40,271 bases of DNA from positions 1-40,271 of the forward strand of contig NZ_BDGT01000045.1 in NCBI RefSeq assembly GCF_001748285.1, given 5' to 3'. This document shows positions 1-40,271 of this stretch, piece after piece. Origin of the DNA: Thermogemmatispora onikobensis (GTDB lineage Bacteria > Chloroflexota > Ktedonobacteria > Ktedonobacterales > Ktedonobacteraceae). The position numbers and the translations under genes are program-made. The notes under the pieces are model-generated. The model had not been told where the DNA came from. It ran no database searches and was given only the letters and a program-made list of their open reading frames with translations. Numbering within the stretch: position 1 is the stretch's first letter; the number at the start of each line of letters is the position of its first letter.

Positions 1-205
1 CCCCTGACGGCTCCTTCCTCGCCTCCGCCTCCACTGATGGCTCTATCACCCTCTGGTCCCCATCCTCTAGCCAGCCTTTGCTGCGCCTCTCCACCCCCAC
101 TCTCTCCCCTATCTCCGCCCTCGCCTGGTCCCCTGACGGCTCCTTCCTCGCCTCCGCCTCCACTGATGGCTCTATCACCCTCTGGTCCCCATCCTCTAGC
201 CAGCC
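1..205. repeat. Direct DNA repeat inside the WD40 gene, period 129 bp
   Basis: Positions 1-76 are identical to 130-205. The period is a multiple of three (43 codons, one WD40 blade), so the reading frame is kept. Perfect DNA identity, including third positions, points to a recent blade duplication or gene conversion within the propeller gene. Confidence 0.9.
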
Positions 206-1250
206 CCTCTATCTCCTCGCCCTTCCTGCCCCCGCCCCTATTTCTTCCCTCTCCTGGTCTCAGGATCGCTCCCTCCTCGCCGCCTCCTCCCACGAGGACC
301 CTTCTCTCTCAGTCTGGTCCCTCCCCGCTCGGCAGCCTCTCCTCTCCTTCCCCGCCTCCGCCCACCGCTTCACTACCACCCTCTGGCTCCCCAGCGGCTC
401 CCGTCTCGTCTCCGCTGATCAGCACGGCTCTGTCCATCTCTGGCATCCCCACAACACTGAGCCCCCTCTGCTCCTAGGCCTCCATTCCCAGCCCATCACT
501 GCTCTCTCGTGTTCCCCCGACGGCTCCCTCCTCGCCTCCGCCTCAGAAGACGGCTCCTTCACCATATTCAATACTCCCTCCGGCCTCCTAGTAAGACGCC
601 TCTGGGAAACCGCCTCCGGCCAACTCGATGACCCTCAGCATGCTCCCTGTCCCATCTCCGCCCTCGCCTGGTCCCCCGACGGCTCTCGCCTCGCTATTGC
701 CAACCGCCGCGGCATGATCTACCTCCGAAATGCCCTCACGCATCAGATCCTTCTCAAGCACTCCAGTCACGAAGGCTGGTCCCCCTCTCTCGCCTGGTCC
801 CCCGACAGCTCTCGCCTCGCTATTGCCTTCCGCTCCTCTCACATCCCCCCTTCCGTCTCCATCTGGCAGGCCGATTCTTTCCAGCCCCTCCTGCACTACC
901 ACGGCCACGAGAACGATCTCTACGCCGTCTCCTGGTCTCCCGATGGTTCCCTGATCGCTTCCGCCTCCCGCGACTCTCTCCATCTCTGGGACCCCTCCTC
1001 CGGCCAGCTTCTGCACCGCTGGCCCTGCCGTCCCTCCCACTCCCCCGTCTGGTCCCCCGACGGCTCCCTCCTCGCCTTCGACGGCCCCCACGGCCTCGAA
1101 ATCCGCTCCGTCCGCTCCGGCCTCCCTCTCCTCTTCCTCCCTGCCTCCTCCCCCTGCGCCTGGTCCCCCGACGGCTCCCTCCTCGCCTCCCTCTCCCCTT
1201 TCTCCGTCGACCTCTGGCCCGTCTCCTCTCTCCTCGCCTCCCCCTCTTGA
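1..1250 (+). CDS. WD40 repeat beta-propeller protein, 5' end outside window
   Basis: The reading frame is open from the window edge (codons start at position 3), so the gene begins upstream; the in-frame TTG at 78 is not a credible start. About ten copies of a WD40 blade core such as WSPDGSLLASAS followed by a -LWxP strand end are visible, enough for one seven-bladed propeller plus part of another. No enzymatic domain, signal peptide or membrane segment is seen in this part. WD40 propellers act as protein-binding scaffolds; the partner here is unknown. The coding strand is strikingly C+T rich (Ser TCC, Leu CTC, Pro CCC), unlike genes from htpG onward. The last about 130 residues closely match the end of the next gene, so the two are tandem paralogues. 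The family call is firm; the function is unknown. Confidence 0.9.
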   Translation, partial: PDGSFLASASTDGSITLWSPSSSQPLLRLSTPTLSPISALAWSPDGSFLASASTDGSITLWSPSSSQPLYLLALPAPAPISSLSWSQDRSLLAASSHEDPSLSVWSLPARQPLLSFPASAHRFTTTLWLPSGSRLVSADQHGSVHLWHPHNTEPPLLLGLHSQPITALSCSPDGSLLASASEDGSFTIFNTPSGLLVRRLWETASGQLDDPQHAPCPISALAWSPDGSRLAIANRRGMIYLRNALTHQILLKHSSHEGWSPSLAWSPDSSRLAIAFRSSHIPPSVSIWQADSFQPLLHYHGHENDLYAVSWSPDGSLIASASRDSLHLWDPSSGQLLHRWPCRPSHSPVWSPDGSLLAFDGPHGLEIRSVRSGLPLLFLPASSPCAWSPDGSLLASLSPFSVDLWPVSSLLASPS

Positions 1251-1344
1251 CTTCCCCCACTCATTGCCCTATCCTGTCTCTCGCCAGCTCTCTTGCTCGC
1301 CCTCTCTCCCGCTCACCCTGTTCACACGAAAGGAGGTCTTTCCC

Positions 1345-3303
1345 ATGCTCCAACCCCTCTTCCGCTACTACGGCCCTCAGGCCTCCGGTATTACCTCCTT
1401 CGCCTGGGCTCCCAACGCCCCCCTTCTCGCCCTCTCCACTATCTCCGATCAGATCCAGCTCTGGGACCTCTCCTCCCGCTCCCTCCTCCGCTCCTGGCCC
1501 GCTCCCGCCTCCTCACATCTGACCTGGTCCTCCGACGGTTCCCTCCTCCTCTCCAGCTCCGGCCACCTCTGGGACCCCTTCTCCGGCCAGCTCCTCTCCC
1601 GCCTCCCTGACCATCCCTCTCCCTCCTCTCTCTCCCCCGACGGCTCCCTCCTCGCTTCCTACTCTCACCCTTCACACGCCCTCCTCCTTTGGGAGTCCCA
1701 CCGGGGCCTCTTCCTCTATCGGCTCCCCCACCCCCGACCTATTAGCGCCTTCTCCTGGTCACCCGACGGCTCCCTCCTCGCCTCGACCACTGAGGGCCTG
1801 CTCAACGGCTCCCTCTCTATCGAGAGCCAGCTTCAGCTCTGGGACCCTTCCTCCGGTTCTCTCCTCCGCTCCTGGCCCGCCAGCTCCCTTCCTCCACTCT
1901 CCTGGTCCCCTGACGGCTCTCTTCTCCTCACCACAGTCGGCGACCTCTGGGACTCTCGCACCGGCCAGCTCCTCCTCCGCCTCCCTGACCACGCCCCTGC
2001 ACCCATCTCCGCTCTCGTCTGGTCCCCCGACGGCTCCCTGATTGCCCTCGGCCATAAAGATGGCTCCCTCTCCCTCTGGCATCTTCCTTCCAACCAGCTC
2101 CTCCTCCGCCTCTCTGCCCCCTCTCCTTCTCCCATCTCCGCCCTCGCCTGGTCTCCCGATGGCTCCCTCCTCGCCTCCGCCTCCACTGATGGCTCCCTCT
2201 CCCTCTGGCAGACCTCCTCCGGTCACCTCCTCGACCGCCTTTCTCTTCCCTCCTCCTCCAGCTTCGCGCTCACCTGGTCCTACGACAGCTCCTTCCTCGC
2301 TTGTGCTTCCTCCCCCAATCCCCAGGCTTACTCCTCCTCAGCCCTCCTTCCGCCCTTACAGGAGTACTCCGTTACCGTCTGGCACACCTCTTCTAAGCAG
2401 CCTTTCCTCTCCTTCCCTGCCTCTGCCCACCACTTCACTACCGCCCTCTGGCTCCCCAACACCCCCGTCCTCGCCATCGGCGATCAAGCTGGCTTCCTCC
2501 ATCTCTGGCACCCTTCCCCCGGCCAGCCCCCCCTGCTCCTGCACGCCCATTCCCAGCCCATCTCCGCCCTCGCCTGCTCCCCCGACGGCTCCCTCCTCGC
2601 CTCCGCCTCCGAAGACCACACCGTCGCCATCTGGCACACCCCTTCCGGCCGCCTCCTCCGCCGCTATACCTCCCATTCCTACAAAGTCGTCGCCCTCGCC
2701 TGGTCCCCTGACGGCTCCCGCATCGCCTCCGCCGACGATGAGGGCCTGATCCACCTCTGGAACCCTCTCACCGGCAAGACTCTCCTCACTAAGCCCTTCG
2801 AGCACGAATGCTGGTCCCCCTCCCTCGCCTGGTCCCCCGACGGCTCTCGCCTCGCCGTCACCGCCTGGTCCGATCTGCTCCCTCCAACCATCTCCATCTG
2901 GCAAGCCGATACCTTCCAGCCCCTCCTGCACTACTATGGTCACCACCACGATATCTACGCCGTCTCCTGGTCTCCCGATGGTTCCCTCATCGCCTCCCTT
3001 TCCAGCGACTCCCCCAATGATCCCCCCGCTTCTTCGATTCTCCATCTCTGGGACCCCTCCTCGGGCCGCCTTCTGCACCGCTGGCCCTGTCACGCCTTCC
3101 TTGCTCCCGTCTGGTCACCCGACGGCTCCCTCCTCGCCTTCGAGGGTCTACAAGGTCTTGAAATCCGCTCCGTCCGCCCTGGCCTTCCCCTTCTCTTTCT
3201 CCCTGCCTCCTCCCCCTGCGCCTGGTCACCCGACGGCTCCCTCCTCGCCTCCCTCTCCCCCTTCTCTGTCGACCTCTGGCCCGTCTCCACCCTCCTCTCC
3301 TAG
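1345..3303 (+). CDS. WD40 repeat beta-propeller protein, about 15 blades
   Basis: The start is ATG 1345, preceded by AGGAGG at 1331-1336 with 8 bases between; an upstream in-frame TTG at 1264 has no ribosome binding site. The 652-residue product begins MLQPLFRYYG and then consists of about 15 copies of the blade core (SWSPDGSLLAS and variants), a count that fits two seven-bladed propellers. No other domain, signal peptide or membrane helix is seen. It follows the first WD40 gene by 94 bases and shares its C-terminal blades closely, for example the segment QPLLHYYGHHHD against QPLLHYHGHEND, so it is a tandem duplicate. The coding strand is pyrimidine-dominated and low in A. The likely role is a protein-interaction scaffold, which is an inference. 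Confidence 0.92.
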   Translation: MLQPLFRYYGPQASGITSFAWAPNAPLLALSTISDQIQLWDLSSRSLLRSWPAPASSHLTWSSDGSLLLSSSGHLWDPFSGQLLSRLPDHPSPSSLSPDGSLLASYSHPSHALLLWESHRGLFLYRLPHPRPISAFSWSPDGSLLASTTEGLLNGSLSIESQLQLWDPSSGSLLRSWPASSLPPLSWSPDGSLLLTTVGDLWDSRTGQLLLRLPDHAPAPISALVWSPDGSLIALGHKDGSLSLWHLPSNQLLLRLSAPSPSPISALAWSPDGSLLASASTDGSLSLWQTSSGHLLDRLSLPSSSSFALTWSYDSSFLACASSPNPQAYSSSALLPPLQEYSVTVWHTSSKQPFLSFPASAHHFTTALWLPNTPVLAIGDQAGFLHLWHPSPGQPPLLLHAHSQPISALACSPDGSLLASASEDHTVAIWHTPSGRLLRRYTSHSYKVVALAWSPDGSRIASADDEGLIHLWNPLTGKTLLTKPFEHECWSPSLAWSPDGSRLAVTAWSDLLPPTISIWQADTFQPLLHYYGHHHDIYAVSWSPDGSLIASLSSDSPNDPPASSILHLWDPSSGRLLHRWPCHAFLAPVWSPDGSLLAFEGLQGLEIRSVRPGLPLLFLPASSPCAWSPDGSLLASLSPFSVDLWPVSTLLS

Positions 3304-3458
3304 CTAATCGGCCCAGCAGGCGCCCCGACTTCCAAAAGAGCAGATACCCGGATAATTGACGCCAGCAGCGGGGAAAGCCACCTTTAGACCGGTGCCTTCT
3401 CCGCTGCTACCCCTCCGGCACAGCTAAACACCCCGAAAAGAACCTCCCCTTCATCCTA

Positions 3459-3865
3459 TTGACAACGACCTCGATGAAGGGCGTCTCCAAGCCCACAGAG
3501 AAGACGCTGCTAAAGGACCTCCTGGAGACCGTGACGAAGGATGCCATTGAGAAAGGTCTGCAAGAGGGCCTCCCGAAGCTACTGGGTAAGGCGGGCTCGC
3601 AGCAAGAGCGCCCGCTGACTATATTTTTCAGCCGCGCCAAGGGCGATGAAGACTACCAGCATTGAGGTTGATTAGGCTGGAAGATGGCCAGCGGTATACT
3701 CGCGATAATCGTCGCCTCTACACATTCAAGATGGCGAATGTCAAGGAGATCACGGCGCTCGTCCCCGACCTCGATGCCAGTGATCAGGCTTTGAACGACA
3801 TACAAAACCAGATCTGGAAGTTCACCACTCCTAATAAGGGAATATCCGTCGAGCTGAGGAGATAA
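3459..3865 (+). pseudogene. Remnant of a ParB-like toxin-tip domain, frameshifted (copy A)
   Basis: Two overlapping frames read as one damaged protein. Frame one (TTG 3459 or ATG 3474 to 3665) ends PLTIFFSRAKGDEDYQH. The second frame (3662-3865) continues with RLEDGQRYTRDNRRLYTFK and ends with IWKFTTPNKGISVELRR. Changing frame near 3661-3671 would join them as an IEVIRLEDG-like strand. The YTxDNRRL motif and the KFTT tail resemble ParB/sulfiredoxin-fold domains at the C-terminus of polymorphic toxins; this is recognition by eye. No large toxin carrier precedes it. A matching motif recurs in the next entry. It is most likely a displaced, inactivated cassette, less likely two small real genes. 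Confidence 0.55.
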
Positions 3866-4456
3866 AACAAAGGAGCGAAGCCTATCCTGCATCTCGTTTT
3901 CACGCGCGTCTATCCTGAAGACCTGGGCAAGCCCACTTTCGAGCTGGAAGACTCCTCTCAGGGACGAGGCACACTCGGCTTCAGCCAGGCGAGCTTGCGC
4001 TCACTCCTCAACCTGCTGCAAACTCGCCTGGAACGGCTGGGGCTTGCCAGCCGCCCACCAACTTTTAGCCCTCTTTCAGAGCCTGCCACAGCCTCTTTCT
4101 TGGGAGATAGGCGGGAGCTTGCCAGCCCTCGCCTGCTGGGAATCGATGATCTGACGGCAGATCTTCGCAGCGGCAGGCTTACCCCTGACGATCTGTTGCC
4201 CATCCGTGTCTTTCGCAAGGTTCCAGAGATGGACGCCCGGGGCCCGCTTTCCCGCGGCGGCTTGCGTGGAGATCCTGCCTATCTCGATAATGGAGCATGG
4301 TATACCCTCGATAACCGACTGCTCGCCGCGGGAAAGCGGGCCGGCATCACCGACACCCCTGTCCTGGCGGCTGACCCAAGCGATCTTGGAGTAGCCAGCC
4401 TTCGCCGGTTGTTCAGAACGCTCAAGTGCGAGCGCTGGAAGTTTGGCCATCCATAG
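3866..4456 (+). pseudogene. In-frame fusion of an immunity-like remnant and a second ParB-like remnant (copy B)
   Basis: The frame is open from the stop of copy A to 4456, but the only usable start is a TTG at 3995 inside conserved sequence. The first part (about 3881-4050) reads FTRVYPEDLGKPTFELEDS then GRGTLGFSQASLRSLL, clearly related to the C-terminus of the intact gene at 4542-5291 (FTRVYETDLQDPSFELADS, then GRGTLGFSRTGLR). The second part carries DDLTADLRSGRLTPDDLLP, IRVF, then WYTLDNRLLAAGKRAG and ends at RWKFGHP, so it matches copy A but stops right after the WKF motif. It therefore looks like a deletion product that joined an immunity-type gene end to a truncated toxin-type domain. 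Expression is doubtful. Confidence 0.55.
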
Positions 4457-4541
4457 TAGCATTGCAGGACAGGCGCGGCCAGGCTGTGACCCTCCAGGGC
4501 CGACTTCGCCAGTCCCAACAAGAAGGGAGCAGAGTCATAGC

Positions 4542-5291
4542 ATGGACCAGGAAGAACACCTTGATCCCCTTTCCTCTGATGATATTGCCTTCTTCAGATT
4601 AAACCGCTCTCAGGCCCAGGGTTGGCGCTATCTGATCTTTAGCTCATCCCTCTACCTGGCCCACATGATGGATTGGACAGCCGATGTGCTCGGCTATCGC
4701 CTACTGCCGCCTGCCAGCCCGCTTTTTGTCGAGCTTCGTCCGCTGCACCTCGATGAAGATTTTTTCAGCGATGACCCTTCAGATGATACATCCCCCTTCC
4801 TTCCCGATCAGGAAGGAGCTGGCTATCTCGCGCTTTCTCCCCACCGCCTCATGCTCGTTGTAGACTTTCTCGAAGGTCTTTTGCAGGAATCCATCGATCC
4901 ACTTCCTTCTGCCCCCTTGTTCTATCCCCTCAGCTCTGAGGATCTCAAAGCCTGGCGGCTTGACCCCCTCTTCTTACGCAAAGACCGAAACGGACAGCCA
5001 TCACCTCCTCTCTGGTATCGCTACGAACCAGAAGAGTCTGTCCGTCCTCTGGAGACTCTCCCCGAAGGGATGCGTGTCGTTCAGCTGCCTCCCTATGGCC
5101 CTGGTAAGACTAGTTACCGCTATGGTCATGGCAACTTTAGCTTGCTCTTCACCCGTGTCTACGAGACAGATTTGCAAGATCCCTCCTTTGAGCTTGCAGA
5201 TTCTTGTTGGGGCCGGGGAACTCTTGGCTTTAGTCGCACGGGCCTGCGCCAGTTCGCTGGGCTGCTCAAAGCCGGGCCTGCCCGACGCTGA
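4542..5291 (+). CDS. Hypothetical protein, possible immunity protein of a ParB-like toxin cassette
   Basis: ATG 4542 follows AAGGGAG around 4523-4529 at a somewhat long spacing; an in-frame TTG at 4443 would add a low-complexity leader and is less likely. The 249-residue product is acidic in its middle (DEDFFSDDPSDD), has no signal peptide or membrane helix, and is not a family I recognise. Its last 50 residues (FTRVYETDL, FELADS, GRGTLGFSRTG) match a degenerate copy just upstream at 3881-4050. Each copy follows a ParB-like remnant, which is the order expected of toxin then immunity gene. The immunity role is inferred from position and duplication only; it could equally be an unrelated cytosolic protein. 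Confidence 0.6.
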   Translation: MDQEEHLDPLSSDDIAFFRLNRSQAQGWRYLIFSSSLYLAHMMDWTADVLGYRLLPPASPLFVELRPLHLDEDFFSDDPSDDTSPFLPDQEGAGYLALSPHRLMLVVDFLEGLLQESIDPLPSAPLFYPLSSEDLKAWRLDPLFLRKDRNGQPSPPLWYRYEPEESVRPLETLPEGMRVVQLPPYGPGKTSYRYGHGNFSLLFTRVYETDLQDPSFELADSCWGRGTLGFSRTGLRQFAGLLKAGPARR

Positions 5292-5629
5292 GCCGCTCGC
5301 GTCACGCTGCTACCTCCCTCTCAGTCAGAGAGCAACGGGCGCTGTCCCGCTGGCTACCTTCTCGCCACACCTGTCCGCCCTCTGTCCACTCCTGATCAAT
5401 CTCCCTCCCATCACTGCCTGGGCTTTTCCGGCTGGCGGCAGCCCTCAAGCAAGCCAGAGCCTGACGATAGCGAACACCAAGCCCGCTCGCTCCCTCAACG
5501 GCAGCACCGGCAGACCGGCCCAGCCCTAATACAGCGGACGACGGGCCGGTTCTTCTCCTGACCTGGCCCTGGCTCTGGCAGCACACGCAGAGCAGGGCAG
5601 GCTTGCTAGCGCCTGAGAGAGAGCCAGGC
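5292..5629. other. Intergenic stretch before the htpG control region
   Basis: No gene with a ribosome binding site or recognisable product is seen here. The DNA is GC-rich and carries scattered short direct repeats. No terminator with a U tract was found for the gene ending at 5291. Confidence 0.4.
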
Positions 5630-5689
5630 GCTAACAGATTTCTAACGTTTCTCCCACACTCTTCTAACACAGCCTATGGCATCATATGT
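5630..5689 (+). promoter_or_regulatory. Phased TCTAAC array and candidate htpG promoter
   Basis: Hexamers lie on an exact 11-bp grid: GCTAAC 5630, TCTAAC 5641, TCCCAC 5652 and TCTAAC 5663. After the last one come 8 bases, then TGGCATC (5677-5683) and a -10-like ATATGT (5684-5689). The same arrangement in the same orientation precedes groES at 39362-39443. An 11-bp direct-repeat grid just upstream of a -10 is the layout known for OmpR/PhoB-family response regulators. The start codon of htpG is about 120 bases beyond the predicted transcription start. No CIRCE inverted repeat is present. Confidence 0.6.
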
Positions 5690-5816
5690 ACCGTGGGGAG
5701 GTGTACCATACCACCGCAGAGCGGAAGAGGCCACATACAAGCCAACTCGCTAAAACCCGACCGACGCGATGCACCAGGCTTCCCAGGGATCTGCGTAGCT
5801 AATATGGAGGTGTGCC

Positions 5817-7697
5817 ATGCCAGTTGAAACCCATAAGGAAACGCTGGGCTTTCAGGCGGAAGTCAAGCAATTGCTTGACATCATGATTCATTCTCTTTAC
5901 AGCAATAAAGAGATTTTCTTGCGTGAGCTTATCTCGAACGCATCAGATGCCATCGACCGCCTGCGCTTCGACGCGCTCTCGAACCCCGACCTCTACGAGC
6001 GCGATGCCGACTTCAAGATCCGCGTCTCCTATGACCGCGACGCGCGCACCATCACGGTGAGCGACAACGGCATCGGCATGTCGCGCGAGGAGGTGATCCA
6101 GAATATCGGTACCATCGCCAAGTCGGGCACGCGCGAATTCTTCCAGTCGCTGACCGGCGACCAGCGCAAAGATGCCATGCTCATCGGTCAATTTGGCGTC
6201 GGCTTCTACTCCTCGTTCGTGGTAGCCGATCGCGTCACCTTGCTGACGCGCCGCGCCGGCCTGCCCGCCGATCAGGGCGTGCGCTGGGTGTCCGACGGCC
6301 AGGGCGAGTATACGATCGAGACCATCGAGAAGCCAGGCCGCGGCACCGACGTCATTCTGCATCTGCGCGAGGGCGAGGACGAGCTGCTCAATGGCTACCG
6401 TCTGCGCTCGATCATCCGCAAGTACTCGGACCATATCCAGCTCCCCATCGTGATGAAGGTCGAGGGCAAGGACGAGGAGGAGGTCGTCAATAAGGCTTCA
6501 GCCCTGTGGGCCCGCCCCAAGAGCGAAATCAGCGAGCAGGAATACAAGGACTTCTATAAGTACATTTCACACGACTTCGCCGACCCGCTGGCCTGGGTCC
6601 ACAGCCACATGGAGGGCACCCACGAGTATACGCTCCTGCTCTTCATTCCCTCACAGGCACCTTTCGACCTGTGGCTGCGCGAGCGCCATCACGGCGTCAA
6701 GCTGTATGTGCGCCGCGTCTATATCATGGACGATATCGAAAATAAGCTGCTGCCGCGTTATCTGCGCTTCGTGCGCGGCGTCATCGACTCCGATGACCTG
6801 CCCCTCAATGTCTCGCGCGAGATGCTACAGCAGAACCGCCTGATCGATACAATGCGCGCCACGGCGACGAAGAAGATCCTGGGCCTGCTCAGCGATATGG
6901 CCGAGAAGGAGCCGGGCAAGTATGCTATCTTCTGGCGCGAGTTCGGGCGCGTCCTCAAAGAGGGTCTGGTCGAGGATAAGGCCAATCGGGACCAGATTGC
7001 CCGCTTGCTGCGCTTCGCATCAACGACTAGCGGTCCCGAGCAGTCGGTCTCGCTGGAAACCTACGTCTCGCGCAAGAAAGAGGGCCAGGATAAGATCTAC
7101 TACCTGCTGGCCGAAAGCTACGAGGCCGCCAAGGATAGCCCGCTGCTGGAGATCTTCAAGCAGAAGGGCGTCGAGGTCCTGATCTGGACCGACCCCATCG
7201 ACCATTTCGTGCAGCACGAACTGCAAGAGTATGGCGGTCTGGCCTTCCAGTCGATTGCGCGCGGCGAGGTCGACCTGAGCAAGCTAGAGGATAAGCAGGA
7301 GCAGGAGGAGCGTCAGAAGAGCGCCGACGAGGTGCGCGACCTGCTGGAGCGCTTCAAGAAGGTCCTCAGCGACAAGGTCAAGGATGTGCGCACGACAACT
7401 CGCCTGACAACTTCACCCGCCTGCCTGGTGGTCGACGAGGGCGGCATCGATCCCAACTTGAAACGCCTGCTGCAGGCTGCCGGCCAGGCCGTGCCCGCCG
7501 ATAAGCCAATCATGGAAATTAACCCGCAGCACCCGATTATTCAGCGCCTGCGCCATGAACAGGACGAGGAGCGCTTCGCCGACTGGGCCTGGGTCCTCTT
7601 CGATCAGGCCGTGCTCAGCAGCGGCGACCAGTTGGAGAACCCGATCAGCTTCGTCAACCGTCTGAACAATCTGCTGACACGTCTGGGAACAGAGTGA
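5817..7697 (+). CDS. htpG: Molecular chaperone HtpG (Hsp90)
   Basis: The 626-residue product has the usual Hsp90 length. The N-terminal GHKL ATPase shows NASDAIDRLRFDAL near residues 40-55, DNGIGM near 83-88 and GQFGVGFYS near 123-131. The middle domain carries the typical VRRVYIMDD and NVSREMLQQN segments, and a C-terminal dimerisation region follows. HtpG is a cytosolic ATP-dependent chaperone that remodels client proteins under heat stress. ATG 5817 is preceded by GGAGG (5806-5810) with 6 bases between. It is a single-gene unit; the next gene lies on the other strand. The upstream array shared with groES suggests joint stress control. Confidence 0.97.
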   Translation: MPVETHKETLGFQAEVKQLLDIMIHSLYSNKEIFLRELISNASDAIDRLRFDALSNPDLYERDADFKIRVSYDRDARTITVSDNGIGMSREEVIQNIGTIAKSGTREFFQSLTGDQRKDAMLIGQFGVGFYSSFVVADRVTLLTRRAGLPADQGVRWVSDGQGEYTIETIEKPGRGTDVILHLREGEDELLNGYRLRSIIRKYSDHIQLPIVMKVEGKDEEEVVNKASALWARPKSEISEQEYKDFYKYISHDFADPLAWVHSHMEGTHEYTLLLFIPSQAPFDLWLRERHHGVKLYVRRVYIMDDIENKLLPRYLRFVRGVIDSDDLPLNVSREMLQQNRLIDTMRATATKKILGLLSDMAEKEPGKYAIFWREFGRVLKEGLVEDKANRDQIARLLRFASTTSGPEQSVSLETYVSRKKEGQDKIYYLLAESYEAAKDSPLLEIFKQKGVEVLIWTDPIDHFVQHELQEYGGLAFQSIARGEVDLSKLEDKQEQEERQKSADEVRDLLERFKKVLSDKVKDVRTTTRLTTSPACLVVDEGGIDPNLKRLLQAAGQAVPADKPIMEINPQHPIIQRLRHEQDEERFADWAWVLFDQAVLSSGDQLENPISFVNRLNNLLTRLGTE

Positions 7698-7840
7698 AGT
7701 CGCAGCTCACTTTTGCCTCGCCCGCAACCGTTGTCCCAAGCCAGGAGGGCGCTACTCTAGCCGGTCCGGTGCTCCGCCGAGAGGACAGCGGGGCGGGCGA
7801 GCTGGTTTCTTCTGACCCCCTGATGCCGCTCTCTCCCAGG

Positions 7841-8413
7841 CTACGCCCACTCTCCCTCTTGCCTTTGCCGGAGAAGCTGCCTTATCTGGAGCAAGGTCTT
7901 CCAGTTACGCCCTGTGGCAGGACAGCCAAGGGCACGCTCAAGGGCCAGAGTCGTCAGCTTCGAGCGTCCGATCCCATGGGCATACCAGACATACAGCTCC
8001 TGACCATGCGCCGAGAGCTGCAGCTGCTCGGGTCCCGCAGCCGCCAGTCGCTGCAAGGCTGTGGTTGCCTCTGGCAACGGGGTTGCAATCAGGAAGAGTG
8101 CCACGAGACGCTCAGGCGCCTGCTCGGCCTCTTGCAAGAAAGGATTCGCCCGTATGGTCTCCTCCAGATCAGCGGCTCTGCGCAGGGCGACCCGGCTGGC
8201 GAAGCCAAACTCCTGGAGGAAGCGCCCCTCAATCTGACAAGCCAGACTCAGGGCGTCACCTTCGTCGCTGGTGAAGAGCACGTTGCCCGTCTGGATATAC
8301 GTATTGACTGCCTGCAGTCCCAGGGCCTCATGCATCCTCTTCAGCGCCGGCATGGAGACCACACCGTGCCCACCAACATTGAGCGCGCGAAAAAAAGCCA
8401 CATAGGTTGTCAT
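7841..8413 (-). CDS. DUF1697 family protein
   Basis: The 190-residue product begins MTTYVAFFRALNVGGHG and continues with YIQTGNVLFTS, the N-terminal signature of DUF1697 proteins; the length is normal for that family. ATG at 8413 is preferred to the GTG one codon upstream, because AAGGAG and GGAG elements lie just before it. No membrane segment or signal peptide is present, and the molecular function of the family is not established. The start region abuts the first open codons of the divergent membrane-protein pseudogene, so the two share almost no intergenic DNA. There is no obvious functional link to htpG. Confidence 0.88.
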   Translation of the reverse strand: MTTYVAFFRALNVGGHGVVSMPALKRMHEALGLQAVNTYIQTGNVLFTSDEGDALSLACQIEGRFLQEFGFASRVALRRAADLEETIRANPFLQEAEQAPERLVALFLIATPLPEATTALQRLAAAGPEQLQLSAHGQELYVWYAHGIGRSKLTTLALERALGCPATGRNWKTLLQIRQLLRQRQEGEWA

Positions 8414-8453
8414 CACTCCAAAGCTCCTTCTTTGTCTGGCGCTGGCCCTGGCT

Positions 8454-9913
8454 GTGCGCCTCTTTCTGGCGATTCGTCACAACCCGGTCATTGAAGGAGA
8501 CGAGGCGCTCACCGGCATCCAGGCGGAGAACATCCTGCATGGCGAGTGGCCAATCTACTACTACGGGCAGCCCTATATGGGGAGCCTGGAAGCCTATATC
8601 ATTGCATTGTTTTTCGCCATCGCCGGGCCATCGGTACTGGTCCTGCGCATCGCGATGAGCTGTACTTCGCTGTTCCTCGTCTGGCTCACCTGGCACTTTG
8701 GCGAGGCCCTCGCCAGCGAGGCCGGCCTGCGCGCAGGCCCTCGCCGGCTCTTCCTGATAGTGGCGACAGCCATCGCTGCTCTGCCCCCTCTTTACGATGC
8801 CGTGCTGGAACTACGCACCTACGGCGGCTATACCGAGGCCATGATCGTGATGCTCTGGCTGCTCTGGGCAACGCTGCGCCTGACTCAGCGCTGGCAGCAG
8901 GGCGCCAGCCGGCGCGAGTTAGCCTGGCGCTGGGCAGGAATCGGTCTGCTGATCGGCCTGGGCCTCTGGATCGATCCCTTGATCGCCTACGCTCTGGCCA
9001 CGATGGCCCTCTGGCTCGCTGGCTTCCTCTGGCAGGCATGGCCGCGACAGCACAAGCAGAGCGAGAGAGGCCAGAGCAAGAGCAATCAATGGGCCCGGCT
9101 AAAAGCAGGCTTCTTCCCAGCACCAGCGGCACTGCCGTCACTGCTGCTGGGATTGGGGCCAGCGCTCATCTACGGCGCACAACATAGCTGGGAGAATTTT
9201 CTCTATATGCTGCACGCTGGACATCCTATCGCCGCCCCAGGCAGCCGGCTCCACATACTGCGCGAAGTTGTCACTTTCTATACACGTTGTATGGCGCCGC
9301 CGCGACAGAACAGGATGCCTCCGCTTCTAGAGCTGCCTCACCCAGCACAGAAGCCAGGGCAGAGCCGCGCGCACCCCATCCGGGTAAGCAGCCCGTCCTC
9401 TGGCAGTCGCTGCTGCGTCCCACGTTCCTGGTGCTGCTGCTGATCTGTTACTTCAGCACGCAGTTCTCGGCCTACACGGTGGCCAACACGCATAACACGT
9501 TCGAGACCTCCGGCTGCGTTCAGGCACCGGGTGACTATACACCCATCATCACCTATCTGCGCCAGCAGCACATCAGCTACGCCCTGGCGACCGCCTGGGT
9601 CGGCAACCCCATCACCTTTGTCACCAATCAGCAGATTCTGGTGACTGAGCCACGTGCGCGTGTACCGGCCTATAGTCAGAAAGTGCTCCATGCAGCTCAC
9701 TATGCCCTGCTACTACTCGTCCATCAGGATCAGAGCAAGCCAGCCATTGTGCAGGCACTACAGCAACAGCACTGGCGCTATACGTTGAAACGCTTCCCAA
9801 CGGTGCCCGGTTGGGAACTGATGGTCGTGATCACCCCGGACCACCATGTCTCACCGACTGATCCCGCCTTTCGCCAGGCACTCACCCAGATCTATAACCG
9901 CTGCGATGCCTGA
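8454..9913 (+). pseudogene. ArnT-like membrane glycosyltransferase, frameshifted
   Basis: The first frame (GTG 8454 to about 9285) encodes NPVIEGDEALTGIQAEN, HGEWPIYYYGQPYMGSLEAY and several hydrophobic helices, the layout of GT39/ArnT-like integral membrane glycosyltransferases with the acidic GDEA loop after helix 1. Meaningful coding then moves to another frame (about 9284-9913): a further membrane helix (TFLVLLLICYFS) and a soluble C-terminal domain ending at 9913. A one-base (-1) change near 9282-9287 would restore a single protein of about 485 residues. The start is also poor: open hydrophobic sequence (LLLCLALALAVRL) extends upstream to the stop at 8403 without ATG, GTG or TTG before 8454. 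A sequencing error at the frameshift cannot be excluded. Confidence 0.65.
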
Positions 9914-9997
9914 GAGCCTGCCTTTAGAGCGCCCGCCGAGCCAGACAGCCCGTGAGGTCAGCACAGTCCTGTTTGCCAGGCTCACCCCTTTCCAGCA

Positions 9998-10022
9998 ACA
10001 CCTGCCTGCGAGCGGCAGGTGT
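9998..10022. terminator. Perfect 9-bp hairpin after the glycosyltransferase remnant
   Basis: ACACCTGCC (9998-10006) pairs with GGCAGGTGT (10014-10022) across a 7-base loop. No T tract follows, so it may be a weak terminator or an operator for the downstream regulator gene. Confidence 0.4.
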
Positions 10023-10107
10023 ACTGCCACTTCACAGGTCCGTCGCCAAATCGCCGCAGCGGTGGCCGGTCCAGCTCTTTCCGTCCCGAGACAGGAACGC
10101 CGCCCGG

Positions 10108-10136
10108 TTGTATTTACGGGCAAGTGGTGTTAAACT
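10108..10136 (+). promoter_or_regulatory. Sigma-70-type promoter of the LevR-like gene
   Basis: TTGTAT (10108-10113) and TAAACT (10131-10136) are separated by 17 bases. Transcription would begin near 10143, about 50 bases before the TTG start. Confidence 0.5.
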
Positions 10137-10192
10137 GAACACTGAACAGACAGGGAAACCGCTGAGCTGGTCAGTCAGAAGGAAGACATCGC

Positions 10193-13100
10193 TTGCTGCG
10201 CAAAGATCGCGTCTTTGAAATCTTGCGCGCCATGTGTGCGGAGGCCGCCGCTGCCCCCGAAGGCACGGCGCTCAGGCGCAAGCGAGGGTTCAGCGCCGAA
10301 GAAGTCGCGGAACGCGCCGCTATTGATCGCACCAATGCCAGCCGTGACCTCAACCAGTTAGCACAGGAGGGGAAGGTCGAGCGCATTCCTGGCCGTCCTG
10401 TCCTGTTCGCTGTCAGGAGCCTCTCACCCCAACCGTCACCGCTGCCGGTCGGGTCAGAGCCATCGTCGGCCAGGGAGTCGCAGCAGAAGCAGACCCAGCA
10501 AACGCAGGCCCCGGCGGCCACTCGCCAGCAGCCAGATCTGCCGAAGCTGGTCAGACCAGAGGCTCCCAACAAGCTGCCGGTGGTGGTGGCCTCCATGCAA
10601 AGTGGAGCCATAGTTACCAGCTTCGAAACGCTGGTCGGGAGCGACGAAGGACTGAAGGTCGCTATCCAGCAGGCGAAGGCGGCCATGCTCTACCCGCCGC
10701 ACGGGCTACATACTCTCATCTGCGGCCCCAGTGGCGTAGGCAAGACCACTTTTGCCCGCCTGATGCATGCCTTTGCCATCGAATTTGGAGCCTTACCTCC
10801 CAACGCGCCCTTCATCTCCTTCAACTGTGCCGACTATGCCGGCAATCCTCAGCTGCTCATGGCCCACCTCTTTGGGGTTGTCCGCGGGGCCTACACCGGG
10901 GCCGAGCGCGACCGCCCGGGCCTTGTCGAGCAGGCGAACGGCGGCATTCTCTTTCTCGACGAAGTGCATCGCCTCCCGCCCGAGGGACAGGAGATGCTCT
11001 TCTACCTGATGGATCGCGAGCGCTTCCGCCGTCTGGGCGACGTCGAGGAGCGGCAGGCCAGCATTCTGCTCATCGCCGCCACCACCGAGGACCCCGGCGT
11101 CACCTTGCTGCCGACCTTCCGCCGGCGCATTCCCATGCTCATCACCCTACCTGGTCTGGCCGAGCGCTCAATGCAGGAGCGTTACGCCCTCATCCGCGCC
11201 TTCTTCACCACCGAATGCAGCAGCATCGGCGCCAACATCCACGTTGAACCCCAGGTCATCCAGGCCCTCCTGCTCTACGAATGCCCGGGCAACATCGGGC
11301 AACTGCGCACCGACATCCAGCTCCTCTGTGCCCGTGCCTATCTCGACTACCGCACGCGCAACCTCAGCGAGCTGCACGTCGACGTCAGTATCTTGCCCGA
11401 TCACGTGCGCCGCGGCCTGCTGCGCACTGCCGAGCTGCAGCGCTCGCTGGAGCCGCTGCTTGACGTCCTCAAGGTTGCTCACATCTTCACCCCCACCGGC
11501 CTCAGCCTCGATGTCCTCCCGCACTCGGCCCGCGACCTCTACGAGACCATCAGCCAGGAGGTGCGCGCGCTGCGCCGCAGCGGCCTCACCGACAGCGAAG
11601 TCAATCGTCTCCTGCAGCTAGAGATCCAGCACTACTTCCAGCGCTTCGCCGACGAGGTGACGCGGGCCCGCCAGGAGGCAGCCCCGCACCTGGTCGACGA
11701 GCAGGTCGCCGCCGCCTGCCGCGCCGTGGTCGATTACGCCGCCCAGCGCCTGGAGCGCGACCTGCCCGAGAAGCTGGCCCTCGTGCTGGCCATGCACGTC
11801 ACCAGCACGCTGGAGCACCTGGCCCGCGGCCACCAGGTCCCCGCTTCGGTCATCGAATCCGTGGCCGAAACTTATCCGCGCGAATATGAGGTAGCGCGCG
11901 CCGCCCTGGCTCAGCTGCGCAGCGCCCTCCAGGCCCCGCTGCCCGAGAGCGAGGTCGATGTGCTGGCCGTGCTCCTCGCCCATGCCGATAGCCTGCTCAG
12001 CAGCGAGCAGCCTGGGGTTGGCATTGTGGTCGCCGCCCACGGGCGCGGCATCGCCGCCGGCCTGGCCGAGCTGGCCAATACCCTGGTCGGCGTCAGAACG
12101 GTGCGCTGGGTCGAGCTGTCGCTGGAGCAGTCGCCCGACGAGCTGGTGGCCCAGGTTGCCAGTTGGGTGCGCGTGGCCGACCAGGGGGCCGGCGTTCTGC
12201 TCCTCGTCGACTTTGTCTCTTTGCTCTCCCTGAGTGAGCTAGTCGAGCAACAGACCGGCGTGCGCGTGCGCACGGTCTCCGACGTCAGCGCTCCTCTGGT
12301 GATCGAGGCAGTGCGCCGCGCTCAGCGCTCGCGCGATCTGAGTCTCGACCAATTGGCCGAGAGCCTGACCCTCAACCGCGCCATCAGCAGCCGTAGCAGC
12401 AGCCGCGAGCGCCACACTGAGCCATTGCCCACGAGCGGCGCAGAAGGCTCCAGCCGCGAGGCCGGGCGCGTGATTCTCTCAGTGTGTCTGACGGGCTTCG
12501 GCAGCGCCGCCAAGATTGCCGAGCTGATCAATGAAGCCCTGCCCGGTCTGCACAGGCAGGGGATCGATATCCTGTGCATGGATATGACGCTCTCCTACAA
12601 GACGCGCGAGGACATCCAGCAACTCGTCGGCAACCGCCAGGTGATCGCCGTTGTGGGCACCATTAACCCACACCTGGACGATTATCCTTTTATCCCCTTG
12701 ACGGATCTGCTCTTCGGCGATGGCCTGGCCCGCCTGCGCACCCTGCTGGGGGAGACGCTCATCGATCCAGCTCTACTGCAAGCCGGGCGCGAGCAGGAGC
12801 CAGCGATGACGACCCCGCTCACGCTGCCCCTGGCCAGTGCAGTGACCGCAGGCTGCCCCTCCCTGGGGGAAGCGCTGAGCGATGGCAACGGGACCCAGGC
12901 GAGTCAGGCGCAGCTCTTCTCACGCCGCGCCGATCTGGTGCGCCAGCTCACGGAGACCCTCAACCAGCGCATGATTTTCCTCAATCCGGCGCGCGTTATG
13001 CCCCTGCTCGATCGGATGATCGAGCTGATCGAGGTCGAGGTCGGCGAGAGCTTCCCGATGGAAGTCCTGGCCGGCCTGATGCTCCACCTGGCCTGTATTT

Positions 13101-13306
13101 TGGAGCGCGGCGTCCCCTACAAAGGGATGCTGGTGAGCGAGGCGGTGCGCCACCAGGTCGAACAGCAGTTTGCTCGCGACCTCTCGATCTGCCGCCACGC
13201 GCTGCAGCTCTTGGGAGAGCAGGTCGGGCGCTTCCTCCCCGATGAAGAGGCTTACAATATCGTCTGCATTCTGCGTCAGCTCGACATCTTCGCCGCCCGC
13301 CCCTGA
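10193..13306 (+). CDS. LevR-family sigma-54-dependent activator with PTS regulation domains
   Basis: The start is TTG 10193 with AAGGAAG (10179-10185) upstream. Domain order in 1037 residues: an N-terminal winged-helix region (about 1-75, ending KVERIPGRPVLF); an AAA+ domain with Walker A GPSGVGKT (181-188), loop GAYTGA (232-237) and Walker B FLDE (D256, E257); PRD1 (about 480-580, H535); an EIIA-mannose-like domain with AAHGRG (H616); an EIIB-like domain with CLTGFGSA (C765); and PRD2 (about 920-1035, H965). Such proteins remodel sigma-54 RNA polymerase and are switched by PTS phosphorylation. The GAFTGA contact loop here has Tyr for Phe. The next genes encode EIIB and EIIC behind a sigma-54 promoter, so they are its probable targets. 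Confidence 0.93.
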   Translation: MLRKDRVFEILRAMCAEAAAAPEGTALRRKRGFSAEEVAERAAIDRTNASRDLNQLAQEGKVERIPGRPVLFAVRSLSPQPSPLPVGSEPSSARESQQKQTQQTQAPAATRQQPDLPKLVRPEAPNKLPVVVASMQSGAIVTSFETLVGSDEGLKVAIQQAKAAMLYPPHGLHTLICGPSGVGKTTFARLMHAFAIEFGALPPNAPFISFNCADYAGNPQLLMAHLFGVVRGAYTGAERDRPGLVEQANGGILFLDEVHRLPPEGQEMLFYLMDRERFRRLGDVEERQASILLIAATTEDPGVTLLPTFRRRIPMLITLPGLAERSMQERYALIRAFFTTECSSIGANIHVEPQVIQALLLYECPGNIGQLRTDIQLLCARAYLDYRTRNLSELHVDVSILPDHVRRGLLRTAELQRSLEPLLDVLKVAHIFTPTGLSLDVLPHSARDLYETISQEVRALRRSGLTDSEVNRLLQLEIQHYFQRFADEVTRARQEAAPHLVDEQVAAACRAVVDYAAQRLERDLPEKLALVLAMHVTSTLEHLARGHQVPASVIESVAETYPREYEVARAALAQLRSALQAPLPESEVDVLAVLLAHADSLLSSEQPGVGIVVAAHGRGIAAGLAELANTLVGVRTVRWVELSLEQSPDELVAQVASWVRVADQGAGVLLLVDFVSLLSLSELVEQQTGVRVRTVSDVSAPLVIEAVRRAQRSRDLSLDQLAESLTLNRAISSRSSSRERHTEPLPTSGAEGSSREAGRVILSVCLTGFGSAAKIAELINEALPGLHRQGIDILCMDMTLSYKTREDIQQLVGNRQVIAVVGTINPHLDDYPFIPLTDLLFGDGLARLRTLLGETLIDPALLQAGREQEPAMTTPLTLPLASAVTAGCPSLGEALSDGNGTQASQAQLFSRRADLVRQLTETLNQRMIFLNPARVMPLLDRMIELIEVEVGESFPMEVLAGLMLHLACILERGVPYKGMLVSEAVRHQVEQQFARDLSICRHALQLLGEQVGRFLPDEEAYNIVCILRQLDIFAARP

Positions 13307-13349
13307 TCCTCTCCGACGGCTCTCAGCACCCACCGCAGACCCGGTATAT

Positions 13350-13386
13350 GTGCGGCCTGGGGTCGTGGCCAGGCCCCAGGCCGCAC
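13350..13386 (+). terminator. Strong hairpin after the LevR-like gene
   Basis: A perfect 13-bp stem, GTGCGGCCTGGGG (13350-13362) and CCCCAGGCCGCAC (13374-13386), with an 11-base loop lies 44 bases after the stop codon. No U tract follows, but the stem is strong enough to separate the regulator from the PTS operon. Confidence 0.6.
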
Positions 13387-13581
13387 CATATCCCGCTGAA
13401 CTACGTATAATAAGGGCAAAAGGAAGTACAGAGCACCCTTAGTCGAGCGAGCGACATCTCTCAAAGGAGCCAGGGACGTGCTTGGTTTGCCGGAAGGCCA
13501 GTCCGCCCTGCTGTCCAGCTCACTGCAGCCGGGTTTAACTGGCACAGCCGGACTGAGTTCACCCCACTCATCGCCGTCCAG

Positions 13582-13622
13582 GTAGCAGATGGTGCGTCCC
13601 TCTAGTGTGCTATCTGTGCTAC
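13582..13622. promoter_or_regulatory. Candidate upstream activator site for the PTS operon
   Basis: GTAGCAGAT (13582-13590) and ATCTGTGCTAC (13612-13622) form an imperfect inverted repeat, and TGTGCTA occurs twice in direct orientation (13606 and 13615). It ends 10 bases upstream of the sigma-54 promoter, close for an enhancer site. The assignment is an inference from position. Confidence 0.35.
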
Positions 13623-13631
13623 ACACATTTC

Positions 13632-13647
13632 TGGCATAGTTCTTGCT
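13632..13647 (+). promoter_or_regulatory. Sigma-54 promoter of the PTS EIIB-EIIC operon
   Basis: TGGCAT (13632-13637), five bases, then TTGCT (13643-13647) fits the -24/-12 consensus TGGCAC-N5-TTGCW with one transition. It lies 139 bases before the EIIB start, directly downstream of a LevR-type activator gene, which is the expected context. Confidence 0.75.
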
Positions 13648-13786
13648 AAAGAGAAGAGTGACCCCGCAGTGCGGTGGTAAGCACGGACCTTCACAGCTCT
13701 CCTCCGGAGAGTTTGCCCCTGGTCGAGACTCAGGGCCAGGATAGGAGAAGGGAAGGCGAGCCAGTGTGCGGCGGGAAGGAGCGAGC

Positions 13787-14119
13787 ATGATCCGAGTCCT
13801 GATTGTCTGCAGCTGGGGCATGTCCACCAGCCTGCTGGTGGAAAGCATGCTCGAAGCGGCAGCAGCACGCAATTGCACACTCAGCGTCGAGGCATTGAGC
13901 GCCGGCGAATACATGGACCGGCTGGACGAGTGCGATGTTGTACTCATTGCTCCGCAGATTCGCCATCTGCGCAAGAGCATCGAAAAGCTGGCGCAGGAAG
14001 CCGGCAAGCCCGTGGCTTTGATCGAGCCATTTCACTATGCAACGATGAACGGTGAGGCCGTGCTGGAGCAAGTGCTCTTGCTCCTGCAAGGGACGCAGGA
14101 AGGTCAGGCACAGCCATGA
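13787..14119 (+). CDS. PTS EIIB component, lactose/cellobiose type
   Basis: ATG 13787 follows GGAAGGA (13774-13780) at a good distance. The 110-residue product starts MIRVLIVCSWGMSTSLLVES: Cys8 in the CxxGMSTS loop is the phosphorylated residue of the lactose/cellobiose EIIB family, and the length is typical. It carries phosphate from an EIIA to the sugar during uptake through EIIC. Its stop overlaps the EIIC start (ATGA), so the two are translationally coupled. No matching EIIA gene is present in the window. Control is probably by the LevR-like protein at the sigma-54 promoter upstream. Confidence 0.93.
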   Translation: MIRVLIVCSWGMSTSLLVESMLEAAAARNCTLSVEALSAGEYMDRLDECDVVLIAPQIRHLRKSIEKLAQEAGKPVALIEPFHYATMNGEAVLEQVLLLLQGTQEGQAQP

Positions 14120-15519
14120 ATGCGATGATCGAGAAGAGCAGCGCCTGGTTTGAGCGCTATCTGGTACCACCGCTGAGTGCGATCGCCAGCAATATCTACC
14201 TGCAGGCGATTCGCGACGCCTTCATCATCTTCACGCTCCCGCTGATCATCGCGGGCAGCATCTTTCTGATCATCGCCAACCCGCCTGTTCCAGCCTTTGC
14301 CCAATTTCTCCAGGCCCATGCAGGCATTCAAAACGCCATCTTGGTGCCTTTCAACCTCTCCTTTGGGCTCATGGCGCTCTTCCTGGCCTTCGGCGTGGCC
14401 TACAGCGTTGCCCAGTACCGGCGTACCGAGCCGGTGCAGCCGGGCGTTCTGGCGATGGTCCTCTTCCTGGTCGCCAGCATGCCGGTCACCAACCTCAATA
14501 GCCTGACGCTGGGCACCATCCTGCCCTATCTCGGCGGTCAGGGCCTGCTCATCGCCATCCTGATCGGCATCCTCTCCAGCGAGGTCATGCGCTGGTTCCG
14601 CAGCTCCCGCTACACCATCCGTCTGCCGAAGAGCGTGCCTGCTAACGTTAAGCGCGCCTTCGAGGCGCTGGTGCCTGCTGTGCTGCTCATCACAGCCATC
14701 TGGCTGCTGGAGTGGTTCGTCAGCTCGCATACAGTGACGACGACCGACAGCAGCGGCCATCGCGTGACGTTGCAATTGACACTGCCGATCTTGCTGATGA
14801 AGGTCTTTGAGCCGTTGGTGGTGGTGCAGGACAGCTATCCAGCGGCCCTGCTGGAGATCATCTTGATGATGTTGCTGTGGTCGGTGGGCATCCACGGGAT
14901 GAATATCGTGACGGCGATCGCGGCCCCTTTCTGGTTTAGCACCCTGGCCGCCAACGCCGCCGCCGGCCCGGCCCACGCCCACGGCATCGTCACTGAGCCG
15001 TTCTTCCACATCTTCGCCCACCTGGGCGGCTCAGGCGCAACCTGGCCGCTGGTGATCTATATGCTACGCTCGCGCTCGGCCCAGTTGCGTACCGTTGGCA
15101 AGGTCGCCCTGGGACCGGCGATTTTCAATATCAATGAGCCTGTCACGTTTGGGGTCCCCATGGCGTTGAACCCGCTCATGATGATCCCTTTCGTGCTGGT
15201 TCCCGTCACCATCGTCACCATCAATTACCTGGCCTTCTCTTTCGGCCTGGTCCATGTGCCGATGGTGATGCAGCCTTTCACCGTTCCCGTCGGAATCAGC
15301 GGCTTCGTGGCTACCGGGGGCGACATTCGCGGCAGCCTCCTGCAGTTCTTCGATCTCGCTGTTTCCGCTGTGCTCTATTATCCCTTCTTTAAAGCCTGGG
15401 AACGCATCTTGATCGCCCGCGAAGAGGCGGCAGCCCGCGGCGAAAGCGAGCGCGCCACCGCGACGGCAGGTCTGTCTTCGGCCAGCAGCGGCGTGCGCCG
15501 TGGCGCTATGAGCCGCTAG
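14116..15519 (+). CDS. PTS EIIC permease, lactose/cellobiose type
   Basis: The 467-residue integral membrane protein has about ten hydrophobic helices. Conserved EIIC features include FTLPLIIAGSIFLIIANPP near the N-terminus, GIHGMNI near residue 260 and the NINEPVTFGVPMALNP substrate-site segment near 335-350. It forms the sugar channel that works with the EIIB encoded just before it. It starts at ATG 14116 in a 4-base overlap with the EIIB stop. The C-terminal tail is Ala/Ser/Arg rich and likely cytosolic. The substrate is probably a beta-glucoside or a chitobiose-like disaccharide, but this cannot be fixed from sequence alone. Confidence 0.93.
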   Translation: MNAMIEKSSAWFERYLVPPLSAIASNIYLQAIRDAFIIFTLPLIIAGSIFLIIANPPVPAFAQFLQAHAGIQNAILVPFNLSFGLMALFLAFGVAYSVAQYRRTEPVQPGVLAMVLFLVASMPVTNLNSLTLGTILPYLGGQGLLIAILIGILSSEVMRWFRSSRYTIRLPKSVPANVKRAFEALVPAVLLITAIWLLEWFVSSHTVTTTDSSGHRVTLQLTLPILLMKVFEPLVVVQDSYPAALLEIILMMLLWSVGIHGMNIVTAIAAPFWFSTLAANAAAGPAHAHGIVTEPFFHIFAHLGGSGATWPLVIYMLRSRSAQLRTVGKVALGPAIFNINEPVTFGVPMALNPLMMIPFVLVPVTIVTINYLAFSFGLVHVPMVMQPFTVPVGISGFVATGGDIRGSLLQFFDLAVSAVLYYPFFKAWERILIAREEAAARGESERATATAGLSSASSGVRRGAMSR

Positions 15520-16002
15520 CCAGGGCCTGGGGCCTCGGGTACCGCCAGGGAAAGGCTGGCCGTATCGCCCTGCCCCGTCCGCCCGTCTGCCCGCTCACTC
15601 GCTTGCCTCTGAGTGTCGGCGAGATGATCAGGAAAGAAAGGAGGTTGGCATCTCTCCCGGCAGGAGAGGGCGCGCTGCGTCCCCTTCCTGACCCGGTGGC
15701 AAGGTCTGGTCTTCATGTCTCTGAAGACAGGCATACGAGCGAACAAACGGACAAAAGCATGAGCGACGCTTTCCTGCTTTTCTGCTCATGCGCCTGACAC
15801 GCGCACCGTCAGCCTCGCGCAAACAGGTTGACGCGCCGTGGTCAGAGCCGATGTCGGCGTGCTTCGCTTACCCCTTCAGGGGTGGCGAGGAGTCATCTTC
15901 AGTGAGGCAGGCGACTCTCTGCTTCTCAGTGGTGGCCTGTCTCGCGACCAGGCAATGCCTGCTGTCTAGCTCATTGCACAGAGTTCTCTACGAAAGGATA
16001 GG
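15520..16002. other. Intergenic region upstream of the xylose-type transporter
   Basis: No gene is supported in this stretch. An 8-bp inverted repeat, GCATGAGC (15758-15765) and GCTCATGC (15784-15791), separated by 18 bases could be an operator for the downstream ABC operon. No clear -35/-10 pair was identified. Confidence 0.35.
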
Positions 16003-17127
16003 GTGCGAACAATGACGTTATTTATCCGACAGCGCAGATTTGCTGCCGTAGCGATCACGCTGCTCTTATCTCTCCTTTTAGCCGCCTGTGGCAGCAGCGG
16101 TAGCACAGGTGGGACCTCGTCCTCTGGAGCGGCTAATGGCAAAGGATGCATGAAAATCGGCATTCTCCTGCCGGAGACGGCCACCTCGGAGCGCTGGGAT
16201 GCCAAGGACAAGCCGGCGCTGATCAACGGCATTAAGGCGGCCCTGCCCGGGGCGACGGTCGACTATAACAACGCTGAGGGCAACAAGGACGAGCAGCTCA
16301 ACCAGGCCGAGGCCGACCTGACGCGCGGCGACTGCATCCTGGTAGTGGGCGCCGTCGATAGCGATGCCGCCGCCGCCATCGTGGCGAAGGCCAAACAGCA
16401 GGGTGTGCCGGTCATCGCCTACGACCGCCTGATCCAGTCCAAGGACCTGGCATACTATGTCTCCTTCGATAACGTGCGCGTCGGCTACCTGCAGGGCCAG
16501 TACATCGTCCAGCATCATCAGAAGGGCGACCGTGTCGTGATGATCAACGGCTCGCAGACCGACAACAACGCCGTCCTCTTCCGCCAGGGCGCGCACCAGG
16601 CGCTTGATCCGCTCTTCCAGAGTGGCGAGCTGAAGCTGGTCTACGAGACCTATACGCCTGGCTGGGATAACGACACGGCGCGCACCGAGATGGATCAGGC
16701 CCTGACGGCCAACCAGAACAATATCCAGATCGCCTATGTGGCCAACGATGGTATGGCCAACTCGGTGATCGCCGCCCTCAAGGCTCAGCACCTGGATAAG
16801 AAGGTGCTGGTCACCGGTCAGGATGCCACCGTCGCTGGTATCCAGAACATCCTGACGGGCGAGCAGGCGATGACGGTCTACAAGGCCATCACCAAGGAGG
16901 CTAACGCGACCGCCCAGTTGGTGGCGGCTATCAGCAAAGGGGAAGACACCTCGAAGCTGACCAACGGCCAGACCAAGACCAAGGATGGCGGCAACATTCC
17001 ATCGGTCCTGGAGACACCGGTTGCTGTCGATAAGTCCAACATCGCTTCGACAGTGCTGGCCGATGGCTTTGTGACCAAAGAGCAGATCTGTCAGGGCCTC
17101 CCAGCAGGGACCGGAGGCATCTGCTAA
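16003..17127 (+). CDS. xylF: Sugar ABC transporter substrate-binding lipoprotein, xylose (XylF/ChvE) type
   Basis: The product carries a lipoprotein signal with lipobox LLAAC, so it is anchored outside the membrane. A type I periplasmic-binding fold follows: KIGILLPETATSERW, then AYDRLIQS, YYVSFDNVRVGYLQG and VTGQDATVAGIQ, typical of the XylF/ChvE branch of CUT2 binding proteins. GTG 16003 (4 bases after AAAGGA) and ATG 16012 (13 bases after) are both possible starts and differ by three residues. An ATPase and a permease gene follow as one operon, with a large hairpin in the first intergenic gap. Xylose is the likely ligand, though related proteins bind glucose, galactose or arabinose. Confidence 0.88.
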   Translation: MRTMTLFIRQRRFAAVAITLLLSLLLAACGSSGSTGGTSSSGAANGKGCMKIGILLPETATSERWDAKDKPALINGIKAALPGATVDYNNAEGNKDEQLNQAEADLTRGDCILVVGAVDSDAAAAIVAKAKQQGVPVIAYDRLIQSKDLAYYVSFDNVRVGYLQGQYIVQHHQKGDRVVMINGSQTDNNAVLFRQGAHQALDPLFQSGELKLVYETYTPGWDNDTARTEMDQALTANQNNIQIAYVANDGMANSVIAALKAQHLDKKVLVTGQDATVAGIQNILTGEQAMTVYKAITKEANATAQLVAAISKGEDTSKLTNGQTKTKDGGNIPSVLETPVAVDKSNIASTVLADGFVTKEQICQGLPAGTGGIC

Positions 17128-17266
17128 TCCCCTTCTCCCTGGCTGTCCGCCTGCCGCAGAATGGTTCGCAGTGGGCTGCTCTCGATCCCCCTGCTGCTAT
17201 ATAATAGCAGTACAGACCGCGACAGCAGCTGTGAATCACCGGCAGGCGAAACGGGCATGATTACCA

Positions 17267-17344
17267 GCTCATCGGCGAGCAGGGCACCCGTCCGGTCAGT
17301 CGGCCACCAGGCCTGTCTGCCTTTCCCATTGCTCGCCGATGAGC
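17267..17344 (+). promoter_or_regulatory. Perfect 15-bp intergenic stem-loop between the binding-protein and ATPase genes
   Basis: GCTCATCGGCGAGCA (17267-17281) and TGCTCGCCGATGAGC (17330-17344) are perfect inverted repeats around a 48-base loop. The stem ends 27 bases before the ribosome binding site of the ATPase gene. Such a structure could protect the binding-protein mRNA or lower downstream expression, as known for other binding-protein operons. Confidence 0.65.
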
Positions 17345-17380
17345 CATGTGTGTCATTAGTTTGCTCATTGTGGAGGCCAC

Positions 17381-18220
17381 ATGGCAGACAGTTCGATCAG
17401 TACACCAACCGCTCCTTCTCGGCCCGGCCAGACGGGCGTGGCTGAGCCACGTCTGCGCCTGACCGGTATCAGCAAGGCATTCGGGGCCGTGCAGGCCCTT
17501 TCCAATGTCGACTTCGAGGTCTACGCTGGTGAGGTCGTCGGCCTCGTGGGCGATAATGGCGCCGGTAAATCGACGCTGGTCAAGATCATCTCCGGCGTTG
17601 AGCAGGCTGACAGCGGCGAGATTTTCCTGGAGGGCACACCGGTGAAGATCACCGGTCCCAGTGTGGCAACGCGCCTGGGGATCGAGACCGTTTATCAGGA
17701 CCTGGCGCTCTGCGATAATCTCGATGTGGTGGCCAACCTCTTCCTTGGCCACGAGGAGCTTGATCTCTGGCCCGTGCTCTCTGAGGTGCACATGGAGCGC
17801 GAGGCCCTGCGCGTGCTCAGCGTGCTCGATGTCAAGATTCCCTCGGTGCGCGTGCCGGTCTCGCTGCTCTCGGGCGGTCAACGCCAGTCTATCGCAGTCG
17901 CTAAGACAATTCTGCGTCAGGCCCGGGTGGTGCTTCTGGACGAGCCGACGGCAGCGTTGGGCGTGGCCCAGACGCGCCAGGTGCTCAATTTGATCAAGCG
18001 CTTGCGCGAGCAGGGCCTGGCCGTGGTGGTGATCTCGCATAACCTGGCCGATGTTTTTGAGGTCGTGGACCGTGTGATTGTGCTGCGCCTGGGGCGGCGC
18101 GTGGCTACCTTCGATGTGAAGACGGCGACGCCCGAGCGCGTGGTGGCGGCCATCACCGGCGCGGAGTTTGGCGCTGAGGTGGACGCGAATGGCTCGAATG
18201 GAGGAGGTCTGCAGTCATGA
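17381..18220 (+). CDS. Sugar ABC transporter ATP-binding protein, single-domain CUT2 type
   Basis: ATG 17381 follows GGAGG (17372-17376). The 279-residue ATPase has one nucleotide-binding domain: Walker A GDNGAGKST (57-65), signature SGGQRQ starting at 164, and Walker B VVLLDEPTAAL with D187. It powers import of the sugar delivered by the lipoprotein encoded upstream. Unlike the 500-residue double-domain XylG/RbsA proteins, this is the short form known from FrcA-like transporters. The window also holds a double-domain version at 25735-27255. Its stop overlaps the permease start by 4 bases (ATGA). Confidence 0.93.
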   Translation: MADSSISTPTAPSRPGQTGVAEPRLRLTGISKAFGAVQALSNVDFEVYAGEVVGLVGDNGAGKSTLVKIISGVEQADSGEIFLEGTPVKITGPSVATRLGIETVYQDLALCDNLDVVANLFLGHEELDLWPVLSEVHMEREALRVLSVLDVKIPSVRVPVSLLSGGQRQSIAVAKTILRQARVVLLDEPTAALGVAQTRQVLNLIKRLREQGLAVVVISHNLADVFEVVDRVIVLRLGRRVATFDVKTATPERVVAAITGAEFGAEVDANGSNGGGLQS

Positions 18221-19440
18221 GTGAAGCTGTGAAGCAGAAGCAACCAGCCCCGACGACCAGCGTTGAGGTGCCCTCCAGGTTGCCGCGTCCTACGGTGGGC
18301 CAGCTCCTGCGCACCGATCTGGGCTTTGTGCCCGTGCTGCTGACCTTGCTGGTCATCGCCGCCTACTTTGCTTTGACGACCGGCGGCCTCTTTTTGACGC
18401 CGCGCAACCTCTCAAATCTGGTGCTGCAGATCACACAGATCGGTGTGTTGGCCCTGGGCAGTACGCTGGTGCTGCTGCTGGGTGAGATCGATCTGTCGGT
18501 GGCAGCGGTGAGTACGCTCTGCGCGGTGGTGATGGGCGTGCTGACCGAGCGCCAGGGCATGTCAGCGGGCTGGGCAATTCTGGCCGCGCTGGCGACAGGC
18601 GCCCTCGCGGGACTCATCAATGGCTTGCTGGTCGCCTTTATCCGCATCCCTTCGTTTATTGTGACGTTGGCGGCCTCTATCGGCTACTCTGGTCTCTTGC
18701 TCTACCTGCTCGCCGGACAGAGCACGCTGATTATCCATAACCCCTTCATTGTCTCGCTGGCGAATAACTATCTGCCGGACGTGCTGGGTGTCGGCTTGCC
18801 AACGCTGGCGCTCTTGCTCTATATTGGATTCGTGGTGCTCAACTACGTGCGCCGCCGGCAGGCGGGCCTGCGCACGCAGCCGCTAGCGCGTTTGCTCCTG
18901 CAGATCGTGATTGTGGCGGTGATCGTCGAGGGCGCGGTGGCCCTCTTCGAGTCCTACCTGGGCGTGCCTCAGTCAGTGGTTTTCCTGACCGGATTGATCT
19001 TGCTCTGCTGGCTCTTGCTGACAAAGACGCCCTTCGGGCGCTATGTCTATGCCGTTGGAGGCAACGCCGAGGCGGCGCGCCGCGCTGGTATCAATGTGTC
19101 ACTGATTCGGGTGGCGGTCTTTACGATGTGTTCGACGCTGGCGGCCATCGGTGGCGTGCTGGCGGCTTCGCGCGGCCTGGCGGTGGCCAGTCAGATCGAT
19201 CCAACTCTCCTGCTCGATTCGATCGCGGCGGCAGTGATCGGCGGAGTGAGTCTCTTCGGCGGCAAAGGCTCGGTCTGGTCCCTGATTCTGGGCGCGCTGA
19301 TCATTGGTAGCCTGGAGAACGGTCTCGACTTGAAGAGCCAGGGCACCGACGTGAAGGAGATGGTCGAGGGCGTGGTCCTGGTGCTCGCGGTGGCTGCCGA
19401 CGCCCTGATTCGTCGCGCTCAGGCTCGCCGTGGCCGCTAG
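18217..19440 (+). CDS. xylH: Sugar ABC transporter permease, XylH type
   Basis: The 407-residue integral membrane protein carries the CUT2 permease features LGEIDLSVAAVSTL, GLINGLLVAFIRIPSFIVTL, RYVYAVGGNAEAARRAGI and AAVIGGVSLFGGKGS. About ten to twelve hydrophobic helices are visible, with a family-typical long insert near residues 190-240. It forms the membrane channel of the transporter encoded with 16003-18220. It starts at ATG 18217, overlapping the ATPase stop. No terminator with a T tract is seen after the stop at 19440. Confidence 0.93.
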   Translation: MSEAVKQKQPAPTTSVEVPSRLPRPTVGQLLRTDLGFVPVLLTLLVIAAYFALTTGGLFLTPRNLSNLVLQITQIGVLALGSTLVLLLGEIDLSVAAVSTLCAVVMGVLTERQGMSAGWAILAALATGALAGLINGLLVAFIRIPSFIVTLAASIGYSGLLLYLLAGQSTLIIHNPFIVSLANNYLPDVLGVGLPTLALLLYIGFVVLNYVRRRQAGLRTQPLARLLLQIVIVAVIVEGAVALFESYLGVPQSVVFLTGLILLCWLLLTKTPFGRYVYAVGGNAEAARRAGINVSLIRVAVFTMCSTLAAIGGVLAASRGLAVASQIDPTLLLDSIAAAVIGGVSLFGGKGSVWSLILGALIIGSLENGLDLKSQGTDVKEMVEGVVLVLAVAADALIRRAQARRGR

Positions 19441-19613
19441 GCCGCCTGCTGCGCGTGCTCAGCGTGCTCAGCGCCGTGAGACTTGCGCTGGCCGACGAGC
19501 GGCTGACCCCGGTCCTGGTCTGGCGCTGATGTATACGCCTCGCTTGCTGGCTCGCTCCGACTCCACAGCGAGGCGCTGGCCCGGGACCACCCGTCGCCCG
19601 CCGCGCTGATCGT

Positions 19614-19635
19614 AAGGCAAGGCAAGGCAAGGCAA
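19614..19635. repeat. AAGGC pentanucleotide repeat before the methyltransferase gene
   Basis: Four perfect AAGGC units (19614-19633) plus AA lie 5 bases before the GGAGG ribosome binding site of the methyltransferase gene. Slippage here would change the leader or promoter spacing without touching the coding frame. Confidence 0.8.
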
Positions 19636-19655
19636 GAGAAGGAGGAAGAGCCAGG

Positions 19656-21977
19656 GTGCTGCAAGGCCTCTCGCAGCCGTTCTCAGGATCTGGTACGGAG
19701 TCCCCAGCCCCAGCTATGACCTTGTTGGCTCCGCTCCTGGCCGAGGACGCGGAGCACGCGTCGGCAGAGGAGGCGCTGCTGCGCGCAGCGGCGGAGTGGC
19801 GCCTGTGGCTCAGCGAGGGTCTGGCACGGTGCAACGCCTCTCTGGCGCCTGACGATGTTAACCGCGCCGCCCAGCTGCTACTGGCGCGTCTGCTGTTCCT
19901 GCGCTTTTGTGAGGAGCGTGGCCTGGAACCTTCGGGCGGCCTGCACCAGCTGAGCAAGCAGCGAATGCTCTACGCCCGTCTGCAGCAGCGCTTTGAAGCG
20001 GCAGGACGACGTTACGCCGCAGGCCTCTTCTGCACCCGGCCCCGGCCCCGGCTGCCAGGGAGCACCACATCGGCTGACCTGGCCCTGGCCGACGCTCCCT
20101 GCGAGCTGACAGAGGAGCTGCTCCCAACGCTCAGACTGGACGATGAGACCTTGTGCAGGCTGCTGCAGGCCCTCTATCCCCCCCTGGCTCCCTGCGATTT
20201 CGCTCGCCTCTCACCATCGGTGCTCGGTCGCCTCTATGAGCATTTTCTGGAGAAGAGTCTGACAACGGATGCCGCTGGCCGCCTGGTCCTGAGCGAGGAA
20301 CGAGCCGCAAAGAAGGCGGACGGCATCTACTATACGCCTCCCCCCGTTGTCGACTATATCCTCGCCCATAGCGTAGCAACCTTGCTTGAGCGCGAGGCGG
20401 AGGTGACGCGCGCCGCCCGCCTGCGCGTCCTCGATCCCTGCTGCGGGGCCGGCTCCTTCCTGACGCGCCTCTACCGTCTCCTACTGCACTGGTTCCGCGA
20501 GCGGTATGTGGCGGAGGGAGCGGAGCGCTTTCCCCAGGCGCTGCGACGCGATAGCCAGGGGCGCTGGCGCCTGACGCTGGCCGAGGGCCGTCGCATTCTG
20601 CTAGAGCAGATCTATGGGGTTGATCTCGATCGCCGCGCGGTGGAGGTCACCCGTCTGTCGCTCTTCTTGTTGCTTCTGGAGGAGTGCACGAGCAGCGCGC
20701 GCGAGCGGGCCCAGGCCTCCAGAGTGCTGCCACGCCTGGAGATGACGATCCGCTGCGGCAACGCTCTGGGTAGTCCTTGCGGCCCAGGGGTCGCTCCCTT
20801 CAACTGGCAGATAGCCTTTCCACAGGTTTTCAAGAGGCAGGCTCAGGCAGAGACAGGGGGCTTTGATGCGGTAATCGGCAATCCTCCCTATCTGTTCGGC
20901 GAGCAGCGCCCGCAGACGGAACGCCCCTATCTGGAGGCAGCTTTTACCCTGGCGCGCCGGCAGTACGACGCCTGCTGGCTCTTCATCGAGCAGGGCCTCA
21001 AACTGACTCGCCCCGGCGGACGCTTTGCTTTCGTGGTGCCCGACGCCCTGCTGGCACGTGATGAGGCTCGCCAGGCCCGCGCTACCTTGCTGCGCGAGGG
21101 CTTGCTGCGCGTCTACCATTGCGGCCCGGTCTTCCGCGCCTGCGTCTCCGCCGCCGTGCTGGTCGTCGAGCGCGGCGCTCAGCCGCCGCTGATTGCCTGC
21201 GACGTGCCAGCCTCCCCGGGCATGGGCCACCTGGGGGTGCAGACGCGAGCTTTGTGCAGCCGGCAGCGCTTTTTGGAAGACACCAGCCATCGCCTGCTGG
21301 TCCATGCAAGCGATGAGGAGGCCGCACTGCTGGCCCGTCTTGAGCACGAGGGGGAGCCGCTCGGCCAGCGAGTGCGCATCTCGCGCGGCGAGGAGATCGG
21401 CAAGCGGCGCGTGGCCACGACAGGCCCCCTGCCAATCCTGGCCGGCGAAAACGTGACGCGCTACTATATTGCTCCCCCAACGCGCTTTGTCCATACGCTG
21501 ACGAAACCCGCTGGCTTCTACCAGGCCCCCAAAATCGTGGTGGTCAAAACGGGTCGACGCTGCGTGGCAGCGTTGGAGACCGCCGGCCTGGCAACGATGC
21601 AGTCGCTCTATAGCCTGCACCTGCTCGATGAGCGCCTCGCCTATGAGGCTTTGCTCGCCATTCTCAATAGCCGCCTGATCGATTATTACCTCTATAAGAC
21701 ATTTACAGCCTACAAACGCCTGTTTCCCCAACTCAATCAGACAACGCTGGCCTCGATCCCCTTGCCACCTCGCCTGGCTGCGCACCAGGAGCCTCTGGTC
21801 GTCGCCGCGCGCAGCATGATGGCCCTGCAGGAGCGCCTGGCGGCCAGTACCAGGGCTGAGGAGCGCCAGGCCCTGCACCAACAACGTCTGAGGTTGGAGA
21901 CTCAGATCAACACCCTGGTCTTTCGCCTCTACGGACTCAGCGAGGCTGAAACGCGGATGCTTGAAAGCGCGGTATAA
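19656..21977 (+). CDS. Eco57I-type adenine-specific DNA methyltransferase (type IIG-like)
   Basis: GTG 19656 follows GGAGG (19641-19645); ATG 19716 is an alternative without a good binding site. In 773 residues an alpha-helical N-terminal region (LLLARLLFLRFCEERGL) is followed by the methylase core: YYTPPPVVDYIL, SAM motif DPCCGAGSF (260-268), YGVDLDRRAVEV, and catalytic NPPY (409-412). A C-terminal half resembling a target-recognition region follows (ISRGEEIGK, then LLAILNSRLIDYYLY). It should methylate adenine N6 in a specific DNA sequence. No PD-(D/E)xK nuclease motif is evident and no restriction gene adjoins, so it may be an orphan or a nuclease-less type IIG protein. It forms a single-gene unit. 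Confidence 0.88.
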   Translation: MLQGLSQPFSGSGTESPAPAMTLLAPLLAEDAEHASAEEALLRAAAEWRLWLSEGLARCNASLAPDDVNRAAQLLLARLLFLRFCEERGLEPSGGLHQLSKQRMLYARLQQRFEAAGRRYAAGLFCTRPRPRLPGSTTSADLALADAPCELTEELLPTLRLDDETLCRLLQALYPPLAPCDFARLSPSVLGRLYEHFLEKSLTTDAAGRLVLSEERAAKKADGIYYTPPPVVDYILAHSVATLLEREAEVTRAARLRVLDPCCGAGSFLTRLYRLLLHWFRERYVAEGAERFPQALRRDSQGRWRLTLAEGRRILLEQIYGVDLDRRAVEVTRLSLFLLLLEECTSSARERAQASRVLPRLEMTIRCGNALGSPCGPGVAPFNWQIAFPQVFKRQAQAETGGFDAVIGNPPYLFGEQRPQTERPYLEAAFTLARRQYDACWLFIEQGLKLTRPGGRFAFVVPDALLARDEARQARATLLREGLLRVYHCGPVFRACVSAAVLVVERGAQPPLIACDVPASPGMGHLGVQTRALCSRQRFLEDTSHRLLVHASDEEAALLARLEHEGEPLGQRVRISRGEEIGKRRVATTGPLPILAGENVTRYYIAPPTRFVHTLTKPAGFYQAPKIVVVKTGRRCVAALETAGLATMQSLYSLHLLDERLAYEALLAILNSRLIDYYLYKTFTAYKRLFPQLNQTTLASIPLPPRLAAHQEPLVVAARSMMALQERLAASTRAEERQALHQQRLRLETQINTLVFRLYGLSEAETRMLESAV

Positions 21978-22130
21978 AATAAGAGGGTAACGTCGGCGAG
22001 GGCAGGGAAGGGGAGCGCGCCGGGAGCCGACCTATCCGCCTCGTCAGATGGCTGAGCCTACTCCTGCCGGCTGCCCGCCAGTCTGGGCGATGTGTGTCGT
22101 CAGGGCAGACGGTGGCTCACCCTGGCAGAG

Positions 22131-22250
22131 GAGAGGAGAGCGCCAGCCGGCCTGGAAGAAGCGCAGCCAGGAGAGGAGAGCGCCAGCCGGCCTGGAAGAA
22201 GCGCAGCCAGGAGAGGAGAGCGCCAGCCGGCCTGGAAGAAGCGCAGCCAG
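22131..22250. repeat. 40-bp tandem repeat, three perfect copies
   Basis: Units 22131-22170, 22171-22210 and 22211-22250 are identical, and a degenerate start of a fourth follows. The unit length is not a multiple of three, so frames shift between units and the region is unlikely to code. The purine-rich unit begins GAGAGGAGAGCGCCAGCCGG. It lies between the methyltransferase gene and the zinc-protein gene. Confidence 0.95.
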
Positions 22251-22424
22251 GAGCGGCGAACCGTCATGGCACAGCTTGCAGCAACTTGACAGAAGAGCAG
22301 ATTTTCGCATACAACGATAAGAGTTGGGGCTTTTTTTGCGCCTGCCAGTCAGGACGCAGGGCGGTCGGATCGGTCAGTGCAACGAGCCGAAACAGCGCGT
22401 CATCATGGACACGAAGGAGGAGCC

Positions 22425-22649
22425 ATGTTAGAAGAGCAGATCACAGAGATCCCTCCCGAGACCGAGGGAGGCAAGATCGATCCCAGGAAATGCTACGTGT
22501 GTGGGGCCAAGGCGACAGCTCTATGTGCGCGCTGCCAGATGCCCGTGTGCCCTGAGCATCAGCAGTCTACTCGTGACTACATCACCAAGATGGCGACGAT
22601 CCTCTGCGACGACTGTGCAGACTACTATGAGGCCCTGATCAAGCCTTGA
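22425..22649 (+). CDS. Small zinc-finger protein, B-box-like
   Basis: ATG 22425 follows AAGGAGG (22414-22420) with 4 bases between. The 74-residue acidic protein has an ordered set of metal ligands: CYVCG near residue 24, CARC, then CPEH, and CDDC near 62. The pattern C-x2-C-x7-C-x2-C-x4-C-x2-H and a final C-x2-C fits two zinc sites, as in B-box or treble-clef modules. No signal peptide or membrane helix is seen. A protein-interaction or nucleic-acid role is possible, but no specific function can be assigned. It stands alone between two long non-coding stretches. Confidence 0.8.
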   Translation: MLEEQITEIPPETEGGKIDPRKCYVCGAKATALCARCQMPVCPEHQQSTRDYITKMATILCDDCADYYEALIKP

Positions 22650-23283
22650 GCGCGCAGCAGCAGCCACGCGCATCTGGGTAGTCTCGCCTGGTCTGAGAGA
22701 GCGCGCTCATCAGCAGAGACGAAAGCCAGTACGGCAATCTCGCGCCTGAATCGTGATCGGACTTGACTGACTGCGACCGGTCCGCGTCCAGCAGCGACGA
22801 TCGCTGTGTGGCGACTCGGTATGGCCACAACAAGATACGGCCTGCCTGTCTATCTGTTTGTCTGCCCACCTGAGTCAAGCAGCTCGCCCTTTGCCAGCGA
22901 GCGCTTCCAGGCTCTGATAGAGAGAGAGAGCGCTGGACAGCACGAGGTCTGTCTGGATTCGCTGTCTCGGGCCACCACCGTCGAGCGGCCCACCCGTTTG
23001 CATTGGCAGCCAGACGCTGGGTCATGGCCTTCTTTGTGCTGTGCCGCGGGCAGATGCCAGCGAGCAATGCGGTAGAGGGCCAACAGGCAGACAGACAGGT
23101 GATCTGACCGCAAACTCACTCATGGAAGAAGGTCCAGCCCCCAGGAAAGGAGAGCTAGCGACTGCAGACCATGCGCCTGCTCGTCGCCCGCCTCCTCTGG
23201 GGGCTGGATCTCTCTTCTCTATCTGGACTGTCCTCCCCTGAACCGCGGGGTCAGAGCCTCCATCGACTCAGCAACGGCCCGGC
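22650..23283. other. Long intergenic stretch without a supported gene
   Basis: No reading frame here has a ribosome binding site and a protein-like sequence. Short simple repeats occur, (GA)n near 22918-22929 and CAGA-type repeats near 23085-23097. No clear terminator was found for the convergent genes ending at 22649 and 23284. Confidence 0.4.
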
Positions 23284-24315
23284 TCACAGCGGGGGATTCT
23301 GGCAGCTCGGATTGAGCACCGCCTGGACCTTGGGATCGTTGAGATTGGCCTTGGTCAGGATCGTTACCCCCGTATCCTCGCTCTGGACGGTGGCGTGCTG
23401 GCGCAGAATGCGCACCATTGCATTGACGCTGTCATAGCCCATCCTAAAGGGGTTCTGCACCACCAGGGCCGAAATCGTCCCCTGCTGCACTCCCTTGACC
23501 TCGTCGGGGGCGGCATCCCAGCCGATGATCGTGATCTTGCCAGCTTTGCCAATGCGGCGCACCGCCTCCGCCGCCCCCAGTACGCTCGGCTCATTGGCGG
23601 CAAAGATTCCATTCAGATCGGGGTGGGCCGTCAGGATGTCCTCGGCCACACTCAGCGCCTGGTTGTAGTCGCTGTGGCTGGACTGGTCAGCGACGAGCTG
23701 AATGCCCGGATACTTGGCCAGCTCTTGCTTGAAGCCCTGGACACGCTGATCATTGGTGGCGCTGCCCGGCTGGAACTCGATCAAAGCCACCTTACCATGA
23801 CCGTTGAGCTGCTGAGCCAGCAGATCGGCAGCCTTGCGCGCTGAGGCGATGTTATCAGTGGCAAAGAGCGGCACGTTGGACGGCTGCGGATAGGTGCCCG
23901 AGTCGATATTGACCACGGGAATGTTTGCCTTGAGGGCCTGCTGCGTCACCTGGTAGAGGGCGCGTGCATCGGTAGCGGCGTAGATCAGGCCATTGACATG
24001 CTGCGTAATGTAGTTGGTCAGCAGGTCGATCTGCCCGGTCACGTCGGTCTCAGCGGTCACGCCGTTCCAGATCACTGAAACCTGCTGCTGCTTCGAAGCG
24101 GCGCACTCCGCCCCTTTGTGGACCTGCTCCCAGAAGTCGAAGCCGATGGCCTTGGGAATGACGGCAATCCTGAGCGGTCCAGAGGCAGTAGTGTTGTTAT
24201 TACTGCCTGATGACTGTACAGTGACACTGCCACAGGCACTGATCAGGCCGGCCACCAGCAGTAGCCAGAGAGGAAAGAAGATATCCCGCACCAGTCTGCG
24301 CAGAAGTTGTCGCAT
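23284..24315 (-). CDS. Sugar ABC transporter substrate-binding lipoprotein, RbsB type
   Basis: The start ATG at 24315 is preceded by AAAGGAGG with 8 bases between. Residues 1-28 are a lipoprotein signal with lipobox LISAC (Cys28). A type I binding fold follows: RIAVIPKAIGFDFWEQVHKGAE, IPVVNIDSGTY, GKVALIEFQPGSATNDQRV, IFAANEPSVLGAAEAV and IIGWDAAPDEV. It captures a monosaccharide for the permease and ATPase genes upstream on the same strand. Position opposite the L-fucose catabolic operon makes L-fucose or a related deoxysugar the likely ligand. A 394-base gap separates it from the permease gene, so it may have its own promoter. Confidence 0.9.
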   Translation of the reverse strand: MRQLLRRLVRDIFFPLWLLLVAGLISACGSVTVQSSGSNNNTTASGPLRIAVIPKAIGFDFWEQVHKGAECAASKQQQVSVIWNGVTAETDVTGQIDLLTNYITQHVNGLIYAATDARALYQVTQQALKANIPVVNIDSGTYPQPSNVPLFATDNIASARKAADLLAQQLNGHGKVALIEFQPGSATNDQRVQGFKQELAKYPGIQLVADQSSHSDYNQALSVAEDILTAHPDLNGIFAANEPSVLGAAEAVRRIGKAGKITIIGWDAAPDEVKGVQQGTISALVVQNPFRMGYDSVNAMVRILRQHATVQSEDTGVTILTKANLNDPKVQAVLNPSCQNPPL

Positions 24316-24709
24316 CAGAACAGCCTCCTTTGCCTTTGACCGCGGCGCCCCGCGGTCGCTTGTTTCCTCACTGAAGCGGCGGGCCTCGCCAACCCAGGCC
24401 GCGCCGATCGTTCATCGTCCTTGATGCCATACCTTCTTTTTCTGCGCCTCATGCAGCAGTTGCCTTGCCTATCTACGAGCACGAGCAAGATCACCAGCCC
24501 AGCCTGCGCTCCTGTCGGCGGGCAAGTGGGCCAACGGAGTGGACAGGCCCAGCGGAAGAGTGGACCGCCTGTCAGAGAGAGCAGGTGTGTACAGAAGAGA
24601 GGCCACCCCCTTTCTTACATCAGCGGTAGAGAGCAGCGAGCGTTCTGAGCCGGCCACCAGGACGGCGGTGCTCACGGGACGATTGGCGCGCGGCGCGGGT
24701 TGCCCGCGC
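24316..24709. other. Gap between permease and binding-protein genes, with a GC hairpin
   Basis: Next to the permease stop, GCGCGGG (24693-24699) and CCCGCGC (24703-24709) form a perfect 7-bp stem with a 3-base loop, which could attenuate transcription. No gene or clear promoter pair is seen in the remaining sequence. Confidence 0.45.
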
Positions 24710-25738
24710 TTAGCGGGTGCTCTCCGCAAAGCGGCGGCGGCGGAACTGGTCCCAGATCACCGCCAGCCAGATAATGACGCCGATGATAACGCTCTGCGTA
24801 AAGGTATCAATATTGAGCAGGACCGCCCCGTTGCGGATCACCGCCATCAAGAAGGCCCCAATCAGGGTGCCCAGAATGGTGCCCTGGCCGCCGAAGAGGC
24901 TGCAGCCTCCGATGACGGCGGCGGCGATGACATCCAGCTCCAGCCCGTCACCAAAGTTGGGCTGGCCCGAGGCCACGCGCGACATGGCCACCATGCCCCC
25001 GAAGCCGGCCAGCAGGCCCTGGAGCACATAGACGGCCACCAGATAGGCGCCGACGCGAATGCCCGCCAGGCGTGCCGCCTCCTCATTGGAGCCAATGGCG
25101 TAGGTGTAGCGTCCCAGGCGTGTGCGGCTCAAGAGCAAGTGGGCCGCCACAGCCAGCACTATCAGCGTAATCAAGGGAATGGGCACGCCGTCGATCATGC
25201 CCTGGCCGAGCAGGCGAAAAGAGTCGGGGACGCCAAAGACCGCGGTAGCTCCCGTAATAATATTCACGAGGCCGCGCGCCACGCTCATCATACCCAGAGT
25301 GGCGATGAAGGGCGCCAGGCGGGCGCGGGTAATCAGCAGGCCGTTGGCCAGGCCAGCCAGGCCACCGACCAGGGTGCCGCCGAGGACTGCCAGCGGCCAG
25401 CTCAGACCGAGATCGACCATCATCTTGACGCCGAGCACCCCCGCCAGAGCCGCCACCGAGCCGACCGAGAGATCAATGCCAGCCGTGATGATGACAAAGG
25501 TCATGCCCAGGGCGATAATGGCCGTGACGGCAGTCTGTGAGACAATATTGAAGAGGTTGTAGAGAGTGAGAAAGACCGGCGAGGCGATGGAGAGCGCGAC
25601 GCAGATGACGATGAGTGCGCCCGCCGCCGCGAACTGAGAAATAAGGTCGGAGATCTGGGCTGGCAGCAGCCGGCGCCAGGAGAGACCGGTCTCCGCGCCT
25701 GGCTCGTCCGCGATCTTCCTGCTCAGAGATTCCTTCAT
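24710..25738 (-). CDS. Sugar ABC transporter permease, RbsC type
   Basis: The 342-residue membrane protein has CUT2 permease landmarks: TFVIITAGIDLSVGSVAALAGV, LANGLLITRARLAPFIATLG, RYTYAIGSNEEAARLAGI and AAVIGGCSLFGGQGTILG. About ten hydrophobic helices are visible. It starts at ATG 25738 within the stop of the ATPase gene (ATGA overlap), so the two are coupled. It is the membrane channel of the putative deoxysugar importer encoded between 23284 and 27255. Confidence 0.93.
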   Translation of the reverse strand: MKESLSRKIADEPGAETGLSWRRLLPAQISDLISQFAAAGALIVICVALSIASPVFLTLYNLFNIVSQTAVTAIIALGMTFVIITAGIDLSVGSVAALAGVLGVKMMVDLGLSWPLAVLGGTLVGGLAGLANGLLITRARLAPFIATLGMMSVARGLVNIITGATAVFGVPDSFRLLGQGMIDGVPIPLITLIVLAVAAHLLLSRTRLGRYTYAIGSNEEAARLAGIRVGAYLVAVYVLQGLLAGFGGMVAMSRVASGQPNFGDGLELDVIAAAVIGGCSLFGGQGTILGTLIGAFLMAVIRNGAVLLNIDTFTQSVIIGVIIWLAVIWDQFRRRRFAESTR

Positions 25739-27255
25739 GGGATGGTCACCTCACTGGCCCCAGTTGCCAGGGCTATGATGCGCTCTTCGCTGAACTGTCC
25801 TCGCGAGAGCGTGCCAACGATGCGCCCCTCGCGCATCACTGCAATGCGATCGCACATGTTGAGCAGCTCGGGAAGATAGGACGAAATGAGCACAATGGCT
25901 CGCCCCTCGCTCGCCAGTCTACCAATAAGGGCAAACATCTCGGCTTTGGCCCCAACATCGATACCGCGCGCCGGCTCGTCGAAGAAGATGACTCTGGCCT
26001 GCGTCTCCAGCCAGCGCGCCACGACGACCTTCTGCTGGTTGCCGCCCGAAAGGAGGCGCGCCTTACGGCGCACCGAGGGGGTGCGGATGTTAAGGCGCTG
26101 GCAGGCCTGCAAGGCAGTGGTCCGCTCGCGCCGCAAGAGTAGGAGCCCCAGACGAGCAGGAAGGCTGGCCAGGGTGATGTTCTGGTCGACCCCCAGATCA
26201 AGAGCCAGGCCCTCGCGCTTGCGGTCCTCGGTGACGTAGGCGAGGCCGGCCCGAATGGCGTCGGCGGGACGGCGAATGTGCAGCTCGTGGCCGTCCAGGA
26301 GGATGCGCCCGCTGTCAATTGGGTCAGCACCACAGACGGCACGCGCCAGCTCGCTGCGCCCGGCCCCGATCAGGCCGGCAAAGCCCAGGATCTCGCCGGC
26401 CCGCACCTCGAACGAGCAGTCGTGGAGTAGGCCGCGCCGGCTCAGTCTGTCGACGCGCAGCAGAACGGGGCCAGGATGGGTCTCGGGGCGCGGGTAGAGG
26501 TTGGTAATGGCGCGCCCAACCATGAGCTGGACCAGCTTCTGCTCGCTGAGTTCGGCCCGCGGAAGCGTGGCTACGACACGCCCATCCCGCATGACGGTCA
26601 CGCAGTCAGCGATCTGGAAAATCTCATCAAGGCGATGGGAGATGTAGAGGATGGCCACCCCCCGGGCCGTGAGCTGGCGAATGACCTCGAAGAGACGGGC
26701 AATCTCTTGCTCGGTAAGGGTGGCGGTCGGCTCGTCAAGGATGAGGACGCGCGCATTGAAGCTGATGGCCCGAGCAATTTCGACAAGCTGCTGCTCGGCC
26801 ACGGAGAGCGAGGCCACCAGGCGACGCGGGTCCAGGTCAAGACCAACCTGCGCCAGCAGATGGCGCGCCTCGGCTAACTCGCGGCGCCGGCGAATGAAGC
26901 CGAAGCGCAACGGCTCACGCCCGAGAAAAAGGTTTTCGGCGACGGAGAGGTGCGGCGCAAGGGCAAATTCCTGGTGCACCATCGCGATGCCAAGAGCGCG
27001 GGCATAATGGGGCCCGTGAAAGCTGAGGAGTTGGCCATTGAGATAGACCTGGCCAGCGTCGGGACGCTCGACCTGATACAGTATTTTCATGAGCGTCGAT
27101 TTACCGGCCCCGTTCTCGCCAGCGACGACGTGAACTTCTCCGGGATAGATGTCGAGGTCAACCTCGGCGACGGCGGTGACGCCCGGAAAGCGCCTGGTGA
27201 TCTTGCGCAGGCGAATGATCGGTGACTGCTCCGTCTCCATCGAAGTCGAAGGCAT
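25735..27255 (-). CDS. Sugar ABC transporter ATP-binding protein, double-domain RbsA type
   Basis: The 506-residue protein has two ABC domains. The first has Walker A GENGAGKST, signature LSVAEQQLVEIARA and Walker B VLILDEPTATL. The second has the usual degenerate Walker A (GLIGAGRSE), signature LSGGNQQKVVVARWL and Walker B VIFFDEPARGIDVG. Both are as expected for CUT2 importers of monosaccharides. ATG 27255 follows GGGAGG at 5 bases. It is the first transporter gene on the minus strand after the GntR gene and is translationally coupled to the permease gene. Confidence 0.94.
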   Translation of the reverse strand: MPSTSMETEQSPIIRLRKITRRFPGVTAVAEVDLDIYPGEVHVVAGENGAGKSTLMKILYQVERPDAGQVYLNGQLLSFHGPHYARALGIAMVHQEFALAPHLSVAENLFLGREPLRFGFIRRRRELAEARHLLAQVGLDLDPRRLVASLSVAEQQLVEIARAISFNARVLILDEPTATLTEQEIARLFEVIRQLTARGVAILYISHRLDEIFQIADCVTVMRDGRVVATLPRAELSEQKLVQLMVGRAITNLYPRPETHPGPVLLRVDRLSRRGLLHDCSFEVRAGEILGFAGLIGAGRSELARAVCGADPIDSGRILLDGHELHIRRPADAIRAGLAYVTEDRKREGLALDLGVDQNITLASLPARLGLLLLRRERTTALQACQRLNIRTPSVRRKARLLSGGNQQKVVVARWLETQARVIFFDEPARGIDVGAKAEMFALIGRLASEGRAIVLISSYLPELLNMCDRIAVMREGRIVGTLSRGQFSEERIIALATGASEVTIP

Positions 27256-27381
27256 GACGACCTCCCTGCGAGTGTGGCAGCGGCTTCATAGCCCCGCCCG
27301 CTCTCCTTGTACCCTGCCTGTCCCCCGCCCGCCTCCTTCCGCTTCCTGCCAGCCTGTATCGGCGCGGCCTGGCTCCTCTGA

Positions 27382-28161
27382 CTAGGAGGGGAGATGACTC
27401 TCTTCGGCAAAGATATCGGCCAGCACTCCTTCTTTGGAGTGGCGAATGTGAGCCGCTAACAGGGCAGCAGCCTCGTCGCGCTTGCCGGCGAGTAAGGCCC
27501 GCAAGATCTGCTCATGATCGTTGAGAGCGATCTCGATGCGACGTGGATAGAAACTATCGCGCATCTGGAACATGCAGAGCTGACTGCGCAGCTCCGAGAG
27601 ACAGTGGATCAGGCGCCCATTGCGCGAGGCGCGCGTGATCAATAGATGAAAGAGCAGGTCAACCTTGAGAAAGCGCAGGAAGGGATTGCTCGCCAGCCCG
27701 GCGCGAATGGCCTCTAGCTCATCGAGCTGAGCTTGCAGCTCTTCACGCTTCAGGTGCGGCGCCGCCAGCCGTAGCGCGAGCACTTCCAGCGCCTCGCGCA
27801 GGTCGTAGATCTCGTGGATGTCCTGGGAGGTGAAGGTGCGCGTCCAGTAGCCCCGCCGCGGATCGGAGCGTACCAGCCCCTCCTGGACGAGCCGCTCTAG
27901 CGCCTGCCGCACAGGCGTGCGACTGACTCCCAGTTGCTCGGCAAGGGCCACGTCGGAGAGGCGCTGCTCCTCGCTGCCGCCCAGCAGGATGACGCGCTTC
28001 CAGAGCTGCTCGTAGGCGTAGTCGGCAACGGTAGGGGTGGCGGTGCGCTCTTGCCCCCAGAGCAGGTCGAAGAGTTCACCCACAAAGCGCTCGTCAACAA
28101 CGTCGGCAACGGCTGCCGCTGCCCCCTCCCAGTGATTGGTTTCCGCTTCAGATTGGCTCAT
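27382..28161 (-). CDS. GntR-family (FadR/FCD subfamily) transcriptional regulator
   Basis: The 259-residue protein has a winged helix at about 40-110 (LSDVALAEQLGVSRTPVRQALERL, then LVRSDPRRGYWTR) and an all-helical FCD-type ligand domain with IYDLREALEVLALRLAA. FCD regulators usually bind a sugar acid or other carboxylate and release their operator. ATG 28161 follows AGGAG. It is transcribed with, or just ahead of, the transporter genes, facing the L-fucose operon. Two near-identical palindromic operators at 28407 and 28830 are probable binding sites, so L-fuconate or a later pathway acid is a plausible inducer (inference). Confidence 0.9.
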   Translation of the reverse strand: MSQSEAETNHWEGAAAAVADVVDERFVGELFDLLWGQERTATPTVADYAYEQLWKRVILLGGSEEQRLSDVALAEQLGVSRTPVRQALERLVQEGLVRSDPRRGYWTRTFTSQDIHEIYDLREALEVLALRLAAPHLKREELQAQLDELEAIRAGLASNPFLRFLKVDLLFHLLITRASRNGRLIHCLSELRSQLCMFQMRDSFYPRRIEIALNDHEQILRALLAGKRDEAAALLAAHIRHSKEGVLADIFAEESHLPS

Positions 28162-28406
28162 ACCTGCTCGCTCCTGTCTTGCTGCTTGCTAGTCTCAGCA
28201 GGCCACCCCTCGCTCCAGATCCCAGCCCTCCGCCCAGACCCGGACCGAGGTCGAGCCTGCTACGCCCCGCCGGCTTCAGCAGCCCACTTTTGCCTTCGTC
28301 GCCGCCGTCGCTCTCTCCAACCTCCGACCCGGCTGCCTCCAGTCTGCCCACGCCCACGGTGCGCCTCTCTATTTTGGCGCGCCCACCCAACTTTGTAAAG
28401 AGTACG

Positions 28407-28457
28407 CTGTATTCAGAATACAGAATATAGTATACCCAGAAGGGCCGCCCCGGTCAA
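28407..28457 (-). promoter_or_regulatory. gntR promoter with operator copy 1
   Basis: On the minus strand TTGACC (28457-28452) and TATACT (28434-28429) are 17 bases apart, a near-consensus sigma-70 promoter. It overlaps a 30-bp element (28407-28436) made of the palindrome CTGTATTC-A-GAATACAG followed by AATATAGTATACC. A GntR protein bound here would cover the start of transcription. The same element recurs at 28830-28859 with one mismatch. Confidence 0.75.
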
Positions 28458-28537
28458 GGCGCACCCCCTCGCTTTTGCCCCCAATCTGCGCCCTGTCCGG
28501 CATTGGTCACCAGGCAGCCATTGCCTCCATCGACCAC

Positions 28538-28568
28538 TTGCCACTTTCTGCATGCTGGAACGTATAAA
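28538..28568 (+). promoter_or_regulatory. Possible promoter of the membrane microprotein gene
   Basis: TTGCCA (28538-28543) and TATAAA (28563-28568) lie 19 bases apart, slightly long, about 50 bases before the microprotein start. Confidence 0.4.
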
Positions 28569-28618
28569 AAGTCGTGTGAGATGTTCCGGCACTGTCTCCC
28601 CCGACGGAGGTGAGTCTC

Positions 28619-28714
28619 ATGACTGTAACGTACTCTCCTCTCTCTTTCTTTCTGCTTCTGATCATCGCAGGGGGCCTCCTCCTCCTCTGGAGGCTCATAC
28701 ATAGTCACCATTAG
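28619..28714 (+). CDS. 31-residue single-pass membrane microprotein
   Basis: ATG 28619 is preceded by GGAGG (28606-28610) with 8 bases between. The peptide has a polar start (MTVTYSPLS), a hydrophobic helix (FFLLLIIAGGLLLLW, about residues 10-24) and a short basic end (RLIHSHH), a shape seen in small regulatory membrane proteins. A perfect hairpin terminator follows at 28763-28785. It lies between the two operators of the putative GntR regulon and next to a sugar importer, so modulation of that transporter is conceivable. No homologue is known to me. Support is the binding site, the terminator and the membrane-helix shape; translation is unproven. Confidence 0.55.
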   Translation: MTVTYSPLSFFLLLIIAGGLLLLWRLIHSHH

Positions 28715-28762
28715 TTAGCGTTCGCAAGCTGGCCAGGGCCAGCTCAGTCTGACACAGCCAGC

Positions 28763-28797
28763 CCAGCGGGCACCAGGCCCGCTGGCCTTTCTTCCGT
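28763..28797 (+). terminator. Rho-independent-like terminator after the microprotein gene
   Basis: CCAGCGGGC (28763-28771) and GCCCGCTGG (28777-28785) form a perfect 9-bp stem with a 5-base loop, followed by the pyrimidine-rich CCTTTCTTCC on the plus strand. Confidence 0.7.
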
Positions 28798-28808
28798 TAT
28801 CTGCGCGC

Positions 28809-28879
28809 TTGACTTTGTCACCTGTTGTACTGTATTCTGAATACAGAATATAGTATACCTTCAGATGGCGCAGCGTCAA
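28809..28879. promoter_or_regulatory. Operator copy 2 with promoters for both strands
   Basis: The 30-bp element (28830-28859), palindrome CTGTATTC-T-GAATACAG plus AATATAGTATACC, differs from copy 1 by the central base only. On the plus strand TTGTAC (28825-28830) and TATAGT (28849-28854) are 18 bases apart and would read into the L-fucose operon; TTGACT at 28809 is another possible -35. On the minus strand TTGACG (28879-28874) and TATACT (28857-28852) are 16 bases apart. The palindrome lies in the plus-strand spacer, a repressor position. Confidence 0.7.
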
Positions 28880-29101
28880 GCAGGCGCTTGCTCCCTCCGC
28901 CATCGACGAGGGGCGCCCGGCGCGTTATGCAGCGGAAGAGGCTCTCTCAGGCGAACCAGGGGAAGGGTCGGCGCTCCACTGGAGGTGTGGGACCATCCTG
29001 GGAGCGGGGGCTCATCAGCAGGGAGCAGGAGAGGGTAGCCTGTTCGTCTGCTCTGGCGGAGGGAGCGGCGCGTTGCCAGCCAGGTAAAAAGGAGTGGTGT
29101 A

Positions 29102-30436
29102 TTGACAGTAACCATCGTTGATGTCCGGGTCTACGATATTCGGTTCCCCACCTCGCGCACGCTGGCCGGCTCTGACGCCATGAATGCCGATCCCGACTAC
29201 TCGGCGGCCTATGTGGTCCTGCGGACCGATCATCCTCATGGGCTGGAGGGCCACGGTTTTACCTTCACCATCGGGCGCGGCAACGAGGTCTGTGTGGCCG
29301 CTATTCGGGCCCTGGCGCCGCTGGTGCGTGGGCACACGCTGGAGGAGTTTACTGCCGACATGCGCGCTTTCTGGCGTCACATAACCGGCGACAGTCAGCT
29401 GCGCTGGATCGGGCCGGAGAAGGGGGTCATTCACATGGCCACGGCGGCTCTGGTGAACGCGGTCTGGGATCTCTGGGCCAAGGTTGAGGGAAAGCCCCTC
29501 TGGAAGTTGCTGGTGGACATGTCGCCCGAGCAGCTGGTGACTTGCATCGATTTCCGCTATCTGAGCGATGTGCTCTCGCCTGCCGAGGCGCTGGAGTTGT
29601 TGCAGCGCCTGGCGCCGACGCGCGCCGAGCGCGAGGCCGAGCTGCTGCATCTCGGCTATCCTGCCTATACGACTGGAGCTGGCTGGTCGGGCTATAGCGA
29701 CGAGCAGCTGCGGACCCTCTGTCGCCAGGCTCTGGCCGAGGGCTGGCGCCATTTCAAGCTCAAGGTGGGCCTCGGTCTGGAACGGGATCGCCAGCGCGCC
29801 CGCATCATGCGCGAGGAGATTGGCCCCGACTGCACGCTGATGATGGACGCCAACCAGGTGTGGGAGGTGGGAGAGGCCATCGCCGTTATGCAGGAGCTGG
29901 CGGAGTTTGAGCCGCTCTGGATTGAGGAGCCAACCAGTCCCGATGATATTCTCGGCCATGCCGCTATCGCGCGCGCCATCGCTCCTGTGCGCGTGGCAAC
30001 GGGCGAGCATGTGCAGAACCGCATCATTTTTAAACAGCTCTTTCAAGCTCAGGCTATTGGCTTCTGTCAGATCGACGCCTGTCGCCTGGGCGGCGTCAAC
30101 GAGGTGCTGGCAGTGCTCTTGCTGGCCGCTAAATACGGGGTGCCGGTCTGCCCTCATGCCGGCGGCGTGGGTCTCTCCGAATATGTGCAGCATCTGGCAA
30201 TATTCGATTATATCGCCGTCAGCGGCTCGTTGGAGGAACGAATGATTGAATATACGCCCCACCTGCATGAGCATTTCGTGCACCCAGTGGTGATGCGCAA
30301 TGCACGCTATCTGCCACCGCTGGCCCCCGGCTACAGCGCGACGATGCACTCCGACTCGATCGCAGCCTATTCTTTCCCCGACGGGCCGGTCTGGGCAGCA
30401 GCGCGACGGGTCCAAGCCGAGCGATCAGGCGAGTGA
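29102..30436 (+). CDS. L-fuconate dehydratase (enolase superfamily)
   Basis: TTG 29102 is preceded by AAGGAG with 7 bases between; no better in-frame start exists. The 444-residue product starts with the subgroup-typical segment SDAMNADPDYSAAYVVLRTD and the stretch GHGFTFTIGRGNE. Active-site residues are in place: K219 and K221 (KLK), metal ligands D249 (MDAN), E275 (IEEP) and E302 (TGEH), and H352 (CPHAGG). It converts L-fuconate to 2-keto-3-deoxy-L-fuconate in the cytosol. It leads an operon with a mutarotase and the other enzymes of the same route, behind operator copy 2. Confidence 0.9.
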   Translation: MTVTIVDVRVYDIRFPTSRTLAGSDAMNADPDYSAAYVVLRTDHPHGLEGHGFTFTIGRGNEVCVAAIRALAPLVRGHTLEEFTADMRAFWRHITGDSQLRWIGPEKGVIHMATAALVNAVWDLWAKVEGKPLWKLLVDMSPEQLVTCIDFRYLSDVLSPAEALELLQRLAPTRAEREAELLHLGYPAYTTGAGWSGYSDEQLRTLCRQALAEGWRHFKLKVGLGLERDRQRARIMREEIGPDCTLMMDANQVWEVGEAIAVMQELAEFEPLWIEEPTSPDDILGHAAIARAIAPVRVATGEHVQNRIIFKQLFQAQAIGFCQIDACRLGGVNEVLAVLLLAAKYGVPVCPHAGGVGLSEYVQHLAIFDYIAVSGSLEERMIEYTPHLHEHFVHPVVMRNARYLPPLAPGYSATMHSDSIAAYSFPDGPVWAAARRVQAERSGE

Positions 30437-30567
30437 GGCGCGATCAGGCGCTCACTGGCGGCGCGGGTCAGGCCATGTGGCTGCCCGATCGACCCGCCCT
30501 GGACTGGGGAGGGCAGGCTTTCCAGGAGCCTGGCCGGCGCGCTACAATAACAGGAGGATTGCCTGCT

Positions 30568-30891
30568 ATGCGCAGAGTCGGACAGATCATTGGCCTCAAG
30601 CCAGAGGCCATCGAGACCTATGAGCGGCTCCATGCCGCGGTCTGGCCGGAGGTGCTGGCAACTATTCACGCCTGTAATATCCGCAACTATACGATTTTCC
30701 GTCATGGGACGCTGCTCTTCGCCTATTTCGAGTATGTCGGCGACGACTACGAGGCCGATATGGCGAAGATGGCCGCTGATCCGAAAACACAGGAGTGGTG
30801 GAAGCTAACCGATCCCCTGCAGGAGCCTGTGGAGTCGCGGGCGCCCGGTGAGTGGTGGGCGCTGATGCGCGAGGTCTTCCACACGGACTAA
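30568..30891 (+). CDS. L-rhamnose/L-fucose mutarotase family protein
   Basis: ATG 30568 follows AGGAGG (30552-30557); an upstream in-frame start at 30433 would add an atypical leader and is rejected. The 107-residue product matches the RhaM-type fold: QIIGLKPEAIETYERLHAAVWPEV, NYTIFRHGTLLFAYFEYVG and WWKLTDPLQEP. Members interconvert sugar anomers. Within this operon the natural substrate is likely L-fucose, supplying the anomer used by the dehydrogenase. Family placement is solid, substrate is inferred from neighbours. Confidence 0.88.
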   Translation: MRRVGQIIGLKPEAIETYERLHAAVWPEVLATIHACNIRNYTIFRHGTLLFAYFEYVGDDYEADMAKMAADPKTQEWWKLTDPLQEPVESRAPGEWWALMREVFHTD

Positions 30892-30939
30892 TGCCTGTCT
30901 GTCGAGGATCAAGGAACGGAACGGAAAGGAGGGGCGAGC

Positions 30940-31719
30940 GTGGTCTTTCGTCTGGATGGGAAGGTGGCTTTGATCACCGGCGCTGGCTCGGGGATCGGGG
31001 AGCAGATTGCGCTGCTCTTTGCGCGTCAGGGGGCGCGGGTGGTGGTGGCCGATCTGCGTCCGGAGGCGGCGCAGCGGGTGACGGAGGCGATCGTGGCCGC
31101 TGGAGGCCAGGCCCGCGCCTGGACGCTGGATGTGGCTGAGGAGGATCAGGTGCGGGCAGCGCTGGCTGAGGTGGCTTCGTGCGAGGGCCGGCTGGATATT
31201 CTGGTGAATAATGCCGGTATCAGTCATGTGGGCAGTGTCTTGGAGGCGTCGCTGGAGGATTGGGAGCGGGTGATGCGCGTCAATGCTCGCGGCGTCTTTC
31301 TCTGTGCCCGCGAGGGAGTGCGCCAGATGCTGGCCCAGCAGCCGCCTGGTGGGGTGATCATTAATATGGCCTCGGTGGCGGCGATGATTGGGGTGGAGCG
31401 CCGCCTGGTCTATAGCGCGAGCAAAGGGGCGGTGCTGGCGCTGACGCGCACTATTGCCGCCGATTATGTGAAGCAGGGCATTCGCTGCAATGCCATCTGC
31501 CCCGGCACGGTGCATACGGCGTTTGTGGAGGGCTACCTGGCGCGCGATTTCGCAGGTCGCGAGCATGAGGTGCGTCAGCAGCTCCATGCGCGCCAGCCGT
31601 TGGGGCGCATGGGGAGGCCCGAGGAGATCGCGGCGGCGGCCCTTTATCTGGCCTCAGATGAGGCGGCCTTTGTGACCGGCTCTGCGCTGGTGATCGATGG
31701 CGGCTGGACGGCCATCTGA
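30940..31719 (+). CDS. Short-chain dehydrogenase, probable 2-keto-3-deoxy-L-fuconate dehydrogenase
   Basis: GTG 30940 follows AAAGGAGG closely. The 259-residue SDR has the cofactor motif TGAGSGIG (residues 12-19), NNAG, and the catalytic YxxxK with Y158 and K162. The segment NAICPGTVHTAFVEGYL resembles dehydrogenases acting on 2-keto-3-deoxy-L-fuconate. The reaction gives 2,4-diketo-3-deoxy-L-fuconate with reduction of NAD. It sits between the mutarotase and the aldo-keto reductase genes. SDR substrate calls from sequence are uncertain; here the operon makes this one likely. Confidence 0.82.
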   Translation: MVFRLDGKVALITGAGSGIGEQIALLFARQGARVVVADLRPEAAQRVTEAIVAAGGQARAWTLDVAEEDQVRAALAEVASCEGRLDILVNNAGISHVGSVLEASLEDWERVMRVNARGVFLCAREGVRQMLAQQPPGGVIINMASVAAMIGVERRLVYSASKGAVLALTRTIAADYVKQGIRCNAICPGTVHTAFVEGYLARDFAGREHEVRQQLHARQPLGRMGRPEEIAAAALYLASDEAAFVTGSALVIDGGWTAI

Positions 31720-31895
31720 CGACGCCCAGGCTGCGTTGTGGATGGTGGCCTGGCTCGATAGACATAGACAGCCAGAGACCGTTTGCTGACCGAGCGCAGT
31801 CTGAGTGAGCAGCCGCTGGATGATCTGGTCCGTCCAGGTTGTGCCACTCCTATCCTGTTCTGAAGAGCGAACGCCAGAGGAGGTTTGGTGTAGTT

Positions 31896-32867
31896 ATGAC
31901 GTCTGCAATGGGGGCTGCGGCCCCGCTGCCGCGGCGAGCGCTGGGCCAGACTGGTCTGCAGGTGACGCCGATCTGCATCGGCTGCGCGCCGTTGGGCAAT
32001 ATGCCGGAAACCTTTGCCTACGAGGTGCCCGAGGAGCGGGCTCTCGCGACGATCCGCGCGATCTTTGCCAGCCCGCTCAATTTCCTTGACACGGCGGCGG
32101 CCTATGGCGATGGTGAGAGTGAGCGTCGCATTGGCGTCGTGCTGCGCGAGTTGGGCGGTCTGCCGCCTGGCTTCGTCCTGGCGACGAAGGCTGACCGCAA
32201 TCTGCAGACGGGCGAGTTCAGTGGCCCACAGATGCGCCGTAGTGTGGAGCGTAGCCTGCGTCTGCTTGGTCTGGAGCAGCTGCAGCTGGTCTATCTGCAC
32301 GATCCTGAGTATATTCCTGATCCGACACAGGACCCGTTCGAGGTCATGATGGCCCCGGGTGGGCCGGTCGAGGTCCTGCTCCAGCTGAAGGAGGAGGGTC
32401 TGATCGAGCACTTGGGCATCGCCGGGGGCCCGATCGAGATGATGACGCGCTTTGTGGAGACAGGTCTCTTCGAGGCGGCCATTTCCCACAATCGCTATAC
32501 CCTGCTCAATCGCGAGGCTGATCGCTTTTGGGACCTGTGCCGGAGCCGCGGGGTGGCGGCGGTGAACGCTGCTCCCTATGGCAGCGGGCTGCTGGCCAAG
32601 GGACCGGACGCCTATCCGCGCTATATGTATGGCGAGGCCAGCGCGGAGCTGTTGGAGAAGGCCCGACGTATGCAGGCCGCCTGCGCGCGTTATGGGGTGT
32701 CGCTGGCGGCAGCGGCGCTGCAGTTCTCGCTGCGCGATGAGCGCATCGCCTCGACCATCGTTGGCGTAACGCGGCCCGAGCGCATTGCCGAGACGCTGAC
32801 CCTGGCACAGCAGCCGATTCCTGCGGAGCTGTGGCAGGAGCTGGAAGCCATCTATCAGGCTTCGTAA
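31896..32867 (+). CDS. Aldo-keto reductase, probable L-fucose (D-threo-aldose) dehydrogenase
   Basis: ATG 31896 is used (GAGG around 31879); the upstream start at 31839 adds a non-homologous leader. The 323-residue TIM-barrel AKR shows the catalytic residues Y70 (AAAYGDGESE), K98 (LATKAD) and H135 (YLHDPEY). The start PRRALGQTGLQV and the segment GCAPLGNMPETF match the L-fucose dehydrogenase/D-threo-aldose 1-dehydrogenase branch. It would oxidise L-fucose to L-fucono-lactone as the first oxidative step. The lactone hydrolase is the next gene. Confidence 0.85.
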   Translation: MTSAMGAAAPLPRRALGQTGLQVTPICIGCAPLGNMPETFAYEVPEERALATIRAIFASPLNFLDTAAAYGDGESERRIGVVLRELGGLPPGFVLATKADRNLQTGEFSGPQMRRSVERSLRLLGLEQLQLVYLHDPEYIPDPTQDPFEVMMAPGGPVEVLLQLKEEGLIEHLGIAGGPIEMMTRFVETGLFEAAISHNRYTLLNREADRFWDLCRSRGVAAVNAAPYGSGLLAKGPDAYPRYMYGEASAELLEKARRMQAACARYGVSLAAAALQFSLRDERIASTIVGVTRPERIAETLTLAQQPIPAELWQELEAIYQAS

Positions 32868-33007
32868 TGGAATACCTGGTGAGGGAGTGAGGGAGTCCGA
32901 GAATAAGGGAGGCGGCACCAGGCCAATCGGCCAAATCGGCCAGGGCCAGATCCACACAACGGAGTGCTTCCCGGCGCAGACAGGCACAGAAAGGAGCGAG
33001 AGCCGCC

Positions 33008-33934
33008 ATGCGCGATCTTTCTCTCTCTTCCTCTGTGGGAGCCGATGAGCTGCTCCCCATCATTGATGCCCATGTCCACTTTTGGGACCCGCAGCGCTTT
33101 CGCATGCCCTGGCTAGAGGGGCATCCGCAGCTCAAGCGCGCCTTTGGGCCGGAGGACTACCGGCGGGAGACGCAGGGGTTGCCGATCGAGGCGCTGGTCT
33201 ACGTCGAGGTCGTGGTGGCGCCCGAGGAGGCGCTGCGAGAGGCGGCCTGGATCGTGGAGCTGGCGCAGGAGGAGCCACGGCTGAAGGCCATTGTGGCTGC
33301 GGCCCCCCTGGAGCAGGGCCTGGCGGTGCGCGCCCACCTGGAAGCGCTGCGAGCGCTCTCGCCTTTGATCAAGGGGGTACGGCGCAACATCGAGAATGAG
33401 GCAGAAGATGACTTCTGTCTGCGCCCGGCCTTCGTTGACGGTGTCCGCCTGCTCGCCGACTACGGCCTCTCCTGCGATCTCTGTGTGCGTCATCAGCAGC
33501 TGGCGAGCGTTGTCGAGCTGGTACGGCGCTGTCCCGATACCTCTTTCATCCTTGATCACCTGGGCAAGCCGCCGATCCGCACAAGAGAGCGTGAGCCGTG
33601 GCGGCAGCACATTCAGGCTCTGGGCGAGCAGCCAAACGTGGTCTGCAAGGTCAGCGGCATGGTCACAGAAGCCGACCACGAGCGTTGGAGCGCCTACGAC
33701 CTGGTTCCCTATCTGGGGACAGTGATGGCGGCCTTTGGTCCCGAGCGCCTGCTGTTTGGTGGCGACTGGCCAGTGGTTTTGCTGGCTTCCAGCTACCGAC
33801 GCTGGTATGAGGCCCTGCGAACCATGCTGAGCGCCTACCCGCTCTACGAGCAGCGCCTGCTGTGGTCGGAGACTGCGCGTCGCGTCTACCGTCTTGAGGA
33901 GACGACGACAGCCTCGCGCCAGCAGCCGACCTGA
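33008..33934 (+). CDS. Amidohydrolase-type L-fucono-lactone hydrolase
   Basis: ATG 33008 with AAAGGAG upstream. The 308-residue protein opens with IIDAHVHFWDP, where H22 and H24 form the first barrel-strand motif of the COG3618 amidohydrolases. Further landmarks are IKGVRRNIENE, the strand FILDHLGKP, VVCKVSGMVTEAD and RLLFGGDWPV, which supplies the last-strand Asp. Relatives open sugar lactones, including L-fucono-1,5-lactone. It is the last gene of the operon, 140 bases after the reductase gene and just before a large bidirectional hairpin. Specificity is inferred from the pathway. Confidence 0.85.
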   Translation: MRDLSLSSSVGADELLPIIDAHVHFWDPQRFRMPWLEGHPQLKRAFGPEDYRRETQGLPIEALVYVEVVVAPEEALREAAWIVELAQEEPRLKAIVAAAPLEQGLAVRAHLEALRALSPLIKGVRRNIENEAEDDFCLRPAFVDGVRLLADYGLSCDLCVRHQQLASVVELVRRCPDTSFILDHLGKPPIRTREREPWRQHIQALGEQPNVVCKVSGMVTEADHERWSAYDLVPYLGTVMAAFGPERLLFGGDWPVVLLASSYRRWYEALRTMLSAYPLYEQRLLWSETARRVYRLEETTTASRQQPT

Positions 33935-33980
33935 TCAGGGAGGGAAGAGAAACCGCGAGGAGCGAGGGGAGCCTGTTGCG

Positions 33981-34037
33981 CCGGCGATCAGACCAGGCAG
34001 CTCCGCCTCACTCCTTCCTGCCTGATCTGATCGCTGG
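33981..34037. terminator. 20-bp inverted repeat between convergent operons
   Basis: Arms 33981-34000 and 34018-34037 pair at 18 of 20 positions, with core GCGATCAGA and CAGGCAG, around a 17-base loop. It lies 47 bases after the plus-strand stop at 33934 and 32 bases beyond the minus-strand stop at 34069. It likely ends transcription in both directions although no U tract is present. Confidence 0.65.
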
Positions 34038-34068
34038 ACCTCTGGCCTCTGGGCGCGTCCGCTGGTGC

Positions 34069-34902
34069 TCAGACGGCCTGGCCGGGGCGCAGGGCCTTGA
34101 AGCGACGGGTAGTCTCGGTAATGGCCGTCTCGGTCGGCAGGCGCTCCATACTGGAGGCGCCAAAGAAGCCGACCACGCCATGCGTGCGCGCCAGCACGTA
34201 GGCGGCATCTTCCGGTTCGGCAATCGGGCCGCCGTGGCAGAGGACCAGGACATCGGGGTTGACGGCCCTGGCGGCATCGTGCATGGCCTGGATGCGCTCA
34301 ACGCACTGGTCCAGCGTCAGGGCGGTCTGAGCCCCGATGGTGCCCTTGGTTGTCAGCCCCATATGAGGGACCAGGACATCGGCGCCGGCTTCAGCCATCG
34401 CGCGCGCCTGCTCGGGATCGAAGACGTAGGGCGCGGTGAGCAGATCCAGTTCATGCGCCTGGCGGATCATCTCGACCTCCAGGGCGAAGCCCATACCGGT
34501 CTCTTCCAGATTCTGGCGAAAGACCCCGTCGATCAGCCCGACGGTGGGGAAATTCTGGACGCCGACAAAGCCCATCTCCTTGAGCTGGCGCAGGAAGTAG
34601 GGCATAACGCGGAAGGGATCGGTACCGCAGACGCCGGCCAGCACGGGCGTGTGTTTGACGATCGGCAGTACTTCGCCGGCCATCTCGACGACAATGGCGT
34701 TGGCATCGCCGTAGGGGAGCAGGCCCGCCAGGGAGCCGCGTCCGGCCATGCGGTAGCGACCCGAGTTGTAGATGATGATCAGGTCAACGCCGCCGGCCTC
34801 CGCACACTTGGCCGACAGGCCGGTCCCGGCCCCGGCGCCGATAATCACTCCCCCTTGCTTGACGGTCTCTCGCAATCGCGCAAGTGCCTCTGCTCGATTC
34901 AT
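34069..34902 (-). CDS. PEP-hydrolase-like TIM-barrel protein (Tm-1 C-terminal domain family)
   Basis: The 277-residue product has barrel-type segments [44 protein letters not shown]-like [34 protein letters not shown] and [18 protein letters not shown], as in the phosphoenolpyruvate hydrolase-like family. In the tomato virus-resistance protein Tm-1 this domain is fused behind a UPF0261 domain; here the two are separate genes overlapping by 4 bases (ATGA). The bacterial reaction is not firmly known. No signal peptide or membrane helix is present. Co-translation with the upstream gene suggests a complex. Confidence 0.85.
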
Positions 34903-36200
34903 GAGGCTGCTCCTCCTTCGTTGGGCGCTTGAGTTTGTTGAGTCTGAGCGCGCATGCTTCCTGTTGGCTCACCGGCCTGGCGCCGCTGCTCCTGGATCAG
35001 TTCATCAAGGCGGCGGGCCATTGCCTGAGCGAAACGCGGGTCGTTGATGTCCATGTCCAGCTCGTGGACCTCGATATGGGGCTGCAGGTCGGCCTTGAGA
35101 GCGCTGATGAGAGCCTGGTCTGCAGCAGGATCATAGAACGGCTGCCCCTCGGTGTCGATGAGCGAGACGCCGCGCAGCGGAATGAAGAGAGCCGTGGGAC
35201 CGCGGGCCTGGTTGAGTTTGCGGGCGATGATGTGGCCGAGAGCGGCGCACTCTTCGGGCGTGGTGCGCATCAAGGTGACGGTTGGATTGTGCTTGTAGAG
35301 GCGGCGAGCGCGGAATTTCTCGGGGACGGTCTCCAGCGGGCCGAAGTTGACCATGTCGAGGGCCCCGAGCGAGACCACCTGTGGTAGTCCCACCTGACCG
35401 GCGGCATCCAGACGCTCGGGGCCAGCGCTCAGGACGCCGCCCACCAGTTCGTCGGCCAGCTCGGTCGTGGTAATGTCGAGAACGCCGGCCAGGAAGCCGC
35501 CCCGAACCAGGGCTTCAAGCGACTGACCGCCGGTACCGGTGGCATGGAAGACCAGCACCTCGTAGCCGCGCTCTTCGAGGGAGCGCCGCGCCTCTGTTAC
35601 ACAGGGCGTAGTGACGCCAAACATGGTGGCGCCGATGAGCGGGCGGCTACTCGGCGTCGGCTGGAAGGAGGCATAGGTGCGGGCCATGCCGGCGATGGCG
35701 GCGGCGGCATTGCTCAGGATGCGTTCCGAGAGGCGGTTGATGCCAGCGATGTCGACGACCGAGTACATCATGGCGATGTCGACGGCGCCGACATAGGGAC
35801 GGGTGTCGCCCGAGGCCAGCGTTGAGACCATCAGCTTGGGGACACCGATGGGCAAGGCGCGCATGGCCTGGGTCACCAGGGCCGAGCCACCGGAGCCGCC
35901 CAGGCCAAGGACCCCATGCAGGCGGCCTCGAGCAAATAGCTCTGTGAGCACGGCGGTGGCCCCACGAGCCATTGCCTCGATGGCAGCACCGCGGTCGCCG
36001 CGCTCTACCAGCTCTGCCAGCTCCGTCCCCGCAGCGCGCGCCACTTCCTCGCGGCTGATGTCCGGCGGCGTCAACGGTGTCCCCTTGACGCCGGCGTCGA
36101 CGAGCAGCACATCGCAGCCTTCAGCCTGCACGCGCTCGCGCAGATAGGCGTACTCCTGGCCCTTCGTATCCAGGGTGCCAACCAGAACAACGGTAGCCAT
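34899..36200 (-). CDS. UPF0261 (Tm-1-like ATP-binding) family protein
   Basis: ATG 36200 opens the conserved start [20 protein letters not shown], and AAAGGA lies upstream; the longer frame from 36329 is not conserved-looking. The 433-residue product has [36 protein letters not shown] and [19 protein letters not shown], landmarks of UPF0261. In plants the homologous N-terminal part of Tm-1 inhibits tobamovirus replication; the bacterial role is undefined. Its C-terminus is a Gln/Ala-rich tail. It forms an operon with the PEP-hydrolase-like gene, behind a promoter overlapped by palindromes. Confidence 0.88.
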
Positions 36201-36497
36201 AACATCTTCGTCCTTTCCTCTGTCATCCTGCCCTGACTGATCCGAGGGCGGCCCACGCTCCGACCTGCTCGCTCCGATGTCCACTGATTCTACCTCGCCA
36301 CACACCAGCCCAGCGCCTCGCCAGGGCATTCTCCTCCCAGCGCTCTCTCATCAGAGTCCCATCGTCAATGAACCAACCAGCCAATCAGGCCAGATTCTGC
36401 CCGGCCTCCCTCGAGGGAAGACAACTCGTCGTGGGCAGAGCATGACGAGCCACACGGATAGCCCAGGCAACTCAGCCTGCTTGAGAACAGGGCTACC

Positions 36498-36540
36498 CGC
36501 CCACAGGAGTAGTCTACTCACCTGCGCCTGTGGGCGTCAA
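36498..36540 (-). promoter_or_regulatory. Promoter with nested palindromes upstream of the Tm-1-like operon
   Basis: On the minus strand TTGACG (36540-36535) and TAGACT (36516-36511) lie 18 bases apart. The palindrome GAGTAG-T-CTACTC covers the -10, and a perfect 10-bp inverted repeat, CGCCCACAGG (36498-36507) and CCTGTGGGCG (36527-36536), flanks it. Transcription would start near 36504, about 300 bases before the coding start. This looks like a repressor-controlled promoter. Confidence 0.5.
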
Positions 36541-36655
36541 GAAAGCAAGCAAGCGCTGTCGTTCCTTCACGGGAAAGTAGAGCGGGCGGAGCTGGAGCAG
36601 GGGCGGAGAAAGAAGGGCCGAGCAGAGCAGAGGAGAGAGTGCCAGCAAAGAAACA

Positions 36656-36690
36656 CGCCCCTTCCCCCCTGGGTGGTAGGGGAAGGGGCG
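36656..36690 (-). terminator. Terminator of the groES-groEL unit
   Basis: CGCCCCTTCCCC and GGGGAAGGGGCG form a perfect 12-bp stem with an 11-base loop. On the minus strand it is followed by TGTTTCTTT, so it fits a rho-independent terminator located 78 bases after the groEL stop. Confidence 0.8.
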
Positions 36691-36767
36691 ACAAGCTTCA
36701 GGGAGTCTCCTTGAGGTATCCAGAGCGGAAGCGCTAAGGCTATGGATAGGCCGCCTGCTACAGACGA

Positions 36768-38570
<1,803 letters not shown>

Positions 38571-38666
38571 ACGATGTGCTTCAGTTTCCTCACCCAAGCA
38601 GATAAGGCGGATGAGAAGAAGAGAGATGAGCGCGATCTCGCGCGGCGCCGTTCCGTCCAATACGGT

Positions 38667-38957
38667 TCAGCTCAGCACGGCCAGAATATCGCTCTCTTTA
38701 AGGACCAGATATTCCTCGTTGTCGAGCTTGAACTCGGTGCCGCCGTACTTGGCAAACAAGACGTGATCGCCCTCGCGCACCTCGATGGGCACCCGGTCCC
38801 CGTTATCAAGCAGGCGCCCACTGCCGACGGCGATCACTGTGCCTTCCTGCGGCTTCTCCTTGGCTGTGTCAGGGATGACGATCCCGCTCTTGGTCACTTC
38901 TTCCTTCGGAAGCGGCTTGACCACGACGCGGTCGCCTACAGGACGAATCTTCGCCAT
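38667..38957 (-). CDS. groES: Co-chaperonin GroES (Hsp10)
   Basis: ATG 38957 ([16 protein letters not shown]) is preferred over GTG 38963, because AAGGGAG lies 9 bases before it. The 96-residue product has the usual length, the mobile-loop region [19 protein letters not shown] and the end [15 protein letters not shown]. It caps the GroEL chamber. It is first in the groES-groEL unit. Its own leader is about 400 bases long if the phased-array promoter at 39362 is used. Confidence 0.97.
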
Positions 38958-38977
38958 GCGCACACACTCCCTTCGCT

Positions 38978-39115
38978 GTTCGTTCGTTCGTTCGTTCGTT
39001 CAGTCAGTTAATTGGTCGGTCAAGTCGGTCGCGAACACCGGCCAGGGGCAAGCAAAAGCAGGCTCACAAAAGGACGGCTGGCACAGCCTCGCCTCCTGCC
39101 TGTCTGTCTGTCTGT
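38978..39115. repeat. Simple repeats in the groES leader
   Basis: Six perfect GTTC units (38978-39001) lie just upstream of the groES ribosome binding site, and four CTGT units at 39100-39115. No gene is supported between 38958 and 39361. Confidence 0.9.
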
Positions 39116-39361
39116 CCGCCGTTCGTCCTGGGCAGCGCTCTGACTCTCTCGCCCGTTCGTCCCGGTGCCGGGCCTGGTTGCTACACTCAGCCGGTACGCC
39201 AGGCCGGCGCGGAGAGGAGAGGCCCGCTTCCGCTCAGCGCGACGCGGCACGACACGACACGGCACGAGGCACTGACCGCTGCTCACCGTCCGTTACTTGA
39301 CCTCGACCGTTTCGTGACTCTCTTCCTGGCTTCGTTATCCTGTCCTGGGTTTTCTCCGCCT

Positions 39362-39443
39362 ATACTAGATGCCACATCCGCCGTTAGAACAACACAAGAG
39401 AAGCGTTAGAGTTCCGTAGGAATTGTGTTAGAGGAATGTTAGA
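39362..39443 (-). promoter_or_regulatory. Phased TCTAAC array and candidate groES promoter
   Basis: On the minus strand TCTAAC starts at 39443, 39432, 39410 and 39388, all on an 11-bp grid; the two empty slots hold TCCTAC and TCTTGT. After the last hexamer come 8 bases, TGGCATC (39374-39368) and TAGTAT (39367-39362) as a -10. This is the same order, spacing and orientation as upstream of htpG. No CIRCE element occurs nearby. Confidence 0.65.
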
Positions 39444-39510
39444 ATCCTGGCCTGGCCCCAGCGGCAGCGACATCGCGGCGCCGCTGGCCCTGCCGCTGCC
39501 CGTCGGGGCA

Positions 39511-39519
39511 TGATATACT
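39511..39519 (+). promoter_or_regulatory. Extended -10 promoter of moaC
   Basis: TGA followed by TATACT (39514-39519) is an extended -10 element about 90 bases before the moaC start. No good -35 is visible. Confidence 0.5.
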
Positions 39520-39606
39520 GCCGGCAGAAGAGGACGAGCAGCCTGGCTCGGCGCTCTGGATGGAGAAGCCGAGGGGGAGACTGCCACAGAAAGGGGGAAT
39601 TGTGCG

Positions 39607-40128
39607 ATGCCGATACCTGGGCCAGAGGAGTCCTCTGCTCAGCTGAGCCATGTGGACGCCGGCGGCCATGTGCGCATGGTCGATGTGAGCGAGAAGGCGG
39701 AGACGCGGCGCGAGGCCACCGCCCGGGCCCGCGTGCGCCTGCAGCCGCAGACGCTGGCGCTCATCGAGCAGAATCAGATCGCCAAGGGCAACGTCTTGGA
39801 AGTGGCACGCATCGCCGCCATCATGGCCGCCAAGGCGACGCCGCAGCTGATTCCGCTCTGCCACCCGCTGCCGCTGACGCATGTCGGCGTCACGTTCGAG
39901 CTGCAGCGCGAGCAGGGGCTCATCCTGATCGAGACAAGCACACGCACAACCTACAAGACCGGCGTCGAGGTGGAGGCGCTGACAGCGGCAACAGTGGCCG
40001 CGTTGACCATCTACGATATGTGCAAGGCGGTCGACCACACGATCACGCTGGAGCAGGCTTACGTGGCGCGCAAGAGCGGGGGCCAGCACGGCCTGGTTGA
40101 GTTCTCGCCGGAGGCACCTGCTTCCTGA
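39607..40128 (+). CDS. moaC: Cyclic pyranopterin monophosphate synthase MoaC
   Basis: ATG 39607 follows AAGGGGGAA. The 173-residue product contains LSHVDAGG and MVDVSEKAETRREATA, then KGNVLEVARIAAIMAAKAT and the catalytic-site strand LIPLCHPLPLTHV, ending with MCKAVDH. MoaC catalyses the second half of the first step of molybdenum cofactor synthesis, giving cyclic pyranopterin monophosphate. It is divergent from groES, with the phased array between them. No other molybdenum cofactor gene is in the window. Confidence 0.95.
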   Translation: MPIPGPEESSAQLSHVDAGGHVRMVDVSEKAETRREATARARVRLQPQTLALIEQNQIAKGNVLEVARIAAIMAAKATPQLIPLCHPLPLTHVGVTFELQREQGLILIETSTRTTYKTGVEVEALTAATVAALTIYDMCKAVDHTITLEQAYVARKSGGQHGLVEFSPEAPAS

Positions 40129-40225
40129 TGCGAGCGGGGACCCGCAGTCTGGTCCGGCCTACCCTCGTCCGCCCATCGACCGGGCGAGAGCGACGGACCG
40201 GACCGCGGACTGCGCTGCTGGTCAC

Positions 40226-40271
40226 TCAGGCCAGGACGCGCTGGCGCTGGCGATAGCGGATGCAGAAGGTG
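40226..40271 (-). CDS. Possible C-terminal end of a minus-strand gene, cut by the window
   Basis: A minus-strand frame open to the window edge reads FCIRYRQRQRVLA and stops at 40226-40228. It is too short to identify and is offered only as a possibility. Confidence 0.2.
   Translation of the reverse strand, partial: TFCIRYRQRQRVLA

Follow-up and report, generated by a model that had tools for sequence, protein, structure and literature searches.

Phased TCTAAC arrays upstream of htpG and groES

Beyond the sigma-32 group, control of chaperone genes is generally attributed to repressors (HrcA, HspR or CtsR). In a 40,271-nt stretch of the Thermogemmatispora onikobensis genome (the window, meaning the whole stretch analysed), htpG and groES-groEL are each preceded by copies of the hexamer TCTAAC set on an 11-bp grid, which raises the question of whether these genes share a control site and what kind of protein would read it. 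The features concerned are collected in Table 1.

Table 1. Arrays, predicted promoter elements and chaperone genes in the window
Feature	Position	Strand	Details
htpG array	5630..5668	+	GCTAAC 5630, TCTAAC 5641, TCCCAC 5652, TCTAAC 5663; 11-bp steps; profile E 1.3e-7
Extended -10 of htpG	5677..5685	+	TG 5677-5678; hexamer CATCAT 5680-5685; 17 bp from last-box start
htpG (Hsp90)	5817..7697	+	~125 nt downstream of predicted transcription start
groES array	39383..39443	-	TCTAAC 39443, 39432, 39410, 39388; profile E 1.1e-8
Extended -10 of groES	39366..39374	-	TG 39374-39373; hexamer CATCTA 39371-39366; conserved offset
groES	38667..38957	-	
groEL	36768..38393	-	

The htpG boxes lay where the sequence-only reading had placed them, and its bracketing of the third box was justified, this box having two mismatches to TCTAAC; the first box has one. 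For groES, the four boxes which that reading had listed on the minus-strand grid were correctly positioned, but two degenerate in-phase units (TCCTAC at 39421 and TCTTGT at 39399) had been missed, bringing the array to six in-phase units. The last box is followed by ACAGCCTA and TGGCATC at htpG, and by GGCGGATG and TGGCATC at groES. At groES, TAGTAT, located 3–4 bp beyond CATCTA, is an alternative -10.

Lone TCTAAC hexamers were no more than background in this stretch (7 against an expected 5.3), and the signal is the phasing of the boxes, not the abundance of the hexamer. The groES in-phase box count of 4 was matched by none of 4000 dinucleotide shuffles, and the htpG count of 2 by 7 of 4000. 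The groES leader, from the predicted transcription start to the ATG, extends over ~400 nt (window 38958-39360, minus strand) and is long in relatives too. Rfam returned no RNA family match in the window, the groES leader included.

Distribution of the array in the genome

We scanned the T. onikobensis genome (5.56 Mb, 112 contigs) by pattern and profile searches. The exact pattern TCTAAC-N8-TGGCATC, with no mismatch allowed, was found only at the htpG and groES sites of the window. Exact pairs of TCTAAC boxes spaced 11 or 22 bp apart were confined to four places, all upstream of chaperone genes: htpG and groES-groEL in the window, a second groES-groEL operon (C18:47536) and an hsp20 gene (C10:44989). 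The phased motif was thus free of the random scatter that would have spoken against a control site. Two pairs with one mismatch, at C2:201866 (11 bp) and C4:19928 (22 bp), look like chance occurrences.

Between the array and the second groES-groEL lies a gene for a small Cys-rich, metallothionein-like protein (CANC...CCSGCAAGGPCSC; L026 1572-1859). It is kept ahead of the second groES-groEL in five genomes of the genus and may be induced together with the chaperonin.

Conservation of the array in Ktedonobacterales and beyond

Exact 11-bp TCTAAC pairs were carried by 33 of the 47 Ktedonobacterales genomes. Approximately 48 of the ~58 places carrying such pairs were located upstream of groES, hsp20, dnaK, htpG or, once, clpB; the remaining ~10, situated at contig ends or without a nearby chaperone gene, include pairs lacking a chaperone neighbour that look like chance. 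The clpB gene was rejected as a general member, the two-box site occurring in one genome (L075) and neither in the tested relatives nor at the clpB of T. onikobensis.

A 39-bp sequence-only profile built from 24 arrays matched 46/47 genomes, with 1–5 sites per genome, a count in which reversed two-box sites are under-represented because the profile was trained on groES-type arrays. Among 40 newly fetched profile sites, which lay outside the training set except for near-identical htpG copies of the genus, 39 were upstream of groES, htpG or hsp20. The same arrays were present in other Thermogemmatispora species. Across families, the boxes and their phase were kept and the spacer letters varied freely; the hsp20 and dnaK2 arrays often comprised just two clear boxes. 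These results bear out the proposal of a shared chaperone control site, kept throughout the order and tied almost solely to heat-shock genes, and its expected retention upstream of groES and htpG in relatives.

A search of GTDB R220 (84,980 genomes, one per species) with the exact four-unit pattern gave 28 matches, 27 of them in Ktedonobacteria or in MAGs placed in the order and one in a stray Bacteroidetes MAG. When the profile was applied to a 251-genome Chloroflexota sample, only two genomes matched outside the order, where ~200 had been sampled. One of these arrays preceded hsp20 and the other preceded grpE-dnaK-groES-groEL, with TACAGT at the same offset. This recurrence in two Chloroflexota genomes outside the order suggests that the element probably predates Ktedonobacterales.

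Promoter geometry in two orientations

In the forward promoters (n = 75), the -10 hexamer was set exactly 17 bp downstream of the last box, measured start to start, with A at its second position in 74/75 and T at its sixth in 62/75. A TG was frequent one base 5' of the hexamer (T in 48/75, G in 59/75), which indicates that TGGCATC is an extended -10 (TGn plus the start of the hexamer). The description of eight bases and TGGCATC after the last box was accurate for both genes, but TGGCATC is not a separate element. The gap from the end of the last box to the -10 was 11 bp, or 10–11 bp for a box of 6–7 bp, according to how far the repeat is considered to extend. The forward promoters had no -35, the best TTGACA match at spacers of 15–19 bp averaging 2.42/6 compared with 2.83/6 at random positions.

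At type-1 hsp20 and dnaK2, the array was reversed and ended 26 bp upstream of TTGACA-N17-TATACT/CATAAT (spacing 17–18 bp). In more distant families, the reversed arrays lay 15 bp from TTGACA, exactly 11 bp less. A common orientation relative to the gene therefore holds for groES and htpG, but not for one hsp20 class and dnaK2. The hsp20 and dnaK2 promoters have TGACTTGACA in common, after which an imperfect palindrome (CTTGACAAAATTTGTTAGG), possibly another operator, covers the -35 (L129, L092, L095, L099, L111, L256). The dnaK2 gene of T. onikobensis was excluded as an array member, since no array was found there despite the same TGACTTGACA promoter.

Relation to HrcA/CIRCE and HspR

The sequence-only reading had the array replace HrcA/CIRCE. 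The two systems overlap in their targets, HrcA/CIRCE being the classical control of groESL and dnaK; CIRCE, in contrast, is an inverted repeat bound by a repressor, and the array promoters lack it although it is present elsewhere in the genome. Specifically, CIRCE (TTAGCACTC-N9-GAGTGCTAA) was not found at 71 array promoters, where the best match had at least 5 mismatches, the same as in shuffled sequence, and the idea of a CIRCE hidden within them was rejected. HrcA was nevertheless present in 44 of the 47 genomes of the order, including T. onikobensis, and CIRCE-like sites (≤2 mismatches) in 39/47. In T. onikobensis, hrcA adjoins dnaK-dnaJ, and the CIRCE-like sites belong to a third groES and a ClpC/ClpE-like ATPase gene; in farther families, the listed CIRCE sites were near hrcA, on the same contig, wherever both were listed. 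Replacement thus applies to particular promoters, which the array took over, and not to the HrcA/CIRCE system, which persists. The third groES (L171 4234-4658) is a lone, divergent copy apart from any groEL.

The HspR/HAIR motif CTTGA-N11-TCAAG was absent beside htpG and from 49 of 51 groES promoters. At type-2 hsp20, a CTTGATAG-N5-CTATCAAG inverted repeat with the geometry of an HspR HAIR site lies just upstream of the array as a separate element (L192-L201, L213), which suggests double control by the array and an HspR-type site. An HspR-like gene was found upstream of dnaK2 in T. onikobensis and its relatives. Taken together, the distribution of HrcA/CIRCE and HspR sites suggests that the array serves groESL and htpG, with HrcA and probably HspR kept for other genes.

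A putative winged-helix activator of the chaperone genes

Two traits of OmpR/PhoB-type operators were found in the arrays, namely direct repeats at 11-bp centre-to-centre spacing and a fixed distance to the -10 without a functional -35 (class II). PhoB boxes likewise substitute for the -35, ~10–11 bp before the -10. ArcA, of the same family, has 2–5 direct repeats, often 3–5, at 11-bp centre-to-centre spacing (PMC3798270). The operators of PhoB, Bacillus subtilis PhoP and ArcA resemble the array in having 11-bp head-to-tail repeats close to the promoter, frequently more than two of them; the array differs in its sequence (TCTAAC) and its cytosolic chaperone targets.

We consider that the arrays probably serve as operator-promoters of one OmpR/PhoB-type winged-helix activator, which would unite these genes in a heat-shock (chaperone) regulon. 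From the observed motif, phasing, promoter geometry, gene association and conservation, we infer activation, the protein family and heat as the signal. The protein would bind head to tail along one DNA face, one monomer per 11-bp box. At groES, htpG and type-2 hsp20, where 11 bp separate the end of the last box from the -10 and no -35 exists, it would act as a class II activator, bringing the housekeeping RNA polymerase to a -10 that is weak and in many cases extended. The flipped array of type-1 hsp20 and dnaK2 stands upstream of a complete sigma-A promoter and in helical phase with it, and would support class I activation; bound either way on one helix face, the protein could reach the polymerase in both layouts. 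HrcA/CIRCE, and probably HspR, would be retained as distinct layers of control, at promoters that differ from those of the array or overlap them. The fixed, phased geometry in two orientations argues for an activator, and against a repressor or a sigma-factor hexamer.

Repeat geometry cannot separate an OmpR/PhoB response regulator from a SARP activator. The proposed OmpR/PhoB link agrees with 11-bp repeats replacing the -35 at a fixed -10 distance, but SARP-type activators share the repeat spacing. A SARP-type binder (an OmpR-like winged helix combined with BTAD and optionally ATPase/TPR) in place of a phosphorylated response regulator is unlikely, though the likeliest of the rival readings. 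SARP operators (AfsR, DnrI, PimR) consist of direct repeats every 11 or 22 bp that overlap the -35 and come close to the -10, from which the 3' repeat is 8 bp away (PMC10936776, PMC5930380). The arrays have the 11/22-bp spacing, and their gap is 10–11 bp, varying with the repeat end chosen, against ~8 bp in SARP sites. Several very large proteins of T. onikobensis (open frames of 1227–1529 aa) are of a size that suits SARP-like domain architecture, but their Trans_reg_C matches are weak and no SARP candidate emerged as conserved throughout the order. Moreover, known SARPs act on antibiotic genes and secondary metabolism, whereas the array concerns a stress regulon of housekeeping character, and in a different phylum.

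It appears improbable that the array binds an OmpR-type repressor which obstructs RNA polymerase and, like HrcA and HspR, leaves the DNA upon heating. Most known groESL regulators outside the sigma-32 group do repress, and the boxes overlap the -35/-10 spacer region; nevertheless, the forward promoters lack a -35 of their own, which suits a required activator, the -10 offset is fixed, and the reversed arrays lie upstream of the -35 instead of over the promoter.

It is very improbable that TCTAAC represents a -35 hexamer read by a heat-shock sigma factor, with the upstream copies as decoys or relics. One TCTAAC does stand at a fixed -10 distance in every forward promoter, but the 11-bp gap is too short for a -35/-10 pair (15–19 bp), four to six phased tandem copies are kept over the order, the -10 has the usual sigma-A form, and the array is reversible, hsp20 and dnaK2 having it flipped before a complete sigma-A promoter. 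Least credible is chance or copying, by random hexamers or recent duplication of one promoter, for which the duplicated groESL operons, the background level of lone TCTAAC and the ~10 exact pairs away from chaperone genes in other genomes might speak: random hexamers are ruled out by the four paired places in the genome and the rarity or absence of such in-phase counts in shuffles, and the reading as a whole is refuted by order-wide conservation, with boxes and phase persisting across families while spacers diverge, and by arrays in two orientations at the unrelated genes htpG, hsp20 and dnaK.

Comparison with known systems and significance

Two-component control of chaperone genes has precedents. 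Rre1 of cyanobacteria is a NarL-type regulator. The Hik34-Rre1 system controls htpG and groESL1 in Synechocystis, the kinase Hik34 negatively regulating the heat response (PMC3264485), and in Myxococcus xanthus the response regulator MXAN_4468 acts on groEL transcription by enhancing HrcA repression (PMC9040617). As far as the available portions of these two sources extend, they offer the nearest precedents for the array, alike in control of htpG/groESL1 or in a response regulator at groEL, but the former describes no 11-bp array and the latter no conserved direct-repeat promoter array. The array element was not described in the open-licence literature found on Ktedonobacteria/Chloroflexi heat shock, HrcA/CIRCE or response regulators at groESL, and to that extent it can still be called undescribed.

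Overall, it appears quite likely, judging from genome comparison, that a dedicated winged-helix activator drives groESL, htpG, hsp20 and partly dnaK across Ktedonobacterales, from arrays in two orientations, with roots in other Chloroflexota and layered over HrcA/CIRCE and HspR, as an undescribed positive heat-shock regulon. If so, an array of activator geometry on all main chaperone genes of a whole order would represent a different solution beside the old repressors. The array offers an already delimited regulon, an exactly specified motif and a pair of promoter layouts, all open to direct testing, and raises the question of what sensor reports misfolded protein or heat to a direct-repeat activator.

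Candidate binding proteins

The T. onikobensis genome gave 28 Trans_reg_C matches. At least five OmpR-type regulators had reciprocal best matches in all of the other three families that were sampled, and no single one stood out. Orthologues of C34:51809, C16:79585, C2:74232 and C34:29334 are candidate binders. No array preceded any of the OmpR-type genes retrieved from four genomes, so an autoregulated regulator was rejected among them and autoregulation offers no clue to the binder. Among the window proteins scanned, no local regulator gene fitted.

In one Chloroflexota genome outside the order, a response regulator and a histidine kinase (L355 6567-8536) are encoded ~1 kb downstream of the array-bearing hsp20; as a single case, this is no evidence that they regulate the array. 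The window also encodes a large LevR-like regulator (10193-13306, plus strand; Sigma54_activat, PRD and EIIA-man domains), located just before a PTS EIIC gene.

Follow-up and report, generated by a model that had tools for sequence, protein, structure and literature searches.

A probable small membrane protein gene of Thermogemmatispora, set between two putative operators and tentatively linked to a sugar ABC importer

A few model bacteria are known to tune their transporters by means of small membrane proteins, and a short reading frame in a sugar locus of the heat-loving soil bacterium Thermogemmatispora onikobensis raises the question of whether a protein of this kind is encoded there and, if so, on what it might act. 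The frame lies within the 40,271-nt stretch of DNA analysed here (the window), part of a 112-contig genome assembly totalling 5,556,502 bases; the published draft of T. onikobensis NBRC 111776 comprises 112 scaffolds and 5,556,501 bp (PMC5064121). A first-pass annotation had described a 31-residue single-helix peptide with a good ribosome-binding site, a possible promoter and a strong terminator, placed between two operators and beside a sugar importer, and had proposed that it tunes the transporter as an undescribed part of the regulon. Our search of the freely accessible literature found no paper on the T. onikobensis microprotein. The features of the locus are collected in Table 1, where G000 is the window genome and G001 to G005 are the other genomes of the genus.

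Table 1. Positions of the microgene, the neighbouring genes and the candidate control elements in the window
Feature	Position	Strand	Remarks
Sugar-binding protein (SBP)	23284..24315	-	residues 320-343 alone left in G004
Sugar ABC importer permease	24710..25738	-	cut after residue 159 in G004
Sugar ABC importer ATPase	25735..27255	-	
GntR regulator, FCD subfamily	27382..28161	-	PF00392, PF07729
Operator 1 (putative)	28407..28436		overlaps the -10 of TTGACC-17-TATACT, a leftward promoter-like site from which gntR would be transcribed
Candidate promoter block ACTTTC-N9-GAACGTATA	28543..28566	+	without mismatch in G000, G001, G003, G005
GGAGG ribosome-binding site	28606..28610	+	8 nt before ATG 28619
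Microprotein ORF, 31 aa, one predicted transmembrane helix	28619..28714	+	ATG 28619, TAG 28712-28714
Terminator-like hairpin with T-rich tail	28763..28795	+	hairpin at the same place in 4/4 distinct sequences
Operator 2 promoter-like site TTGACT-18-TATTCT	28809-28838	+	
Operator 2 (putative)	28830..28859		one promoter-like site per strand, the two pointing toward each other
Operator 2 promoter-like site TTGACG-16-TATACT	28879-28852	-	would run antisense across the microgene toward gntR
Enolase-superfamily sugar-acid dehydratase	29102..30436	+	first gene of the catabolic run

The T. onikobensis microprotein, MTVTYSPLSFFLLLIIAGGLLLLWRLIHSHH, has a single hydrophobic stretch, whose best 19-residue Kyte-Doolittle mean is 2.33 (2.4-2.8 in the relatives), and a structure model built on a four-row alignment gives one helix over residues 7-30 with a mean pLDDT of 88 and a pTM of 0.42. 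Hydrophobic stretch and helix model agree on the single helix of the first description, whose coordinates were also exact. A short ORF with one transmembrane helix is likewise what the small transporter-associated membrane proteins share, these being a kind rather than a homologous family. The ribosome-binding site was correctly judged good: GGAGG recurs in the relatives at unchanged spacing, with GGTGG in its place in G005.

To establish whether the frame is a gene we turned to its relatives, in which a frame of 30-31 codons occupies the same place between both operators in five of the six genus genomes (G000, G001, G002, G003 and G005) and is nowhere disrupted, the sixth, G004, having probably lost most of it. 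The peptides, of 30-31 residues and four distinct sequences, are invariant in 10 of 31 alignment columns, with V3, P7, L8, L13, L14, I15, G18, W24 and H28 conserved throughout; identity to the G000 peptide is 81% in G003 and falls to 37-39% between the two clades compared (G000/G003 vs G001/G005). For every pair with differences dN is lower than dS (for example, 0.091 vs 0.318 for G000/G003). A permutation test against non-coding evolution, in which the observed substitutions were placed at random and trials with an equally good open peptide alignment were scored, returned P values of 0.0016-0.0028 between clades (0.16-0.28% of trials) and 0.02-0.03 for G000/G003; the G001/G005 pair (P 0.20) left the test undecided because it has too few changes. 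Judged from these comparisons, the substitutions in the ORF protect the amino-acid sequence. A chance ORF that goes untranslated could well be this short and would fit the non-significant result within the G001/G005 clade, but such a frame would hardly stay open at one place with a constant ribosome-site spacing, keep dN below dS in all differing pairs and reach a P of about 0.002 between clades, and we regard it as very unlikely. We are accordingly highly confident that a real, conserved protein-coding gene stands here, as the comparison of five out of six genus genomes indicates, and even a gene of 31 codons can be supported by comparative sequence alone.

The distribution of this gene is narrow. 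A search with the locus DNA across 41 genomes recovered the region in all six genus genomes and in none of the 35 others, and a profile of the four distinct peptides matched five of the six genus genomes at E values of 1e-17 to 1e-18. Among 47 genomes of the class, at a threshold of E <= 0.01, the profile gave one match in the 41 beyond the genus, within a frame of 1051 aa, and the four loci that turned up in GTDB contigs all belong to Thermogemmatispora. A scan of viral contigs gave none, and scans of the microprotein against Pfam, NCBIfam, PHROGs, PADLOC and PDB gave nothing convincing: NCBIfam PID_CTERM (two of four members, best E 0.0031) and Pfam FeoB_associated (two of four members, best E 0.18) were both put down to the composition of short hydrophobic helices. 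At the loose threshold of E <= 1, at least one match appears in 18 of 23 non-genus genomes of the family (best E 0.0045, for the match in the 1051-aa frame); 17 weak loci outside the genus and a few more were translated and judged to be chance frames or parts of bigger hydrophobic proteins. As far as searched, the microprotein family appears restricted to the genus Thermogemmatispora. Three related genomes of genus g8 (L053, L054, L056) have in common a possible gene, a frame of 44-93 aa, similar at its start, that contains an M-x-IRFTPSSVVVLLIMMDIVTCLWRQ-like stretch and matches the microprotein profile weakly (E 0.017-0.035).

The surroundings of the microgene are those of a sugar locus. To its right runs a plus-strand series encoding the enolase-superfamily dehydratase, a rhaM-family mutarotase, a short-chain dehydrogenase, an aldo/keto reductase and an amidohydrolase, a set that we take to resemble the non-phosphorylating L-fucose pathway. 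Because the NCBIfam matches of the dehydratase, mutarotase and lactonase lie below the curated cut-offs (167 bits vs 400 for L-fucono-1,5-lactonase), we can only infer the sugar. The importer belongs to the same locus as first described, but it is not the immediate neighbour of the microgene: gntR intervenes and the genes stand on the opposite strand, which places the microgene outside the importer transcript. Homologous regulators in G023 and G008 adjoin a different importer, with a 25% identical SBP, and that of G013 has no importer gene in the stretch read; the microgene is absent from all three, and the DNA before their regulators looks, by eye, related.

The operators themselves are two 30-nt direct repeats, 97% alike, that flank the ORF, so that the placement of the microgene between two operators is upheld and is also kept in the relatives. 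We assign them, as putative sites, to the GntR/FCD regulator; no further site with 0-1 mismatch to CTGTATTCNGAATACAG was found in any of the six genus genomes. Helical phasing between operators (spacings of 423, 429, 756, 756, 694 and 251) was inspected by hand, gave no sign of significance and was set aside. The candidate promoter block lies about 106 nt beyond operator 1, the stop codon falls about 115 nt short of operator 2, and no clear promoter directed into the microgene overlaps either operator. The regulon membership first proposed is thus a conjecture, and control of the microgene by the operators, for instance by looping, is unproven.

The signals that would make the microgene a transcription unit of its own are of unequal quality, the promoter being the weakest. 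A sigma-70 scan finds no plus-strand promoter upstream of the ORF, and the candidate block in Table 1 is statistically marginal: in three comparisons with 500 shuffles each, 18, 25 and 31 shuffles did as well, and in a fourth (217 of 500) another alignment scored better. Mismatch-free copies of the block are confined to the microgene, in four of the five genomes scanned, with none in G004. As a genome-wide promoter class the motif was rejected, with 17 matches at up to two mismatches vs 30 for the reversed control. For the terminator, the hairpin does fold at its place in all four distinct sequences, but the scan found one where 0.5 is expected, which is not above chance, and the epithet strong is to that extent too generous.

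A short unit with a terminal hairpin directly before the catabolic promoter would also suit a leader or regulatory RNA, in which the RNA matters rather than the peptide and translation of the short ORF serves only to regulate something in the vicinity. The protected amino-acid sequence speaks against this, as do the lack of any Rfam match at E <= 1 over positions 27000-30500 and the downstream RNA, which has no significant alignment between clades (427 and 60 of 500 shuffles). Because the unit stops short of operator 2 and of the promoter there, it is unlikely to act as a simple attenuator of the catabolic operon, and we hold the RNA reading to be highly improbable.

What the peptide might do is best approached through G004, the one genus genome without it. 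This assembly is fragmented (540 contigs, 89% complete) and the contig ends just past operator 2, but both operators are present, with only 197 bases between them (as cut) and no microgene ORF. The later two thirds of this inter-operator DNA align with the 3' flank of the G005 microgene at a score of 60, the best of 300 shuffles being 43; with the corresponding flank of G001 the alignment is marginal (5 of 300 shuffles reach the score), and with those of G000 and G003 it is unconvincing (10 and 117 of 300). The preceding bases align with the end of the G005 ORF (its final five codons and the stop), and the score of this likely remnant was reached by 5 of 1000 shuffles for ORF plus 3' flank and by 7 of 1000 for the whole region; against G001 the remnant is not supported (37 and 93 of 1000). 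Since G004 branches outside the other five genus genomes in trees rooted on outgroups (support 0.94 and 0.96), one loss and one gain are equally parsimonious, and it is the likely 3' remnant that favours loss over a late gain. The ends of contigs C147 and C21 of G004 both carry the operator 2 flank, possibly as a repeat or through strain mixture.

The importer of G004 is broken as well. Its permease matches residues 1-159 alone and then continues in the same frame as SBP residues 320-343, giving a 182-aa ORF, and a DNA comparison with G003 puts the missing sequence at about 1.9 kb. No other close copies were found in G004, where further permease matches reach at most 51% and SBP matches at most 31% identity. 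The ATPase is kept (506 aa, 94% identical), and ATPase, regulator and catabolic genes together retain 90-95% protein identity, the catabolic ones in long open frames. The join itself (contig C147, L108:7387-7935) reads as a permease-SBP in-frame fusion by one deletion.

The microgene is thus present in all five genus genomes with an intact importer and absent from the single one with a broken importer, and this joint absence of microgene and complete importer is the main evidence for an importer-linked role; the absence of the microgene beside the homologous regulators of G023, G008 and G013, with a different importer or none in the stretch read, points the same way. It is also one loss event, in a fragmented assembly: were each of six species equally likely to lose the microgene, the coincidence would have a chance of about 1 in 6, so that the transporter link of the first-pass annotation gains suggestive support from a single co-loss. 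Our leading reading, to which we give a probability of about 0.45, is that the microprotein, as a small membrane protein confined to this genus, tunes the ABC sugar importer or makes it more stable. Following the positive-inside rule, it would insert with its uncharged N-terminus outside and its basic, histidine-bearing C-terminus inside; it would then pack against the permease of the neighbouring importer through its few invariant residues and is predicted to adjust the activity or stability of the importer. In G004, loss of the importer would have made the microgene useless, and the microgene would then have decayed.

Divergence counts against this link, and so does the opposite-strand position of the microgene outside the importer transcript. 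Among the five genomes the permease keeps 97-99% identity (97.4-98.5% to that of the window), whereas the peptide is 37-81% identical, which is more divergence than expected for a tight interface. The same disparity between a fast-diverging peptide and a near-invariant importer would be natural for a small membrane protein that serves some general or stress function and happens to be encoded in this intergenic space, its loss in G004 being coincidental. Such a protein would have its own transcription-unit layout, as the ribosome site, ORF and terminator hairpin suggest, and its candidate promoter block lies outside both operators; it would give no reason, however, for the position between the two operators to be kept in all five genomes with the microgene, nor for the microgene to be missing exactly where the importer is broken. 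We consider this general role unlikely, though the most credible of the alternatives. We find improbable a more elaborate form of the importer link, namely a dedicated, lineage-specific transmembrane subunit or gate of the sugar ABC importer, expressed inside the GntR control region and switched opposite to the importer by antisense transcription from operator 2, in which a fast-evolving 30-residue helix caps uptake and disappears once the importer is gone.

Antisense transcription also enters a toxin-like reading, in which a membrane peptide toxin is paired with a GntR-controlled antisense RNA from the leftward operator 2 site. In size and single helix the microprotein resembles the type I toxins that act at the membrane, which are about 30 aa long, and in PMC8309996 the Fst/Ldr toxins are described as peptides of about 30-35 aa with one helix and a charged C-terminus. 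That source also gives them a PXXXG motif in the helix, which the microprotein lacks, P7 and the invariant G18 being 11 apart, and the curated Fst/Ldr family models gave no microprotein match listed up to E 10, although beyond about 0.1 the HMMER filters remove most matches from such a list. The antitoxin of Fst/Ldr is an antisense RNA; here a leftward promoter-like site, recognised by sequence, lies at operator 2. The spacer of this site measures 16 nt wherever the microgene is present (five genomes) and 19 nt in G004 (one comparison), but the site may be a by-product of a duplicated operator block, as operator 1 has the same layout. With one copy per genome at fixed synteny in a metabolic locus, and no toxin family match in Pfam, NCBIfam, PHROGs or PADLOC, a type I toxin pair seems to us quite improbable.

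Returning to the importer-linked reading, the nearest likeness is to E. coli small proteins that act on transporters. According to PMC7267776, AcrZ is likewise a single-helix small membrane protein and binds the transmembrane part of AcrB; its partner is an RND efflux pump and its binding is demonstrated, whereas the suspected partner here is an ABC sugar importer. The same source covers KdpF and SgrT, small proteins that act on potassium and glucose transport, SgrT on sugar uptake. MgtS, whose 31 aa equal the length of the microprotein, is tied to intracellular magnesium by the title of a work cited there. KdpF and SgrT serve other transporter types (KdpFABC and the glucose EIICB) and MgtS a different context, and the microprotein has no family match in Pfam or NCBIfam. 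The loss of microgene and importer together in G004 is a natural case that makes the link directly testable; if true, it would provide a Chloroflexota example of a small membrane protein linked to a sugar ABC importer. The microprotein may be a new, genus-restricted example of a kind already known, the small membrane proteins that act on a transporter, of which AcrZ is one.
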